64,000 bases of DNA from Koleobacter methoxysyntrophicus. Its GTDB lineage: Bacteria; Bacillota; Thermosediminibacteria; Koleobacterales; Koleobacteraceae. Shown one piece after another: positions 1-64,000 of this stretch (position 1 is its first letter; each line of letters starts with the position of its first letter). The notes under the pieces were generated by a model that was not told the DNA's origin, made no database searches, and worked only from the letters and a program-made list of their open reading frames with translations. A program made the position numbers and the translations under genes. Location of the stretch: positions 1,657,001-1,721,000 of the forward strand of contig NZ_CP059066.1 of the NCBI RefSeq assembly GCF_017301615.1. Direction: 5' to 3'.

Positions 1-2
1 GG

Positions 3-80
3 GAAGTCAAATATGGCCTGGCTACAATCTGTGTTGCAGGAGGATTGGGTGTATCAACAATTTATGAATTATACACGTAG
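3..80 (+). CDS. Thiolase (acetyl-CoA acetyltransferase), C-terminal end only
   Basis: The window opens inside this gene; only 25 codons and the TAG stop are present. The fragment reads YGLATICVAGGLGVSTIYE. This matches the last strand of thiolases, where a Cys-x-Gly-Gly-Gly motif carries the second catalytic cysteine; here the glycine run is AGG. It ends 79 bp before a CoA-transferase pair on the same strand, so the three genes probably form one acetoacetate operon. A full-length thiolase at 13986-15146 has the related ending CVGGGQG, so this is a second copy and not a duplicate annotation. The call is limited by the short stretch visible. Confidence 0.6.
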   Translation, partial: EVKYGLATICVAGGLGVSTIYELYT

Positions 81-159
81 GATTGACTCTTAGGGTTTTT
101 AGAGGGTTATACGGTAATAGGTAACAAATGTAAATATGCTGTTTTTAGGGGTGATTTTC

Positions 160-954
160 ATGAGAGAATGCAGACAATCTGGGTTCAGCAACAAAATTCG
201 AAATGCAAAGGATGCTATATCGATGATTAAACCTGGTTCTACGATTCTAGTAGGCGGGTTTGGTCTTGCAGGGGTCCCGGAATACTTAATAGAAACCCTT
301 GCTGAAAGCGGAATTAATGGATTAACAATAGCAAGTAATGACTTAGGTTCACCAGGGGTAGGTTTAGGTAAACTACTTACAAATAATCAGGTAAAAGCCC
401 TGATCGGTACGTATTATAACTGGAATCCAGAAGTTGCCAAGGCTTACAACGAGGGCAGAATAGATGTAACATTGGTCCCCCAGGGGACCTTTGCAGAAGC
501 AATCCGAGCAGCAGGGGTGGGAATACCGGCCTTTTATACCCCAACTGCAGCAGGGACCAAGCTCGCAGAAGGAAAAGAAACCAGGGTTTTCAACGGAAGA
601 ACATATGTGTTAGAACATGCCATCCATGCTGATGTGGCACTGATTAAGGCATATAAGGCTGATAAAATAGGAAATTTGATTTACTATAAAACTGCTCGCA
701 ATTTCAATCCCATTATGGCTATGGCAGCCGATTTAGTAATCGCACAGGTTGATGAAGTGGTGCCGGTGGGAACCCTCGACCCTGAATGTATCGTTACGCC
801 GCATATATTTGTAGACGTAATAACACTGTCGGAATCAGGTTCCTATTTTAAGACAATAAATAAGCATATGGAGCTTAATATTTTAAATGATTTAATGTTC
901 GGGGAGGTTTACCGAAAGCAAAAAGAATTCTTGCACGACGGGAGGGAAAGATAA
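160..954 (+). CDS. ctfA: Acetate/3-oxoacid CoA-transferase, subunit A
   Basis: Alpha subunit of a family-I CoA-transferase (SCOT/AtoD/CtfA type), which moves CoA between acyl-CoA and acetoacetate or acetate in the cytosol. The N-terminal glycine-rich segment GGFGLAGVPEYLIE is the CoA-binding signature of this subunit, and a second typical stretch is VPQGTFAEAIRAAGVGIPAFYTPT. I start at ATG 160, which has AGGGGTG seven bases upstream; an in-frame ATG at 136 lacks a good ribosome site. At 264 residues it is somewhat longer than the usual 220-240, with the extra length at the C-terminus. Its stop overlaps the next start by one base (TAATG), so the subunits are translationally coupled. The preceding thiolase end suggests acetoacetate or acetoacetyl-CoA metabolism. 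Confidence 0.9.
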   Translation: MRECRQSGFSNKIRNAKDAISMIKPGSTILVGGFGLAGVPEYLIETLAESGINGLTIASNDLGSPGVGLGKLLTNNQVKALIGTYYNWNPEVAKAYNEGRIDVTLVPQGTFAEAIRAAGVGIPAFYTPTAAGTKLAEGKETRVFNGRTYVLEHAIHADVALIKAYKADKIGNLIYYKTARNFNPIMAMAADLVIAQVDEVVPVGTLDPECIVTPHIFVDVITLSESGSYFKTINKHMELNILNDLMFGEVYRKQKEFLHDGRER

Positions 955-1634
955 TGAATAATATATTATCTGAAGAAGAAGCAAAGATAAGGATTGCAAA
1001 AAGGATAGCTAAAGAATTTATGGCAAGCCCAGGGATATTAATAATAAACCTGGGAGTAGGGATACCAACAATGGTTGCAAACTTCATTAAAGGGGAGAAT
1101 ATCTATATTCAGACTGAAAATGGTATGCTTGGCGTAGGGCCGCTGGCATCGGAGGATAAGGCAGACCGCAACCTTATTAATGCGGGGAGGCAGCCCGTAA
1201 CAGAAACACCGGGATGCAGTTATTTCGATAGTGCAATGTCTTTCGGTATGATCAGGGGTTCCCATGTAGATGCTACGGTTATAGGCGCCTTTGAAGTGGA
1301 TCAAGACGGTAATATTGCCAACTGGATAATTCCAAACGGTAAACAGTTAGGTGTAGGTGGAGCAATGGACCTTGTGAGCGGTGTAAAAAAAGTAATAGTA
1401 GCCATGCAGCATACCACCAAAAATGGCAAACCGAAGATAGTAAAGAAGTGCAGCCTACCTATAACTGGTATCGGTGAAGCTGATATGATTGTTACCGAAC
1501 TCGCTCTGTTTTGTTTTGAAAGCGGCCGGTTAGTTTTAAAAGAGATCTCACCTGAGATTTCTCTTGAAAATTTAAAAGATGTAACAGAGGCAGAATTCAC
1601 AGTAAGCTTTGACCTTAAGGAGTTTGAAATTTAA
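954..1634 (+). CDS. ctfB: Acetate/3-oxoacid CoA-transferase, subunit B
   Basis: Beta subunit of the same CoA-transferase. The motif TENGMLGVGP near residue 55 contains the glutamate that forms the enzyme-CoA thioester in this family, and the stretch NAGRQPVTETPGCSYFDSA is also typical. Length (226 residues) is normal. The start codon overlaps the ctfA stop. A strong terminator follows directly, so the operon ends here. Known members use acetoacetate, acetate, butyrate or succinate; the true substrate cannot be read from sequence. Inference: with the thiolase upstream and the beta-keto acid cleavage enzyme at 17967-18806, it could turn released acetoacetate into acetoacetyl-CoA. Confidence 0.9.
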   Translation: MNNILSEEEAKIRIAKRIAKEFMASPGILIINLGVGIPTMVANFIKGENIYIQTENGMLGVGPLASEDKADRNLINAGRQPVTETPGCSYFDSAMSFGMIRGSHVDATVIGAFEVDQDGNIANWIIPNGKQLGVGGAMDLVSGVKKVIVAMQHTTKNGKPKIVKKCSLPITGIGEADMIVTELALFCFESGRLVLKEISPEISLENLKDVTEAEFTVSFDLKEFEI

Positions 1635-1643
1635 AGGGTGAAG

Positions 1644-1680
1644 AGGGGAGTATAACCTAAAGTCTATACTCCCCTTTTTA
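1644..1680. terminator. Bidirectional intrinsic terminator
   Basis: An 11-bp perfect stem (AGGGGAGTATA pairing with TATACTCCCCT) with a 10-base loop, followed by a T tract on the plus strand. It lies between the ctfB stop and the 3' end of the convergent spoVB gene, so it can serve both. Confidence 0.85.
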
Positions 1681-1683
1681 CTT

Positions 1684-3262
1684 TCAACCGAAGAACAACT
1701 GATTGAACCATATCTTGATATTCATAATCCTCCTGATATCTTCTATTTTTAGAATCCGGTACCTAACGGCAAACACCAGATACACCGGTAATCCTGTAAA
1801 CAGGGCCAAACAGATCCTGACTATTTCTTCCCGTATGTATGATGAAAAAGCACTGTAAATAAGAAACAAAACAAGGCCAAAAACAGCGGACGGTATTAAA
1901 GGCATGAAAAACCAGGAACCTGCGAATTCTATGATATTTACCCGTCTGTTTAATGCCCTCAAGTTGAGGATAAAACCTATTAAAGAGCTTATAACGAATC
2001 CCAGAAGATAGCCCTTTAACCCTATTTGAGGGACAGGGATCAGATAGTATATAGAAGCCACCATTACCAAAGAAGTGATCAGAGAATTTTTAAGAGGGGT
2101 GATCTGGTCGCCCAGCCCCCTAAAAACGGAAGAAATGGCTGCACTGTGATAAAGAAAGATTGAGCCCGCCGCGAGAAATGGAAGGAATTCACCGACCAAG
2201 GCTATTCCGTAAATGAGCAGGCCTACAGATTTACCTAAGACTATAAATAAGGATGCTGAAGCATAGGAAATTATGGAGGTCAGCTTCAGGGCCTGAAGGG
2301 TTTTTGCCTTTACTCCCTTCCAGTTATTGAGGGAAACGTCTTCTGAAATTTCGGGAATAAGGGTCATGGCCATAGAAGAAGTCATTATTGAAGGTAGAAG
2401 GATTAGAGGTACAGCCATCCCCGTCAGCTTCCCGAAAAGGGCAATAGACCTTTGGGGTGTCATACCGGCTGCCTGCAGACTCCTGGGAACAAGCACTGCT
2501 TCAACAACATGGAAAAGCGACCCTGTTATCCTGCTCACGGATATGGGTAAAGCCGTCGAAATTATATCTCCGATGATTCTGCGGTAGGGTAAAGTTTCTT
2601 CCCTTTTTATATATAAAGGGGGGTATTTAAGTCTGATTCTGGTATAATAAAAAATCAGGTGAGCAAACCCCAGAATTTCCCCTAAAACCATAGAAGAAAT
2701 AACAAAGGCAACTGAAGAACCGGTTCCCCACAGAAGGAAAAATTTTAGGAAAACGGCACACAACCCTAATTTGACTGCCTGTTCTATTACCTGGGATTCA
2801 GCAGGGGGTTTAATATCCTGCACCCCGAGAAAAAAAACCCTTTAAGGTTGAGGATAAAGCAGAGAAGATAATACCTGGAATTAGCATCAATATAGGTATG
2901 TAGGTTCGATGCTCCCTTAAAATGTAAAAAGCCAGGAAATGAGCTGAAACATATATAACGATTGAAACGGCAATTCCCGATAATCCCACAAGAAAGAAAC
3001 CCGCCCGGGTTATCTTATAGATGTTGACATAATTACCCCGGGCCTTTTCCTGTGAAATCAGTTTAGAAAGGGATAGGATTATACCCGATGAGGTTATAGT
3101 AAGGGCCATGACATAGATAGGAAGGACCATCTGATAAATACCCATTCCTTCTGCACCCAGGGTCCTTGAAATGAATATTCTGTAAAAAAAACCGAGAAAT
3201 CTGGCTAATCCGCTGCTGATTGTTAAAATAACAGCGCCTTTGATGAAGAAATTAACGGCCAT
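1684..3262 (-). pseudogene. spoVB: SpoVB/MATE-type polysaccharide flippase, frameshifted
   Basis: Two minus-strand reading frames (2810-3262 and 1684-2823) together make one polytopic membrane protein of about 525 residues, the normal size for stage V sporulation protein B-like flippases (MOP superfamily). The N-terminal part contains the first helices and the family start (ISSGLARFLGFFYRIFISR). It ends at LKGFF, and the other frame continues as LGVQDIKPPAESQVIEQ, which fits the family pattern of this loop. The shift lies in a run of eight T on the coding strand (plus-strand A run 2830-2837); removing one base restores the frame. Start ATG 3262 has AGGAGGT upstream. It may be a true pseudogene, a slippage-prone gene or a homopolymer sequencing error. 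SpoVB-like proteins act in spore cortex or envelope lipid-linked sugar export, supporting a spore-forming host. Confidence 0.8.
2830..2837 (-). repeat. Homopolymer (8 T on coding strand) at the spoVB frameshift
   Basis: Eight consecutive A on the plus strand. Deleting one base joins the two spoVB frames through LKGFFLGVQDIKP, which keeps family consensus on both sides, so the lesion is placed here with confidence. Read-level data would tell a sequencing error from a genuine slippage site. Confidence 0.8.
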
Positions 3263-3973
3263 TATTGTACCTCCTGAAGAAACCTCAAGGTCTATCCTTT
3301 GAAAAAGGCCCCATGAATCATTAAATTATATGACATCCGCAGCATTTTATGAAGCATTTTTAAGGAATAATGTAAATTCCGCATGTAACCATTTATCACT
3401 ACCCCCATTTTAACCATTTTCTTTTTCGAGCCTCATCCATATGACTGTTTTACCATCTAAAATGTTTCATTGTTTCGGGTATAAAATTAAAAAAATTATT
3501 GGCTTGTAGTAAATTAAAACCTCCTGGGCATATAAATAATTTGACTAAAAAATGAGGGAGGCAAGTAGCAAGATAAAGTTTTCGCGTGTTTATTGACAGA
3601 TTTATTGATAGTTTTATGGTAAATTTAGGAATTTTTCGAGGAGGACAAAAAGGATTTTACATGTTAATTAAAATTAATTTCTGAATTTTTAAAATTTGAC
3701 TAGCAATGCAGGAAAATCATTTTCTAAGTCGAATAAAATATAATTTAATATTTTTAAGAAAGTTTAGTACTGTGTACAAGTATATTTTCCAAATTTAGGG
3801 TGCACATAAAAAGGAAAATAACAGGCCTGTAGAACGACGTGAGCAGATATCCTTGTATCGCGAAAATACCGCTGAACCTCATGGCTTGAAATGGACTTTA
3901 AAAGTGGTTCGAGGTGGCCAAATCTGATAGGGTATCAACTCGGCTGAAATTTATATTAAATCGGTGATGGTAT
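3263..3973. other. Long AT-rich intergenic region with a possible structured leader
   Basis: About 710 bases separate the divergent spoVB and histidine-kinase genes. Most is very AT-rich with no reading frame. From about 3822 to 3945 base composition becomes more mixed and short complementary segments appear: GTAT/ATAC around CGCGAAA, ACCTC with GAGGT, and GATA/TATC. This could be the folded 5' leader of the kinase mRNA or the scar of a lost element. I compared it by eye with the common riboswitch consensus patterns and recognised none. Confidence 0.35.
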
Positions 3974-6295
3974 ATGACAAAGTCTTTAGTAAACAAAATA
4001 ATAATAATTTTCTTAATAACAACGATTATTTCTGTGTTATTAATAACTTATTTTTTTATTAAAAACGATTCTAAAGTTAAAGAAATGCTGATAAAAGAGA
4101 ATATCCTGAAACTGGCAGAAGAGAAAGCTCAGGTTATCAACCTTATTTTTAAAAATATCGAAAACGAAACTGAGAATTTGGGTTATGCTTTAAAGTTTTT
4201 AATGGAAGCTCAAGTCAAATCTGAAAAGTTATCCGCTGTGGAAACTAGCTACCAAAGGGATTCAAGGGGCGTTTTAGGAAGGACTGATTCAACCGAGAAT
4301 TCGAGTGTTTTCCTTTCAAGAGATATGGCACTTACCCCTGAAATAAAAAAAGAAATATGCATAACTGAAATACTTGACCCTCTTTTGAAAAGTATTAAAC
4401 ATAATAATCCTGTAGTTGAATGGGTTTATATTACTTCCAGCAACAATTTGTTGAGGGTGTATCCGTACCTTTCAAATGACATGTTTGATGCAGATCATAA
4501 ACACTATAAAGACCCTTTCTATACTATTGCTAATGAAGAAAACAACCCCGAAAGAAGAGTCGTTTGGTCAAGCCCTTACTATGATTATGCGGGGAAGGGC
4601 TGGGTGCTCACCTGTTCTTATCCTGTATACATGGATGATAGACTAGTTATGGTGGTTTCTCTGGATATAGCATTAAATTCTATTAAAGAACTTATAGCTG
4701 ATTTTAAACTGATCAAAACGGGGTTTGCTTTTTTGATAGATAAGGATGGTAATGTAATTTATCATCCCCATTACATTCCTGCATTTGGGAAGGAAGGCAG
4801 ATTATTAGCACAGAATCTGTTAACTTCCTCTGAAACAGAATACAAAAACATCATTGAAGCATTATTTAGGAGTAAAAAAGGTATATTTGAGTATAAGGAC
4901 AAATTGGGAGAGACGTATTTAATATCTGGGGCAAAAATAAACGATAACCTTTTATTAGGCATCCAGGTTAACAAAAAGGATTATATGTTAAATTTTGTAA
5001 ATTTCTTTCCTGCTTTTACAGATATAATTGTGGTTATGATCATAACGGTAATTGTTTTAGGAACCTATCTGTTTTATAGAATATCAATACCTATTTCAAA
5101 ACTGGTAAGAGAGACCAAAAAAATTGAAAACGGTCATTACGGAGAGGTTCTAAGCATTGCTTCTGATGATGAGATCGGTGAATTAAGCAAAGTATTCAAC
5201 AAAATGAGTCTGACTATAAAAGAACGCACTCAAAAACTTGAAGAGAGCAAACAACAGTTAGAGATGGTTTTTAACAGCATAAATGAATTGTTTTTCATCT
5301 GCAAGCCTGATTACACTGTTGTGCTTGTCAATGAAAAAAGCAAGCAAATTTATGAAAATGTAGATGAAGCTGTTGAGAAGGGTGAGAAGTGTTACAGCAT
5401 TTTTAGGAAAAGGTCAGCTCCCTGTGCCGGTTGCCCTATAAGGGAGCTTCTAAAAACGGGGCGATCTATTGAGCGCAACGTTGCAGTCGACAATAAGGTT
5501 TATAATGTTGATGCTACACCGATACTTGACAATAATAACCGTATCATTCAAATTATTATTTATAGCAGAGACATTACCCATTCGTTCATTACGAATAGAA
5601 TTGCTGCTCATCGTGAAAAACTTGCTGAATTAGGCCAAATAACCGCTGGTATTTTCCATGAATTAAAAAATCCTATATCTGTAATGAAAGGCAGCATATT
5701 CCTATTAAATGATATATTAAAGACACAAAGTTTACAAAAGCGAGATATTGAAGACATAAATTTTTCTGTTAAGGAACTGGAGAAAAGTGTTGAATATGCA
5801 GAGGGGATAATTTCTAATATTTTAGAGTTTACCAGAAAATCGGCAAAAGACAGAGAGGACATACCGCTAAGCAAGATTATTGACCATATATTGTTAATGT
5901 TAAATCAAAAAATAGTCAACCAAAGCATACTTGTTTATACTAGTGTTAATGATGATATTAGTGTTTATATGAACATCGATTCCTTGAGGCTTATTTTAAT
6001 GAATATAATATTAAATTCGATTCAAGCTATGCCGCACGGCGGTAAGTTACAAATTGCTGCTTTCAAAACTGAAGATAAAAAATGGGTAGAGGTAAAGGTT
6101 ACCGATACGGGATGCGGGATCGATAAAAGAAATGTATATAAGATTTTTAACCCTTATTTTACTACCAAAGAGAAGGGTACCGGTTTGGGTTTATGGATTG
6201 TAAAAAATGAAGTAGAATCCTTTGGCGGTAAAATAAAAGTTGATAGTAAAGCGGGGGTTTGTACGACTTTCACTATATTTTTGCCTTCCAGTTAA
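3974..6295 (+). CDS. Membrane sensor histidine kinase (Cache, HAMP, PAS, HisKA, HATPase)
   Basis: A 773-residue two-component sensor. Domain order: transmembrane segment about 8-30; a large extracytoplasmic double-Cache-like region to about 340, with motifs such as [16 protein letters not shown]; transmembrane segment about 345-368; HAMP about 369-425; a PAS domain about 425-540; then the kinase core. The phospho-acceptor box is [10 protein letters not shown] with His at about 562. The ATPase shows the N box NSIQAM, G1 DTGCGID, and the F/G2 boxes [17 protein letters not shown]. The PAS domain carries a cysteine motif (CYS...APCAGCPI) of the kind seen in anaerobe sensors, perhaps for a metal or redox cofactor. 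Cache domains usually bind small organic acids or amino acids. The partner regulator follows 20 bp downstream but is now a chimera lacking its DNA-binding end, so signalling output is probably lost. Confidence 0.92.
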
Positions 6296-6315
6296 AAAAA
6301 CAGGGGGAGTTAGTA

Positions 6316-8253
6316 ATGGTCAAGATAATGTTAGTTGATGACGACAAAAGCTTTCTTAGAGTTTATTCAAAAATTTTAAGCAGGGAAGGTTATGATGTTT
6401 TAACATGCGAAAATGGAGACCATGCCGTTGAAACCTTTAAAAAAAACCATGTAGATATCGTTATAAGCGATGTAATAATGCCCAAAATGAACGGAATCGA
6501 ATTGCTCAAAGAAATTAAAAAAAATGAGTCTGATATTCAAATCATAATGCTGTCGGGGAAAGGAAACATAAAAGATGCTGTTGAAGCAATGAAATTGGGG
6601 GCATACAACTATCTGCTAAAACCTGTTGATATTGAAGAACTATTGATAAATATAAAGAAGGCATTAAACCTGAAGAATATTGGGGAAGAAAATTATATCT
6701 ACAGGAATGAGAAATCAGAACTGTTTAAAGAAAACCGCATCATAGGAAAAAGCGATCACATAAATGAAATTAAGAGCAGAATTAACGCAATTGCTGATGT
6801 TGATTCAACAATATTAATTATGGGAGAAACAGGAACCGGCAAAGAGATCGTTGCCCAAGAAATACATTACAATAGTAAAAGACGCAATAAACCTTTAATA
6901 AAAGTAAATTGCGCCGCGTTAGCAAAAACGGTGCTTGAAAGCGAACTTTTTGGACACGAGAGAGGGGCCTTTACTGGGGCATTCAACTTAAAAAAGGGCA
7001 AGTTTGAACTGGCTCATGGCGGTACAATATTTTTGGATGAAATCGGTGAACTGCCTATTGACGTTCAGGTTAAACTCTTAAGAGTACTTCAAGAAAAAGA
7101 ATTTGAAAGAGTTGGTGGAATAAAAACAATAAAGGCAGACTTTCGCCTTATAACAGCTACAAACAAAGACTTAAAAAAAGAGGTTGAGGAAGGTAGATTC
7201 AGAGAGGACCTGTTTTACAGGTTAAACGTTATACCGATCTATTTGAAACCCTTACGCGAACGGAAAGAAGATATCCTTCCATTAGCTGAGTATTTTTTAA
7301 AGAAATATTCCAAAGAATTAAATAGAAATGTTAAAGGTTTTGACGAACAGGCATTAAAAATTATCAATCATTATGACTGGCCTGGCAACGTTAGAGAATT
7401 GAGGATTCTTCCTTATGCAGAAAAGACCGCCGGTGTAATATGCGATTTTAAAACTATTGATATGAAGCCTTCTAACGTATGCGCTAGAACAAAGTTAAAA
7501 CAAGTATTACAGAAGACTGATTTTGAAGTCTATCTGGGTATAGAAAACGAATTCTATTTTTTGAAGAGAGATGAGAACGGCAAGTACATTCCGGCTGATA
7601 AAAGCCTGTGTTATTCCACGACTGGAATGCATATATGGAATGATTTGGTGTTAGAATTGACTGAATACCTTGAGAAACAGGGGATAGAAGTTGAAAAATA
7701 TTATCCGGAGTACGGTCAGGGTCAGCAGGAAGTTGTTATAAAATATGATAAAGCCTTAAAAACTGCAGATAATCAGATTCTGTTTAGAGAAACAATAAGA
7801 GCGGTTGCTGCAAAATACGGTTTGGTAGCATGTTTTATGCCCAAACCTTTTAATAATCTTGCAGGCAGCGGTGCACACCTTAATATCAGCCTGTGGAAAG
7901 ACGGCAAAAATGCTTTTTACAATAAAGATGATAAGTTAAAATTAAGCAGGGAAGGATATTACTTTATCGGAGGAATATTAAAACATATTAGACCTTTATG
8001 CGCTTTTACAGCTTCGACGATAACTTCTTATAAGAGATTAGCCCCCTTTAGATGGGCATCTTCCTATGGCTGTTATGGAATGGATAACAGGGAAGCTGCG
8101 ATAAGGATAAGTTCATCTCAATATAAAAATGAGGAGAAGACAACAAGGATCGAGTTTAAACCGATTGATCCTGCTTGCAATCCATATTTAGCTTTTAGTG
8201 CAGTTATTGCCGCAGGATTAGATGGGATACACAATCAAATAGACATCAAATAG
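6316..8253 (+). CDS. Chimeric ORF: sigma54 response regulator fused to headless glutamine synthetase
   Basis: Start ATG 6316 follows AGGGGGAG. Residues 1-120 form a receiver domain with phospho-Asp 52 ([12 protein letters not shown]). About 140-362 is a sigma54-interacting AAA+ domain with Walker A GETGTGKE, the contact loop GAFTGA, and WPGNVREL ending near residue 362. At that point an NtrC-type protein should continue through the rest of AAA+ to a Fis-type HTH. Instead the protein runs directly into glutamine-synthetase sequence ([16 protein letters not shown]) and stays in the enzyme to the stop. The regulator thus lacks its DNA-binding domain, and the synthetase lacks its N-terminal beta-grasp domain, which completes the active site between subunits. 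A deletion between two neighbouring genes, helped by short homology at GAATTGAGG, is the simplest origin. Function is doubtful. The stop at 8253 is itself caused by an 11-bp duplication. Confidence 0.85.
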
Positions 8254-8501
8254 ACCCTGGAAAACCCATAGAGATAGACCCTGGATATTTATCTGAAGAA
8301 GAAAGAAAATCCTTAGGTATTAAGCCGTATCCCAGGAATCTGTTTGAGGCCCTTAAAGAGCTAGAGAAGAGCAGTTTCTTTAGAAATGTATTTGGTGACG
8401 AACTGATAGATGAGTATGTAAAGATGAAAATGCATGATTGGAATGAATACATGATGTATGTAACGGATTGGGAATTAGAGAAATACGGTGACATATTTTA
8501 A
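7402..8501 (+). pseudogene. glnA: Glutamine synthetase remnant (N-terminus deleted, frameshifted)
   Basis: Glutamine synthetase makes glutamine from glutamate, ammonia and ATP. Visible family motifs in order: IENEFYF (metal-binding glutamate strand), [20 protein letters not shown] (the active-site His loop), [25 protein letters not shown], and [17 protein letters not shown]. The reading frame breaks at 8245, where an 11-bp unit is repeated; removing one copy gives [20 protein letters not shown] and an open frame to TAA 8499-8501. Counting one unit only, 362 codons remain of a protein normally near 440 or more. The missing N-terminus was lost in the fusion to the upstream response regulator. 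A strong terminator follows at 8523. Two independent lesions point to a decaying gene. Confidence 0.85.
8234..8255 (+). repeat. 11-bp perfect tandem duplication that breaks glnA
   Basis: ATCAAATAGAC occurs twice back to back (8234-8244 and 8245-8255). With one copy the glutamine-synthetase frame is continuous ([15 protein letters not shown]); with two it shifts and hits TAG at 8251-8253. A clean duplication of this length is unlike a homopolymer sequencing error. Confidence 0.92.
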
Positions 8502-8522
8502 TATAACTAATGTGTCACTTGC

Positions 8523-8560
8523 AAATCACAGGATAAAGGAAGCCCTTTATCCTGTGATTT
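8523..8560. terminator. Intrinsic terminator
   Basis: A 17-bp perfect stem (AAATCACAGGATAAAGG with its complement) around the loop AAGC, just after the glutamine-synthetase remnant and before the convergent gene at 8589. A short T run follows, so it probably works for both strands. Confidence 0.8.
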
Positions 8561-8588
8561 TATGAGACCTACACATTCTACATATGCT

Positions 8589-8927
8589 TTATCCATCTTC
8601 ATATATAACCGTTATTATTTTAAAAATGGACAATAGTATTTCCTTTTCTTCTGGCGGTATATTTTGGGCATTTTGCATAAATACTGCATATCTATCGGAA
8701 AGCTGCGTCCTCTCCGGAGGTAAAAAGGATTCTTTACCCGCTCCCGATAAAAAGGACTGCCTTCTGCCGAGGGTTTCGGCAAACCATATCTTTACATCAG
8801 GGTAAAAGGTTGTAACCGATTCAGATACAGCATCCAGTGCCCTCGAGAGATCCCCGGCAGACAGGGACATTAGCAGGAGATCTTTTATCAGTTCCCGGAA
8901 AGGGGGTTTGGTATCATACATACACAT
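8589..8927 (-). CDS. Hypothetical protein downstream of hydG
   Basis: A 112-residue soluble protein with no signal peptide or membrane segment and two cysteine-free halves. I do not recognise a family with certainty. The pattern of amphipathic helices (FRELIKDLLLMSLSAGDLSRALDAV) followed by YPDVKIWFAE and a closing helix resembles part of a GAF-type sensory domain, but this is only an impression. Its ATG overlaps the 3' end of hydG by 14 bp, so it is surely co-transcribed and translationally coupled, which suggests a role linked to hydrogenase maturation or its control. Confidence 0.6.
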   Translation of the reverse strand: MCMYDTKPPFRELIKDLLLMSLSAGDLSRALDAVSESVTTFYPDVKIWFAETLGRRQSFLSGAGKESFLPPERTQLSDRYAVFMQNAQNIPPEEKEILLSIFKIITVIYEDG

Positions 8928-10335
8928 CCCGGTGGCCTTCTTCTATGAGATGCAGTTTATCCTCCACCATCTGTCTTTTCTTCGGATTTTGCTGTTCAAA
9001 GACTTTCAGCTGCTCTTCGATGGCTTTTTCCCCTGCCATTCTGGTTTCTTCTGAAGCGTAATCTATAAGGTATTCCTTAAAGGTAAGGACGGCGTTGGGC
9101 ATACAGTAATTGTGGACAAAACCGGGTTTTGCAAAGGACATGAAGTGGTCACCGGTTCTGCCGGCTCTGTAACATGCGGTGCAGAAGGAAGGAATGCACC
9201 CCAGTTTACATACTTCACGCATGACCTCATCCAGGGACCTCACATCACCCAGCTGGAATTGTTCCCTTTCGGGTATGTGGTCCATTTCGGACTTTTTGTA
9301 GCCCCCTATGCCGATCCTTGAACCCGCATCGATCTGAGAGACGCCTAAAGGTATTACTTCTTTCCTCAATTCAGGTTTTTCCCTAGCCGTCAGAATCATA
9401 CCGGTGTAAGGTACCGAGAGGCGGATTATGGCTACCAGTTTTTTGAAGTCATCATCGGAGACCCTGTATTTTGCTTTCCCTATAAATGGGGTATTCAATG
9501 CGGGTTCCAGTCTGGGGAAGGAGATAGTATGAGGTCCTACCCCTCCAAAGGTATTTTCTAGGTGGATGGTGTGATATAGAAGGCCCATAACCTCAAACTT
9601 CCAGTCATACAGCCCGAATAAGGCCCCTATCCCTACATCATCGATTCCTGCTTCCATAGCTCTGTCCAGGGCATACAGCCTCCACTGATAATTGCTCTTT
9701 AAAGTGCCTTTAGGATGCAGTTTTGCATAGGTTTCGTGGTGGTATGTCTCCTGGAAGATCTGGAAGGTACCTATACCTACCTCATGGAGCTTTTTAAACC
9801 CTTCAACATCCATAGGTGCGGCATTGATGTTTACCCTGCGGATTTCCCCATTGCCGGCTTTTGTATCATAGACTACCCTTATGGTTTCTGCAATAAAATC
9901 GGCATCATAATCGGGGTGTTCACCGTAAACCAGGATAAGGCGTTTATGACCCTTATTTACCAGCACATTGACTTCTTCCTGCAATTCATCCATTGTTAGG
10001 GTTTTCCGTTCAATGGCCCTGTTGTCCCTTCTAAAGCCGCAGTAAAGGCAGTTATTTGTGCATTTGTTGCCGATGTACAGCGGTGCAAAGAAGACGATTC
10101 TGTTGCCGTAAACATCCTCTTTAATTTCCCTTGCAAGGGCAAACATTTCTTCCAGAAGATCAGGGTCCTCTATCTGCAGGAGCTTAGCCGTTTCTTCCGG
10201 TTCAAGACGGGCCTTTGCCCTGGACTTGGCAAATATTTCCTTTACTTCGGCCGGTTCAGGGTTTTTTGAATCTTCTAATAAATCCCATATTTTACCATCA
10301 TCGATAAAATCCTTTTCAATTGTTTTTTCTAACAT
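8914..10335 (-). CDS. hydG: [FeFe]-hydrogenase H-cluster maturase HydG (radical SAM tyrosine lyase)
   Basis: HydG cleaves tyrosine to p-cresol and builds the Fe(CO)2CN units of the hydrogenase H-cluster. The radical-SAM motif CTNNCLYC lies at residues 92-99. The second-cluster motif CTAC-x22-C near the C-terminus (FCTACYRAGRTGDHF...NYC) is the HydG signature that separates it from ThiH and HydE. Length (473) is normal. Start ATG 10335 has AAAGGGGG upstream; an in-frame start at 10371 would lie within the leader. A sigma-A-like promoter at 10515-10543 and a leader with a mini-ORF precede it. HydE, HydF and the hydrogenase are not in this window; a TM1266-type hydrogenase regulator is at 22123. 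Confidence 0.96.
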   Translation of the reverse strand: MLEKTIEKDFIDDGKIWDLLEDSKNPEPAEVKEIFAKSRAKARLEPEETAKLLQIEDPDLLEEMFALAREIKEDVYGNRIVFFAPLYIGNKCTNNCLYCGFRRDNRAIERKTLTMDELQEEVNVLVNKGHKRLILVYGEHPDYDADFIAETIRVVYDTKAGNGEIRRVNINAAPMDVEGFKKLHEVGIGTFQIFQETYHHETYAKLHPKGTLKSNYQWRLYALDRAMEAGIDDVGIGALFGLYDWKFEVMGLLYHTIHLENTFGGVGPHTISFPRLEPALNTPFIGKAKYRVSDDDFKKLVAIIRLSVPYTGMILTAREKPELRKEVIPLGVSQIDAGSRIGIGGYKKSEMDHIPEREQFQLGDVRSLDEVMREVCKLGCIPSFCTACYRAGRTGDHFMSFAKPGFVHNYCMPNAVLTFKEYLIDYASEETRMAGEKAIEEQLKVFEQQNPKKRQMVEDKLHLIEEGHRDVYV

Positions 10336-10392
10336 AATGAAACCCCCTTTAAGATTTTTTTGACAGTACATAATAATTAAGTACTATCGATC

Positions 10393-10419
10393 TTAAGGGG
10401 GAAACAGCAGCATTCTCAT
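10393..10419 (-). CDS. Candidate leader peptide upstream of hydG (8 codons)
   Basis: On the minus strand a perfect AAGGAGGT sits eight bases before an ATG that opens the mini-ORF MRMLLFPP and a TAA stop, all within the hydG leader about 58 bases before the hydG start. The ribosome site is stronger than that of most genes here. It may be a regulatory upstream ORF or chance. Two consecutive prolines before the stop could favour ribosome pausing; that is inference. Confidence 0.35.
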   Translation of the reverse strand: MRMLLFPP

Positions 10420-10514
10420 AACTTTCTACCTCCTTAACCTCAGAATTCCTCGGTTTCAGAATAAAACCAAACTGCCTCAAAGTCAGCTAAAAGCCTCCTT
10501 ATCGGCCTATGTTA

Positions 10515-10543
10515 ATTTTATCACAAATAGAATTGAAACACAA
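10515..10543 (-). promoter_or_regulatory. Candidate sigma-A promoter for hydG
   Basis: Read on the minus strand: -35 TTGTGT, a 17-base spacer, -10 TAAAAT. It lies about 180 bases upstream of the hydG start, leaving a long leader that includes the mini-ORF at 10393-10419. Confidence 0.5.
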
Positions 10544-10645
10544 TCTTTTTACCTCAGCAGGATTTCATTTCCCTTCAGTAAGGTTTTTAACATAAATATC
10601 CCTTTAGCTCAGAGAAAATACTCTGTTTATTCGCCAAATCATTTT

Positions 10646-10744
10646 TTATTTTGGTGGAAGGGGCATGATTATCCATGCTATTATATAAAACAATAGACCC
10701 GGGATAAATCCTGTCATAATGATAATCAGGGCTGTAGCGAGGCG
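10646..10744 (-). pseudogene. PspC-like domain remnant (C-terminal end)
   Basis: The minus strand directly after the methyltransferase stop encodes LIIIMTGFIPGLLFYIIAW followed by IIMPLPPK and a stop. This is the typical last transmembrane helix and tail of PspC-domain proteins (pattern LLYIIAWIIMP). The first half of the domain is missing because the methyltransferase frame occupies that space. It is probably a truncated leftover. Confidence 0.55.
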
Positions 10745-10749
10745 ACCTC

Positions 10750-11975
10750 CTATTCTTTTTGTAATACTACCAACCGCTGGGTATTTGTGCCCTTCAGGTT
10801 ATTGGTGACATTAAAACAGTTTGCCAGTTTTGTGAACTGCTGAACCTGGATCATAACTTCCTTTACGTTGAATTTCATGTTTCTGTTTTCTGATGACAGT
10901 TCTTCTGAAATTTCTACAATTACTTCATCCAGATTTAATAAATTTTTCTTTCCCGTTACTCGAACTTCTCCCACTTCAATGACACATATCCCGCCCGGTT
11001 TTAATATCCTGTACATTTCCCTCATTGAATCTTTCATAAATTTCTTCCATTCGCGTATATTGGCGGTCTGTACAATTTTACCCCTAAGCTGTTCACCATC
11101 GATGCCGGTGAACCAGAATTCAAGCCAGTTATCAAGGATATAATCTGCCTTGTCGAGGAAGGGGGGGATGTTACTATTAACTGCACCTTCTCAGAAGGCA
11201 GGTTGCTCATATCCCTCGAATCCTGGGTATTAAATATGTTATCCCTGCTGAAGTTCCTTATATGCTGAATTTTACCGCTCTTGAGGGCCTGGGCTGCCTT
11301 TTTCAGAATCCTCGGCTTAACGGGGCGGTAGTCGGGGGCCTGATTCCTTTTCTGATTTATCTTTATCTGGTTTTCCGGGGGCACGGAAATCTGGGGAAAG
11401 GAATACACGGAAAAAAAACCGTTAGAATGGCCGTGAAGCCGGGAAATGGCTATGAGCTGGATGAATCTGTCGGCATCAGTAGTGTGTTCCTGCAGGTAGT
11501 TTTTAAGATTTACAATTTCCCGAAAGGTTTCGGGATGGTAAAACATGGACAGATCAGGGTGTTTGTTGAAATCAACGGGCATTGTAAGGTCTATTTCTTC
11601 AAGCCTTTTTTCTATTTCCGCATAACTAACAGGATTTGTTTTAGGGTAGCTTAGGATTTCAGAGAGGGGATTTATATCATTTCCCCATGCGGTCCTTCCC
11701 AAGAGATTTGCCTGGAGCATGGTTGTTCCCCTGCCGTTAAACGGATCAAATACAATGTCCCCCTCTGCGGTAAATCTCCTTATGAAGTAATCGGGAAGTT
11801 CCGGTTTAAATGAAGCCCTATAGGATACCACGTAATGAAGGGAATGCATCTGCCTCTGCATGGATGTCCAGAATTCCCCTATTTTTTTAGGGTATTTCTT
11901 CCCCGCCGGGGTGGTTGCCCATTCTGTTATGTATTCGCCTTTATCTTCTAGAAAAGAAAGCTGATTTAATGCCAT
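10750..11975 (-). pseudogene. Site-specific DNA methyltransferase (N4-C/N6-A type), frameshifted
   Basis: An amino-methyltransferase in two frames (11034-11975 and 10750 to about 11160). The first contains the SAM-binding motif VFDPFNGRGTT, then a central variable region, and reaches the catalytic motif TSPP. Beyond it the frame is lost, but the -1 frame continues exactly as FLDKADYILDNWLEFWF and on through KEMYRILKPGG-like motif sequence to the stop at 10750. The lesion is in a run of seven C on the coding strand (plus G 11161-11167); eight C would restore TSPPFLDKAD and a 408-residue protein. The motif order (SAM site first, catalytic site later) is alpha-like. No restriction endonuclease is adjacent, so it would be an orphan enzyme. 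It may be a sequencing error or phase variation. Confidence 0.8.
11161..11167 (-). repeat. Homopolymer (7 C on coding strand) at the methyltransferase frameshift
   Basis: Seven G on the plus strand. Adding one base restores the catalytic TSPPF motif and a continuous frame. It is next to the active-site codons, so length change here would switch the enzyme on or off. Confidence 0.75.
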
Positions 11976-12146
11976 ATTTATTCACCCTTCTTTATAATGA
12001 TTGGATCTCTTTCAATATATTATAGCATCTTTTCCTGAGAAATGGAGGATTTATTTTGGAATATAGACCTTTACAGGAGGATAAAATAAAAAAGCGATCT
12101 ACATTGGCTGGAAAATACCTGAATCAACGGAATTGAAGGTGATAAT

Positions 12147-13172
12147 ATGGCCCTTTTTATCCCCAAAAGGGCATTTTTTGAAAAGGATGCTTTGGATTAT
12201 CCCCTGGGAAGGTCTATATATAAGAGGATGAAGGATATGGGAGTCGAAATAAGGGTCATCGGTTCCCACAACAGAATTCTGGGAATCCCCGGGAAAACCC
12301 CAGCTCAGGCATATTATGAAGGAAAGCGGACCCTTGTTATAGGTGTGCGAAGGAGCAGGGATTTTCAGACCTGCAGGCCTTCTGCCCATTATCAGCTTCC
12401 TATTGCCACAAGCTGCCCGGGAATGTGTGAATACTGTTATTTAAATACAACCCTGGGCAAAAAGCCGTATTTGAGGGTATATGTGAATATCGAAGAGATC
12501 CTGGGCAGGGCTGAGGAATACATTGAGAAAAGGAAGCCGGAAATAACGGTGTTTGAAGGGGCGGCCACCTCTGACCCGCTGCCGACGGAACCCTACACAG
12601 GGAACCTGAAAAAGGTTATAGAATTTTTTGCTGCCCGGGATTACGGCAGGTTTCGTTTCGTGACAAAATTTACTGAAGTGGATTCCCTGCTCCAAATCCA
12701 TCACGGAGGGCATACGCGTTTTCGGTTTAGCCTGAACAGCGACTACGTAATAAGGAGGTTTGAACACAATACCCCGTCCGTGGAGGAGAGACTCCATGCA
12801 GCAGGTAAGGTTTCGAAAGCCGGATACCCTCTAGGGTTTATTATAGCTCCCATCTTAATATATAAAAACTGGAGAGAGGATTACAGTGCCCTTTTCAAAC
12901 ACCTGAAATCACATCTTGAACCTGAGTCCTTAAAAGATATAGCCTTTGAACTTATAACCCATCGTTTTACCAGGAGGGCTAAAGCCAATATATTAGAGGT
13001 ATTCCCTGGTACCTGTCTACCCATGGAAGAGGGAACCAGGAGATTCAAATACGGCCAGTTCGGGTACGGCAAGTTCGTATATCCACCGGAGATAATGGAC
13101 GAAATAAAGGAATTCTTTTACAATTGTATAAACAGATTATTTCCCGAAGGGGAGATTGCGTATTTTGTTTAG
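12147..13172 (+). CDS. splB: Spore photoproduct lyase-like radical SAM protein
   Basis: SplB repairs the spore photoproduct thymine dimer during germination using a SAM-derived radical. This 341-residue protein aligns along its whole length: the radical-SAM motif CPGMCEYC gives Cys 90, 94 and 97, the same positions as in characterised enzymes, followed by family stretches RFRFVTKF, TRFRFSLNSDYVIRRFEHNT and FELITHRFT. The segment corresponding to the catalytic cysteine (about Cys140/141, context ACTSD) reads GAATSDP, with alanine at 140. That cysteine returns the hydrogen atom in known enzymes. A new cysteine occurs in FPGTCLPME. Start ATG has AAGGTGAT upstream. So it is either a divergent subtype or a protein with another lesion or substrate. 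Confidence 0.85.
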   Translation: MALFIPKRAFFEKDALDYPLGRSIYKRMKDMGVEIRVIGSHNRILGIPGKTPAQAYYEGKRTLVIGVRRSRDFQTCRPSAHYQLPIATSCPGMCEYCYLNTTLGKKPYLRVYVNIEEILGRAEEYIEKRKPEITVFEGAATSDPLPTEPYTGNLKKVIEFFAARDYGRFRFVTKFTEVDSLLQIHHGGHTRFRFSLNSDYVIRRFEHNTPSVEERLHAAGKVSKAGYPLGFIIAPILIYKNWREDYSALFKHLKSHLEPESLKDIAFELITHRFTRRAKANILEVFPGTCLPMEEGTRRFKYGQFGYGKFVYPPEIMDEIKEFFYNCINRLFPEGEIAYFV

Positions 13173-13253
13173 AGGCATTAAGTTTGTTAGGCTTATTCTA
13201 TTTCTGCCCTGGGTTCCATTACTGCTTTTTTATTAAGCATTATTAAGGTTGCT

Positions 13254-13712
13254 TCATTCCATAAATTTTCTAAGGAAGATTTCCAGATTATCCAGGGCCT
13301 CCAGGCAGATCTCTTCGCCGATTTCTCGAGCTGCTTTTGTTGCATCACCAAGCGCCCCGTTTGACGTTAGTTCTTCAAGGGTATATGGAACATTTACGGG
13401 ATCACCGCCTATACTCATGAAAGGATAAGGCATACCCTTAAATTCCCCTTTAACCAGTTTATCCTTCCTTAAAATATGGGGAGCAAGGTACAAGATTTCC
13501 GAAACCTCTCTTTCACATGAATGACCGAAGACTTCCGACTTAATATTTTTTTTGATGGCCTTTGGAGCCAGTTTCGTATACTGGGCACTGGCTATTTTTA
13601 TGTCTCTATATTCACCGGTTATTTCTGTAACAGCCGTTTTTATGGTTGATTCATTTCCGCCATGGGAATTCAGTATGAAAAACTTCCTTCTGTTATTTAA
13701 TTTGAGCAGCAT
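13254..13712 (-). pseudogene. Creatininase-family amidohydrolase, N-terminally truncated
   Basis: The 152-residue frame starts at the FFILNSHGGNESTIKTA segment, which matches the central NGHGGN metal-site motif of creatininase-family enzymes, and continues to a normal C-terminus. About 90-100 N-terminal residues, including the first metal ligands, are absent; a stop codon precedes the first ATG and I see no family sequence upstream. The family includes creatinine amidohydrolase and deformylases of riboflavin/F420 biosynthesis. It is most likely a gene remnant. Confidence 0.65.
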
Positions 13713-13949
13713 TTAAAAGAGTTCTATATGAAAAGCTGTATTCCTCTTTTGTGTGGTAAACGTAAAACTACAAAAAAATTGACCAAACCTGCGAACCAAG
13801 TATAGTAAGAATTTTAGCATTGCCGCACTGTAAAGGATAATCACGATATGTTGAAAGATTTCTTCAAAGATACACTGCAGGAAATATTCGAAACAAGGAT
13901 AAATAACCATTTAAGATATTGTTTTCTTTCCCTAAAAAAGAAAAAGTTT

Positions 13950-13984
13950 AAAACCCCTGGCTTTGTAAAATACCAGGGGTTTTT
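13950..13984. terminator. Intrinsic terminator after the thiolase operon
   Basis: AAACCCCTGG and CCAGGGGTTT form a 10-bp stem around a 12-base loop, immediately 3' of the thiolase stop (minus strand), with A/T runs on both sides. It probably ends the four-gene operon 18806-13986. Confidence 0.75.
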
Positions 13985-13985
13985 T

Positions 13986-15146
13986 CTATGGTATATTTTC
14001 AATTATAACGGCGATGCCCTGGCCTCCCCCGACGCACATGGTAGCAAGGCCGTATTTTTTATTTTGCCGTTTTAGCTCATAAATCAACTTTACCAATATT
14101 ACTGCACCTGTAGCACCGACAGGGTGCCCTAATGCGATAGCTCCACCATTGACGTTTACCTTTTCCATATCTAGCTCGAGTTCCTGTATACATGCTAAAG
14201 CTTGTGCGGCAAAGGCTTCGTTTAGCTCTATCAAGTCAATATCGCTCAGTGTCAGGCCAGCCGTTTTCAGTGCTTTTTTAGCGGCAGGAATGGGCCCTAT
14301 CCCCATGATTTCTGGTTCCACACCGGCGCTGGCCCACGAAATTACCCGTGCCATTGGTTTAATCTCCATTTCCTTCACTTTCTGGGAACTCATCATTAGA
14401 ACAGCGGCAGCGCCATCATTTATTGTTGAGGAATTTCCTGCGGTTACGGTACCTCCCGGTTTAAACACCGGTTTTAATCTGGAAAGCACTTCCACCGTTG
14501 AATCCGGCTTGATTCCTTCATCTTTGTCGAAAACCCGTTCCCCATTTTTAGTCTTGACCTTTATGGGTACGATCTCTTCATTAAATTTGCCGCTCGATTG
14601 AGCCTTCCACGCCCTCTTCTGGCTCTGAACCGAGAATACATCCTGCTCATACCGCGTTATATTATAACGTTCAGCTACCCTTTCTGCCGTCATTCCCATG
14701 CCTTCCAACATATCGGTTAAGAGATCAGAACAGATCGTATTTCCTATCCTGTAACCTACCCGGGCTTTCCTCAGCACATACGGGGCATTTGACATCGACT
14801 CCATACCCCCGGCGATTATTATATCTGCACCGCCCATTTTTAACATCATATCGGCCAGCGACACGGCTTTTAAAGCTGAACCGCAGTTCTTGTTGACTGT
14901 ATATGCAGTGGTTTTGATGTCAAATCCTGCCTTTAATACGGCTTCCCGTGCAGGGTTGCCCCTGGGGTCAGTTTGAATGATATTGCCGAGTATAACCTCA
15001 TCCACTGACCCACATGGTAACCGCGCTCTCTCAACTACTTCCTTGAGTACTTGTGCACCTAACTCCTGAGCGGTATAACAGGATAGACTGCCGCAAAATC
15101 GACCGATAGCAGTCCTTACGGCACTGACTATAACCGATTCCTCCAT
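13986..15146 (-). CDS. Thiolase (acetyl-CoA C-acetyltransferase)
   Basis: A 386-residue thiolase that condenses two acetyl-CoA or splits acetoacetyl-CoA or a longer 3-ketoacyl-CoA. Catalytic residues are visible: Cys in VNKNCGSALKA (about residue 88), His in ALGHPVGATGA and the second Cys in CVGGGQG. I prefer ATG 15146 (GAGGAG eleven bases upstream); a GTG at 15158 overlaps the previous stop. It is the last gene of an operon with a cyclase-family hydrolase, a symporter and a beta-keto acid cleavage enzyme. In that setting it would process a 3-ketoacyl-CoA or acetoacetyl-CoA formed by the pathway (inference). Confidence 0.93.
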   Translation of the reverse strand: MEESVIVSAVRTAIGRFCGSLSCYTAQELGAQVLKEVVERARLPCGSVDEVILGNIIQTDPRGNPAREAVLKAGFDIKTTAYTVNKNCGSALKAVSLADMMLKMGGADIIIAGGMESMSNAPYVLRKARVGYRIGNTICSDLLTDMLEGMGMTAERVAERYNITRYEQDVFSVQSQKRAWKAQSSGKFNEEIVPIKVKTKNGERVFDKDEGIKPDSTVEVLSRLKPVFKPGGTVTAGNSSTINDGAAAVLMMSSQKVKEMEIKPMARVISWASAGVEPEIMGIGPIPAAKKALKTAGLTLSDIDLIELNEAFAAQALACIQELELDMEKVNVNGGAIALGHPVGATGAVILVKLIYELKRQNKKYGLATMCVGGGQGIAVIIENIP

Positions 15147-15154
15147 ACTAAATT

Positions 15155-15916
15155 TCACTCCTCGATTATCGCTACCGGGCGGGCCCAGCCAGCGCTGGCC
15201 CCTATTATCTTAATGGGAAACACGGCAACTTTAAACCCATATGGCGGGAGTTTATCTAAATTTGCGAGTTTTTCAATGTGGCAGTACTCTATTTCCCTTC
15301 CGACAAAATGGGCAGCCCATAGGATGTCGTTACGTTTTTCTTTTTTATATTTTTCAGCCTGGATATAAAACGGCACATCCCAACCCCAACCATCGGTACC
15401 CGTTACTTTCACGCCTTGTTTTAGTATCCAGCGGGTAGCATCTGCCGATACCCCTGCATGTATGTTGGCATAGTCCTTGTCATAAAACTTTTTATCAGCA
15501 TCGGTGCGTATCAGCACTATATCGAAAGGCTTGATCTTATATTGGATGCGGTCGAGTTCTTTCTTGATGTCTTCGGTGTCTATTTCGTCCCCTGGATTCT
15601 TATAGGAGAAATCCAGAACTACGCCGTCCCCGTAACACCACTCAAGTGGTATCTGATCAATAGTTTTAGCAGGCTTCCCTTCGGAAGTCGGCCAGAAATG
15701 GTATGGTGCGTCCAGGTGAGTTCCCGTATGGGTGGTCAGTGTGATGTTTTCCAGCGCCCACGCTTTCCCTTCGGGAAAATCTTCTTTTTTCAGATCAAAC
15801 ATGGATGCAGCCTGAATTGCTCCCTCGTCATGAGTCACATATTCAATCTTGGGAGGCATAGGTTCACCTGCGTTGTTGTCCATTGGAACGCTTAAATCGA
15901 TAATTTTAACACTCAT
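15155..15916 (-). CDS. Cyclase-family metal-dependent hydrolase (kynurenine formamidase-like)
   Basis: A 253-residue PF04199 protein. The family signature HxGTHxDxPxH is present as HTGTHLDAPYHFW, giving the metal ligands. Members hydrolyse amides or cyclic compounds (arylformamidase, cyclic imide or lactone hydrolases, isatin hydrolase); the substrate is not predictable here. Start ATG 15916 follows GGAGGG. It lies between the symporter and the thiolase, with its stop beside the thiolase start, so it probably opens or deacylates an intermediate of the compound imported by the operon. Confidence 0.85.
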   Translation of the reverse strand: MSVKIIDLSVPMDNNAGEPMPPKIEYVTHDEGAIQAASMFDLKKEDFPEGKAWALENITLTTHTGTHLDAPYHFWPTSEGKPAKTIDQIPLEWCYGDGVVLDFSYKNPGDEIDTEDIKKELDRIQYKIKPFDIVLIRTDADKKFYDKDYANIHAGVSADATRWILKQGVKVTGTDGWGWDVPFYIQAEKYKKEKRNDILWAAHFVGREIEYCHIEKLANLDKLPPYGFKVAVFPIKIIGASAGWARPVAIIEE

Positions 15917-15939
15917 AAGCTTTCCCTCCTTAAGTTTTT

Positions 15940-17943
15940 TTATGCTATGCTTGCTACACTTTTATACCGTTCTAAAACACTGCTGCCTTTCTCCGTAATC
16001 CATATTTTTCGCTTCCATAATCCGCCTTCCTTCAGCAGGCCCTGTCTAATTAGTTTTCCGACAAAGGCCGAAAATTTTAGCGAATTTATCTTGCTTTGAG
16101 CAAAATATCGTTTGAGGGACTCCTCACCTTCAAAAACGGCACGTAGAATCCTGATATCTTCGAAAGATAGGTTTTCTTCAGCTAATTGTGCCTCGATATC
16201 TTCCATTTCTGGTATATATTTCTCGCCAAGCGGGGTTAGTTTGAATGTGTAAAATCCGGCACCTACTAATGCCTCTCGGATGATAAGCCGGTTAGAGTCC
16301 AGTTTTTCGATAATGCTGTTGCTTATGCTCGAATCAACTTCAAGTATATCAGAAATTTCGGCCATGGTGTTATAGCCCTGTTTTATAAGCTTCAAAACGT
16401 CTATATCTCTACTATTTAACTGTAATCGACCTTGCTCTATCTTTGTAAGCTCATCTACTCCAGGAGTTATCTGCCAGGAAGAACTGCCGTAATACTTAGG
16501 TTTAGTTAACAGGCTGATAACTACGGTAAAAATCAAGGTAGAAAATAGACCTGCAACACCCGGATGCATCAATGTATTTATGGACCATACCTTCGTAAGG
16601 TCGAGCAGGGTTATGACCATTAGGAACAATATGCCTATCAATCCGCCCCATAATGCCCCGGTGCTTGTTGTTCTCCGCCAGAACGTTCCTAGCAGCACCA
16701 GTATTGATGGTGGTCCAAGCCAAGCATTTGCAAAAGCAAACAGGTAGAGTGGCCCCCCGGGGTAGAGCGTAAGTAGCCATACGAGCACACCCAATACCAT
16801 CATTATTACTTTAGACGGTTTGACAAGTTCGCTTGCTTTAGCGTCAGGTTTGAACAATCTTTGATAGATGTCTCTAACAGCCGTGGATGTTGCCCCCATA
16901 TGGGCCGTTGCTGCGGTTGATACTGATGCAGCAAGGGCACCAAGCAGTGCAAACCCTGCTATAAAAGTGGGCACTGCTCTTAAAACTACACCATAGGCTG
17001 CCATCGGACTGATTTTGCCAAAAGGTGCAAACGTATCTTTAAATGCTGCTCCGGCATACATTCCGATAAATTGAAGGATGAGATAGTTTACAACAAGTAA
17101 AAGAGTAGCAGCATAGACATAAGACATTGTGGCGGTGCGTTCGCTCCTTGAAGAAGATATCCTCAACCAGTAGTAATTGTTGCCCCAAACGAGAAATGCT
17201 GCAAAAAGTATAAAGAATGTTAGTACCGTCGGGTACTTAAGACTAAAAACGGGTATCTGCCACCCGGCTATTCCCGTATCCCAGATAGTTCCGCTAGGGC
17301 TTGGCCAGTTGGCAACAGGCCAGCTTAATCCGCCGTATTTTACCATTAAGCTTATAAGTAGCAGCGGGAGGGCAATTAACCCTATTATCATCTGCATGAA
17401 ATCAGTTAATGTAACAGCCCAGAAACCGCCGATATACGTAAATAACAAGAACACGAAATATATCACCGTTGTGGTAATCAAGAGATTCCAACCCGTAAAA
17501 CCTACAACCACCGCAGCCATTGAAACTATATTATTGGCTAGAATTCCGAGCAAACCTAAAATTGTTGTAATTGTAATAACTGTGCGGGTAGGTGAATCGA
17601 ACCTCATTTCAAGCCACTCGGGCAGGGTATGAGCACCACATCTCCGGATGAATTTTGCAAAGACTAGGCCGTATAATGCCAAGCCGCCAATCAGGTAAGC
17701 GATACTGAACCACATAGAAGCCCAGAATCCTCCTTGAACGACCAGGCCAGGGACTAGTGTGATTGAAGTTCCGGCAAAACCTATTGCTGCGACACCGAAC
17801 ACGTTGATGAGCAAGCTGACTTCTCTTCCTGCCAGTATGAAATCGGATGCGTCATTTATCCATTTCCGGGTATACCAGCCGCCCCATATAAGAAGGGCTG
17901 CAAAAAATATGAACAAAATCAAGAACATTTGATTAAAGCCCAT
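15940..17943 (-). CDS. Sodium/solute symporter with C-terminal winged-helix-like tail
   Basis: Residues 1 to about 490 form a sodium:solute symporter (SSS) with about 13 membrane helices; typical pieces are GFAGTSITLVPGLV near the start and GGFWAVTLTDFMQ in the sodium-site region. After the last helix (about residue 490) comes a soluble tail of about 170 residues that normal symporters lack. It contains two successive blocks, LNSRDIDVLKLIKQGYN...LTPLGEKY and LSFEDIRILRAVFEGEE...ITEKGSSVLERY. Each has the helix-helix-helix-wing pattern of winged-helix domains, ending in a L/I-T-x-x-G motif. I start at ATG 17943, seven bases after GGAGGT. The gene sits between the BKACE and the cyclase. The tail may sense substrate or bind protein or nucleic acid; no function is known to me. 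Confidence 0.88.
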   Translation of the reverse strand: MGFNQMFLILFIFFAALLIWGGWYTRKWINDASDFILAGREVSLLINVFGVAAIGFAGTSITLVPGLVVQGGFWASMWFSIAYLIGGLALYGLVFAKFIRRCGAHTLPEWLEMRFDSPTRTVITITTILGLLGILANNIVSMAAVVVGFTGWNLLITTTVIYFVFLLFTYIGGFWAVTLTDFMQMIIGLIALPLLLISLMVKYGGLSWPVANWPSPSGTIWDTGIAGWQIPVFSLKYPTVLTFFILFAAFLVWGNNYYWLRISSSRSERTATMSYVYAATLLLVVNYLILQFIGMYAGAAFKDTFAPFGKISPMAAYGVVLRAVPTFIAGFALLGALAASVSTAATAHMGATSTAVRDIYQRLFKPDAKASELVKPSKVIMMVLGVLVWLLTLYPGGPLYLFAFANAWLGPPSILVLLGTFWRRTTSTGALWGGLIGILFLMVITLLDLTKVWSINTLMHPGVAGLFSTLIFTVVISLLTKPKYYGSSSWQITPGVDELTKIEQGRLQLNSRDIDVLKLIKQGYNTMAEISDILEVDSSISNSIIEKLDSNRLIIREALVGAGFYTFKLTPLGEKYIPEMEDIEAQLAEENLSFEDIRILRAVFEGEESLKRYFAQSKINSLKFSAFVGKLIRQGLLKEGGLWKRKIWITEKGSSVLERYKSVASIA

Positions 17944-17966
17944 GTCATACACCTCCTATAAATTTT

Positions 17967-18806
17967 TTAACCCACATCTTCAAACGTTTTTTTCAGTCCT
18001 AATATCTTCCTTGCCTCATCAGGTTTAGCTACCTCCCTTCCTAATTCTTTTGCCAATCTGACTACCTTTTCTACAAATTCAGTGTTGGATTTTGCCAGCA
18101 CTCCTTTGGCCAAATATACATTGTCTTCCATGCCTACTCTTATATGTCCCCCCATGGAAAGGGCAGTATAAATCATTGGAAGCTGATACCGACCGATTCC
18201 GACTACTGACCATGTCGAGCCGGCCGGGATTGATTCTACTAAGTGTAACAAATTCTTGTGTGTGGCAGTTATTCCGCCGGGTGCTCCGAGGACGAACTGA
18301 AAATGCAGCGGTTTTTCGATCAACCCTTTTTGCACTAAATTTAAAGCATTATAAATCATGCCGGTATCGAACACCTCGATTTCCGGTTTGACCCCGTGTT
18401 CTTTCATCTTTGCAGCTAATGTCTCAAGAAATTTGGGTGGATTCAAAAACACTGATGTGTTCATCCAGTTCATTGAACCCGCATCAAATGAAGCAAGTTC
18501 AGGTTTAAGCTCCATAAAAGGTTTCATTCTTTCATCATCCGGTATGTCGAGCCCGCCCGATGTTGTAAGGTTAATTATGATGTCGCACTTTTCACGAATG
18601 AGTTTGACCGTTTTCTCAAATTTTTCAAATTGCATGGAGGGCCGACCCTGGTCATCCCTGACGTGAATATGAACTATTGATGCACCGGCCTGCCATGACC
18701 TGTAGGTTTCCTCTGCGATTTCTTCTGGAGTTAAAGGTACATATGGCGTATCTTGCTTGGTGGGCCATGCGCCGGTAGGTGCTACCGTAATTATTAGTTT
18801 GTCCAT
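17967..18806 (-). CDS. Beta-keto acid cleavage enzyme (BKACE / 3-keto-5-aminohexanoate cleavage family)
   Basis: BKACE enzymes (formerly DUF849) condense a beta-keto acid with acetyl-CoA and split the adduct to acetoacetate plus a CoA ester. At 279 residues the length is normal. His46 and His48 in VHIHVRDDQGRPS match the zinc site of the lysine-fermentation enzyme Kce, and NLTTSGG and FVLGAPGGI are further family motifs. Start ATG 18806 follows AAAGGAGGAG. It is the first gene of the operon and has a sigma54 promoter about 45-60 bp upstream. No lysine aminomutase genes are nearby, so the substrate may not be 3-keto-5-aminohexanoate. Its acetoacetate could feed CtfAB. Confidence 0.92.
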   Translation of the reverse strand: MDKLIITVAPTGAWPTKQDTPYVPLTPEEIAEETYRSWQAGASIVHIHVRDDQGRPSMQFEKFEKTVKLIREKCDIIINLTTSGGLDIPDDERMKPFMELKPELASFDAGSMNWMNTSVFLNPPKFLETLAAKMKEHGVKPEIEVFDTGMIYNALNLVQKGLIEKPLHFQFVLGAPGGITATHKNLLHLVESIPAGSTWSVVGIGRYQLPMIYTALSMGGHIRVGMEDNVYLAKGVLAKSNTEFVEKVVRLAKELGREVAKPDEARKILGLKKTFEDVG

Positions 18807-18849
18807 TGTGTAACTCCTCCTTTATATTTTTTACCTTAAACGATGAAAT

Positions 18850-18865
18850 AGCAATTTGCGTACCA
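18850..18865 (-). promoter_or_regulatory. Sigma54 (-24/-12) promoter of the BKACE operon
   Basis: Minus strand TGGTACGCAAATTGCT: GG and GC are separated by exactly ten bases, and TGGTACG/TTGCT match the TGGCACG/TTGCT consensus closely. It lies directly upstream of the BKACE start, and an AAA+ sigma54 activator is encoded next door (18991-20775). Confidence 0.82.
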
Positions 18866-18929
18866 GCACGATGAAAATAAAAAAACCCTGCTGGATTGCG
18901 GGTTAGTATGTTAAAACAAGTTTAGTTCA

Positions 18930-18957
18930 GAACCGAAATCTGTTTGATTTCCGGTCA
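18930..18957. promoter_or_regulatory. Imperfect inverted repeat, candidate activator site
   Basis: GAACCGAAATC and GATTTCCGGTC flank five bases, with one extra base in one arm. It is centred about 80 bp upstream of the -24 element, a usual place for an enhancer site of a sigma54 activator. There is no T run, so a terminator role for the activator gene is less likely but possible. Confidence 0.5.
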
Positions 18958-18990
18958 TAAAATATTATTGCGGGAATAAATGTATGAATT

Positions 18991-20775
18991 TCAGACATTT
19001 ATACCGTATTTTTTTATTTTTTCGTACAGTGTGCTTCGGGCAATGCCGAGAGCTTCAGCGGTTTTCTTTCGGTTCCAGTTATAGAGTTTGAGGGTTTCGA
19101 ATATTTTCTTTTTTTCGAGTTCTTCGAGGCTGAGTCTAGAAATGTCATTAAATTCGCTCTTCTGGTTAACCAGGTTTATACCTGCCCGGCTGTTTTCTTC
19201 GGCATGCTCGGTTATCCGTTTGGGAAGGTGTTCGGGTTTCAGACACTTGCCTTCCATAATATTTAAGCCCCGTTCAATGACATTTTTTAGCTCCCTCACA
19301 TTCCCCGGCCACGAATAATTCATCAGGTACTTCTGGGTTCCCTCATCAATGATTGCATCTGCTTTTCCGGTTTTTTCACCGATCTTTGAAACAAAGTATA
19401 AAGCCGTTGGGATTATATCCTCCTTCCTCTCGCACAGCGGAGGGATATGAAGGTTTATGACATTAAGCCTGTAGAATAGGTCCTCCCGAAAATTCCGTTC
19501 CTTCACTTCTTCTTCAAGGTTCCGATTTGTAGCAGCTATTACTCTAATATCGATGGGTATCGGAACATGGTCACCGATGCGGGTTACAGTGCGGTTCTGA
19601 AGCACCCTCAGAAATTTCTTCTGTATTTCCGGAGACATTTCTCCTATTTCATCCAGGAATATGGTTCCTCCGTTGGCCAGTTCGAATTTGCCGGGTCTGC
19701 CGCCCCGCCGCGCACCGGTAAAGGCACCCTCTACATATCCAAACAGCTCGCTTTCTACGAGGTCATGAGGTATTGTGGAACAGTCTATGGTTATGAATGG
19801 ACCGCATCTCCGGTTGCTGGAGTTGTGAATTGCATGGGCAAAAAGCTCCTTGCCTGTCCCGCTTTCACCCTGTATTAGCACCGATGATTCGCTTTTAGCA
19901 ATCTTGCGAGCAAACTTAACGACTTCATCCATTGCAGCACTCTTATATATGATATCGTCAAAGGTAAAACACGCTCGAGCGCCGGTCATCTTATTCACAA
20001 GGTTTCTAACGGATTTAATTTCCCTGAATGTATCTATTACAGCTGCGACCTTCCCGCTTTCATCAAGTACCGGGATTGCCGTTTTTAAAAGGTGGATGTT
20101 TTTCTTGGACTTCATGTCGATGATGAATTCCTTATCTATCCAGCCTTTACCGGTTTTTAAAACTTCAAAAAGTTCGGGTTCGAATTCGGTGATTTCCCTC
20201 AAGTTTTTGCCTATAGCCTCAGGTCCTACTCCTAGGATTTCAAATGCCTTGTCATTGAGAAACCTTATTATGCCGTCCTTGTCTACTGCCATGAACCCGT
20301 CGGAAATTGTCTTGATTATAGCCTGTTCGTAATTGTTTAAAAGACGCTTCTGAATGTCGATGACTTCTTTTATAACCGTTTTTGACATAATCTTCATAGC
20401 TCCAAAAATCTCCTCGGAATATTCCGTCTCTCTACAAATGCACATAATAATCGCAGCCAGTTTGCCGTCCGTGCTGAGCACAGGGGCGACTGCAAGGACA
20501 TATCTTCTGTTATCATGCACAAAAACTTCTTTTGTTTGCGTTTTGCATCTCAGTACACCTGAGAGGTCTACCCCGTTAAAACGTTTCGTTGCAAGGCACT
20601 CTCCAAAATTAAAAGCGCTGTCGAAACCTTTGAGTTCTCCATGCTTGTATATCACTTTATAATTGCTGTTCAACAGGCACATAATCATAGCTTTTGTGGG
20701 AATAGTTTCCATAAATTCTTTGATCAGCTGCTTGAGACTGTTATGAAGATTAAAATCCGTTTCAAACATTACCAT
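18991..20775 (-). CDS. Sigma54-dependent activator (GAF/PAS, AAA+, Fis HTH), AcoR/PrpR-like
   Basis: An enhancer-binding protein of about 594 residues. The N-terminal 150 residues look GAF-like; a PAS domain covers about 155-270 (ISDGFMAVDKDGIIRFLN). The AAA+ domain has Walker A GESGTGKE, the sigma54-contact loop GAFTGA, Walker B-type [10 protein letters not shown] and the second-region [10 protein letters not shown]. The C-terminal HTH is NRKKTAEALGIARSTLYEK. There is no receiver domain, so it probably senses a small molecule through the GAF or PAS domain. It lies divergently placed for control of, but on the same strand as, the BKACE operon, whose promoter is 125 bp beyond its stop. It is likely co-transcribed with the cyclodeaminase homologue upstream (gap about 30 bp). 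Start 20775 chosen for spacing from AAGGTG; 20784 (GTG) and 20769 are alternatives. Confidence 0.9.
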   Translation of the reverse strand: MVMFETDFNLHNSLKQLIKEFMETIPTKAMIMCLLNSNYKVIYKHGELKGFDSAFNFGECLATKRFNGVDLSGVLRCKTQTKEVFVHDNRRYVLAVAPVLSTDGKLAAIIMCICRETEYSEEIFGAMKIMSKTVIKEVIDIQKRLLNNYEQAIIKTISDGFMAVDKDGIIRFLNDKAFEILGVGPEAIGKNLREITEFEPELFEVLKTGKGWIDKEFIIDMKSKKNIHLLKTAIPVLDESGKVAAVIDTFREIKSVRNLVNKMTGARACFTFDDIIYKSAAMDEVVKFARKIAKSESSVLIQGESGTGKELFAHAIHNSSNRRCGPFITIDCSTIPHDLVESELFGYVEGAFTGARRGGRPGKFELANGGTIFLDEIGEMSPEIQKKFLRVLQNRTVTRIGDHVPIPIDIRVIAATNRNLEEEVKERNFREDLFYRLNVINLHIPPLCERKEDIIPTALYFVSKIGEKTGKADAIIDEGTQKYLMNYSWPGNVRELKNVIERGLNIMEGKCLKPEHLPKRITEHAEENSRAGINLVNQKSEFNDISRLSLEELEKKKIFETLKLYNWNRKKTAEALGIARSTLYEKIKKYGINV

Positions 20776-20805
20776 CGTTCCCACCTTCCGAAACAGATTG
20801 ACGGG

Positions 20806-21834
20806 TTATATCCAATAGGGTTTATCCCACATTTTAAAATTGTAACCCAGGCCCTTCTCTATAGCCGTTTTGTAGATATGGTCTGCAACTATAATATCAA
20901 GGCACCCCATCCCCCTTGAGGAGTACAGTATATTCTGGCCTTCAGATATCCTGGCGGGAATTTTGCCGCAGACAATGTGGCGAAGGAGTTTTATATGGTC
21001 ATCTCTGATCTTCCCTTCTTTAATTAATGGATAAAAGACCGACAGGTGATTGTGTTTAATAGGTTCCCAGTCATCAACAACTATCATATCACTATCTGTG
21101 ACTATTCGGGCTTCAACTTCATTGGCTCCTAACTGGGTAATGAGATATCCCTCTTTTAGCCATTCCTTTTTTACAAGGGGTCTAGTGCTGGTACTCATGG
21201 TAGCCATTATATCGGATTCAGACACCGTTTCCTGCAGGGAATTAGCAACTTCAACATTAACCCTTCCCTGGAATTCCTCTGCGATCTTTTCCGCTTTTTC
21301 CTTATAAATGTCAAACAACTTTACCTTTCTTATACCGGGAAAGACCTCGACAAGGGCCTGAATAACCGTTCTACCTATTACACCGGCACCTATACACCCT
21401 ACTATTTCAGAATTCTTTCTTGCCAGGTATTTTGCAGCAATACCGGTGGCAGCTGCTGTCCTCATGGCGGTAATAAGGGTTCCTTCAATAATGGCTTTTG
21501 GTTCAACGGTAACCGGGTCACTTAAAATTACCATGTCTATACCCATCGGTAATTCCCTGGTTCTGGCGTTTGTCATTGATTCTGCAGCCCACTTGATACC
21601 CGGCCTGTTAATCTTACCACCGATATAAACGGGCATTGCAATAAATTTAGACATCCAATCCCCCGTTTCGGGGTCGTTCAGGGTTATCATTGTCTTTGGG
21701 GGATTTTCGACCTGTTCCATTCCATGGAGGCGGAAAACGGTTTCAACCTTTTCCAGAACCCCTGTCATATCCTCGAGAAGCCCTGTATTGATGACATCTT
21801 GCTGATTCAGCATAAGGATCTGCCATTCTTTCAA
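20806..21834 (-). CDS. Ornithine cyclodeaminase / mu-crystallin family protein
   Basis: A 342-residue NAD(P)-dependent enzyme of the family that includes ornithine cyclodeaminase, ketimine reductases and alanine dehydrogenase. The Rossmann motif is GCIGAGVIGR, preceded by the typical RTAAATGIAAKYLAR; the substrate-loop Lys is in PGIKWAAE. The start is TTG 21834, with AGGGGAGA eight bases upstream and no competing ATG with a ribosome site. It is upstream of and probably co-transcribed with the sigma54 activator. Inference: it could act on an amino or imino acid that belongs to the same pathway as the BKACE operon. The exact reaction is not predictable. Confidence 0.85.
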   Translation of the reverse strand: MKEWQILMLNQQDVINTGLLEDMTGVLEKVETVFRLHGMEQVENPPKTMITLNDPETGDWMSKFIAMPVYIGGKINRPGIKWAAESMTNARTRELPMGIDMVILSDPVTVEPKAIIEGTLITAMRTAAATGIAAKYLARKNSEIVGCIGAGVIGRTVIQALVEVFPGIRKVKLFDIYKEKAEKIAEEFQGRVNVEVANSLQETVSESDIMATMSTSTRPLVKKEWLKEGYLITQLGANEVEARIVTDSDMIVVDDWEPIKHNHLSVFYPLIKEGKIRDDHIKLLRHIVCGKIPARISEGQNILYSSRGMGCLDIIVADHIYKTAIEKGLGYNFKMWDKPYWI

Positions 21835-21852
21835 ATCTATTTCTCCCCTTTC

Positions 21853-21886
21853 AATACTTTAAAACAAAAGTGTTTTAAATAGTATT
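21853..21886. promoter_or_regulatory. Palindromic element before the cyclodeaminase gene
   Basis: AATACT-TTAAAACA, a four-base centre, then TGTTTTAA-AT-AGTATT form an almost perfect inverted repeat about 20 bases upstream of the TTG start. It could be an operator or a leader hairpin. No known regulator site was recognised. Confidence 0.45.
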
Positions 21887-22122
21887 CGAGAAAAGTATTA
21901 TTATTCCTTCTGCTTTTATACGGATTTCAGAATAAAGACGAAAATATTACATTACATTTTTAGCATCTCCTGCTGGTGTCGTATTTGACGCATGGATGTC
22001 TACTCAGCTTATCCTAAAAACTATAACTTAGTAAGGTTCCTTTTAATTGATGATAATATTTCTCTCATCCATTGGTTAAATTAATATCAGAAAGACATAC
22101 GACAAAAAGGGAGGTGCGGTCC

Positions 22123-22362
22123 TTGGACCATATAACCATAGTGGGAATCCGCCTAGACCATAGGGCGAGATCGGCGCCACGGGTCCAGGAAATACTGACA
22201 AAACACGGTTCAACAATAATTTCCCGATTGGGGATACCAGACCCGTCAAAGGAAGACGGCCTTATCACCCTGTATATGAAAGCTGCAGCGGATGAAGTCC
22301 AGGAATTATCTAGAGAGCTTAGTTCCATTGAAGGGGTTACCATTAATACTATGAAGCTCTAG
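22123..22362 (+). CDS. TM1266-type iron-only hydrogenase system regulator
   Basis: A 79-residue ACT-like alpha/beta protein (HITIVGIRLDHRARSAPRVQ ... GVTINTMKL) that fits the small TM1266 family, named for its link to [FeFe]-hydrogenase maturation genes. The start TTG 22123 is set by GGGAGGTG seven bases upstream; the longer in-frame extension to 22072 has no ribosome site. A terminator follows at once, so it is monocistronic. It is separated from hydG by 12 kb. How this family works is not established; binding of an amino acid or small ligand is inferred from the fold. Confidence 0.7.
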   Translation: MDHITIVGIRLDHRARSAPRVQEILTKHGSTIISRLGIPDPSKEDGLITLYMKAAADEVQELSRELSSIEGVTINTMKL

Positions 22363-22389
22363 AATACCGGTAATAACCGGTATTTTTTT
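22363..22389 (+). terminator. Intrinsic terminator
   Basis: AATACCGG and CCGGTATT form an 8-bp stem with a six-base loop, followed by a T run, starting at the stop codon of the TM1266 protein gene. Confidence 0.88.
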
Positions 22390-22516
22390 GATCTTTATTA
22401 AAAATAAAAAGCGAAAAGGAAATTAAGTAAACATCTAGAATATTAATAAAATGTAACATTTTACATAAGATAGATGTTGACAAAAACGATTCGAGGATAT
22501 AGAAAGATTGGGGGTA

Positions 22517-23725
22517 ATGGTGTTGAATAAAACAAACCAGACCGTCTTTTCTGAACTTATTGCGGCTTTATCCCTTATGATGGACTTGGATGAAAATAAT
22601 AAACTTTACCATGCGTGGAGAGTTGCTGCTATGGCAGCCAAAATGGCCGAAAGGTTTCTACCCGAAGAAAAGCGGAATATTTTTTATGCCGGATTGCTCC
22701 ATGATATCGGCGGTATTGCACTGTCTGACCATATTATTCATTACCGGGATTTAGAAGAACAGTTCAAGAACCCGATAATAAAAGCCCATCCCCAGAAAGG
22801 AGCATATATAATAAGGCAAATTCCGAGCCTTGCAAAATCATCAGAAATGGTAATGGACCACCATGAAATGTGGGACGGCAGCGGCTATCCGCAAAATAAA
22901 AAGGGCAGTGAAATTTCTGTAGGAGGGCAGATATTAAGAATAGCCGACACCTTCGATCTTGTCAGCAGGGATCTAAAAAAACCAACCATTTCGGAGGTTT
23001 CATCAATATTGAGGAACAAAATCGGTTCCGAATTTTCCCGGGAAATATACTTTATGTGGAAGAAAACAGTTTATGAAGAGGGATTTTTCAATATGATAAG
23101 AAGAAATGATACACTGCCCCAGCTGGTAAATTCTATAATAGAAACCCTGCCGGAAACGGAGGTGGAAATAGGTTCTGATGTCTTCGAGACGATAGTTAAG
23201 GTTTTTGCAGAAGTTGTCGATGCAAAACATACCTATACGGCAGGCCATTCCAGAAGAGTAGCGGAATACAGTTCGAAAATCGCTGAAGCTGTCGGGCTTT
23301 CGGAAGGTCAGGTGAAAGCGATAAAATATGCCGGATACCTTCATGATGCCGGTAAGGTGGCTATTCCCAGAAGGATACTGGATAAAAAGCAGCGGCTGAG
23401 TGAAAATGAATTTGAACTGATAAAAAAACACCCTGTTTATACTATGGAAATTCTCAGCCTGATTTCACAATTTAACAGCCTAATCACCATTGCAGGATAT
23501 CACCATGAGCGGTATGACGGTCTGGGTTATCCCAACGGCCTCAGAGGGGATAGAATACCCCTGGGGGCCAGAATAATGGCAATAGCCGATGCCTATGATG
23601 CTATGACTTCTTTAAGGCCTTATCAGGAGATCAGGTCCCCTGATGAGGCCAAGGAGGTGCTGCTTAAAAATGCAGGGAGCCAGTTCGACCCTAAACTGGT
23701 AGAACCCGCATGTGATGTTCTGTAA
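22517..23725 (+). CDS. HD and HD-GYP domain protein (cyclic dinucleotide phosphodiesterase)
   Basis: About 402 residues with two HD modules. The first (about 20-190) has LLHDIGGIAL and DHHEMWDGSGYP, a GYP-like loop. The second (about 215-400) is a classic HD-GYP domain with HTYTAGHSRRVAEYS, YLHDAGKVAIPRRILDK and HHERYDGLGYPNGL. HD-GYP enzymes hydrolyse c-di-GMP and sometimes cGAMP, coupling to motility, surface life or sporulation. No transmembrane or receiver domain is present, so it is a cytosolic enzyme. The exact start is uncertain (ATG 22517, GTG 22520 or TTG 22523 share the ribosome site GGGGG). The next gene follows after 27 bp with its own GGAGG. Confidence 0.88.
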   Translation: MVLNKTNQTVFSELIAALSLMMDLDENNKLYHAWRVAAMAAKMAERFLPEEKRNIFYAGLLHDIGGIALSDHIIHYRDLEEQFKNPIIKAHPQKGAYIIRQIPSLAKSSEMVMDHHEMWDGSGYPQNKKGSEISVGGQILRIADTFDLVSRDLKKPTISEVSSILRNKIGSEFSREIYFMWKKTVYEEGFFNMIRRNDTLPQLVNSIIETLPETEVEIGSDVFETIVKVFAEVVDAKHTYTAGHSRRVAEYSSKIAEAVGLSEGQVKAIKYAGYLHDAGKVAIPRRILDKKQRLSENEFELIKKHPVYTMEILSLISQFNSLITIAGYHHERYDGLGYPNGLRGDRIPLGARIMAIADAYDAMTSLRPYQEIRSPDEAKEVLLKNAGSQFDPKLVEPACDVL

Positions 23726-23752
23726 ATCTCAATTTAAAGGAGGAACGGAGAG

Positions 23753-24730
23753 ATGTTTGAAAACTATCCAAAGGCGAATCTCGCTTTTTTACCCACTCCG
23801 CTGGAGAAGATTGAAAGGTTTTCATCAGAAGTTGGGGATATAAATATTTATATGAAAAGGGACGACAATACAGGTCTTGCCATGGGAGGGAATAAAGCGA
23901 GAAAGCTGGAGTTCCTTATGGGTGATGCTAAGTCAAAAGGGGCTGATACGATCCTGACTACCGGTGGACCACAATCTAACCACGCCCGTATGACGGCTGC
24001 GGCAGCAAGGAGGCTGGGAATGGAACCCATACTTGTTTTGAAGGGAAGGGAACCTGCCGTCCGGCAGGGGAACCTCCTGCTGGATGACCTCCTGGGGGCG
24101 GATGTGAGGTTTGTGGATACAAAGGATTACGGCGAGATACACGGGAAAATGGGAAAAATTGCCTCACAGCTGGAAAGCCGGGGCAGGAAACCGTATATTA
24201 TACCCCTCGGTGGTTCAACCCCTTTAGGTGCACTGGGTTATGTTGAAGCATTCCTTGAAATAATGAACCAGGCAGATGAGATGGGGATAAACGTAGATTA
24301 TATCGTAAATGCCGTAGGTTCGGGGGGAACCCATGCCGGCCTTTTGGTCGGAGCATATCTTTCGGGTAAGGATGTGGAGATTGTGGGGATCAGCGTTGAT
24401 GCCGAAAAAGGGGTATTTCAGAACGATATTGCCCGGATAGCGACGGAATGCAGCAGATTGTTGAACAATGACAGGGAATTTAAACCTGAGGATATTATAG
24501 TATTTGATGAATATGTCGGAGAGGGCTACGGCATAGTAAATAATGAGACCGTTGAAGCGATTACGCTTATGGCCAGGACCGAAGGAATCATACTGGGGCC
24601 GGTATATACCGGAAAGGCAATGTCCGGTTTAATTGACCTTATTAAAAAAGGCTATTTCAAACAAGGGAGTAATGTTGTGTTCATCCATACGGGAGGAACC
24701 CCGGCCCTTTTCGATAAACTTGTTAAATAG
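23753..24730 (+). CDS. D-cysteine desulfhydrase / ACC deaminase family PLP enzyme
   Basis: A 325-residue fold-type II PLP enzyme. Lys48 in MGGNKARKLEFL is the cofactor lysine; TTGGPQSNHARMTAAAA is the substrate loop and AVGSGGTHAGLL the phosphate loop. The family includes D-cysteine desulfhydrase (D-cysteine to pyruvate, sulfide and ammonia) and 1-aminocyclopropane-1-carboxylate deaminase; the former is more usual in anaerobic bacteria. It is followed by an asparaginase 35 bp downstream, so the pair looks like an amino-acid catabolic operon. Confidence 0.88.
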   Translation: MFENYPKANLAFLPTPLEKIERFSSEVGDINIYMKRDDNTGLAMGGNKARKLEFLMGDAKSKGADTILTTGGPQSNHARMTAAAARRLGMEPILVLKGREPAVRQGNLLLDDLLGADVRFVDTKDYGEIHGKMGKIASQLESRGRKPYIIPLGGSTPLGALGYVEAFLEIMNQADEMGINVDYIVNAVGSGGTHAGLLVGAYLSGKDVEIVGISVDAEKGVFQNDIARIATECSRLLNNDREFKPEDIIVFDEYVGEGYGIVNNETVEAITLMARTEGIILGPVYTGKAMSGLIDLIKKGYFKQGSNVVFIHTGGTPALFDKLVK

Positions 24731-24765
24731 AAGGTCGATTTTTATTTATATGGAGGCAAACATAT

Positions 24766-25779
24766 ATGTCTGAAATTCTGGTTCATATAACGAGGGGCAA
24801 TGTAGTGGAATCTGTTCACAGAGGGCATATAGCTGTAGCGGATACTGAGGGAAAGGTACTGTATTATGCGGGTAATCCGGATATTGTAACATATTTCAGG
24901 TCCGCTGCAAAACCCATTCAAGCCCTTGCCGTTGTGGAGAGCGGTGCATATGATGCTTTTGGATTAACCCTTAAGGAACTGGCGGTCATATGCGGTTCTC
25001 ACAGCGGAGAGAAGGAACATACTGCTGTGGTTATGAGCATACTCGAGAAAATCGGCCTTGAGGAAGGGGTCCTGGAATGTGGGATACACGACCCCCTGTA
25101 CAGACCTGAAGCCCTTGAAATATACCGGTGCGGGCGAAAGCCAACCTTTTTACACTGCAACTGCTCGGGAAAACACTCGGGGATGCTGGCTGTAGCGGTA
25201 AAGGAAGGTTATCCCGTAAATGGGTACAGAGATATAACTCACCCTGTCCAGCAGAAAATGCTTGAAATAATTGCGGAAGTGGCAGAAATTGATAGAAAGG
25301 ATATACAAATAGGAATTGACGGGTGCGGGGTTCCCGTATTCGGCCTTCCCCTTTTTAAAATGGCCCTGGCCTATGCTAAACTGTCAAACCCGGAAAGGCT
25401 TGACGAAAGGCGAAAAAGGGCGATAAATATGGTAAAGGAAGCTGTGATAAATAATCCCTATATGGTAGCGGGTACCGGAAGGATATGCACGGAGCTTATA
25501 ATCCATACCGGAGGCAGGGTTATAGCCAAATCCGGTGCAGAAGGGGTTTACTGTGTTGGGCTTCTTGATAAAGGCATTGGGATTGCCTTAAAAATAGAGG
25601 ATGGAAGCAGCAGGGCTATTTGGCCATCCGTAATCCATATTTTAAACCAATTGGGGGCTTTAAGTGAAGAGGAATTAAAGGCCTTTAAGAAATACTATCC
25701 GTCCGCCGTCAAAAACAACCACGGTGAAATAGTAGGAGAGGTCAGACCCGTTTTCAAACTGAGGAAGGGAGATAGTTAA
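24766..25779 (+). CDS. Asparaginase (PF06089 asparaginase II family)
   Basis: A 337-residue protein of the Rhizobium-type asparaginase II family, not related to AnsA/AnsB. Typical motifs: RSAAKPIQALAVVESGA, CGSHSGE, HCNCSGKHSGML and GIDGCGVPVFGLPL. Members hydrolyse asparagine to aspartate and ammonia. It follows the desulfhydrase-like gene on the same strand and precedes the selenoprotein gene by 64 bp, so the three may be co-transcribed. Start ATG has GGAGG upstream. Confidence 0.85.
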   Translation: MSEILVHITRGNVVESVHRGHIAVADTEGKVLYYAGNPDIVTYFRSAAKPIQALAVVESGAYDAFGLTLKELAVICGSHSGEKEHTAVVMSILEKIGLEEGVLECGIHDPLYRPEALEIYRCGRKPTFLHCNCSGKHSGMLAVAVKEGYPVNGYRDITHPVQQKMLEIIAEVAEIDRKDIQIGIDGCGVPVFGLPLFKMALAYAKLSNPERLDERRKRAINMVKEAVINNPYMVAGTGRICTELIIHTGGRVIAKSGAEGVYCVGLLDKGIGIALKIEDGSSRAIWPSVIHILNQLGALSEEELKAFKKYYPSAVKNNHGEIVGEVRPVFKLRKGDS

Positions 25780-25843
25780 AAACAGAGTGTATGTGTGCAG
25801 AAGTATAGATGATTTTATAACAAATAGAGGGAGGAAATTACTT

Positions 25844-26131
25844 ATGAAGGCGAAGATAGATTCACAATGGCTCCTTAATTATATAAAGGACCATGGCGGG
25901 ATTATAAACATCGCTACCCGTATAACTATAAGAGGGTGATGAACGGCTTTTTATGCCCCGTCTGGTCAGATGGGTAAGCCGGAAAATCAGGAGGATTTTG
26001 AGGTGTTTGAAGTAGATGGGATTTCCGTTTATATAGAAAAAGGATTATTAGAAAAAGATGGAGAACGAGTAAAGGACCTGCAGTTTTATTTAGAAGGATA
26101 CGGCAGATACAGGATATTTTTCCTTAATTAA
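25844..26131 (+). CDS. CC/Se motif family selenoprotein with Sec-Sec (TGA-TGA)
   Basis: The frame opened by ATG 25844 (GAGGGAGGAA upstream) runs in one phase to TAA 26129-26131 if two adjacent in-frame TGA codons (25937-25939 and 25940-25942) are read as selenocysteine, giving 95 residues: ...ATRITIRG-Sec-Sec-TAFYAPSG.... The downstream part keeps protein-like sequence in the same frame (FEVFEVDGISVYIEKGLLEK). The layout (short N-terminal KIDSQWLLNYIKDHGG, a CC/UU pair after a Gly, then VDGIxVYIxK) fits the small CC/Se motif family, where other members have Cys-Cys. A bacterial-type SECIS hairpin starts two bases after the second TGA. Function is unknown; a redox role for the vicinal pair is inferred. 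Ordinary gene calling would stop at codon 31 or skip the gene. Confidence 0.85.
25944..25981 (+). promoter_or_regulatory. Bacterial SECIS element
   Basis: Directly after the TGA pair: CGGCTT pairs with AAGCCG (outer stem), then CCCGTCT pairs with AGATGGG (one G-U), closed by a GGTC loop. The apical stem-loop TCT-GGTC-AGA resembles the SelB-binding loop of E. coli fdhF (CAGGUCUG). Position and loop sequence both support selenocysteine insertion. Confidence 0.82.
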
Positions 26132-26142
26132 CAAATTAACGA

Positions 26143-26174
26143 AAAGGAGCCCTTTTTTTAACCGGGGCTCCTTT
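26143..26174. terminator. Intrinsic terminator between convergent genes
   Basis: AAAGGAGCCC and GGGCTCCTTT form a 10-bp stem; the loop contains a T run. It sits 11 bases after the selenoprotein stop and before the convergent gene ending at 26207. Confidence 0.7.
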
Positions 26175-26206
26175 GAAACTTCCGCCTTTTTTCATTAAGG
26201 GTTATT

Positions 26207-26728
26207 TTACTTCTTTTCTGCTACGTTTTCATAAAGAGGGCATTTATAGGCATCATCCCCCATAAGGATTATTTCTGCCACGATCCTGGCTGTTTTTTCA
26301 ACGATCCCGGCACATTTCCTTGAACGCTCTTCACTGAAGAAATCGTCGAATTCCCCAACCAGCTCCCGGCAGTTAGTTGAACCGAATTCCTTTTTAAAAT
26401 AATAGGGGATCTGGTTAAAAACCCTGTAAATTCCGGGATTGCTTCTTAATTCAACTATTCCCGATGAATTTATGCTTTTTTCAGTGGAAATCCTTCCGAA
26501 TTTCATCCCTGCTGCCATTACTGCACCTATTAGTGCACCGCAGTTGTTCCCGCTGGACCCTATTCCTCCTCCGAATCCCGTAGCCATTGCGGAAACTTCA
26601 GGAGGGAAATTTTCTACCAGGCCTGACATGAGAACGGCTTTAAGAACACTTTCGGCACAGTTATGTTTAGCTCTGTGATATTCCCTGGCAAGGGATACGA
26701 CCCTTTCAACTGCCTTTTCCTTATCCAT
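26207..26728 (-). CDS. C_GCAxxG_C_C family protein
   Basis: A 173-residue cysteine-motif protein. Cysteines occur in the family spacing: HNCAESVL, then GNNCGALIGAVMAAG (the GCAxxG-type core), TNCRELVG and RKCAGIVEKTA. The family often has a redox or electron-transfer partner and is sometimes fused to membrane or flavin domains; its biochemical role is not known. It faces the selenoprotein gene across a shared terminator. Start ATG 26728 has GGGGG upstream. No signal peptide is visible. Confidence 0.8.
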   Translation of the reverse strand: MDKEKAVERVVSLAREYHRAKHNCAESVLKAVLMSGLVENFPPEVSAMATGFGGGIGSSGNNCGALIGAVMAAGMKFGRISTEKSINSSGIVELRSNPGIYRVFNQIPYYFKKEFGSTNCRELVGEFDDFFSEERSRKCAGIVEKTARIVAEIILMGDDAYKCPLYENVAEKK

Positions 26729-26941
26729 GGAAAACCCCCTTTATCCACCATCTAAATTTACTTTGCAACATCCATCAAAAATATATTCTCTTAAAGTTTA
26801 TATATTCCTCTTTTTTATTTGCAAATATGACTATCCCCTTAGCTCAAGGAGAATTATAAAATGGCATCCCTCCGCTTGCCGTTCACTCCGCTTAGCTCTG
26901 CTCACTCTGGAATTTGGCTCTTCGCCATCCCCTATACCCGT

Positions 26942-28321
26942 TTACATAAGGAATACAACCCCTATAAAGGTTGAAACAGCAAGCCCTACTATTACGGGGA
27001 TAAAGTTCTTCCTTACCAGGTCCAGCACCGGGACACCAACAATACCCGCTACCGCTACAAGGGAACACCATGCAACCAGGGTGCCGCCCCCTGCCCATAT
27101 AGCTCCCATCTGACCGATAGAACCTAAGGTTGCAGCTACGGAGGGAGACCCGGCTGCCATTGCCCCCGCCAGGGTCCCGACCAGGGGGAGACCCGAGAAC
27201 CCCGAACCGTCCAGACCGGTTATCGCACCGAGGACCAGCATTCCATAACCGGCCAGGAGACCGGTTGCAGGTATGACCTCAGAGATCATCCTGCCTATAT
27301 CAAAAAGAAAGCCGGGGGCTCCTTCCCCCAGTACACCTACAGCGGATTCGGGGTTGCCGATAAAAAAGAATCCGGCTATAGGGATAATGGGGCCCATTAC
27401 CCTGAATGCAAATACCAGGCCGTCAGCCAGGTAATCGCCGATAAAATCCAGGCCTGCCTTCCCCTTTACTGCAAGAGAGGATATTGCCATTATCAAAAAA
27501 GCCGTGCCGCCCAGCAGGGCTGAGGCCTCTCCGCCCTTTATATTAAAGGCAAAAAGGGAGAATATGACACCAAGCATGGAGAAAGCCAATAAGTACACAA
27601 GTAAAGGGGCTATTTCCGGCTTTTCAAAATCTCCTTCTTCGTTTCCCCTTGCAGTTTGGGCGGCAGCTATTTCCCTTTTTTCTTTCTGGAATTTTACAAT
27701 TTCTTTTGAATTGAGTAAATAACCCAGGGTTATAGCCGTTATTCCGGTAATAGCAGTAAGGATACCGCCCCTGAGGGTCACCATCTCAACGGGTATACCG
27801 GCAGCACTCGCTGTAAGCCCCGGAGCCCCCTGGATTATAACATCTCCTGCAAGGGCCAGACCCTGACCTGAAAAGGCGAGAGCCATTGCTCCCAGCATAG
27901 GTGGGAGGCCGGCCTTAACGGCTGCGGGGACCAGCAGGGCACCTATTAGAGGAACGGCAGGTGTGGGCCAGAAAAACAGTGAAATGATAAGGGTTGAAAG
28001 GCACAGCACGATGTAGCTGACCAGGGGGGATACCATAAACCGGGTTAGTGGGGCAACCAGAATTTTGTCTGCTCCCGTGACACTTATGGACCTCAGCATG
28101 GCAACCATAAGGCTGATTATGAGGAATATGCTGAACAGGTCCTTTGCCGCTACAAGGCTTGCATTAAATACCGTTTGAATACCTCCGATAAAACTCCCCA
28201 GGAATACCCATCCTATTAAAAAGGTGAAAATAATGCATGGGATAATAACATTCCTCCTCAATACCATAGTAATAACAACGCTGATTACACCCAGCACATA
28301 AAGCCAGTGGGAAAGGGTCAT
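26942..28321 (-). CDS. Polytopic membrane transporter of unknown substrate
   Basis: A 459-residue integral membrane protein with about 11-12 hydrophobic helices, grouped as two halves separated by a charged cytoplasmic loop near residue 210-230 (FQKEKREIAAAQ). The start ATG 28321 follows AAAGGAGGAG, so an earlier in-frame ATG is not used. Features such as FWPTPAVPLIGALLVPAA and GLDGSGFSGLPLVGTLAGA look like the re-entrant loops of ion-transporter-superfamily secondary carriers (citrate/anion or Na+/H+ antiporter type). I cannot name a substrate. It is divergently arranged with the DUF362 protein gene. Confidence 0.75.
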   Translation of the reverse strand: MTLSHWLYVLGVISVVITMVLRRNVIIPCIIFTFLIGWVFLGSFIGGIQTVFNASLVAAKDLFSIFLIISLMVAMLRSISVTGADKILVAPLTRFMVSPLVSYIVLCLSTLIISLFFWPTPAVPLIGALLVPAAVKAGLPPMLGAMALAFSGQGLALAGDVIIQGAPGLTASAAGIPVEMVTLRGGILTAITGITAITLGYLLNSKEIVKFQKEKREIAAAQTARGNEEGDFEKPEIAPLLVYLLAFSMLGVIFSLFAFNIKGGEASALLGGTAFLIMAISSLAVKGKAGLDFIGDYLADGLVFAFRVMGPIIPIAGFFFIGNPESAVGVLGEGAPGFLFDIGRMISEVIPATGLLAGYGMLVLGAITGLDGSGFSGLPLVGTLAGAMAAGSPSVAATLGSIGQMGAIWAGGGTLVAWCSLVAVAGIVGVPVLDLVRKNFIPVIVGLAVSTFIGVVFLM

Positions 28322-28452
28322 TATAACTCCTCCTTTGAACGATAATTTTTTTGAAACAGTTCTTATCAAATAGTATGTGAATGATGAAGGAATTTTATTT
28401 ATAATAACGAAATAATAGGGGGTAGGAATTGGCAGAGAAGGGGTTGATGATA

Positions 28453-29604
28453 TTGAGCCTGGTTAGTATAGTGAGATGTAAAGAATATAGGGAAGAAGCT
28501 GTAGAGAAGGCCGTAAGGGACGCCTTGAAATTAACAGGCGGTATTGATGACCTCCTTAAAAAAGGAACCGATGTCCTCCTTAAACCAAATGTTTTAAGTG
28601 CAAAACCCCCCGAAAGGGCGGTAACCACCCATCCCGTTTTTGTTAAGGCTGTAGTTAAAATCTTTAGTGAAAAGGGATTCAGGGTTATGGTCGGAGACAG
28701 CTCGGGCGGGGCTATCGCAGGGGTTTCCCAGACAGAGAAAGCCCTCAAGGTTTCGGGGATATATGATGCCGTTTTAGAAGCAGGAGGGGAAGTAATCAAT
28801 TTTGACAAAACGGGGACACTGCCCGTTAACATAAATGGGACTACATACCACATATCAAAGCCCGTGGTAGAAGCCCCGATAGTGGTGAGCCTCCCCAAAT
28901 TCAAGACCCACAGCGCTACCCTCTATACAGGGGCTGTAAAAAACATGTACGGCTGTATCCCGGGGCTTAAAAAGGCTCATTACCACAGGGTTTTCCCTAA
29001 CCCCAATGCCTTTTCAGCTGCACTTGGGGATATATTCCAGGCCTGCAGGGTTGACCTGGCCGTAATGGACGGGGTAATCGGTATGGAAGGCAACGGCCCT
29101 GCTGCAGGGAATCCAAGAAGGGTTGGAATAGTTATGGCATCCAGGGACAGCGTTGCCCTGGATACGGTAGCCTCATACATAATGGGTTTCAATCCTGCGA
29201 AAATACCCCATATTGCGGAATGCAGCAAAAGGGGCCTGGGGGTAGGGAGGCTTAATGAAATCACGGTTATAGGGGAAAAGCCTGAAAACGTAAGGCCTGA
29301 AAATTTCCAGCTGCCTTCAAATGAGCTGCTTACCAGGCTGCCCTCTTTTTTAGGAAGGAGGGTTCTCAGGCTGCTTGTGGCAAGACCCAGGGTAAACCCC
29401 AGAGAATGCACGGGCTGCCGGGTATGTGTAGATAATTGTCCCGTGAAGGTCATTCGCATGAAGCGGGGATATCCCGAAATAGATTACAGAGGATGCATAG
29501 AATGCCTTTGCTGTCACGAACTGTGCCCTAAAGGGGCTGTTGAATTAAAATACGACAATCCGGTTTTAGACTTTCTTATGAGATTCAAGAGAAAAAGCAG
29601 ATGA
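28453..29604 (+). CDS. DUF362 protein with C-terminal 2x[4Fe-4S] ferredoxin domain
   Basis: About 383 residues. The DUF362 domain covers about 1-300 (KVSIVRC-like start SLVSIVRCKEY, LLKPNVL, VGDSSGG, LPKFKTHSAT). A ferredoxin domain follows with CTGCRVCVDNCPVKVI and CIECLCCHELCPKGAVEL, so it should bind two [4Fe-4S] clusters. I favour TTG 28453, nine bases after AAGGGG; upstream in-frame starts lack a site. These proteins are common in anaerobes; their role is unknown, presumably electron transfer to an unidentified substrate. tex follows after 13 bp. Confidence 0.88.
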   Translation: MSLVSIVRCKEYREEAVEKAVRDALKLTGGIDDLLKKGTDVLLKPNVLSAKPPERAVTTHPVFVKAVVKIFSEKGFRVMVGDSSGGAIAGVSQTEKALKVSGIYDAVLEAGGEVINFDKTGTLPVNINGTTYHISKPVVEAPIVVSLPKFKTHSATLYTGAVKNMYGCIPGLKKAHYHRVFPNPNAFSAALGDIFQACRVDLAVMDGVIGMEGNGPAAGNPRRVGIVMASRDSVALDTVASYIMGFNPAKIPHIAECSKRGLGVGRLNEITVIGEKPENVRPENFQLPSNELLTRLPSFLGRRVLRLLVARPRVNPRECTGCRVCVDNCPVKVIRMKRGYPEIDYRGCIECLCCHELCPKGAVELKYDNPVLDFLMRFKRKSR

Positions 29605-29617
29605 AAGGTGGGTGCAT

Positions 29618-31768
29618 ATGGACATAATAAAGAAGATAGCCGGTGAACTCAATCTAAAACCAAATCAGGTGGCCAATACTATTAAACTTCTCGATGACGG
29701 GAATACCGTTCCCTTTATAGCCAGATACAGAAAGGAAATGACGGGAGAGCTGGACGAAGGAGTTATAAGGGAAATTGAGTCGAGGACAGCTTACCTGAGA
29801 AACCTGGAAAACAGGAAACAGGAGGTTATCCGGTTGATTGATGAACAGGGGAAATTAACCCCTGAACTGGTCGAAAAGATAAACGGGGCTGAGGTCCTTC
29901 AGGAGGTTGAGGACCTATACAGGCCGTACAAACCCAAGAGGAGGACCAGGGCTACCATTGCAAAGGAAAAGGGCCTTGAACCCTTAGCCGAAACCCTCTT
30001 AGCCCAGGATGTAATGGAAGGGGATATAACCCAACTGGCCGTGCCTTTTGTGGATGAGGAAAAGGGGGTAGCTTCCCCGGAGGAAGCCCTTCAGGGTGCT
30101 GTGGATATAATCGCTGAATGGGTTTCGGACAATGCTGAGTTCAGGAAGGTTATCAGGGATTTAACCATTAATGAGGGGATATTGATTTCAAAAGGAGAAC
30201 AGGGTACAAAATCCGAATATGAAATGTATTATGATTATAAGGAGAGGGTTAAAACTATACCACCCTACAGGGTCCTGGCAGTCAACAGAGGGGAGAGGGA
30301 AGGTTTTTTGTCTGTTAAAATAGAAGCCCCGGATGAAAAAATCCTGACTTACCTAAATTCAGAAGTAGTTAAACGGGAGGAATCCATTACTGCCCCGCTG
30401 GTATTCCGGGCGGTAGAAGATGCATACAAGCGGCTGATAGCCCCTTCAATAGAGAGAGAGGTCAGGAACGAGCTGACTTCTACAGCTGAAGACCATGCGA
30501 TTAAGGTTTTTTCCGAGAACCTGAGCCACCTCCTGCTCCAGGCCCCCATCAAGGGGAGGGTGGTTTTAGGGATAGACCCGGCCTACAGAACGGGGTGCAA
30601 AATAGCCGTTGTAGATGAGACGGGCAAACTGCTGGAAACGGGGGTTATATACCCTACACCACCCCAGAATGAAATAGAAAAATCAAAAGAGGTAATTCTG
30701 GACCTGGTCAGGAAACACGGTGTTTCACTTATTTCGATAGGGAACGGTACGGCATCACGGGAAACAGAGTTGTTTGTCGCCCAATTGATAAGGGAGTCCG
30801 GCCAGAACATCCATTATATAGTAGTTAGTGAAGCCGGTGCTTCCGTTTATTCTGCTTCAAAAGTGGCAAGGGAAGAATTCCCCGACCTGGATGTATCGGT
30901 AAGAGGAGCAATATCCATAGCAAGAAGGGTTCAGGACCCGCTGGCCGAGCTTGTTAAAATTGAACCTAAATCTATCGGTGTAGGCCAGTATCAGCATGAT
31001 GTAAATCAGAAGAAGCTGGGAGAGTCCCTGGCAGCAGTGGTGGAATCATGTGTTAACAGTGTTGGGGTTGACCTTAATACTGCCTCCTTTTCACTTTTGA
31101 AGTATGTGGCCGGGGTCTCTTCAAGGGTGGCAAAAAATATCGTCAATTACAGAAACGAGAAAGGGGCATTTAAGAGACGGGAAGAACTGAAACAGGTGCC
31201 CCACCTGGGGGAACAGACCTTTATACAGTGTGCCGGGTTTCTGAGAATACCCGGAGCGGAAAATCCCCTTGATAATACACCCGTCCACCCTGAATCATAT
31301 TCCCTGGCAGAAGGAATTTTAAGGGAGACCGGCTTTGCTCTGGACGATTTAAAAGACGGCCGGTGGACAAAAGTAAAAGAAGCCCTTAAGGATATAGATG
31401 TAGAGGATATAGCCGAAAGACTCGGCGGCGGCATTCCTACAATAAGGGATATTATAGAGGCTCTGATGAAACCGGGGAGGGACCCCAGGGAGGATATGCC
31501 CCAACCCATTTTCAAAAAAGATGTATTGAAGATGGAAGACCTGAAACCGGATATGGTTCTTACGGGAACGGTGAGGAATGTGGTGGATTTCGGTGCATTC
31601 GTCGATATAGGTGTCGGCCAGGACGGTTTGGTTCATATATCCGAGTTATCAGACAAATTTGTTAAGCGTCCCATGGATGTGGTTGCTGTAGGAGACCTGG
31701 TCAGGGTTAGGGTCCTTAGCGTGGACGTGGAGCGGGAGAGGATTTCCCTTTCTATGAGGGGGGTATAG
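29618..31768 (+). CDS. tex: Tex family transcription/RNA-binding protein
   Basis: A 716-residue Tex protein. Order: N-terminal HTH-like region (LNLKPNQVANTIKLLDDGNTVPFIARYRKEMTG), YqgF/RNase H-like core (VVLGIDPAYRTGCKIAVVD), helix-hairpin-helix segments (VNSVGVDLNTAS, FLRIPGAENPLDNTPVHPE) and a C-terminal S1 domain (VLTGTVRNVVDFGAFVDIG). Tex is a conserved nucleic-acid-binding factor linked to transcription and stress tolerance. ATG 29618 is placed seven bases after GGTGGG. A DUF503 gene follows after 2 bp, so they are one operon. Confidence 0.95.
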   Translation: MDIIKKIAGELNLKPNQVANTIKLLDDGNTVPFIARYRKEMTGELDEGVIREIESRTAYLRNLENRKQEVIRLIDEQGKLTPELVEKINGAEVLQEVEDLYRPYKPKRRTRATIAKEKGLEPLAETLLAQDVMEGDITQLAVPFVDEEKGVASPEEALQGAVDIIAEWVSDNAEFRKVIRDLTINEGILISKGEQGTKSEYEMYYDYKERVKTIPPYRVLAVNRGEREGFLSVKIEAPDEKILTYLNSEVVKREESITAPLVFRAVEDAYKRLIAPSIEREVRNELTSTAEDHAIKVFSENLSHLLLQAPIKGRVVLGIDPAYRTGCKIAVVDETGKLLETGVIYPTPPQNEIEKSKEVILDLVRKHGVSLISIGNGTASRETELFVAQLIRESGQNIHYIVVSEAGASVYSASKVAREEFPDLDVSVRGAISIARRVQDPLAELVKIEPKSIGVGQYQHDVNQKKLGESLAAVVESCVNSVGVDLNTASFSLLKYVAGVSSRVAKNIVNYRNEKGAFKRREELKQVPHLGEQTFIQCAGFLRIPGAENPLDNTPVHPESYSLAEGILRETGFALDDLKDGRWTKVKEALKDIDVEDIAERLGGGIPTIRDIIEALMKPGRDPREDMPQPIFKKDVLKMEDLKPDMVLTGTVRNVVDFGAFVDIGVGQDGLVHISELSDKFVKRPMDVVAVGDLVRVRVLSVDVERERISLSMRGV

Positions 31769-31770
31769 AT

Positions 31771-32052
31771 GTGATAGTAGGAACAGCCACTATAGATCTG
31801 GTATTTTATGAACCTTCGTCTCTTAAAGATAAAAGGCAGATTATTAAAAGCCTGATAAACAGGATCAAAGGCAAATTCAATGTATCCATTGGTGAGATAG
31901 ATTTCCACGATAGCTGGAGGAATGCAAGGATAGGAGTAGCCTGTGTTTCAACGGGAACCTCCCATGCCAACAGTGTAATAACTTCAGTGATAAATTTCAT
32001 AGAGAAAGACGGGAGGGTTATCATACAGGATTACAGTATAGAGATATTTTAA
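31771..32052 (+). CDS. DUF503 (YlxP-like) protein
   Basis: A 93-residue single-domain protein with the family pattern VGTATIDLVFYEPSSLKDKR, the SLKDKRQI start of the first helix, and VSIGEIDFHDSWRNARIGVA. In Bacillota a homologue (YlxP) is encoded near infB/rbfA and is thought to bind RNA. Here it follows tex with only two bases between, with a GTG start. Confidence 0.88.
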   Translation: MIVGTATIDLVFYEPSSLKDKRQIIKSLINRIKGKFNVSIGEIDFHDSWRNARIGVACVSTGTSHANSVITSVINFIEKDGRVIIQDYSIEIF

Positions 32053-32197
32053 ATGCAAATTTATAATAAAAAAAGAAAAATTATACATTAGAGGAAAATA
32101 CATCCCTAATGTAGAATATATATTTACAGGTAAAATATGAAAAATCATAAGCAGATGAAGGTCTGCAGGACAAAAAAATAACGGGGAGGTATAAGTT

Positions 32198-33025
32198 GTG
32201 AATACCCAGGAGATTATGAACTTAGCTTTAGAAATGGCCGGCCTTGATGAGGTGCCGGAGGATTCCGGAATTCTGGTTGAAGGGGATAATATTAAAAAGG
32301 TAGCCTTTGGTGTTGACATGGAGGCCGCTGAAATCCTGATTGCCAGAGAGCTTGGGGTAGATCTCGTCATTACCCACCATCCTGCAGGGGGTAAACCTAT
32401 AATCAACCTCTACAGGGTAATGAAGTCCCAGATCGATAGGATGGTTGAAGCAGGGGTCCCCATAAACAAGGCTCAGAAAGCCCTTAAGGAACAGGTAGAT
32501 AAGATAGAACGAAGGCTTCACGTTTCAAATTATGATAGGGCGGTGTCGGCAGCACGTCTTCTGAAGATGCCCTTTATGAATATTCACACCCCGGCAGATA
32601 TTATTTCGGAAAGGACCGTCCAGAAGCACCTGGATGATGCACTTAAGGATAACCCTAAAGCAAAAATAAAGGATGTGCTGGATGCCCTTAACCAGATGGG
32701 GGAATACAGAAACACCGATGCTAAACCTGCCGTCAGAGTGGGGTCTGAAGATGACTATGCCGGAAGGGTTTTTGTTACCATGGCCGGGGGTACAGGCGGC
32801 GGCGAAAATGTTGCTAAGGCATATTTTGAGGCAGGGGTAGGAACCCTTGTAGTAATGCACATGCCGGAAGAGGTTATAAAGGCTGTTAAGGAGCAGAACA
32901 TAGGGAACGTAATTGTAGCGGGCCATATGGCCAGCGATTCCGTCGGGATAAACAGGCTCATAGGGGCCCTTGAGAAAAGAGGCCTGACCGTTTACAGGAT
33001 GAGCGGAGTGGTCGATCCGAAGTGA
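32198..33025 (+). CDS. Nif3-like dinuclear metal-centre protein
   Basis: A 275-residue NIF3/YqfO family protein. The metal-site motif VITHHP is present, with a second ligand region near VIVAGHMASD, and the expected length for the form without the PII-like insert. The molecular function of the family is uncertain (a metal-dependent hydrolase or metal chaperone has been proposed). Start GTG 32198 follows GGGGAGG. A weak hairpin lies in the gap before it (about 32083-32113). An amidohydrolase follows 50 bp downstream. Confidence 0.88.
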   Translation: MNTQEIMNLALEMAGLDEVPEDSGILVEGDNIKKVAFGVDMEAAEILIARELGVDLVITHHPAGGKPIINLYRVMKSQIDRMVEAGVPINKAQKALKEQVDKIERRLHVSNYDRAVSAARLLKMPFMNIHTPADIISERTVQKHLDDALKDNPKAKIKDVLDALNQMGEYRNTDAKPAVRVGSEDDYAGRVFVTMAGGTGGGENVAKAYFEAGVGTLVVMHMPEEVIKAVKEQNIGNVIVAGHMASDSVGINRLIGALEKRGLTVYRMSGVVDPK

Positions 33026-33075
33026 AATAATGTGATATTTATGTAGCTGCTATTAGTTGTGAAAGGAGGAAGGTT

Positions 33076-34233
33076 ATGCTGGCCCTTAAAAACGGCAGGG
33101 TCCTGACCATGGCGGGTAAGGATTTTGAAAAAGCTACTATTCTGGTGGAAAACGGGAAAATCCTGGATGTAGGCAGCCGGGTAACAATTCCCGAGGGCGC
33201 AGAGGTTATTGATGTTTCCGGTATGGTTGTTATGCCCGGGATAATAGATGCCCATGCTCACCTCGGGATTTATGAAGAGGGTATAGGGGATGAAGGTGAG
33301 GATACCAATGAAATGACCGACCCGGTAACCCCACATCTGCGGGCAATAGATGCTGTAAATCCGGAAGATAAGGGGTTTGAAGATGCCCGCGAAAACGGGA
33401 TCACCGCGGTGCTGACAGGACCGGGCAGTGCCAATGTGATAGGGGGAGAACAAATCGTTATCAAGACTGCCGGAAGGGTTGTTGATTCCATGGTAGTTAA
33501 AAACCCGGCAGGTCTGAAGGTAGCCTTCGGTGAAAACCCAAAGAGGGTCTACCAGGCCCAGAAAAAAACACCTTCAACAAGGATGGCTACAGCTGCCCTT
33601 TTGCGGGAAAATCTGGTTAAAGCCCAGAATTATATGAAGAAACTGGAGAGAGGAAAAGAGGACTCCGATAAAGAACCCGACAGGGACCTGAAGATGGAGT
33701 CTCTGGTCAGGGTATTAAAAGGTGAAATCCCCTTAAGAGCCCATGCCCACCGGGCAGATGACATAATGACTGCTGTCAGGATTGCCGAAGAATTTAACGT
33801 AAAGATAGTTATAGAACACTGTACAGAAGGCCATAAAATTGCCGATGAGCTGGCAAAAAGGGGTATACCGGCTGTTGTAGGGCCGTCCCTTACCGCAAGG
33901 GTAAAAGTAGAGCTAAAGGACAGGACATTTAAGACCCCCGGAATCCTGGCAAAGGCAGGGGTAACCGTGGCCCTCATGACCGACCATCCGGTTATACCTG
34001 TCCATTATTTGCCTTTAAGTGCTGCCCTGGCCGTCAGGGACGGTATGGATGAAGAGGAGGCACTGAAAGCCATTACCATCAATCCTGCCCGGATCTGTGG
34101 TGTGGATGACAGACTGGGTTCCCTGGAAAAGGGCAAGGATGCCGATATAGTAGTGTTTGACAGATGGCCCCTGGACGTCAATGCGAGGGTTAAATGGGTG
34201 ATTATTGACGGGAAAATTGTTCATCCTTCGTAA
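33076..34233 (+). CDS. Amidohydrolase family protein (imidazolonepropionase-like)
   Basis: A 385-residue metal-dependent hydrolase. The HxH metal motif is DAHAHLG; further ligands are in RAHAHRADD and IEHCTEG, and the Asp is in MTDHPV. The N- and C-terminal beta-sandwich segments (ALKNGRVLTM; SLEKGKDADIVVFD) are typical. Substrate not predictable; relatives act on imidazolone propionate, prolidase-like peptides or aryl amides. Start ATG 33076 follows GAAAGGAGGA. A terminator lies 77 bp after the stop. Confidence 0.88.
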   Translation: MLALKNGRVLTMAGKDFEKATILVENGKILDVGSRVTIPEGAEVIDVSGMVVMPGIIDAHAHLGIYEEGIGDEGEDTNEMTDPVTPHLRAIDAVNPEDKGFEDARENGITAVLTGPGSANVIGGEQIVIKTAGRVVDSMVVKNPAGLKVAFGENPKRVYQAQKKTPSTRMATAALLRENLVKAQNYMKKLERGKEDSDKEPDRDLKMESLVRVLKGEIPLRAHAHRADDIMTAVRIAEEFNVKIVIEHCTEGHKIADELAKRGIPAVVGPSLTARVKVELKDRTFKTPGILAKAGVTVALMTDHPVIPVHYLPLSAALAVRDGMDEEEALKAITINPARICGVDDRLGSLEKGKDADIVVFDRWPLDVNARVKWVIIDGKIVHPS

Positions 34234-34309
34234 TTTAAAGGTCACAGCATAAAGCCCTCAGCTGATCAAAAATAGAGTTTTTTTTATCGGATGCATAACT
34301 ATAAATACT

Positions 34310-34347
34310 AAAGAAGGAAAACATCTAGATAAGAGTTTTCCTTCTTT
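34310..34347. terminator. Bidirectional terminator
   Basis: AAAGAAGGAAAAC and GTTTTCCTTCTTT form a 13-bp stem with a 12-base loop between the convergent amidohydrolase and the hypothetical gene at 34407. Confidence 0.75.
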
Positions 34348-34406
34348 GATCTTGCATACATCAGCAAAAACCTAAAATTTACAGAAGAGAAAACTTTCAT
34401 GTATTT

Positions 34407-34901
34407 TTATACAAAAACGGGATAATAGTAGCCATTTACAGCATCAATCAATAGATGGAATTTTTCGTTGTTGTAATAGCATTCCATTAACCAGAAAGGT
34501 TTATACAGCAGTTCTTCTTTTAAAACAAGGATTCGGGGAGCCTGTAATATTTTTATCCTCTGGAGGATTACATGGGTGATGGACGATATAGCCCTTTTTC
34601 TAGCCTCATCAACAGTTAAATTGATATTTAATATCCTATCTTCTGCTATATCAACTTTCAACTTTTGAGTTTCTGTAACCTTCTCTGTAAGTGCCTCTGC
34701 ACCGTTTATCATATCAATCATCCATGAAATGTCATCATTAATGATATGACTCAATACCCGTGTATTTATGCAAGCTTCAATATAGAGATATGGATAAAAT
34801 ATGGATTCCATGTTCTTAACTTCGATGCTTTTTTCCTTTTCTTTTATTTTAACTTTTGCAGAATTGGGAGATATCTGACTTTTAATAGTCAATATTTCCA
34901 T
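34407..34901 (-). CDS. Hypothetical protein, last gene of first AOR cluster
   Basis: A 164-residue soluble protein I do not recognise. It has no cysteine motif typical of metal binding (single Cys residues at ACINTR and MECYYN), a basic N-terminal third (KVKIKEKEKSIEVKN), central helices and a hydrophobic beta-rich end (FWLMECYYNNEKFHLLIDA). The end recalls PepSY-type small domains, but weakly. It follows the MoaD-like gene on the same strand after 84 bp that hold a hairpin. A plausible AGAGAGGG ribosome site precedes ATG 34901. Confidence 0.6.
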   Translation of the reverse strand: MEILTIKSQISPNSAKVKIKEKEKSIEVKNMESIFYPYLYIEACINTRVLSHIINDDISWMIDMINGAEALTEKVTETQKLKVDIAEDRILNINLTVDEARKRAISSITHVILQRIKILQAPRILVLKEELLYKPFWLMECYYNNEKFHLLIDAVNGYYYPVFV

Positions 34902-34947
34902 TTTTCAGCCCTCTCTAATCTCTTTTGTCATTCAGCTGGGCTCTTTG

Positions 34948-34976
34948 ATTTCAAAGGTTTTTAAAACCTTTGAAAT
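34948..34976. terminator. Perfect palindromic hairpin
   Basis: ATTTCAAAGGTTTT and its exact complement flank a single T, between the MoaD-like gene and the hypothetical gene. It could be a terminator or processing hairpin inside the operon. Confidence 0.5.
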
Positions 34977-34984
34977 TAGCTTCC

Positions 34985-35212
34985 CTAACCTCCTCCGATT
35001 ACAGGATAAACCTCAACTAAATCACCGGCCTGCGGCAGGGCATTCAGCTCGGCCTTGTTTTTATTAATTGTTACCATAGCTATTTCACCAACGGGAATAT
35101 TCAACTCATTAAGGATTGATTCTATACTTTTTTGCCGTGCCTGTATTTCCATTTCCTTCTTTTTATCGGTGTACCAGTATAAGTGTCCATACAGCTTAAT
35201 CTTGATTTTCAT
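34985..35212 (-). CDS. MoaD/ThiS-like sulfur carrier, AOR cluster 1
   Basis: A 75-residue ubiquitin-fold protein ending VEVYPVIGGG. A free C-terminal Gly-Gly is the site of thiocarboxylation in MoaD and ThiS. It follows the aldehyde ferredoxin oxidoreductase gene by 88 bp, an arrangement seen where a dedicated sulfur carrier serves tungstopterin synthesis. ATG 35212 (MKIKIKLYGHL) is preferred over an upstream in-frame start because family members begin here; AAGGGGG is 15 bases upstream with GAGG closer. Confidence 0.82.
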   Translation of the reverse strand: MKIKIKLYGHLYWYTDKKKEMEIQARQKSIESILNELNIPVGEIAMVTINKNKAELNALPQAGDLVEVYPVIGGG

Positions 35213-35300
35213 GGCAGGAGTTACCTCACCCCCTTTTAACCGCAAATGGTCATGTTTACTTTAAAAGACGGAACGATTGAGCCGGGTTTAGCAGCGTTTT

Positions 35301-37145
35301 TCAGGCCAAACCCAGCTGGGCTAGTTTTTCTTCCCTAGGTATCCCCTCTTCGGTCCAGCCCCTTAGGCTGTAATATTCACTTAACAGGCGGCCCATATGG
35401 GGTAAGATCCCTCCGGCTGCACCGGTTTTCCTGTCATGACACATCAGCCTCGGTGGCAACATATCATCCTTTCTGCTGATACCAAGCCTTACATTGTACA
35501 TTCGCTTCAGGTTGTGGAGTCTTTCCCCTATAAGCATCAGTTCTTCTCCTGTTAGGTCCCAGCCGGTTACCGCATTTACCCATGATGTTATATCCTCGGG
35601 TTTTGTTTTGCCCCTGATGAGGAACTTGCACAGGCCTAAAGCATTAAAGGTGTTCATGAAGTTCTGCATCCTTACGGCCAGTTCGGCTTTGTTGTCATCA
35701 CTGCGTTTATCAAGCGGTTTATAAAACCCGATCAGTTCGGGAGGAAATGCACCTGATTCACAGAAATAGGTCAGCCCCTCTAAATGGCATCCGCCCCTGT
35801 TGGCTGTCGCATAGTTGGCAGCCATGCTGGTAAAAGCCCTGGGGTCATGAAAAGCAACCGACAATCCCTTTACATGAATGGCAAATTCCCCGGCAATACC
35901 GCCTATTTTTTCGGCAGCATTAACAACACCATCTGCAAAAACCTCACCTATACCTTCTCTGTAGGCAATCTTTTTTATCATTTCCAACACTGCAGGGCCG
36001 TTGCCCCATGTCAGTTCCAGACCGCCGGTATCTTGTTTTGTGATGAGGCCGTGTTCGTAGCATTCCATTGCCATAGCTATGGCATTACCCGTGCAAATTG
36101 TATCCAACCCGAACCTGTTGCACATGTCATTGGCAGCTACCAGATACTGTATATTGTCATTTAGGATGTTGGCACCAAAGGCGGCACAGGTTTCATATTC
36201 GGGGCCGTGGCCTATACTGCCGGCATAGGGCCCTACGTCTACCCTTGCATCTTTACCGCATCGTATTGAACAGCTGAAACATGCATGGTGGGATACGGTA
36301 ATACCCTGTTCTGCCATATACTGGCCACAGGTTTTTGCCGCACCTTCTGCCCAATCTCCCAGGGTCCAGTTTTTGATGGGAAGATCACCGTTTGCCTCTA
36401 CTCCCTGCACACCACCAGCTGTTCCGAAATCATACAGGCCTCTGGCGTTCTTCTGCAGCTCGGGCAGGAAGGCCTTTAACTGTTCTTTCAGTTTTTCACG
36501 GTCTTTTACCTGTGGAGATAGTTTACCCCTTGCAGCTATTGCTTTTAGGTTTTTAGAGCCCATTACTGCTCCGATACCGCCTCTGCCTGCCGCCCTGGTC
36601 TCATTCCCGCCGATCATTATCCCTGCTATCTTGTTCTGGTTCTCGCCTGCAGGACCGATGCAGGCTACTACGGCTTTTTGATCGGTCTCTGCCTTTATTG
36701 TATCTGAGGTTTCATATACGTCTTTCCCTATCAGATGCTCTGCAGGCCTTATCTCAACCTTCTCATCGGTAATCCAGAGATATACGGGCTTTTGTGATTT
36801 CCCGGTTATTATTATGCCGTCGTATCCGCATCTTTTTACCTGTTCACCCCAATGGCCTCCAACGGTTGCTTCGTTCCAGATGCCTGTTAAGGGAGACTTG
36901 GATACGAAGGAGCTCTTTGCAGCCGTTGGCACGGCAATACCCGTCAACAGCCCGTTCATGAATATTATCGGGTTTTCAGGGCTTAACGGGTCAACCCTAT
37001 GGTCGAATTCATCTATGAGTATCCGCGCTGCTACTCCGCTCCCTCCTAAATACTTCCGAAAGTATTCTTCACCTATCGGTCTCTGAGAGGTTTCCCCTGT
37101 TGTTAGATTGACTTCGAGCAATTTGCCCATGTAACCATAAGCCAT
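35301..37145 (-). CDS. Aldehyde:ferredoxin oxidoreductase family protein 1
   Basis: A 614-residue tungsten bis-pterin enzyme that oxidises aldehydes to acids with ferredoxin (or the reverse). N-terminal domain: GKLLEVNLTTGETS, KYLGGSGVAARIL, FVSKSPLTGIWNEA. The pterin-binding stretch is RAAGRGGIGAVMGSKNLKAIA. The [4Fe-4S] ligands are in HHACFSCSIRCG (CxxCxxxC), the fourth in LGLCKFL. DTICTG is also typical. No signal peptide; the enzyme is cytosolic. Start ATG 37145 follows GGGGG. Upstream, a dead IS copy ends about 50 bp before the start. Substrate unknown; candidates are aldehydes from amino-acid fermentation. Confidence 0.93.
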   Translation of the reverse strand: MAYGYMGKLLEVNLTTGETSQRPIGEEYFRKYLGGSGVAARILIDEFDHRVDPLSPENPIIFMNGLLTGIAVPTAAKSSFVSKSPLTGIWNEATVGGHWGEQVKRCGYDGIIITGKSQKPVYLWITDEKVEIRPAEHLIGKDVYETSDTIKAETDQKAVVACIGPAGENQNKIAGIMIGGNETRAAGRGGIGAVMGSKNLKAIAARGKLSPQVKDREKLKEQLKAFLPELQKNARGLYDFGTAGGVQGVEANGDLPIKNWTLGDWAEGAAKTCGQYMAEQGITVSHHACFSCSIRCGKDARVDVGPYAGSIGHGPEYETCAAFGANILNDNIQYLVAANDMCNRFGLDTICTGNAIAMAMECYEHGLITKQDTGGLELTWGNGPAVLEMIKKIAYREGIGEVFADGVVNAAEKIGGIAGEFAIHVKGLSVAFHDPRAFTSMAANYATANRGGCHLEGLTYFCESGAFPPELIGFYKPLDKRSDDNKAELAVRMQNFMNTFNALGLCKFLIRGKTKPEDITSWVNAVTGWDLTGEELMLIGERLHNLKRMYNVRLGISRKDDMLPPRLMCHDRKTGAAGGILPHMGRLLSEYYSLRGWTEEGIPREEKLAQLGLA

Positions 37146-37192
37146 TTCTAGATTAACCCCCTTTGTTTTTAGTGTTATATCATCGGATCACT

Positions 37193-37670
37193 AGTGTTGC
37201 ATAAAAATTTTCCAACAAAATAAAGTCTAAATTCTAAATTCTCTTATAACCCATAAACGTACATTTAAGGAATATATAGAAATAAGCTTTTCCTCTTACA
37301 GTTAAAGGAACAACCACCCAGGGGTAGTCCTTATTCAATTTTATTACAGAATTACAGGATCATATGTGAGAGCATTCAAATGATTAGCTTCGCCTTCCAT
37401 CACCTGCCTTTCAGTATATTTAAATACTGCTTCATGATCTATTTTTCGACAACCTCTTGAACTTCGTTTTGGCCTTCTGTGAAGTTTCTTTATAAACAAA
37501 GCAAACGGTTCAAGAAGGCATGCATTTAACAATCTTTTAATTGCCAGGAATGATCCCTTGTAGCTGGTTTTTAACTTAAGCAGTATTAATAAATGGTGGA
37601 AGCGCTCGTAACCTGCGGGATATTTGAAAGGCACTGATGGAGCCAAGCTTTATAGTTTTGCATTATTTTT
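37193..37670 (-). mobile_element. Decayed IS (IS4-like) fragment 1
   Basis: The region contains the C-terminal part of a transposase (37344 to about 37600: LKTSYKGSFLAIKRLL ... GCRKIDHEAVFKYTERQ ... ALTYDPVIL) and an end sequence GTTGCATAAAAATTTT at 37196-37211. Nearly the same DNA occurs in the second copy at 41033-41915. The catalytic part and the N-terminus are missing, so it is dead. The right boundary is approximate, set where similarity to the other copy stops. Confidence 0.7.
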
Positions 37671-38301
37671 ACCTCCAGAAATTACCCATGGATATTTTTG
37701 ATATTTCATTAGCATAAGTGAATATTTAAGATGAATAGTAAGTTATTTCATTATAACACTATATGTTGGTACTTTACTTTTTCTAAACACCCCCACACTC
37801 GAAGCGGATGGTATATTTTGCCATTATTTCTGATGAGGGGTTGATTTTGGTGATTGTTAATTTTCGTTTTTACAAAGAGTTTCAAAAATCTTTATGATAT
37901 TGAAGTGTTTTGCTTCTAAAGGCTGGTTTTTATTACATGATTCTTTGTATTTTTAAGGTCTATAGCGTTAATAAATGGATCGAAATGTTTTTGCTCTGAT
38001 GCTGCTTTAGCCTGTTTTGTCTGCATCCTATGCTATTTTGTTTTTGTGTTTTTAATAAAAACGGCGGCCGCTTGAAGTAGTGTTAGTTTTCGAAGGATGA
38101 CGTGAATGTTTAAAAAAAGAGTATAATTAAGTATGATTGTCCTTGCTTTGATACTCCTATGGGCATATGGTTTATACTAAGCTCAGATGATGTTGGCCTT
38201 TTACCAAAACCTCCAAGGGGTTCAAATAATGTTCTTAGTTAGATTTGTTAATTTTTTACTACAAATAATTTGCTGTTTCCGAAAGTACTCACTTTAACTC
38301 G
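37671..38301. other. Non-coding gap, nothing recognised
   Basis: About 630 bases of AT-rich sequence between the IS fragment and the end of the second AOR gene. I see no convincing reading frame, RNA gene or terminator; it may be eroded mobile-element DNA. Confidence 0.4.
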
Positions 38302-40173
38302 TTAATCTTTATATAGTTCGTCGATCACAAAATCTAACTTGAGGTTTTTCAATGTTTCTTTAGTTGGTGCACCAGTCTCTTTATCATAACCTCTTTTCTC
38401 GTATACTTCGTCTACAAGATTATTAAGTACGTCTTCAGAAAGATATTTTCCTTTTGACGGACCGTCGGGAATTGGTTCGTGGGTAAAGCGGTATGGTATT
38501 GTATCGTCTTTCCTGGATGCGCCTTCCCTAATGTTAAATGCTCTTTCTAATGCATAAACACGGTCGGCTACCGTAATTAAATCGTTAATTGATTTATTCA
38601 TACCGGTTACTATGTTAATCAAATCTGCATAATCCTGAGTTATACCTTCTATACCTAAAATTGACTCTGTCATCCTGCAATTAATAAAACAGTCTGCAAT
38701 AGTTGTCATTCTTTGAACATCCACTTGAAAATATCCTTTTCCCTTAATCTGGTTAATATCGACTAATCCAATACGCTCTGCAGTTGGTCTTCCGTCCTGA
38801 TGTGACCCGCCCCTGTTAGAAGTTGCATATCCTACCGCCATACCGGGAATACCACGAGCAGAATGAGCTGGAATTTCAAGCCCTTTTGCATGAATAGCGA
38901 AGCGTTCGCTGTCCTTACCTATTTCCTCTGCTAATCTTTTTACCCCCTTTACTAATTTGTCTCCTACACCCTTTCTGACCGCAGCAAGCTTAACCATTTG
39001 AAGCATAGCTGTCTTATTTCCAAACACAGGGGATGTTCCTGAAATACCTTCGAAAAATTTCTCGTTAATTAGACCTTTTTCATAACATTCCATGACAAAT
39101 GCAATAACTGTTCCTAATGAAATAGTATCAATTCCATATTCATCGCATAATCTGTCTGCTAAAATAATAGCTTCAATATCATTAACACCACAGTTAGATC
39201 CAAAAGACCAAAGAGTCTCATATTCTGGGCCAATAGTACTTGCACCAAAATACTCTTGCTTTTTAGTCTTAGTTAATTTACCACATGCAATGCTGCAACA
39301 AAAACAAGTGTCATGCTTTAAGATAAATTCTTTTGCGCTCTCAGGGCCAATTTTTACTGCATCATGGAAAAACTCAGTTTGCCAATTATTGGTACCTAGT
39401 ATACCTAAATTGTTGACAACATTAACTACACCTATTGTTCCTATACTCGGTAACCCTACACCCGTACCAGGATTGGATCTAATTTTCTCGTTAAGTTTAC
39501 GCATTAAGCCTTGAGCTTCCATAATATCAGTTACCTTAACGTCATGGGAACCTCTTAATGCGATAGCTTTTAGGTTTTTTGAACCCAGAATTGCTCCTGT
39601 GCCTCCTCGACCAGCAGCACGGACTCCAGAAATCGTACAAGAGATTAATGATTGATTCTCTCCTGAAGGTCCAATCACAGCTACTGCAATGTTTTCATCT
39701 CCAATTTCACGTTTCAATTTAATTTGAGTTTCAAACGTTTTTAAGCCCCATAGATGACTAGCATCACGCAGTTCTACCTTATCATCATCAACCCATATAT
39801 ATACTGGATTTGGCGATTTGCCACTTATTACTAGCGCATCATACCCAGCATATTTTAGTTCTGCACCAAATTGACCTCCAAAATATGAATCAATAAAAAA
39901 TCCAGTCAAGGGTGACTTAGTTATAATAGCACTTCTGCTACTTACTGCAGGCAAACCAGTACCTTGTAACGGTCCTACTGTGAATATCAAAACATTATCT
40001 GGTCCTAAAGGGTCTACTCCTGCCGGAACCATATCAAAAAGAAGTTTGGCTCCAAATCCATTCCCTCCAATGTAATCTTCTGCAAATTCTTTACATAGTT
40101 TTTCGATTTGTATTTCTTTTGTTGATAAATTTATGTATAATAGCCTACCTGCATATCCTCCATAATTAAACAT
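38302..40173 (-). CDS. Aldehyde:ferredoxin oxidoreductase family protein 2
   Basis: A 623-residue paralogue of the enzyme at 35301, clearly diverged. Motifs: GRLLYINLSTKEIQIEKL, GGNGFGAKLLFDM, IITKSPLTGFFIDSYFGGQ, RAAGRGGTGAILGSKNLKAIA for the tungstopterin, CFCCSIACGK for the [4Fe-4S] cluster, and TIADCFINCRM carrying the fourth Cys region. It is the last gene of a three-gene operon (ferredoxin, MoaD-like, AOR), with only 3 bp between it and the MoaD-like gene. The four-cluster ferredoxin is probably its electron partner. Base composition is more AT-rich than in AOR 1, which suggests separate acquisition. Confidence 0.93.
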   Translation of the reverse strand: MFNYGGYAGRLLYINLSTKEIQIEKLCKEFAEDYIGGNGFGAKLLFDMVPAGVDPLGPDNVLIFTVGPLQGTGLPAVSSRSAIITKSPLTGFFIDSYFGGQFGAELKYAGYDALVISGKSPNPVYIWVDDDKVELRDASHLWGLKTFETQIKLKREIGDENIAVAVIGPSGENQSLISCTISGVRAAGRGGTGAILGSKNLKAIALRGSHDVKVTDIMEAQGLMRKLNEKIRSNPGTGVGLPSIGTIGVVNVVNNLGILGTNNWQTEFFHDAVKIGPESAKEFILKHDTCFCCSIACGKLTKTKKQEYFGASTIGPEYETLWSFGSNCGVNDIEAIILADRLCDEYGIDTISLGTVIAFVMECYEKGLINEKFFEGISGTSPVFGNKTAMLQMVKLAAVRKGVGDKLVKGVKRLAEEIGKDSERFAIHAKGLEIPAHSARGIPGMAVGYATSNRGGSHQDGRPTAERIGLVDINQIKGKGYFQVDVQRMTTIADCFINCRMTESILGIEGITQDYADLINIVTGMNKSINDLITVADRVYALERAFNIREGASRKDDTIPYRFTHEPIPDGPSKGKYLSEDVLNNLVDEVYEKRGYDKETGAPTKETLKNLKLDFVIDELYKD

Positions 40174-40176
40174 TTT

Positions 40177-40464
40177 TTAACCTCCCGCAAAAGGCAAAAT
40201 TATGGTGATTTCGTCTCTATCACACAATTTATAATTATCAAAATTGGTGTAACGAACTATTTTATTATTTACTAATACCATATATACTTTAACTGAGTAA
40301 TCTTTTTCTTCGTGGAAAAAAACGTTACTTAAGAAATCATATCCGCTCTGTTTACTTTCAATAATTTGTTTCATCGCATCCAATATTGACGAATTAGCCT
40401 TTACTTTAAAAGATATTCCACTACTTTCTTTAATTCCTTCAGCTTTAATAGTAATATTAATCAT
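40177..40464 (-). CDS. MoaD/ThiS-like sulfur carrier, AOR cluster 2
   Basis: A 95-residue ubiquitin-like protein ending TIILPFAGG, with the C-terminal Gly-Gly needed for thiocarboxylation. It is longer than the cluster 1 protein because of an insert around FLSNVFFHEEKDYSVK. It lies between the ferredoxin and the AOR gene with 18 and 3 bp gaps, so a role in tungstopterin sulfur transfer for this AOR is likely. Confidence 0.82.
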   Translation of the reverse strand: MINITIKAEGIKESSGISFKVKANSSILDAMKQIIESKQSGYDFLSNVFFHEEKDYSVKVYMVLVNNKIVRYTNFDNYKLCDRDEITIILPFAGG

Positions 40465-40482
40465 TTAACTCATTCCTCTAAC

Positions 40483-40986
40483 TCATTCCTCGAAGGATGC
40501 TTGAAATTCTTGTAATGATAAACCGTAATTCTTTAAAAGTTTTTCTAATATTTTGTCTGGTGGCAACAATTCACCCGCCGCATACTCGCCATACTTTAAA
40601 GCATCTCGAGGACAAGCATCTACACATTTAGGATTTCCATGACATAAATCGCATTTAATTGGTATAGTTCCCTCATTATGGTCCATAAATATGGCTTGGG
40701 CCGGGCAACTATCTACACAATTTTCACATCCAATACACTTTTCCGCATTTATTATTACTGCTCCATCGGTATCTTTTTCTATCGCATTAACAGGGCAACT
40801 TTCCATACACACTGCTTCATCACAATGACGACAATATGATATAACGATTTGTTCAGGAATACCTATGCGGTATGAACGAATCCTTGATTTTTTGGGGTTA
40901 TATACTCCTGCTTTCTCTGCAGAACAGGTGAGTTCACACAATCTACAACCAATACATTTTGAATAATCTAAAAAGAGTCTTTTCAT
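40483..40986 (-). CDS. Four-cluster [4Fe-4S] ferredoxin-like electron carrier
   Basis: A 167-residue polyferredoxin of the HycB/AorB type. Cysteine groups: CIGCRLCELTC, then CRHC with CMESCP, CIGCENCVDSCP, and CDLC with CVDACP, enough for four [4Fe-4S] clusters. It is the first gene of the AOR 2 operon and probably shuttles electrons between the AOR and a further acceptor. Start ATG 40986 follows GGAGAGA. A second dead IS copy ends about 47 bp upstream of the start. Confidence 0.9.
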   Translation of the reverse strand: MKRLFLDYSKCIGCRLCELTCSAEKAGVYNPKKSRIRSYRIGIPEQIVISYCRHCDEAVCMESCPVNAIEKDTDGAVIINAEKCIGCENCVDSCPAQAIFMDHNEGTIPIKCDLCHGNPKCVDACPRDALKYGEYAAGELLPPDKILEKLLKNYGLSLQEFQASFEE

Positions 40987-41032
40987 TGTTTCTCTCCTTC
41001 TATAAAACTTATTTTGTATTTTATATCCCTAG

Positions 41033-41915
41033 CGTTGCATAAAAATTTTTTGACATAATAAACCATAAATTATAAACCACAATAAACCAATTATACAAAA
41101 TATGAAAACTGTTTTTTTCTCCTAAATAGTTAAAGGAATAACCACCCAAGGGTAGACTTTACCATATTTTAACAACGATCAACTTCGCCTGCCATCAACT
41201 GCCTTACAGTATATTTAAATACTGCTTCATGATCTATTTTCCGACGGCCTCTTGAACTTCGTTTTAGTCTTCTGTAAAGTTTCTTTACAAACAAAGTAGG
41301 TTCAAGAAGGCATGCTTTTAACAATCTTTTAATAGTTAAAAATGAACCTTTATAGCTGGTTTTTAACTTAAGAAGTATTCTGCAGGTTTTGCCGGGGTAA
41401 TAACAGCTTTATCAAGTAAAACATTGTTTTTAAAAAATTTAAGTCTTAGATGCAGTTTTATTCCTGCTTTGGTTTTTCTGAAGGTTGCCCACATGTATTT
41501 TGATAAACACAGGCTAATGGTATGCTTGATGTTTTTAAAACCAGATTTCCGCTGCTGCCTATAAGATAATGTTTTTGAACAGTATGTACAGCAGCTTTGG
41601 AGGAAGGGTACGTAACCTGCGAGATATTTGAGAAGCACTGATGGAGTCAAGCTCAATTGTTTCGCTGAACTTATCGTTATTAAGTGTGTTGCTGATATCG
41701 CGTAAACTTTTTGCTGTTGTAGCTGGGCGTGGACCAAAAGTTTGATAAGTTGTGGTGTTTTTAGTTTCTTTATGTATTTGTCAATGTTCAAAGCTTGTAG
41801 CTTTTGTAAAAATTTTTTATTTAAAATGGGTTTAAATAGTTGAAAATCGGATAATATCTTTGATTTTAAAGGTTAAGCCCTTAGGAATCCTTGACACAAA
41901 AAATTTCGGGGCAAA
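41033..41915 (-). mobile_element. Decayed IS (IS4-like) fragment 2
   Basis: An element of about 0.88 kb with partly matching ends: TTGCATAAAAATTTTTTG at the low end, and on the minus strand TTGCCCCGAAATTTTTTG at the high end. It encodes transposase pieces on the minus strand: an N-terminus (MNIDKYIKKLKTPQLIKLL, 41791 downward), then a segment with LDKAVITPAKPAE, and after an internal deletion the C-terminal KTSYKGSFLTIKRLLKACLL and RRKIDHEAVFKYTVRQ. Frameshifts separate the pieces. The deletion removes much of the DDE catalytic region, so it cannot transpose by itself. Confidence 0.75.
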
Positions 41916-41978
41916 GAAGGACTCCCTTTCCTTAGGGTATATTTGGTAAACTTAAAAACTATAACCTAAAAACTAGCT

Positions 41979-42014
41979 GAATCCTGCAGATATAAGTAAT
42001 TATCTGCAGGATTC
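41979..42014. terminator. Terminator-like hairpin after the aminotransferase gene
   Basis: GAATCCTGCAGATA and its exact complement (14 bp) flank an eight-base loop, 26 bases beyond the aminotransferase stop. The following T run on the minus strand is short (TTTTT after a few bases). Confidence 0.65.
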
Positions 42015-42039
42015 ATTTAAAAATATAGGGTTTTGGTGC

Positions 42040-43380
42040 TTATTTTACAATATTATTATCAACAAAATCCAGGACCTTATCCATAATCTGCATAGCTTCC
42101 TTAATTTCCTCTTCTTTAATGATCAAAGGTGGAGCAACAATAATCATATTTTCGTGATAATATGTCCAGAATCCCTCAGTGATTAACATTTTCAGGACCT
42201 TCGGCATAATTTTTTCAGAATCTCTACCATACGGTACCAGCGGTTCTTTCGTCTCCTTATCTTTTACAAGCTCTACTGCTGAAAAAAGCCCTATATATCT
42301 TACATCCCCCACACATGGATGCTTGGATTTTAACTTTTCCAGTTCCTGCCCCAATACTACACCCATCTTGTTAGCGTTTTCTATAAGATTCTCTTCTTTA
42401 TATACGTCAATGGTGGCTATGGCTGCCGCACACCCCATAGGATGACCATTGTAAGTCAGGCCGCACCACAACACGTTGTCATTGAAATACTCGGCTATCT
42501 TCTTACTTACAATAACACCACCTAGAGGAATATATCCGCATGTGACCCCCTTGGCAAAGGTTATTATATCAGGTTCAATATCCCAGTTCTCAAATGCAAA
42601 CCATTTACCGGTTCTGCCCCAACCAGTCATAACCTCATCACATACCAGCAAGATATTAAATTCATCACACAGTTCCCTTACTCCTTTTAAATATCCCTTA
42701 GGCGGTATGATAACCCCGTTGCTGCCGGTAACAGTCTCTAAAAAGATAGCCGCTACATTCTGTGGACCTTCATATTCTATCTGTTCTCTTAACTGACCTA
42801 CATAATACTTGCTAGCTTCCTCTTCATCCTTAAATTCAAAGGGTGCTCTGTATAGATATGGGTCAAAAAACTTTATAAAACCCGGTATACCCGGTTCACT
42901 GGGAAATCTCCGGGGCTCTCCTGTCAGGTTGGCTGCTCCATATGTGGCACCATGATATGACCTGTATCTGGAAAATATCTTGTGTCTGCCTGTGAACATC
43001 CTGGCTATCTTTATGGCGTTTTCATTGGCTTCGGCTCCGCCGCAGGCAAAAAATACCTTGCCCATGCTGTCAGGAGCTACCTCTAGAATCTTCTTTGCTG
43101 CTTCAGCTTTCACGTCTATGGCAAATGGTGGAGCCATATATGGTATTTTCTCTGCCTGCTTTTTTATTGCCTCTATAACCTTTTTATTACCGTGACCTAT
43201 ATTGACGTTTACCAGCTGGGATGACATGTCAAAATATCTCTTGCCCCATGCATCCCAAAAATATATGCCTTCTGCTTTGGTTACAACTACAGGATCCAAT
43301 TTTCCCTGGGCGCTCCAGCTATGCAGGTTATACTTTAAATCATCCTGTTTGATACGTTCGCCATTGTTGTTATAGACCAT
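42040..43380 (-). CDS. Class-III PLP aminotransferase
   Basis: A 446-residue omega/beta-amino acid type aminotransferase (fold type I, class III). Motifs: FFACGGAEANENAIKIAR, YRSYHGATYGAANLTG, LLVCDEVMTGWGRTG and the cofactor lysine in FAKGVTCGYIPLGG. Relatives include taurine:pyruvate, beta-alanine:pyruvate and putrescine aminotransferases; the exact donor is not clear. Start ATG 43380 follows AAAGGAGGAG; a longer in-frame frame reaching 43614 has no ribosome site. It has its own sigma54 promoter at 43446-43462. Within this regulon, transamination of an imported amino or beta-amino acid is the likely role. Confidence 0.88.
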   Translation of the reverse strand: MVYNNNGERIKQDDLKYNLHSWSAQGKLDPVVVTKAEGIYFWDAWGKRYFDMSSQLVNVNIGHGNKKVIEAIKKQAEKIPYMAPPFAIDVKAEAAKKILEVAPDSMGKVFFACGGAEANENAIKIARMFTGRHKIFSRYRSYHGATYGAANLTGEPRRFPSEPGIPGFIKFFDPYLYRAPFEFKDEEEASKYYVGQLREQIEYEGPQNVAAIFLETVTGSNGVIIPPKGYLKGVRELCDEFNILLVCDEVMTGWGRTGKWFAFENWDIEPDIITFAKGVTCGYIPLGGVIVSKKIAEYFNDNVLWCGLTYNGHPMGCAAAIATIDVYKEENLIENANKMGVVLGQELEKLKSKHPCVGDVRYIGLFSAVELVKDKETKEPLVPYGRDSEKIMPKVLKMLITEGFWTYYHENMIIVAPPLIIKEEEIKEAMQIMDKVLDFVDNNIVK

Positions 43381-43445
43381 CGAAAATCTCCTCCTTTTTT
43401 TAATTTTTTTAAAGTATAGTAGCATTTTAATCATTTTAATATTAA

Positions 43446-43462
43446 AGCAAAATTTATGCCAC
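43446..43462 (-). promoter_or_regulatory. Sigma54 promoter of the aminotransferase gene
   Basis: Minus strand GTGGCATAAATTTTGCT: GG and GC ten bases apart, with TGGCA at -24 and TTGCT at -12, a near-perfect match. It lies about 65 bp upstream of the ATG. Two TGATAC half-sites are about 150-175 bp upstream. Confidence 0.82.
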
Positions 43463-43607
43463 CTAATGGCTGCCATAGTTTTTTTATAGTCTTGTTTTAC
43501 CTTCGAAAAGGGTTCTGTGATTCGCTTTTTAACCGATTGATGTATTGCTTTTCCCATGAAATTCGACCTTGATAGTAATATAATTTTGGAGACTTCGATT
43601 CTTTTCT

Positions 43608-43635
43608 GTATCAAATAGCTTTCAATTTTGTATCA
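43608..43635. promoter_or_regulatory. Paired GTATCA half-sites, candidate activator site
   Basis: GTATCA at 43608-43613 and 43630-43635, 22 bases apart start to start. The second has the extended context CAATTTTGTATCA, which matches the right half of the palindromes at 45705 and 47748. It is at the usual enhancer distance from the promoter at 43446 and overlaps the 3' end of the symporter gene. Confidence 0.55.
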
Positions 43636-45225
43636 AAAGCTGAGTTTTATTCTGACCTGATCATAAGATTTACAGTTTCTCGAAACAATGAATTCGGCTA
43701 CTGCTTTTGCTTCAGGGACTAGTATTTTACTGCTGGTTGCCTGTATCCCTTTAGGAATCTTAATTTTAGCCGTACCCTGTGCTTTTCTAACAGCATCAAC
43801 AATTTCCGCTGAAGGTCTGCTGCCGAACCTGTTGAAAATAAAGAAACAGGCAATGGAAACTAGTAATCCTGCAAGATAAGGGTGAATTCCCGTAGGGCTT
43901 TCAAGATTTGCGAGAGTCCATATAAAATTGGTAAGGCCTCCACCTATCATTGAGCCTAAAGCCCCGATTTTATTAGCATCTTCCCAGTAAACTGCAGCTA
44001 TGTATGGTACCATAAAGGAATTTCCTAAAACTCCGAAAGCGAAGACAACCAGGCTGAAGACTGCAGGGGGTTGGAACAAAGCCACAATTACCCCAACAAC
44101 ACCTACAGCTAAAACCAGTAATCTTGATGCCAAAACTAATTGTTTCTCGTTTGCATTAGGGTTAATAAAGCGTTGATATACATCCCTTGACAAAATTGAA
44201 CCTGCTTGCATCAATAGGGAATCAGCTGTCGTTATAACGGCAGCCATAATAGCACAAAGCACAATAGCAGCCGCTGCGCGGGGTAAGAAGGTAAAAGCAA
44301 GTTCTGGAATAACCATCTCAGGGTCATTCAGATTTGGCAGCATTACTATTCCGATTAGCCCTAAAATATACGGTGCATAAACAAAAAACTGATTCCATAT
44401 TGTTGCATACACAAGGGCATCTTTTGCAGTTTCGCTGCTCTTCATCGACATGTGTCTTACAACCACGTGAGGAAGGCCCATATAACCGATAGCATAAATG
44501 AGAATAGCTCCTATGATCATACCCCATTGGTTTTGGTATTGGAGTCCTTTGCCCCAAATACTCAAATAGGTTGGATCGATCTCGGAAAGGGCTGTATTTA
44601 ATCCCGTTAGGCCTCCTAGCTTTATCAGGCTCATAATCAGTATTACCGTCATACTTACAACCATAATTATTCCTTGAATAAAATCATTCCAGACAACAGC
44701 CAGATAACCACTTGTGGTTGTATATATTAAAATGGCCGTAACTGCCACTATCAGAGACACAGCATATGATAGACCGAAAAGGGATGAGAACGCTTTACCT
44801 GCCGATATAAACTGGGCAAATACATATGCTGAAAGGAATACAATGGCGATAAAAGATCCAATTACCCTTATAGCAGGAGACTCATACCTTTTTTCCAGAT
44901 ATTCAATCGGAGACAGGCATCCCAGGATTTCTGAAAGCCGCCTCATCCTTCTGCCCAAAATGCTTAGATTTACTATGCCTCCCCCTGCATCGCCTACTGC
45001 ATACCAAAGAGAATGCCATCCAACCTGGTAGCCAAATGCAGGCCCTCCCATAAACATGTAACCGCTCATGGAAGTTGACTGCATAGTTAGGGCAGTAACA
45101 GCAGGACCTATGTTTCTCCCTCCTAATAAATAACCTTCAAGAGTCGATGCGCGTCTACGATGATAAGTACCTATACATACAAGCATCATAAGATAAAGGA
45201 AGAAAATAACCCTTTCAATTACCAT
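43633..45225 (-). CDS. Sodium:solute symporter (SSS family)
   Basis: A 530-residue Na+/solute symporter with about 13 membrane helices. Typical features: TMQSTSMSGYMFMGGPAFGYQVG in helix 1-2 (the sodium-site region), IYTTTSGYLAVVWNDFIQG, and ADSLLMQAGSILSRDVYQRF. A soluble tail of about 70 residues follows the last helix. Start ATG 45225 (MVIERVIFF) follows GGGAGGA and overlaps the end of the small accessory gene by 11 bp; a longer frame is not supported. Probably transports an amino acid or related carboxylate for the downstream aminotransferase (inference from context). Confidence 0.9.
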   Translation of the reverse strand: MVIERVIFFLYLMMLVCIGTYHRRRASTLEGYLLGGRNIGPAVTALTMQSTSMSGYMFMGGPAFGYQVGWHSLWYAVGDAGGGIVNLSILGRRMRRLSEILGCLSPIEYLEKRYESPAIRVIGSFIAIVFLSAYVFAQFISAGKAFSSLFGLSYAVSLIVAVTAILIYTTTSGYLAVVWNDFIQGIIMVVSMTVILIMSLIKLGGLTGLNTALSEIDPTYLSIWGKGLQYQNQWGMIIGAILIYAIGYMGLPHVVVRHMSMKSSETAKDALVYATIWNQFFVYAPYILGLIGIVMLPNLNDPEMVIPELAFTFLPRAAAAIVLCAIMAAVITTADSLLMQAGSILSRDVYQRFINPNANEKQLVLASRLLVLAVGVVGVIVALFQPPAVFSLVVFAFGVLGNSFMVPYIAAVYWEDANKIGALGSMIGGGLTNFIWTLANLESPTGIHPYLAGLLVSIACFFIFNRFGSRPSAEIVDAVRKAQGTAKIKIPKGIQATSSKILVPEAKAVAEFIVSRNCKSYDQVRIKLSF

Positions 45226-45367
45226 TCGCCATTCCTCCCTCTTCTGCTTCTTTATCTCTAACATTGCTCTGTTTCATTTTAATATAAGCTATAATCGCAA
45301 AGATAGTCCAAAAAATAGGCCATATTGCAAAAGCCAAAAAACTACCAGCCGGCATACCAAAAAGCAT
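45215..45367 (-). CDS. Small symporter accessory membrane protein (50 aa)
   Basis: A 50-residue protein, MLFGMPAGSFLAFAIWPIF..., with one transmembrane helix (about 8-29) and a charged tail (KMKQSNVRDKEAEEGG). ATG 45367 has GGAAGGGGG upstream. It overlaps the symporter start by 11 bp, so the two are translationally coupled. The size, position and sequence type fit the small accessory proteins found with some sodium:solute symporters, comparable in logic to the DUF997 partner of PanF at 48071. Confidence 0.75.
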   Translation of the reverse strand: MLFGMPAGSFLAFAIWPIFWTIFAIIAYIKMKQSNVRDKEAEEGGMANGN

Positions 45368-45618
45368 GAATATTTTCCCCCTTCCTTTCTTTTTGTTGGA
45401 TAATAAACTGACTTATTTATATAATTGTCACATGTCAATCTCTCCCTTCTTGTAAGATATAATTTTATACTTTTTCATTACATTCGGGATATGCATCAAA
45501 TAGCAGTATTACGACAGAAACTTAATTCCTTTTTTCAAAGGTCTTGACTTTTATTAGCTAGTCTTTCTTTTAGTATAGATGAATAAATAATACCTATTGA
45601 TGGTGTTAAATGTAATAC

Positions 45619-45635
45619 AGCAATATTTATGCCAG
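45619..45635 (-). promoter_or_regulatory. Sigma54 promoter of the symporter operon
   Basis: Minus strand CTGGCATAAATATTGCT: GG and GC ten bases apart, TGGCA at -24, TTGCT at -12. It is about 250 bp upstream of the small accessory ORF. It closely resembles the promoter at 43446 (TGGCATAAAT core). Confidence 0.82.
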
Positions 45636-45704
45636 TTTATAAAAAACAAAAAACCTAATATAAGTAGCTTTTTTAAGAGGCTTTACAATAAATAAAAAAA
45701 TTCC

Positions 45705-45722
45705 TGATACAATTATGTATCA
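45705..45722. promoter_or_regulatory. TGATAC-N6-GTATCA palindrome, candidate activator site (also terminator-like)
   Basis: TGATAC, six bases, GTATCA; with flanking CC/GG the arms are 8 bp. It is 70-85 bp upstream of the -24 element of the symporter promoter. The same palindrome with the same spacing occurs at 47748. It also lies about 90 bp after the stop of the activator gene, and an A/T run follows on the minus strand, so it could double as that gene's terminator. Confidence 0.65.
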
Positions 45723-45814
45723 GGAAAACAAAGCAAAGATCAGAATTTTTGTTATTTTTTCTTCTTATAACAATTCTCAAATTATTGATTTTATTTTGTA
45801 TCATCTATATTCAA

Positions 45815-47464
45815 TTATGTATCAACTATTCTATATTTTTTCATTTTCCTTACAATTGTAGGCTGACTCACTCCTAGAACCTGTGCTGCCTTTCTGGTTG
45901 TTTTGTATTTTGCAATGGCTCTTTTTATGATCTGTTTTTCGATTTCTTTAACAGCATCCTTGAGCTTTATTATCCCATTAACATTAATACTGCTGTTGGG
46001 TTCTGTATGCTCGACAATAAAGCCGGGCAGGTGCTCTATTGTTATAACATCATCTGATGCAGTTATTACGAGTCTTTCAATTATGTTTTTTAATTCTCGA
46101 ACATTGCCGGGCCATGAGTATTTTACAAGGCAGTTCATTGCACTGGAATCAATTCTTTTTAAAACACCATATTTTTTGTTCTGTTCTGCTAAAAAATAAT
46201 TGATCAATGGGATAATATCTTCTTTTCTTTCCCTTAAAGCTGGAATATGTATTGGAACGACATTTAATCTGTAATAAAGGTCTTCCCTGAACCGGTTTTC
46301 GTCAACCATTTTCTTTAAATCTTTGTTAGTTGCGGCAATAATCCTTACATCAGTTTTTATAGGTTTCAATCCTCCAACCCTTTTAAATTCTTTATCCTGA
46401 ATAACCTGTAATATTTTTACCTGTAAATTCAAGGGTAGTTCTGCCACTTCATCTAAAAATATCGTACCTTGGTGAGCTACTTCAAACAATCCCATCTTGC
46501 CTTCTCTACTGGAACCTGTAAATGCACCCGGTTCATATCCGAATAATTCGGATTCCAGAAGTAGTTCAGGTATGGCACCACAATTGATTGTTATAAAGGG
46601 TTTATCCTTGCGCTTTCCCGATTTATGAATATACTTTGCTATTTCGCCTTTTCCTACCCCCGATTCACCGCATATTAAAACTGTAGTGTCTATTAAGGCC
46701 AACTTGTTTACAAGGTGCATCAAATTTTGCATTTCTTTGCTTTTTACAACAAAGCCTTCAAGATCAAAATGTTTATGTCGAAGTTCGTCAAGCTCTTTAC
46801 TGACAACTTCAAGCTCATTCTTTAGATGCACTAGTTCGGTAATGTCCCTTGAAGTGCTGACAATTTTACGAATGATTCCATTATTATCCTGTATCGGAGT
46901 CCCTGTAATAAGCAATTTCTTTCCATATTTTGTATTTTGGAGGATGCTTACTTGTTTTTTTTCCTTGATTACCAATTTCGCTACAGATGGATTTAACACA
47001 CCCATTTCCTCAAGCTTATCACTGCTTTTGCCGATTACATTCTTTCTTTCAATTCTGTATAAACGTTCACATGCCTTATTTATCCAAAGGGTATTTCCGT
47101 GTTCATCGTCAATAAAAACTGCGTCTTGGATTGAATCCAAGATAGCCTTGTATTCATCAGATGTCTCGGTATTAAAAAATAGATTGGTTACATGGTCGTC
47201 ATCATATACAAGTACACAATAGAAATCTCTGTCTCCCTCTGGCCCCTCCATTTTAAATATTTCTATAACAAACTCTTTTTTATTTGTAGTTATCTTTTTT
47301 TTTATTCCGTTGAACTTCTTTATTAAATTTTCAATATAGCTTTTGTTCTTCGGATCTTTTAAAAAAAATTTGCCTTTTTTATTTGCATAGGATATTCTGT
47401 TGTTAGAATAAATAATAAAAAAACCAAAAGGGATTTCATCCAAAAAACGTTCTAAATACTGCAA
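45815..47464 (-). CDS. Sigma54-dependent activator (two PAS, AAA+, Fis HTH)
   Basis: A 549-residue enhancer-binding protein. PAS-like regions at about 1-110 and 110-225 (AILDSIQDAVFIDDEHGNTLW), then AAA+ with Walker A GESGVGKGE, the contact loop GAFTGS (usually GAFTGA), TIFLDEVAELP and [10 protein letters not shown], and the Fis-type HTH TTRKAAQVLGVSQPTIVRK at the end. There is no receiver domain, so it senses a ligand or state through PAS. It lies between its probable targets: sigma54 promoters at 43446, 45619 (both minus strand) and 47924 (plus strand), each with TGATAC/GTATCA elements. GTATCA pairs at 45798-45824 overlap its own 3' end. Confidence 0.92.
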   Translation of the reverse strand: MQYLERFLDEIPFGFFIIYSNNRISYANKKGKFFLKDPKNKSYIENLIKKFNGIKKKITTNKKEFVIEIFKMEGPEGDRDFYCVLVYDDDHVTNLFFNTETSDEYKAILDSIQDAVFIDDEHGNTLWINKACERLYRIERKNVIGKSSDKLEEMGVLNPSVAKLVIKEKKQVSILQNTKYGKKLLITGTPIQDNNGIIRKIVSTSRDITELVHLKNELEVVSKELDELRHKHFDLEGFVVKSKEMQNLMHLVNKLALIDTTVLICGESGVGKGEIAKYIHKSGKRKDKPFITINCGAIPELLLESELFGYEPGAFTGSSREGKMGLFEVAHQGTIFLDEVAELPLNLQVKILQVIQDKEFKRVGGLKPIKTDVRIIAATNKDLKKMVDENRFREDLYYRLNVVPIHIPALRERKEDIIPLINYFLAEQNKKYGVLKRIDSSAMNCLVKYSWPGNVRELKNIIERLVITASDDVITIEHLPGFIVEHTEPNSSINVNGIIKLKDAVKEIEKQIIKRAIAKYKTTRKAAQVLGVSQPTIVRKMKKYRIVDT

Positions 47465-47747
47465 ACAGGGATACCTCCTTTAGGGGTCATCGGTTTTTAA
47501 ATGGTCAAGATTTAAATCTTTTAATATAAAGTGTAATTTTAAATTATATTAATATTCTATATCAATTTTAATATCCCTTCTAATATGTTTTTTTAATAAT
47601 ACAGTTTTTTTTTAGCAAAAAACCGGTAGCCGAGAATGGTTATTTCTCAAAGAGTACTCAATATTTAGAAGATCATCAAGAGTTCTAAAAAATAAGTCAG
47701 CCAAGCACAGAAAGATAATGTTAGCACGACACATAAAGTTATCGCAG

Positions 47748-47765
47748 TGATACAATTTAGTATCA
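47748..47765. promoter_or_regulatory. TGATAC-N6-GTATCA palindrome, candidate activator site
   Basis: A perfect palindrome with spacer AATTTA, centred about 170 bp upstream of the sigma54 promoter at 47924. Identical arms and spacing to the element at 45705. Together they define the probable binding site of the activator encoded at 45815-47464. Confidence 0.68.
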
Positions 47766-47923
47766 AGTTTGTTATATCATACAGCAGACAAAAATAAAGG
47801 AATATGGGGATTAAGAAACATATTTATTAAGCAAGAGATGCAAAAAACATCTTGCAGAGATTTTTTGGATAATATATAATTTTATAAATCTTACAACATA
47901 GGTTTTTAAAAGGAATCAATCAT

Positions 47924-47940
47924 TTGGAACAAAATTTGCA
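47924..47940 (+). promoter_or_regulatory. Sigma54 promoter of the PanF-OPT-peptidase operon
   Basis: TTGGAACAAAATTTGCA: GG and GC ten bases apart. The -24 element is TTGGAAC and the -12 element TTTGCA. It drives the genes starting at 48071 and leaves a leader of about 120 bases. Confidence 0.8.
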
Positions 47941-48012
47941 AGAGTAAATAAATTTAAATCTTAAGAAGGGGAGGGGTTTCGAAACTTTGTGTTTCAAAGA
48001 TTCTTAGGTTTT

Positions 48013-48036
48013 ACCCTTGAATTAGGGTTTTTTTTT
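48013..48036 (+). terminator. Terminator-like hairpin inside the leader
   Basis: ACCCT-TGAATT-AGGGT followed by nine T, located between the sigma54 promoter and the first gene. A larger foldback (TAAGAA with TTCTTA, enclosing GAAAC/GTTTC) lies just upstream at 47962-48006. The stem is short (5 bp), so it may be a weak attenuator. Confidence 0.45.
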
Positions 48037-48070
48037 ATGACATAACAATTTTTTTCAGGAGGTGCATATA

Positions 48071-48373
48071 ATGAGCCAGCCAAAAATAGAAAGGGATTTT
48101 AAGGAGGACAAGAGGTACAAACAAGCCAATAAAGAGGCGTTAATTACCATTGCTTTGTTCATAATTAATTTTATTTGGTGGTATGGCTTCGCCTACGGCC
48201 TGGGTTCTAAGCCGGTAGAAGAGTATTCATATGTAATGGGGCTTCCATCATGGTTCTTCTACAGCTGTGTTTTAGGTCTTATAGTTTTTTCCCTTGCTAC
48301 GTGGGTTATGGTGAAGTATTTTTTCAAAGACATCCCGCTGGACGATGATGAAAGGGGGGTGAACAATGAGTAA
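48071..48373 (+). CDS. yhdT: DUF997/YhdT-type small membrane protein, PanF partner
   Basis: A 100-residue protein with two transmembrane helices (about 23-43 and 60-82) and the family pattern FIINFIWWYGFAYG ... YVMGLPSWFFYSC. It is normally encoded just before the sodium/pantothenate symporter PanF and is regarded as its small partner. ATG 48071 follows CAGGAGGTG; its stop overlaps the panF start by 8 bp. It is the first gene behind the sigma54 promoter. Confidence 0.85.
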   Translation: MSQPKIERDFKEDKRYKQANKEALITIALFIINFIWWYGFAYGLGSKPVEEYSYVMGLPSWFFYSCVLGLIVFSLATWVMVKYFFKDIPLDDDERGVNNE

Positions 48374-49841
48374 CTTTGCTGTATTGCTTCCAATGGTAAT
48401 ATATTTAGGGATAGTGTACTGGTTGGCCGTTTACAGCAATAGAATAATGTCGAAGTCAAAAGGTGGTTTTATACAGGAATATTTTATAGGCAGCAGGGAG
48501 ATGGGCGGCTTTGTGCTTGCCTTAACTCTTGTTGCTACGTACACAAGTGCAAGCAGCTTTATAGGCGGCCCCGGAGTTGCATATAAAATGGGGCTTGGCT
48601 GGGTGCTGCTCGCTATGATACAGCTTCCAACAGCTTTTTTAACCCTGGGTGTTTTAGGCAAGAAATTTGCTATAGTTGCAAGGAAAATAAATGCCGTTAC
48701 AATTAACGACTTCCTATGGGAACGCTATAAAAACAAAGGAGTTGTAATTCTGGGTTCTGTGAGTTTAATCCTGTTTTTTATTGCAGCAATGGTTGCTCAG
48801 TTTATCGGTGGAGCAAGGTTGTTTGAGGCCGCTACCGGTTTGAGCTATAATGTAGGGCTCGCGATTTTTGCAGTAACTGTAATTATATACACAACTGTAG
48901 GCGGTTTCAGGGCCGTAGTGCTTACAGATGCCCTTCAGGGAATAGTTATGGTGATAGGAACGTTGGCGTTGTTGATTGGTATCGTAAATTACGGTGGAGG
49001 TATGGCCAACATAATAAACACCCTTAAGGCAACAGACCCTGCTTTAATAACGCCTTTCGGGCCGAACAACTTCATATCGAAACCATATATACTGTCATTC
49101 TGGGTACTTGTGGGGTTCGGCGTAATCGGGCTGCCCCATACTGCCGTAAGATGCATGGGATATAAGGATTCCCAATCAATGCACAGAGCAATGGTTATAG
49201 GAACATTTGTAGTCGGATTCCTCATGCTCGGCATGCATCTGGCCGGAGTGCTCGGCAAGGCAATAATCCCCGATGTTACCGTCGGGGACCTGTTGATGCC
49301 CCAGTTAACCCTCAAGATTTTGCCTCCCGTGGTAGCAGGTTTATTCCTGGCAGGGCCTTTGGCTGCGATAATGTCTACTATAGATTCCCAGCTCATATTG
49401 GCTTCCGCTGCTATAGTCAAAGACCTGTATCTCAATTATATTAACCCCGGTATAGGTGAAACCGAGGGAGGCAACAAACAACTTCAGAAAATTAGCTTCT
49501 ACTCAACAGCTTTGATAGGAATTATTGTGTTCCTTGCGGCCATTAAACCGCCTGAGCTAATCGTATGGATAAACCTGTTTGCCTTCGGAGGTTTGGAAGC
49601 AGCTTTTCTATGGCCTACAGTTCTTGGACTATACTGGAAGAGGGCGAATGCGGCAGGGGCGCTTGCTTCCATGGCAACAGGTATTGCAGCGTATATATAT
49701 TTTGACAGGGTGGTAAAGAGGTTTATGGGTATGCACATAATAGTTCCGGTTCTTCTCATAGCGCTTATCGTGTTTGTAGTTGTGAGTTTGGTTACTAAAA
49801 AACCTGAAGATAGAATAATTGAAAGGTTTTGGGGAGCGTAA
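48366..49841 (+). CDS. panF: Sodium/pantothenate symporter-like protein
   Basis: A 491-residue SSS-family symporter that follows E. coli-type PanF closely through the core: GLGWVLLAMIQLPTAFLTLG, AVTINDFLWERY, GFGVIGLPHTAVRCMGYKD and GPLAAIMSTIDSQL. Thirteen or so helices are expected. The preceding DUF997 gene supports the assignment. In a peptide-utilisation regulon it may carry a related carboxylate instead of pantothenate. A strong hairpin (49874-49905) separates it from the OPT gene. Confidence 0.88.
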   Translation: MSNFAVLLPMVIYLGIVYWLAVYSNRIMSKSKGGFIQEYFIGSREMGGFVLALTLVATYTSASSFIGGPGVAYKMGLGWVLLAMIQLPTAFLTLGVLGKKFAIVARKINAVTINDFLWERYKNKGVVILGSVSLILFFIAAMVAQFIGGARLFEAATGLSYNVGLAIFAVTVIIYTTVGGFRAVVLTDALQGIVMVIGTLALLIGIVNYGGGMANIINTLKATDPALITPFGPNNFISKPYILSFWVLVGFGVIGLPHTAVRCMGYKDSQSMHRAMVIGTFVVGFLMLGMHLAGVLGKAIIPDVTVGDLLMPQLTLKILPPVVAGLFLAGPLAAIMSTIDSQLILASAAIVKDLYLNYINPGIGETEGGNKQLQKISFYSTALIGIIVFLAAIKPPELIVWINLFAFGGLEAAFLWPTVLGLYWKRANAAGALASMATGIAAYIYFDRVVKRFMGMHIIVPVLLIALIVFVVVSLVTKKPEDRIIERFWGA

Positions 49842-49873
49842 TCGGCGAAGTGAACAAATTGACTTTCAGTATG

Positions 49874-49905
49874 GAGATATTGCCCGGCTTTAAGGGCAAT
49901 ATCTC
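49874..49905 (+). repeat. Intergenic hairpin between panF and OPT genes
   Basis: GAGATATTGCCC and GGGCAATATCTC (12 bp, perfect) around an eight-base loop. No T run follows on the plus strand; instead comes ATTAAAAAACGTAA (49909-49922), which recurs after the next intergenic hairpin. It is more likely an mRNA processing or stability element than a terminator. Confidence 0.6.
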
Positions 49906-49938
49906 TGCATTAAAAAACGTAAGGGAGGTAATGTTTTA

Positions 49939-51570
49939 ATGGAAAATGAAAAGGGAGGCAAAGTCAGATATGCTGAAACCTTTAAGGAGCAGCTGACTAT
50001 AAGGTCGGTTGTTTTAGGAATGCTTGGAGCCGTTATCATTACCGCCAGTTCTACCTATGTTGCCTTACGTATGGGGGCCCTTCCATGGCCAACTATCTTC
50101 GTTGCTATATTATCATTAACCATCCTGAAAGCACTCGGTAAAACTAATATTAATGAAATAAATGTTACCCATACAGCTATGTCTGCCGGCGGTCTTGTCG
50201 CTGGTGGGTTGGCTTTTACCATACCAGGCATATGGATGGTAAACCCCGACGCCAAGGTAAGTTTTTTTACATTGATAGTAATAACTTTGTGCGGCACAGT
50301 TTTAGGGCTTATATTTACAGGGCTTATAAGGAAACATTTCATTGAAGGGGAAAGGCTTCCCTTTCCTATGGGCATAGCTGCTTCACAGACATTAATAGCG
50401 GGGGATGAGGGCGGCAAAAAGGGTAGGTATTTATTTTCATCTCTTGGTTTTGCAGCCGTTTTTACGGCTTTGAGAGATCAATTTGGAGTAATACCTGCGG
50501 CACTTACTTCACAGGCACTTTTTGCAAGAAACATATTTTTCGGTGCATGGCTTTCTCCAATGGCTGCGGGAATAGGTTATATAATAGGCCCTCTCTATAT
50601 GGGGACGTGGTTTTTAGGAGCTTTTTTAAGCTATTTTTTGATAATCCCGATAGGGGTATCTACTGGGGTTTTTTCGAGTGTGGATACGGCTACTGCTTTT
50701 AAAAACAGCATGGGAATTGGCCTGATAGTAGGGTCTGGAGTAGGTGTTTTGATTAAAGGTGTTTTGCCAAAAGCAAAAGAGATTTTTGCACCTATGCTTA
50801 AAGGTGAAGTTGAAAAAGGCGAAATAAATATGAGATGGGCCCCTTTTGTTTTTGCTTTGGCAGCATTGATAGTAACATTTTTAACTGAAATGTCGCTGAT
50901 ATCAAGTATACTTACTATTATAGGTGTATGGGTAACAGTTGCGATGGCTGCAACGATTACAGGTCAGACTGGAATCAACCCGATGGAAATATTCGGGATA
51001 TTAGTGTTGCTTTTTATAAAGATTTTCGTAAAGCTTGGGTTTATAGAGTCTTTTTTAATCGCTGCGGTTGTCGCTATTGCCTGTGGTCTTGCAGGGGATG
51101 CTTTGCAGGACTTTAAAGCCGGATATATATTAAAGACAGATCCGAGAGCACAGTTGGTATCAGAAGGAGTAGGAGGGTTAATAGGAGCTTTTGTATCTGT
51201 AATTGTACTTTTTATAATGCATAATGCTTATGGTGCTATGGGACCAGGTACCGAGCTGGTAGCACCCCAAGCGTATGCGGTTTCTACAATGGTAAAGGGG
51301 CTCCCCAACCCGTCAGCTTTTGTTATTGGGCTTATTTTAGGAGCATTACTGTATTTTATTAAAATTCCGGGAATGACAATCGGCATAGGTATGTATCTTC
51401 CGATGGTGATTTCTACAACGGCCGGAGTCGGTGGGGTTTTGAGATTTATAATGGATAAAAAATATCCGAAATCCAATGAAAACGGGACGTTGATTTCGTC
51501 CGGTTTTTTAGGCGGAGAAGGAGTAACCGGAGTCTTGCTGGCTATTATTAAAGTTTTGACTGCTGCTTGA
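49939..51570 (+). CDS. OPT-family oligopeptide transporter
   Basis: A 543-residue polytopic protein of the OPT family. Motifs: THTAMSAGGLVAGG, the ERLPFPMGIAASQTLIAGDEGG segment, and LAGDALQDFKAGYILKTDPRAQ, the usual OPT signature. Bacterial members import peptides or metal chelates with protons. Start ATG after GGGAGG. It is followed by two hydrolases that act on peptide or amide bonds, so import of small peptides is the natural reading. Confidence 0.9.
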   Translation: MENEKGGKVRYAETFKEQLTIRSVVLGMLGAVIITASSTYVALRMGALPWPTIFVAILSLTILKALGKTNINEINVTHTAMSAGGLVAGGLAFTIPGIWMVNPDAKVSFFTLIVITLCGTVLGLIFTGLIRKHFIEGERLPFPMGIAASQTLIAGDEGGKKGRYLFSSLGFAAVFTALRDQFGVIPAALTSQALFARNIFFGAWLSPMAAGIGYIIGPLYMGTWFLGAFLSYFLIIPIGVSTGVFSSVDTATAFKNSMGIGLIVGSGVGVLIKGVLPKAKEIFAPMLKGEVEKGEINMRWAPFVFALAALIVTFLTEMSLISSILTIIGVWVTVAMAATITGQTGINPMEIFGILVLLFIKIFVKLGFIESFLIAAVVAIACGLAGDALQDFKAGYILKTDPRAQLVSEGVGGLIGAFVSVIVLFIMHNAYGAMGPGTELVAPQAYAVSTMVKGLPNPSAFVIGLILGALLYFIKIPGMTIGIGMYLPMVISTTAGVGGVLRFIMDKKYPKSNENGTLISSGFLGGEGVTGVLLAIIKVLTAA

Positions 51571-51588
51571 TATTTGAAAAAGTTTACA

Positions 51589-51625
51589 GGTGTCAAGGTG
51601 ATGGAAGGGATTTAACCTTGGCACC
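51589..51625 (+). repeat. Intergenic hairpin between OPT and P1 peptidase genes
   Basis: GGTGTCAAGGT pairs with ACCTTGGCACC (11 bp, one G-U), loop of 15 bases. As in the previous gap, ATTAAAAAACGTAA follows (51631-51644). No T run, so likely not a terminator. Confidence 0.5.
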
Positions 51626-51673
51626 TTATTATTAAAAAACGTAAACGGTAATTATGTAAAAGGAGGCAGGTTT

Positions 51674-52672
51674 GTGAAAAAAAGGGAAAATACTATCTTA
51701 GACGTTCCGGGCATAAAAGTTGGCCAATCAAGTGATTTAAAGGCATTAACTGGCTGTACTGTTGTTTTATGCGAAAATGGTGCCGTTTGCGGGGTAGACG
51801 TAAGGGGAGGAGCACCTGGAAGCAGAGAAACTGACCTTTTAAGGCCTGAAAATCTAGTAGAGAAAGTCCATGCTGTATTCTTTGCGGGAGGTAGTGCTTT
51901 TGGCCTCGATGGCGCTTCAGGAGTTATGCAGTATTTAGAAGAGAAAGGGATAGGATTTGATGTAGGAGTAACTCATGTTCCTATAGTACCTGCTTCAGTC
52001 TTGTTTGACCTTACTGTTGGGTCTCATGAAGTAAGGCCTGATAAGGAAATGGCTTATAAAGCGTGCCTTAGTGCTACTGATGAATACGTTGAGCAGGGGA
52101 ATGTAGGAGCGGGTACTGGAGCTACGGTAGGGAAAATATTGGGTATGAAAAACTGTATGAAAAGCGGTCTCGGAACATCCAGCAAAAAAGTAGGTGAGCT
52201 AGTAGTAGGGGCAATAGTTGCAGTTAATGCTTTTGGAGATGTTATTAATCCCGGCACAGGTGAGATTATTGCAGGCGCATTAAAGGATAATTCAGAAGAA
52301 TTTGCAGATACCTTACAAGTTTTGGAGGGTTTTGAAATAAAGAAAGAGAGCAAAAATGTCTTTATAGGAAACACAACAATAGGTTTGGTTGCAACAAATG
52401 CAAGTCTAACCAAAGCTGAAGCGAAGAAAGTTGCATCAATGGCTCATAACGGTTTTGCAAAGACTATAAGGCCCTGTCATACTATGTTTGATGGGGATAC
52501 TATATATGCTTTATCTACGTCTAATTTAAAGGCTGACATAAACCTTGTTGGCAGCTTGGCGTGTGAAGTTATGGCACAAGCTGTTATCAGTGCAGTTATA
52601 AATGCTGAAGGTATAGCGGGGTTAAAATCTTACACAGACATAAAAAACAGAAAAGAAAAAATGAACAGCTAA
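51674..52672 (+). CDS. P1-family peptidase (L-aminopeptidase/D-esterase or beta-aminopeptidase type)
   Basis: A 332-residue DmpA/BapA-fold N-terminal nucleophile hydrolase. Motifs: ILDVPGIKVGQ, VRGGAPGSRETDLL, FFAGGSAFGLDGASGVM, VGAGTGATVGK and GNTTIGLVATNA. In the family a precursor cuts itself before the nucleophile, here probably Thr234 in NTTIG, to make the active enzyme. Known members remove N-terminal residues from D- or L-peptides or beta-amino acids from beta-peptides. GTG start after AAAGGAGGC. It follows the OPT transporter and precedes an M20 hydrolase. Confidence 0.9.
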   Translation: MKKRENTILDVPGIKVGQSSDLKALTGCTVVLCENGAVCGVDVRGGAPGSRETDLLRPENLVEKVHAVFFAGGSAFGLDGASGVMQYLEEKGIGFDVGVTHVPIVPASVLFDLTVGSHEVRPDKEMAYKACLSATDEYVEQGNVGAGTGATVGKILGMKNCMKSGLGTSSKKVGELVVGAIVAVNAFGDVINPGTGEIIAGALKDNSEEFADTLQVLEGFEIKKESKNVFIGNTTIGLVATNASLTKAEAKKVASMAHNGFAKTIRPCHTMFDGDTIYALSTSNLKADINLVGSLACEVMAQAVISAVINAEGIAGLKSYTDIKNRKEKMNS

Positions 52673-52685
52673 GGGGGCAGAAGAA

Positions 52686-53909
52686 TTGAACAATTACATG
52701 CATGTAATAAACAGCATTAATGAGGAGGAGCTGGTCAAATTTACATCTGACCTTATAAAGATTAACAGCGTATATGACCCTGATAAAAAAGATTTTAATG
52801 AAGAAAAGGCAGCCCATTTCGTTGCTGATAAGCTTAAGGAAATGGGGCTGACAGTCTATATAGATGAGGTGGTCCCCGGAAGGCCAAATGTTATAGCTGT
52901 TTTGAAGGGAGAAGAAGGAGGGAAAACCCTATTGTTTGAAGGCCATACCGATGTAGTAACAGCTGGGGACCCAGATGAATGGAAATATCCTCCCTTCGGA
53001 GGGGTTGTCGATAATGGAAGGATTTACGGGAGAGGAGCATGCGATACAAAAGGAAATGTTGCGGCGGCAGTTTATGCTGTTAAGGCAATAATGGATTCGG
53101 GCATCAAGTTCAAGGGGAATATTCTGCTGTGCTTGCCCGTTGATGAAGAGGGAATGATGCTTGGAATAAAGGATTTTATAAAAAAAGGATGGGCTGACGG
53201 GGTTGATGCAGCCGTAATATGTGAGCCGGAAGACAACAAAATCTGCATTGCACAGAAAGGGGCGATGAGGGTAATAATCAGGGTTAAAGGCAGAATGGCT
53301 CACGGTGCTATGCCCCTTGCCGGCATCAATCCCAACTGGCGAATGGCAAAGATAATTTGTGAACTGGAAAAACTTCAACAAAAGGAAATTAATAGATTGG
53401 GCAAACATGACCTCCTTGGATATCCCAGCATAACTCCAACGATCCTGAAGGCTCCAAGTAAAGGAGAAGCCCAGATTAATGTTATACCTGGGGAATGCTG
53501 TACTACCCTGGATATCCGGACAGTTCCCGGTCAAGACCATAGGGTACTGGCGCAGCAGATACAGGAAATTTTTGACCGACTTGCGGCAGAAGACAGGGAT
53601 TTCAGTGCAACGATGGAAATCATAGAAGAAAGGCCGTGGACAACCACCCCGGTCGATGAACCGGTTGTAAAAGCCATTGGCCGTGCCTATACTGCCATTA
53701 CAGGAAAAGAACCCGTATACAGCGGTGTACCCGGTGCTACCGACGGTACCTTTTTATGGTGGTGGAAGAATATACCCATTGTAACCACCGGCGCGGGGGA
53801 TACGTTGATACCTCATCAGGCGGACGAATATGTAGATATTGCTCAGCTAATAGAGACGGCCAAACTGTATTCATTGACTGCTGTACTGTATCTGAATGAA
53901 GAATTTTAG
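52686..53909 (+). CDS. M20-family metallohydrolase (ArgE/DapE/carnosinase type)
   Basis: A 407-residue co-catalytic zinc hydrolase. Metal ligands are seen in FEGHTDVV, GRGACDTKGN (Asp), PVDEEGM (catalytic and ligand Glu) and ICEPED, with the last His in IPHQADEY. The dimerisation domain lies about 185-300. Family members deacylate amino acids or cleave dipeptides such as carnosine. Start TTG 52686 follows AGGGGGC with 13 bp after the previous stop. Last gene of the sigma54 operon; its 3' end is followed by the ribU promoter. Confidence 0.88.
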   Translation: MNNYMHVINSINEEELVKFTSDLIKINSVYDPDKKDFNEEKAAHFVADKLKEMGLTVYIDEVVPGRPNVIAVLKGEEGGKTLLFEGHTDVVTAGDPDEWKYPPFGGVVDNGRIYGRGACDTKGNVAAAVYAVKAIMDSGIKFKGNILLCLPVDEEGMMLGIKDFIKKGWADGVDAAVICEPEDNKICIAQKGAMRVIIRVKGRMAHGAMPLAGINPNWRMAKIICELEKLQQKEINRLGKHDLLGYPSITPTILKAPSKGEAQINVIPGECCTTLDIRTVPGQDHRVLAQQIQEIFDRLAAEDRDFSATMEIIEERPWTTTPVDEPVVKAIGRAYTAITGKEPVYSGVPGATDGTFLWWWKNIPIVTTGAGDTLIPHQADEYVDIAQLIETAKLYSLTAVLYLNEEF

Positions 53910-53919
53910 AGGAATTGTC

Positions 53920-53948
53920 TTTACAGGTTAGAAACTGTATGGTATAAT
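53920..53948 (+). promoter_or_regulatory. Sigma-A promoter of ribU
   Basis: TTTACA, a 17-base spacer, TATAAT, located 32 bases before the start of the FMN riboswitch aptamer. Confidence 0.75.
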
Positions 53949-53980
53949 GTATTCATAAAAACTAAAAGAAAAATATAGTA

Positions 53981-54117
53981 ACCTTCAGGACTGGGTGAAA
54001 TTCCCAACCGGCGGTGAACCTTTGCTGATGAAGGAAGCCCGCGAGCCCCAAAGGGGTTGATTTGGTGGAAATCCAAAGCCGACAGTTAAAGTCTGGATGG
54101 GAGAAGGTGTTGTTTTT
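53981..54117 (+). ncRNA. FMN riboswitch (RFN element)
   Basis: All conserved parts of the RFN aptamer are present: P1 5' strand CCTTCAGG, GGGTGAAATTCCC, ACCGGCGGT, AAGCCCGCGAGCC, a P5-type hairpin with GGTGGAAATCC, AAGCCGACAG, and AGTCTGGATGGGAGAAGG closing P1. FMN binding would favour the terminator that follows. It controls the RibU transporter gene. Confidence 0.97.
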
Positions 54118-54127
54118 TTGCCGTTAT

Positions 54128-54153
54128 CCTGAAGGTTACCCTTCAGGTTTTTT
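54128..54153 (+). terminator. Riboswitch expression-platform terminator
   Basis: CCTGAAGG-TTAC-CCTTCAGG followed by six T. The 3' arm repeats the eight bases of the aptamer P1 5' strand (53982-53989), so an alternative pairing of the P1 strand with the 5' arm gives a ready antiterminator. Confidence 0.9.
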
Positions 54154-54187
54154 AATTGAAGGGGTTAATCTAACAGGAGGGATGAAT

Positions 54188-54826
54188 ATGGACAGCAGAC
54201 AGATGCAAAATTCAACGGGAAAAGATGCGGTATTGGGGCGGGAAGAAGTAAATGTAAAAACCCTAACAAAGATATCGGTTCTGGGAGTTATAGCCTTTAT
54301 AGTCATGTACTTTGAATTCCCGCTTCCGATGTTTGTATCTTTTTTGAAACTGGATTTTTCCGATGTGCCTACCATGTTGGGGGCCTTTGCATTAGGCCCC
54401 TGGGCAGGGATAGGTATCCAGCTTGTTAAGAATTTGCTTCACGGCATATTAAAAAGCCAGACAGCGATGGTAGGAGAAATAGCCAATTTTTTGACAGGTT
54501 CTCTCCTGGTATTCCCTGCAGCCTACATTTACCAGAAGAAAAAGACCTTAAAAACTGCAATTTTGGGCATGGCAGTAGGCACCGTAACTATGGCAGTTGT
54601 AATGAGTGCAGCCAACTATTTTATCCTGGTCCCTCTGTATGCCAAGATATTCGGCATTCCGTTAGATGCCATTATCGGTATGGGGACTGCAGTTAATCCG
54701 AGGATAGTTGACCTGAAGACCCTTGTTGTGTTGAGTGTGTTGCCTTTTAATGTTTTGAAAGGGATTATTGTTTCAGTATTAACCTTTTTATTGTATAAAA
54801 AACTTTCTCCCATGCTTCACAAATAA
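54188..54826 (+). CDS. ribU: Riboflavin ECF transporter substrate-binding component RibU
   Basis: A 212-residue membrane protein with about six helices, typical of ECF S-components. The SFLKLDFSDVPTMLGAFALGP segment is the riboflavin-site signature of RibU, and KNLLHGILKSQTAMVGEIANFL is also typical. It works with the shared ECF module encoded elsewhere. ATG 54188 (MDSRQ) is chosen because GGAGGG lies six bases upstream; a longer frame runs back into the riboswitch. FMN-dependent attenuation is shown by the upstream riboswitch. Confidence 0.95.
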   Translation: MDSRQMQNSTGKDAVLGREEVNVKTLTKISVLGVIAFIVMYFEFPLPMFVSFLKLDFSDVPTMLGAFALGPWAGIGIQLVKNLLHGILKSQTAMVGEIANFLTGSLLVFPAAYIYQKKKTLKTAILGMAVGTVTMAVVMSAANYFILVPLYAKIFGIPLDAIIGMGTAVNPRIVDLKTLVVLSVLPFNVLKGIIVSVLTFLLYKKLSPMLHK

Positions 54827-54865
54827 TATGTAGTTTCCCTGCCTAAATCTGGATTCAAAATTGTT

Positions 54866-54896
54866 CCTGCCGGGTTAAGGCAGGGTCTTTTTTTTT
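54866..54896 (+). terminator. Intrinsic terminator after ribU
   Basis: CCTGCC and GGCAGG around a seven-base loop, followed by GTC and a T run. An almost identical terminator (CCTGCC, loop, GGCAGGGTC, T run) ends the sugar-acid operon at 63825. Confidence 0.85.
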
Positions 54897-54996
54897 GAGT
54901 TTGAAAATTATCTAAAGCAGATTCCAATAACAATAGGATCCGTACATGTTTACCTGATCTTCTCCACGGTGGATAGGATTGGAAAACTAATTTTAG

Positions 54997-55007
54997 TTGT
55001 ATTACAA
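54997..55007. promoter_or_regulatory. GntR-type operator 1 (TTGTATTACAA)
   Basis: An 11-bp palindrome TTGTA-T-TACAA about 85 bp upstream of the -35 box of the GntR gene promoter. The same arms occur at 55226. Confidence 0.55.
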
Positions 55008-55089
55008 ATAAAGAAATTCAAGTACAATTTGATACTACAAATATATAAAAAAATAATAAAATTAACTATAAAAAAATTCAAAAAAGATA

Positions 55090-55118
55090 TTGCAAAAAAG
55101 CGGTTTTTACTATATAAT
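55090..55118 (+). promoter_or_regulatory. Sigma-A promoter of the GntR/TRAP region
   Basis: TTGCAA, 17-base spacer, TATAAT. It lies about 150 bp before the GntR start codon, with palindromic operators on both sides. Confidence 0.7.
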
Positions 55119-55225
55119 TATTCTTAAATAAAGAATGCTTTTTTGAATATAAAGTACTTTAATGAATAATAAACGTGATTCTTAGCTTTAAAATTTATAA
55201 TACAATTAATAAAAAGAAAAATAAA

Positions 55226-55238
55226 TTTGTAATACAAA
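55226..55238. promoter_or_regulatory. GntR-type operator 2 (TTTGTAATACAAA)
   Basis: A perfect 13-bp palindrome TTTGTA-A-TACAAA between the promoter and the GntR start. A near match (TTATAATACAA) lies about 25 bases upstream, and a looser one (TTTGATACTACAAA) at 55028. The TTGTAnTACAA form is typical of FadR-subfamily GntR operators, so autoregulation is likely. Confidence 0.65.
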
Positions 55239-55270
55239 TATACTAAATTTTTGATTGAGTGGTGATATGA

Positions 55271-55969
55271 ATGAATAATAAGAATAACAAAAATAGTCCC
55301 AGTGAAAAAGTGTATAACTTTATCATCAACAAAATAAAGTCGAAAGAATGGCATCCAAATTCTAAAATAATGACCGAAAACGAATTGTGTCAAGAATTGA
55401 ATGTTAGCAGGGTAGCTGTTCGTCAAGCTATGGAAAAACTAGTTGCTCTAGGTTTGCTTAAAAAAAAGCAGGGAGCCGGAACCTTTGTGACTAACATAGA
55501 AGCCTCAACATATATGAATTCTTTAATGCCAATATTTTTGCTAGATGATAAAGATATGCTTTCTTTATTAGAATTTCGTATCTATTTCGAGTATGGAAAT
55601 GTAAGGATGTTTATGGAAAATCACGACAAAGAAGATATTGAAAAATTAGAATATTATTACAATGAGATGAAAAATAATGTTAATGATATTGAAAAATTCT
55701 ATATAGCTGATTTTAATTTCCATAATACTATTGCTTTGGGAACCAAAAATCCCATTGTCATAAAAATCAGTGAAATTCTGATTGAAGTTTTGAAAAACCA
55801 TCAATCCATTCTTTATAAAAGTATTGGTCCTAACATTGGCCTCGAATATCATCAAGATATATTAAAGGCTATCAAAGCAAATGATGGGAAAATTGCTGCA
55901 ATGTTTATGCGAAGACATATTGAAGCTGCGATTAATGAATACAAAAAAGCTAAAATTATCCCCAAATAG
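55271..55969 (+). CDS. GntR-family transcriptional regulator (FadR/FCD type)
   Basis: A 232-residue regulator. The N-terminal winged helix is clear (NELCQELNVSRVAVRQAMEKL ... KKKQGAGTFV, about residues 15-80). The C-terminal all-helical FCD domain (about 95-220) has Asp and His residues in DFNFHNTIA and EYHQDI, consistent with a metal-assisted carboxylate ligand site. It heads the TRAP/sugar-acid gene set and probably represses it until a sugar acid binds. A hairpin (56000-56030) separates it from dctP. Confidence 0.9.
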   Translation: MNNKNNKNSPSEKVYNFIINKIKSKEWHPNSKIMTENELCQELNVSRVAVRQAMEKLVALGLLKKKQGAGTFVTNIEASTYMNSLMPIFLLDDKDMLSLLEFRIYFEYGNVRMFMENHDKEDIEKLEYYYNEMKNNVNDIEKFYIADFNFHNTIALGTKNPIVIKISEILIEVLKNHQSILYKSIGPNIGLEYHQDILKAIKANDGKIAAMFMRRHIEAAINEYKKAKIIPK

Positions 55970-55999
55970 TTATAGAATTTTTTTCTTTCAAGTTTCTTA

Positions 56000-56030
56000 A
56001 AATCCCATAGAATTAATATTTATGGGATTT
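56000..56030 (+). terminator. Hairpin between the GntR gene and dctP
   Basis: AAATCCCATA and TATGGGATTT form a 10-bp stem with an 11-base AT loop. The downstream T run is weak (GTAATAAGC), so it may only partly terminate, setting regulator and transporter levels apart. Confidence 0.55.
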
Positions 56031-56061
56031 GTAATAAGCTAAAAAATAAGGAGGGACCAAA

Positions 56062-57084
56062 ATGAAAAAAGCGTTATTATTGGTGTTAGCGGCAATTTTA
56101 TTATTTACATTTTCTGCATGTGGAACGCAAGATCAAAAAGCGACTAGCAAAGGACCGAAAACTATTAAAATTGCCCATGGTGCAAGCGAGTCTTATCACA
56201 TGCACAGAGCATGGCTTAAGTTTAAGGAAGAGTTGGAAAAGGGTGGTAAGTTTAAAGTAGAAATTTATCCATCTTCTCAATTTGGTAATGATGCTGAAAT
56301 GATCGAGTCAGTAAAAACAGGAGACCTAACAATAGCTACACCACCGTCTTCTTTCTTAACAGATGAAGCTCCTAAAATGGCTTTGATTGAATTACCATAT
56401 GTATTCCCCTCACGTCAGGCTGCTATTGATACGTTGAATGGTGAATGGGGCCAAGCTAGGTTAAAAGAATTAGAAGATAATGGTTTGGTAGGTTTGGGAT
56501 ACCTGGAAAATGGCTTGCGGCATTTGACGAATAGTAAAAGGCCAGTAAGAACTCCTGAGGATTTAAAAGGATTAAAATTACGCACAATGCAAGTTCCGGC
56601 CCATGTATATCTGTGGAATGATTTAGGAGCTACAGCTGAAGGTGCTCCATTCCCAGAATTATACACTAACTTGAGTACAGGGGTATTTGATGGTCAGGAA
56701 AACCCAATTGCCCATATTTATTCGCAAAAATTCTATGAAGTTCAAGATTATATTACATTAACTGGTCATGTTTATACGGCATATGTTCCTGTTGTGAATA
56801 TTGATTTCTGGAATAGTTTGAGTGAAGAAGAAAAAAGGGAAATAAGAGAGGCATTTGAAGTTGCACGAAAATATCAATTAAGTTTAATTGAAGAAGAAGA
56901 AGCACAACAATTAGAGGAAATCAGAAATAATAAGATATATCCCACAACTGTAATTGAATTAACTTCAGAAGAAAAACAAAAGTTTATTGATGCAGCCCAG
57001 CCGACTTTACAACACTATCGGGATAAATTAGGAGCAGAAGCATTTGATGAATTTATGGCAGCCGTAAAAAAAGCATCTAAATAA
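56062..57084 (+). CDS. dctP: TRAP transporter solute-binding lipoprotein (DctP)
   Basis: A 340-residue periplasmic-type binding protein. The N-terminus is a lipoprotein signal (LLVLAAILLFTFSAC, cut before Cys20), so it is anchored outside the membrane. The family carboxylate-binding Arg is in LKLRTMQVPAHVYLWNDLGA. TRAP binding proteins catch organic acids, uronates or aldonates. ATG after AAGGAGGG. A hairpin follows before dctQ, common between binding-protein and permease genes. Confidence 0.93.
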   Translation: MKKALLLVLAAILLFTFSACGTQDQKATSKGPKTIKIAHGASESYHMHRAWLKFKEELEKGGKFKVEIYPSSQFGNDAEMIESVKTGDLTIATPPSSFLTDEAPKMALIELPYVFPSRQAAIDTLNGEWGQARLKELEDNGLVGLGYLENGLRHLTNSKRPVRTPEDLKGLKLRTMQVPAHVYLWNDLGATAEGAPFPELYTNLSTGVFDGQENPIAHIYSQKFYEVQDYITLTGHVYTAYVPVVNIDFWNSLSEEEKREIREAFEVARKYQLSLIEEEEAQQLEEIRNNKIYPTTVIELTSEEKQKFIDAAQPTLQHYRDKLGAEAFDEFMAAVKKASK

Positions 57085-57097
57085 ACGAATGGTAAAA

Positions 57098-57125
57098 CTG
57101 CTCTCTAGCTCTTGCTGGAGAGCAG
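57098..57125 (+). repeat. Intergenic hairpin between dctP and dctQ
   Basis: CTGCTCTC and GAGAGCAG (8 bp, perfect) around a 12-base loop, no T run. It probably stabilises the dctP mRNA or reduces read-through so that more binding protein than permease is made. Confidence 0.6.
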
Positions 57126-57190
57126 CTCTACATAAAAAGACTTTGAGAATTTCAGAATGCACTCTACTTACTTTAAAATGAGGTGAGATT

Positions 57191-57676
57191 TTGAAATTTC
57201 TTAACTGGTTAAACGAAAATTTGGAGAAATATATTGCATCAATTTTGTTCATGTTATTGACCGGAGTCATGATTTTAAATGTAATAATGAGATATATTTT
57301 TAAAAATGCTTTGGCATGGGCATCTGAAGTTGTATTAATACTATTTATATGGTTTGTCTGGTTTACAGTAAGTTATGCATTTAAAGAACGAGCTCATATC
57401 AAAGTTACTGCCATAGTTAGTCTTTTACCGGAAAAGTTTCAAATAGCTCTAAGGTTAATAGTTAGCATCTCTATACTAATTTTCTTTGTAATTATTATGA
57501 AAACAGGAATTGAATTATTAGGGCATTATTCAGTAAGAGGAAAAACTTCACTTTTATTAAAATATCCTATGTGGCTTTTTTATTTATCCGCTCCTGCAGG
57601 TGTTGGACTATCAATTCTTAGAATTATTCAAAATAGTTATAAGGATTATATAGAACTTAAACAAAAAAGCATTTAA
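57191..57676 (+). CDS. dctQ: TRAP transporter small permease (DctQ)
   Basis: A 161-residue protein with four transmembrane helices, the DctQ size and layout (ILFMLLTGVMILNVIMRY in helix 1; WASEVVLILFIWFVWF in helix 2). Start TTG 57191 with GAGGTGAG seven bases upstream. 16 bp before dctM. Confidence 0.9.
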   Translation: MKFLNWLNENLEKYIASILFMLLTGVMILNVIMRYIFKNALAWASEVVLILFIWFVWFTVSYAFKERAHIKVTAIVSLLPEKFQIALRLIVSISILIFFVIIMKTGIELLGHYSVRGKTSLLLKYPMWLFYLSAPAGVGLSILRIIQNSYKDYIELKQKSI

Positions 57677-57692
57677 CAAAGGAGGGGTTGAA

Positions 57693-58982
57693 GTGGCAGC
57701 AGTAGTTTTATTTGGATTATTGGTGCTGTTTATTGCAGTAGGTGTCCCTATAGCAATAGCTTTAGGAATGTCATCCATGGCAGTTATATTTATGTATGGT
57801 ACTTCAACGCTACTCTTTCAGGCACGTTCGATTGTAACGGCTATAAATTCTTATCCACTGCTGTCGGTCCCTTTATTTATATTAGCAGGTGACCTTATGT
57901 ATACTGGGGGGTTATCTAAACGTATTATTGCATTTACGGATTCGTTAGTTGGTTCATTAAAAGCAAGTTTAGCTCATGTTACCATATTAGCTTCAACATT
58001 CTTTGCAGCTATATCTGGTTCAGCTCCCGCTACAGTAGCTGCAATTGGAACAAATATGATACCAGAAATGGAAAAACGCGGTTATCCTAAGAAATATAGT
58101 ACTGCAATAACTGCTGTTTCAGGAATGATTGGTGTAATGATCCCTCCCAGTATTCCATTTATTGTCTACGGGATATCAGCAGAACAGTCAGTCAGTGTAT
58201 TATTTATTGCAGGGATTATTCCCGGTTTATTATTTGCAATAGGTTATATGATTACAGCTTACATTTTATATAAAAAAAGCGGGTTTAATGTTAGATCGGA
58301 ACAGTTTAAGTTACCAAAATTGATTAGAACTTTTAAAGATGCTTTTTGGGCATTGCTAGCTCCAGTAATAGTTCTTGGAGGCATTTATGGAGGAATTTTC
58401 TCTCCAACTGAGGCAGCTGCAATAGCCGTATTTTATGCATTAGTTGTTGGGTTATTCATCTATAAGGATATGGATTATAAAGATGTTTTTAAGACGTTTA
58501 TGAAATCTTCGTTAACTGCAGGAACGGTTTTAGTATTAGTTGCTTTTGCTTCTACCTTTGGACGATTACTAACTTTACAACAAGTACCCGTTAAATTGGC
58601 GAATTTTTTGATAAATGTTTCAGACAGTCCTATAATCGTTTTATTAATCATTAATGCCTTCTTATTGTTTGTCGGTATGTTTATGGAAACAATAGCGTCT
58701 ATTATCATATTAACACCTATTTTATTACCTGTTGTATCTAAAATAGGTGTTGACCCAATTTTATTTGGTGTTATTTTAACTGTTAATTTAGCTATTGGTT
58801 TCTGTACGCCACCTTTAGGAGTAAATTTATTTGTGGCAAGTGGAATAAGCGGACTATCTATTGAAGAAATTTCCAAGTCAATACTACCTTACTTTATTGT
58901 AATGATTATTTTATTACTATTAATTACATATGTGCCAGCAATATCACTAATACTGCCTAACATATTGGTGGGGTATTATTAG
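57693..58982 (+). CDS. dctM: TRAP transporter large permease (DctM)
   Basis: A 429-residue protein with about 12 helices and DctM motifs: FAAISGSAPATVAAIG, MIPPSIPFIVYG, FSPTEAAAIAVFYAL and ILTPILLPVV with GFCTPPLGVNLFVASG. It forms the Na+-driven channel of the transporter. Start GTG after AAAGGAGGGG. Confidence 0.93.
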   Translation: MAAVVLFGLLVLFIAVGVPIAIALGMSSMAVIFMYGTSTLLFQARSIVTAINSYPLLSVPLFILAGDLMYTGGLSKRIIAFTDSLVGSLKASLAHVTILASTFFAAISGSAPATVAAIGTNMIPEMEKRGYPKKYSTAITAVSGMIGVMIPPSIPFIVYGISAEQSVSVLFIAGIIPGLLFAIGYMITAYILYKKSGFNVRSEQFKLPKLIRTFKDAFWALLAPVIVLGGIYGGIFSPTEAAAIAVFYALVVGLFIYKDMDYKDVFKTFMKSSLTAGTVLVLVAFASTFGRLLTLQQVPVKLANFLINVSDSPIIVLLIINAFLLFVGMFMETIASIIILTPILLPVVSKIGVDPILFGVILTVNLAIGFCTPPLGVNLFVASGISGLSIEEISKSILPYFIVMIILLLLITYVPAISLILPNILVGYY

Positions 58983-59043
58983 TTGATATTCCCTGGAAAA
59001 CTTGAAATAGCTGTAAAAATAGATATGGAGGGAGAGGAACAAA

Positions 59044-60030
59044 ATGCCAAAATTCAAAGTATATATAAGTGACTATGATTATCCAGATATTGAAATTGAA
59101 AAGAATATTTTAGAACCGATAGGTGCAGAAGTCATCGGCTTGCAGTGTAAAACAGGGGAAGGTCTGGCTGAACAAGCTTATGATGCTGATGCCATTATAC
59201 AGCAGTATGCTAAGATAACCAGAGAAACGATAGAAAAACTAAAGAAATGCAAAGTTATTGCTAGATATGGAATAGGGGTTGATATAGTTGATGTTGAAGC
59301 TGCATATGAAAATGGTATAGTTGTTACAAATGTTCCAGATTACTGTTTAGATGAAGTAGCCGATCATGCGATTACTCTGTCATTTATGTTATTACGTAAT
59401 ATCCCATTTTATAATGCAAAAGTACATGAAGGAAGCTATCGCTGGCAGGATTGGAGAAGCCCAATTCCTCGTATGAGAGATTCTGTTTATGGATTAATTG
59501 GATTTGGAAGGATTGCTCAAAATTTAGCAAGGAAAATAAAGGTTTTTGGTTTTGACATAGTTGCATATGACCCTTATGTTTCGGAGAGTTATATGGCCAC
59601 TATGGGGGTTCGAAAAGTTGATTTAGATACATTACTCAGGACATCGAATGTTGTCAATGTATTAACTCCATACACATCAGAAACTCATCACATCATAAAT
59701 GAAGAAGCACTAAAGAAAATGCGGAAGGATGCCTACTTAGTAGGAGTATCCAGGGGAAAATGTATTGATAATAAAGCATTGTATAAAGCTTTAACTGAAG
59801 GATGGATAGTAGCGGCAGCCCTTGATGATCCGGAAGAAGAGCCCATGAAAATGGGAAATTGGACTCCGGCTATGAATCCGTTATTTACTTTGGATAACTT
59901 CTTCTGCACGCCTCATACGGCATATGTATCTGTAGGTTCTCTAAATGAGTGCAGACATGTTGCTGCTAACAACGTTAAAGCAGTGTTGTTGGGCCAAACT
60001 CCACCTAATTTAGTGAAGCCAGGGAAGTAA
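59044..60030 (+). CDS. D-2-hydroxyacid dehydrogenase (C-terminal binding protein type)
   Basis: A 328-residue NAD-dependent dehydrogenase. The dinucleotide motif is GLIGFGRIAQNLARK; catalytic Arg in VGVSRGKCIDN, the Glu region in DDPEEEP and the His in CTPHTAYVS. Family members interconvert D-2-hydroxyacids and 2-keto acids. With the adjacent KDPG-type aldolase it could reduce or oxidise a sugar-acid intermediate such as a 2-ketoaldonate or glycerate. It is preceded by the TRAP genes (61 bp gap). Confidence 0.88.
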   Translation: MPKFKVYISDYDYPDIEIEKNILEPIGAEVIGLQCKTGEGLAEQAYDADAIIQQYAKITRETIEKLKKCKVIARYGIGVDIVDVEAAYENGIVVTNVPDYCLDEVADHAITLSFMLLRNIPFYNAKVHEGSYRWQDWRSPIPRMRDSVYGLIGFGRIAQNLARKIKVFGFDIVAYDPYVSESYMATMGVRKVDLDTLLRTSNVVNVLTPYTSETHHIINEEALKKMRKDAYLVGVSRGKCIDNKALYKALTEGWIVAAALDDPEEEPMKMGNWTPAMNPLFTLDNFFCTPHTAYVSVGSLNECRHVAANNVKAVLLGQTPPNLVKPGK

Positions 60031-60048
60031 GGCTGGGGGTTTAATAAT

Positions 60049-60699
60049 ATGAATAAACAAGCAGTAATAAAAAAGATTTTTGATAACAAAATAATTGCGA
60101 TCATTCGCGGAGTTGATCGAAGTCTAATTATTGATGTTGTAAATGCCTTAGTAAATGGTGGGATAACATTATTAGAATTTACTTTTGATCATGTGAATGA
60201 AAACTACGTTGAAGATACAATCAGCAAGATAAAACTGTGTAAAAAATACTTTGGAGATAAAGTTTATGTAGGGGCCGGGACGGTTCTTAGTGTAGAAGAA
60301 GTTGAAAAAGCAATAGATTCAGGTGCAGAATTTATTATTTCACCTAATGTAAATGTTGAAGTAATTAAAACAACTAATCAGCTTAACAAAGTTTCAATTC
60401 CAGGAGCATTAACCCCTACAGAAGTTGTTACAGCATATGAGGCTGGGGCAGATTTCATAAAGCTTTTTCCTGCTGGTGAATTAGGTAAAAACTATATTAA
60501 AGCTTTAATGTCCCCATTAAAACATATACCATTTCTTGCTGTGGGCGGTATAGCCCCATATAATTTCAAAAATTTCCTGGAAATAGGGGTTGCGGGGGTT
60601 GGTGTTGGGGGAGAACTAGTTCTTAAAAGTGCGATTAAAGAAAAAAAATATGACGAAATAACAAGAACTGCTTACAAGTTTACAAAAAATATAACATAA
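60049..60699 (+). CDS. KDPG/KHG aldolase family protein
   Basis: A 216-residue class I aldolase. The Schiff-base lysine is in GADFIKLFPAG, the Glu in TLLEFTFDH and the Thr/Gly site in VGAGTVLSVEEV. It would cleave a 2-keto-3-deoxy-6-phospho sugar acid (from the kinase at 61411) to pyruvate and glyceraldehyde-3-phosphate or a stereoisomer. It sits between dehydrogenase and RraA-like genes with short gaps. Confidence 0.9.
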   Translation: MNKQAVIKKIFDNKIIAIIRGVDRSLIIDVVNALVNGGITLLEFTFDHVNENYVEDTISKIKLCKKYFGDKVYVGAGTVLSVEEVEKAIDSGAEFIISPNVNVEVIKTTNQLNKVSIPGALTPTEVVTAYEAGADFIKLFPAGELGKNYIKALMSPLKHIPFLAVGGIAPYNFKNFLEIGVAGVGVGGELVLKSAIKEKKYDEITRTAYKFTKNIT

Positions 60700-60714
60700 A
60701 AGGGGGAAACTATT

Positions 60715-61392
60715 GTGAAAAAAATTATTAATCCTAGACCGAATATTGATGAAAACTTAATTAAACCTTTCAGAGAAATGGAAGATGTATTATCTTTATC
60801 ATGTGTTGTTGGCGATGCAATGGAGAGAAATAATGTTATGCATCATGATATGAAGCCTAAAGCTGCTGACAAGAAGATTATTGGCCCTGCAATAACTGTT
60901 AAACTAACACCGGGAGATATTGTTGATTGTTTAGAAGTATTTGAAATAGTAAAACCTGGTGATGTAATCGTTATAGATGCCTTTGGTGAAACTGAAACTT
61001 CTATATGGGGTGGATTAATGTCAGGGTTAGCTAGAAATGCAGGGGTAGTAGGTGCTGTTATAGATGGGAGCTGTAGAGATACCGATGAAGCAAAGATGCT
61101 TGGTTTTCCAATCACTGCAAAGGCTTCAGGACCGAGAGCTGCTCATACTGCATATTCAGGTAGAAAAGAACCAATTGAAATAAATGTACCTATAGTTTGT
61201 GGAGGAGTACTGGTGAAGCCGGGGGACTTAATAATTGCAGATGAAATTGGAGTAGCAGTTGTTCCATATGAAGATTTAGAAAAAGTATACAAAATAGCTA
61301 GAGAACAAGCTGATAAAGAAATTGCTGCGCGTGAAGAAATTCTCAAAGGAGCTACTGTAGATGAATTACTAGCTAAGTTTGGACGTATCTAA
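60715..61392 (+). CDS. RraA-like / HMG-aldolase family protein
   Basis: A 225-residue protein of the RraA/4-hydroxy-4-methyl-2-oxoglutarate aldolase family. Core motifs: GDVIVIDAFGETETSIWGGLM, ARNAGVVGAVIDGSCRDTDE and IADEIGVAVVP. Many operon-borne members act as aldolases or oxaloacetate-type decarboxylases on sugar-acid derivatives, while true RraA regulates RNase E. In this operon a catabolic lyase is more likely. The GTG start follows AAAGGGGG; the next gene begins within 20 bp. Confidence 0.85.
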   Translation: MKKIINPRPNIDENLIKPFREMEDVLSLSCVVGDAMERNNVMHHDMKPKAADKKIIGPAITVKLTPGDIVDCLEVFEIVKPGDVIVIDAFGETETSIWGGLMSGLARNAGVVGAVIDGSCRDTDEAKMLGFPITAKASGPRAAHTAYSGRKEPIEINVPIVCGGVLVKPGDLIIADEIGVAVVPYEDLEKVYKIAREQADKEIAAREEILKGATVDELLAKFGRI

Positions 61393-61410
61393 TTATTGGT
61401 GGTGATAATA

Positions 61411-62403
61411 TTGTATAACATTACTTTAGATACAGGTACTACCAATACCAGAGTAACTTTATGGAAAAATCAAGAAGTAATTGATAAAGTTTCACGAGAA
61501 ATTGGTGTTAGAAATACAGCTATAGATGGTAACAATTTCAAATTAAAAAATGCTGTTAAAGAAGCCATATCTGAGATACTTGACAACAATAATCTTAAGC
61601 TTGATGAAGTCAATAAAATTATAGCTTCAGGTATGATTACATCGAATGTAGGCCTGATTGAAGTTCCGCACTTACGGGCGCCTGCCGGAATTGAAGATCT
61701 GGCTGAGGGAATGGTTGAACACTGCATACCCGATGTGGTGAATAAGGAAATATGGTTTGTACCGGGAGTAAAAAATAGTGTTAATGAAGTAACATTAGAA
61801 AATTGCGAAGCGATGGATATAATGCGTGGTGAAGAAGTTGAAACAATAGGGCTACTTGAACGCTTAAATGCAAAAGGGCCAGTTTTAGTAATCCTGCCAG
61901 GGTCCCATTCTAAGTTTGTTTCTGTTGACAGGGAAGGGAAAATAACTGGATGTCTGACTTCCCTATCAGGGGAATTAATTTCAGTTATAACCAATAATAC
62001 TATTATTGCAAGTTCCTTAAAACATTCCTTGACTAGTGAATTTAACCGTAAAATGGTGCTTGAAGGTTATAAAAATGGAGAGAAAACCGGTCTTAATAGA
62101 ACAATTTTTTTAGTACGAATTCTTGATCAATTTACTAACCTGAGTATCAATGATAAAGCAAATTTCTTATTAGGTGCCGTATTGTCTGCCGATCTCAAAG
62201 CTATAAAGAACAGTCATGCCTTAGAAGTAAGTTCAGAATCAAATGTTATTGTTGCAGGAAAGGATATATTAAAGCAGTCTTTTAAGGCGATTATTGAAGA
62301 AGATGGGTATTTTAAAAACATAGAGGTTGTGAATAGTAAACAGCTGGATAGTTTAGCTGGTTTTGGTGCACTTTGCATCGCCAAAAAGCGTGGGCTTATA
62401 TAA
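61411..62403 (+). CDS. 2-keto-3-deoxygalactonokinase-like sugar-acid kinase (DgoK family)
   Basis: A 330-residue ASKHA-fold kinase of the DgoK family. The N-terminal phosphate loop LDTGTTNTRVTLW and the segments VPHLRAPAGIEDLAEGM, MRGEEVETIGLL and LPGSHSKFVSVD are typical. It would phosphorylate a 2-keto-3-deoxyaldonate for the aldolase at 60049. TTG 61411 is preferred: GGTGGTG lies seven bases upstream and the family N-terminus begins here. Confidence 0.85.
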   Translation: MYNITLDTGTTNTRVTLWKNQEVIDKVSREIGVRNTAIDGNNFKLKNAVKEAISEILDNNNLKLDEVNKIIASGMITSNVGLIEVPHLRAPAGIEDLAEGMVEHCIPDVVNKEIWFVPGVKNSVNEVTLENCEAMDIMRGEEVETIGLLERLNAKGPVLVILPGSHSKFVSVDREGKITGCLTSLSGELISVITNNTIIASSLKHSLTSEFNRKMVLEGYKNGEKTGLNRTIFLVRILDQFTNLSINDKANFLLGAVLSADLKAIKNSHALEVSSESNVIVAGKDILKQSFKAIIEEDGYFKNIEVVNSKQLDSLAGFGALCIAKKRGLI

Positions 62404-62468
62404 GGGAACTAGTTTTCATTATTGGGTTCAATCGAGTGATATTACCTTTTCTTCAGGTAGGTGGTCTA

Positions 62469-63785
62469 ATGGATTTTGGTCAAATTAATATAAAGGTTGA
62501 AGGTGGATTTGATGATATAAAAATTCCTGAAATGATAAAAATTAGACAAAAATTTAATAATGATATGATCCAAGATATCGAATCCAAAATTAAAGAAGAA
62601 ATAAGAAATAAAATAGATTTATCGAATTTAAAGGGGAAAAGGATTGCAATAACTGCTGGTAGTAGGGGTATAAAGGAAATTGATAAAATTACGCTATATG
62701 TGATTAAAGAATTAATAGCAGCAGGTGCGGAACCTTTTATTGTGCCTTCGATGGGTAGTCATGCTGGAGCTACTGCAGAGGGGCAAAAGGAATTTTTAGC
62801 TAATTACAATATTACCGAGGAAACAATGGGCGTTAGGATTATTTCTTCCATGGAGACTGTTCTAATAGATACCTTGGAAGATGGTATACCGGTTTATTGT
62901 GATAAAAATGCATATGAATCAGATGGAATTGTGGTAATAAACAAACTAAAACCCCACGCAGATTTTAAGGGTGATTATGAGAGCGGACTTGTCAAGATGA
63001 TGGCTATAGGATTGGGTAAGCACAAAGGAGCAACCTGTTTGCATAAACAAGGATTCGATACTTTTCATGAGCTACTGCCCCGTATTGCAAAATCTTTTAT
63101 AAATAATGCACCCATACTTTTCGGTTTGGCAATTGTTGAAAATGCATACGATAATCCATTAATAATAGAGGTTATCAAGCCCGAAGATATATTAGACAGA
63201 GAAAAAGAATTGCTAAAAATAGCAAAGGATAACATTGCACGGATTAAGCTTGATGAAATAGATGTTTTGATTATAGATGAGATTGGAAAAAATATTAGCG
63301 GAGAAGGGATGGACCCTAATGTAACCGGAAGACCCGGTTCCTATTTAAATGCAGGATTTGAAGCCCCGTCAATTCAAAAAATCGTTGTTTTAGATATTAC
63401 TGAAGAATCTCATGGAAATGGTGTAGGAATAGGTATGAGTGATATTACTACCGTTAACTGTATTAGCAAAATTGATTTGGGTGCTATGTATACTAATGCT
63501 ATTACTGCTACCATATTAGGACCGGCTAAATTACCTGTAATAATGAACAATGATAAAGAAGCAATTATTATTGCGATAAAAACTTGTAATAAAATAGAAC
63601 CTGAGAATGCGAAAATTGTACGTATTAAAAATACGCTCGAACTAGATGAGATTGAAGTATCAGTGGCATATTATGATAATATAAAAGAACGAAAAGATCT
63701 GGAAATTATTTCAAAACCGTATGAAATGAAATTTGATGACAGGTTAAAATTACTCAGAGAAAATAGGCACTCCTGCCATCCCTAA
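62469..63785 (+). CDS. LarA-like (nickel-pincer racemase/epimerase family) protein
   Basis: A 438-residue DUF2088/LarA-family protein. LarA uses a nickel-pincer nucleotide for racemisation by hydride transfer. Visible candidate cofactor residues: His in VPSMGSHAGATAEG, His in NKLKPHADFKGDYESGLVKM (Lys of GLVKM as the nucleotide-tethering lysine) and His in GLGKHKGA. No larB, larC or larE is in the window. Start ATG 62469 follows GGTGG; an upstream extension overlaps the kinase gene. In a sugar-acid operon it may be a 2-epimerase of an aldonate or hydroxyacid (inference). A terminator follows. Confidence 0.82.
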   Translation: MDFGQINIKVEGGFDDIKIPEMIKIRQKFNNDMIQDIESKIKEEIRNKIDLSNLKGKRIAITAGSRGIKEIDKITLYVIKELIAAGAEPFIVPSMGSHAGATAEGQKEFLANYNITEETMGVRIISSMETVLIDTLEDGIPVYCDKNAYESDGIVVINKLKPHADFKGDYESGLVKMMAIGLGKHKGATCLHKQGFDTFHELLPRIAKSFINNAPILFGLAIVENAYDNPLIIEVIKPEDILDREKELLKIAKDNIARIKLDEIDVLIIDEIGKNISGEGMDPNVTGRPGSYLNAGFEAPSIQKIVVLDITEESHGNGVGIGMSDITTVNCISKIDLGAMYTNAITATILGPAKLPVIMNNDKEAIIIAIKTCNKIEPENAKIVRIKNTLELDEIEVSVAYYDNIKERKDLEIISKPYEMKFDDRLKLLRENRHSCHP

Positions 63786-63824
63786 TCTTCTCATGATATA
63801 CTTTTCCGGAAACCGTTTAGTAAT

Positions 63825-63852
63825 CCTGCCGCGTAAAGGCAGGGTCTTTTTT
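63825..63852 (+). terminator. Intrinsic terminator of the sugar-acid operon
   Basis: CCTGCC and GGCAGG around GCGTAAA, then GTC and seven T. Nearly identical to the terminator after ribU. Confidence 0.85.
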
Positions 63853-63994
63853 TATATATTGCAGATGCATGGCAAATTAACGAGGATTTAGTTTAAGATA
63901 TTGTGTTGATATAATTAGTAAAAGTATATACAATAATATTAAACACTGTTTAAAATATGAATAATGTTCAATATACAAAGGTAGGTGCTTCATC

Positions 63995-64000
63995 TTGAGT
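63995..64000 (+). CDS. Possible start of the next gene (TTG), cut by the window edge
   Basis: AAAGGTAGGTG followed after six bases by TTG AGT at the end of the window. The spacing fits a ribosome site and a TTG start, as used by several genes here. Nothing more can be said from two codons. Confidence 0.25.

Follow-up and report, generated by a model that had tools for sequence, protein, structure and literature searches.

One gene of Koleobacter methoxysyntrophicus, lying within the 64,000-nucleotide stretch of DNA analyzed here (the window), very probably encodes a selenoprotein with two adjacent selenocysteine (Sec, U) residues, both of its successive in-frame UGA codons being read as Sec. 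The Sec-decoding genes of the organism, homologs in other genomes, selection on the coding sequence and a match to the CC/Se motif family all support this reading. They thereby bear out, on sequence evidence, an earlier note that had proposed a 95-residue Sec-Sec protein at this place.

Reading frame and codon usage

The frame opens with ATG at 25844, runs through 31 codons to TGA TGA, and continues for another 62 codons to TAA at 26129-26131, with the two Sec residues at positions 32 and 33. Both the read-through frame on the forward strand and the good ribosome-binding site were found as the earlier note had described them. The features of the locus are the following:

25844..26131, + strand: probable CDS of the 95-residue Sec-Sec protein, TAA included (family match, conservation, dN/dS, AlphaFold2)
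25829..25834, + strand: ribosome-binding site GGGAGG, 10-15 nt 5' of the ATG
25937..25939, + strand: UGA1, probable first Sec codon (Sec32), invariant in 22/22 loci and aligned with IscA Cys35 by hhalign
25940..25942, + strand: UGA2, probable second Sec codon (Sec33), invariant in 22/22 loci
25957..25974, + strand: conserved bacterial SECIS upper stem, 7 bp (folding, covariation, conserved place)
25964-25967, + strand: SECIS apical loop GGUC, between stem arms 25957-25963 and 25968-25974
25944..25981, + strand: additional lower helix (25944-25949 paired with 25976-25981), predicted for the window but not for most relatives

The hexamer TGATGA occurs 61 times in the window, counting both strands, and only the occurrence at 25937 falls in a long open frame, defined as one open for 25 codons before the site and 50 after it. 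A chance frame was considered and rejected. Reassignment of TGA as a sense codon in this genome would also account for the read-through seen; however, TGA terminates 10 of the 41 long open frames in the window, and many homologs of the protein themselves end in TGA. Since TGA is thus a working stop in the window and among the homologs, this explanation is refuted, and we give it practically no weight.

The 3.10-Mb genome carries the bacterial Sec-decoding trait, consisting of selA (620 bits), selB (403 bits), selD (391 bits) and tRNA-Sec (79 bits); the search for selA, selB, selC and selD that the earlier note had called for therefore recovered them all. The selB, selA and selD genes are mutually adjacent, and selD itself contains one in-frame TGA.

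The SECIS hairpin

The 54 nt that start at the TGA codons fold with -19.2 kcal/mol, as compared with a mean of -11.7 for shuffled sequences (z -2.8). Set against the bacterial SECIS model of a published census (PMC13188914), the window hairpin has a GGUC loop, a stem of 7 bp and a folding energy of -9.6 kcal/mol; its loop starts 24 nt past UGA1 and 21 nt past UGA2, and both distances lie within the published range of 16-37 nt. The two-part hairpin with a GGTC loop that had been claimed at first sight thus stands as regards hairpin and loop, while the conserved core proves to be the upper stem alone, without the lower helix.

This 7-bp stem occupies the identical place in all of the related loci with two TGA codons (UU loci, described below) except L095. 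There, the spacer and the hairpin stand 3 nt away from the usual position, and the hairpin is retained despite an altered protein motif. All seven pairs form in 19 of the 22 loci. Random synonymous codons yield seven pairs in 2.6% of trials for the window and in between 0.1% and 5% for most loci, values that are not to be multiplied across loci because the loci are related. The covariation score of the stem is 0.203 in 20 sequences, compared with 0.121 when shuffled (exceeded in 0/500) and at most 0.046 with slid partners; with just seven pairs, three of which never vary, this is moderate evidence. The loop-adjacent pair is U-A in the window and A-U in most relatives, a compensatory change, and the second of the two substitutions turns a nearly invariant Leu into Gln. 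The loops of the UU loci are mostly of the GGUY type (GGUC or GGUU), with GGGC, GGAU, GGCU and AGUU also represented. Among the one-TGA relatives listed, the distance is mostly 23 nt, and a hairpin of different sequence stands at the same place.

The stem begins 17 nt past UGA1 and 14 nt past UGA2, and it could therefore stay folded outside the ribosome during both decoding events. We infer a two-step process in which a single hairpin would recruit SelB-GTP-Sec-tRNA twice in succession.

Membership of the CC/Se family and a Sec-Sec clade

With U written as C, the window protein scores 49.2 bits against the NCBIfam model NF041239, whose curated cut-off is 40, and all of the 21 aligned UU relatives match the same model (E <= 1); the CC/Se membership suggested by the earlier note is confirmed by this score. 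A search of the class gave two kinds of gene, namely one-TGA genes, with motifs such as GGGUAGC and GGGUCGP, and two-TGA genes, with the motif HGUUNAFYAPSGLxGKPENEE. The genome of the window has one of each, the one-TGA paralog (L026) being at C1:895037-895309. Scanning genome contigs with a single sequence found no locus, whereas scanning them with the two-TGA alignment found 16, all with TGA-TGA in frame. In total, there are 22 UU loci in 21 genomes of Bacillota and Chloroflexota, and TGA-TGA is in frame in every one. They come from Thermosediminibacteria (Fervidicola, Thermovorax, Thermosediminibacter and others), Alkaliphilus, Anaerosolibacter, other Clostridia, and Chloroflexota, and the relatives are 24-55% identical to the window protein. 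No additional UU locus was found in a class-wide search of 37 genomes around G069, a plasmid search gave no match, and a Pfam search with the window protein gave no domain.

A maximum-likelihood tree built from 46 family members unites the UU proteins in a single clade with support 100/98, separate from the one-TGA CC/Se proteins with their different SECIS sequence. What had been put forward as a lone hidden gene thus keeps its reading as a selenoprotein and loses its status as a singleton, as it belongs to a deeply conserved Sec-Sec clade that spans two phyla. Neither the contig scan nor a profile search revealed a Cys form within this clade. One of the two DNA patterns of the scan spans the PSGLMG stretch, which also encodes the hairpin, so Cys forms that lack the hairpin may be under-sampled there; the profile search, which covered 399 genomes of the phylum and was independent of that pattern, returned Cys-Cys forms solely outside the UU clade.

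Relatives outside the clade have Cys-Cys, Sec-Cys, Cys-Sec or just one Sec in place of the pair, and Sec32-Sec33 align with the UC, CU, CC and UAGC forms. Cys-Cys occupies the two positions in L074, L087 and L103-L107, whose placement on the pair requires a gap of one residue that L095 needs as well. L108 has Cys-Sec there, and Sec-Cys is found in L023, L026, L033, L078, L086 and L088; at the UGA2 position, the Sec-Cys and Cys-Cys relatives have Cys. The earlier note had asked for Cys or Sec homologs at both positions, and these are at hand in four forms, Sec-Sec among them. A real Cys/Sec pair should show just such a mixture.

These data bear on the notion that one UGA alone is read as Sec and that a near-cognate or Cys insertion fills the other, so that the product would carry Sec-Cys or Sec-X. 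A single Sec is the rule elsewhere in the family, and in E. coli one UGA is recoded with an efficiency of just 30-40% (PMC4513850). However, both TGAs are invariant in 22 loci although a Cys codon (TGY) is one base away, relatives do use TGY at either position, and both codons lie inside the published SECIS spacing. We thus consider this notion improbable, and favor Sec at both positions. At the E. coli efficiency, two UGAs in a row would cost yield if decoded independently; that both are kept despite this cost suggests that both selenium atoms are needed.

Two variations within the family were also noted. In L058 (G020), the Gly before TGA-TGA is replaced by Cys, which gives Cys-Sec-Sec, three chalcogen residues in a row, and the near-identical L096 retains the Gly. 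At G003:C218, L023 and L035 are tandem one-TGA CC/Se paralogs about 500 bases apart.

Coding selection and predicted fold

In all close pairs with computable dS, dN is far lower than dS on either side of the TGAs; after the TGAs, for example, L049 and L050 differ with dN 0.12 and dS 1.03. By these sequence comparisons, selection is purifying on both sides, and the conservation downstream of the TGAs that the earlier note had made decisive is present. The full 95 residues were modeled with AlphaFold2 from a 46-row alignment, with Cys substituted for Sec, and the resulting model is one domain with pLDDT 94.2 and pTM 0.85.

If the TGAs were true stops, the locus would hold a pseudogene or else a short peptide with unrelated sequence behind it, and a standard gene caller would indeed end the protein at residue 31. 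Against this stand the same frame, motif and downstream selection in 22 loci, the conserved hairpin, and the high confidence with which both halves are predicted to fold together. The conserved homologs refute this explanation in practice, and we rate it as very improbable.

The best fold matches of the model are A-type carriers of the IscA/SufA/HesB group, a comparison to which the HesB-like selenoproteins also belong. The first six PDB matches from Foldseek are of the IscA/SufA/DsrR/HesB type, with probabilities up to 0.91 and TM 0.40-0.43, and are weak; the nearest solved folds (E. coli IscA, Aquifex AQ_1857, DsrR, SufA and HI1723) have TM 0.35-0.43 and a best E of 0.02. No Foldseek match among solved structures had E below 0.001, and a sequence search of solved structures gave no meaningful match. 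The window protein scores 17 against the IscA/HesB model NF038090, whose cut-off is 85, and 13 of 46 CC/Se family members match Pfam Fe-S_biosyn weakly. Profile alignment with hhalign against E. coli IscA places Sec32 on IscA Cys35; whereas IscA has three ligand Cys, C35 and those of a C-terminal CxC, the window protein retains the C35 position as Sec32, and the CxC is missing from the family. The model thus weakly suggests that the product is a small beta-rich domain, distantly IscA/HesB-like, with the Sec pair at the position of IscA Cys35.

Gene neighborhood and possible function

In eight Thermosediminibacteria loci, the gene order is an AOR-family gene (about 720-740 aa), the UU gene, and a [FeFe]-hydrogenase-like protein, and in six of the eight a ferredoxin precedes the AOR gene. 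At a ninth AOR locus, L095, which branches deeply among the UU proteins and shares its genome with L094, the UU gene comes after a ferredoxin and a distinct AOR (30% identical). AOR genes are frequent in these genomes, at 2-10 each. At such numbers, one would not expect chance to produce this arrangement, although the eight loci are related by descent. Four clostridial UU genes (L048, L057, L060 and L061) lie inside arsenic-resistance operons with varying sets of ArsR, ACR3, ArsD, ArsA and ArsM. Four of the six Chloroflexota loci are near an AOR or a tungsten-cofactor radical-SAM maturase (TIGR04317; L050 above and L062 below the cut-off, L053 assigned by BLAST), and some also have ArsR and a SaoE/SO_0444-like permease. 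That every copy sits in an AOR operon was considered and rejected, given the four clostridial copies in ars operons and the position of the window gene, L047, L049, L051 and L097 outside AOR operons. Near the UU genes of L047 and L061, from distant genomes, there is a DF-family-like protein (NF049942, 57-60 bits, below the cut-off of 70).

The UU gene of the window is isolated, with an asparaginase-like gene on one side and a C_GCAxxG_C_C protein on the other, outside any AOR or ars operon; two AOR genes are 10-14 kb away. The C_GCAxxG_C_C protein (TIGR01909, 78 bits; 26207-26728, - strand) is convergent with the UU gene, and its family has selenoprotein members; the window copy has no TGA. 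At about 10-14 kb from the UU gene, 35301-40986 (- strand) is a probable tungsten-enzyme cluster:

35301-37145 and 38302-40173, - strand: AOR-family genes
40177-40464, - strand: MoaD-like protein
40483-40986, - strand: 4Fe-4S ferredoxin-like protein

About 20 kb past the window end, at G000:C1:1741140-1741778, a 721-aa open frame encodes a long-type AOR, the size class that adjoins the UU gene in Thermosediminibacteria. The window also contains an FMN riboswitch (RF00050, 113 bits) at 53977-54112 (+ strand).

Because relatives adjoin tungsten AOR genes or sit in arsenic operons, we favor a metal(loid)/redox carrier with a vicinal diselenol as its site. There is about an even chance that the two neighboring Sec residues make up a diselenol/diselenide site, which would bind or hand on a soft metal(loid) or an Fe-S- or tungsten-related cargo. 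Some single-Sec relatives (the UAGT forms) have no nearby partner Cys, and a site with two ligands thus does not hold throughout the family. The weak fold matches, the missing CxC, the position of the window gene outside AOR and ars operons and the frequency of AOR genes also count against this reading. A close rival, which we consider rather less than probable, is that the Sec-Sec pair is real and serves as a pure redox couple, i.e., a reversible vicinal diselenide that passes low-potential electrons between neighboring oxidoreductases. AOR, ferredoxin and hydrogenase-like neighbors fit this role, and the UxxC, UC, CC and UU forms are all compatible with a redox pair; on the other hand, the clostridial copies are in arsenic operons without AOR, IscA-type folds are metal or Fe-S carriers, and the UAGT forms would have no resolving Cys. 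The full proposal, which we advance tentatively, is that two SelB decoding events in immediate succession, from one SECIS, would create a conserved vicinal diselenol on a scaffold like that of IscA, and that in anaerobes this site would carry soft metal(loid)s in connection with tungsten AOR enzymes and the detoxification of arsenic.

Relation to known systems

Selenoprotein L of aquatic animals resembles the window protein in having two Sec residues that can join in a diselenide, in a UxxU motif; there, the residues are two apart and the fold is different. Hardly any natural protein is known in which Sec residues are adjacent. A paper of 2020 presents an algal PDI_e with the motif GUGUU as the first case of two consecutive Sec (PMC7539508). 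That pair is consecutive as in the window protein, but it belongs to an unrelated eukaryotic protein disulfide isomerase with a eukaryotic SECIS. In the papers covered here, we found no other report of an adjacent Sec pair. Among the 119 prokaryotic selenoprotein families of a 2026 census, no Sec-Sec motif is listed, and NF041239 is entered with a single Sec (PMC13188914, Table 1). The window protein shares length, layout and Sec site with that family, which was first predicted in Moorella thermoacetica, and differs in its two in-frame TGAs, with Sec at both neighboring positions. The name 'CC/Se' suggests that its curator had a pair in mind.

In this clade, then, a bacterial ribosome very probably decodes two successive UGA codons from one hairpin, and both selenium atoms, rather than cysteine, appear to be maintained by selection across two phyla. 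A locus of such stability would offer a clean system for studying SelB processivity and vicinal-diselenol chemistry, and it may provide a lead into unexplored biochemistry of tungsten and arsenic.
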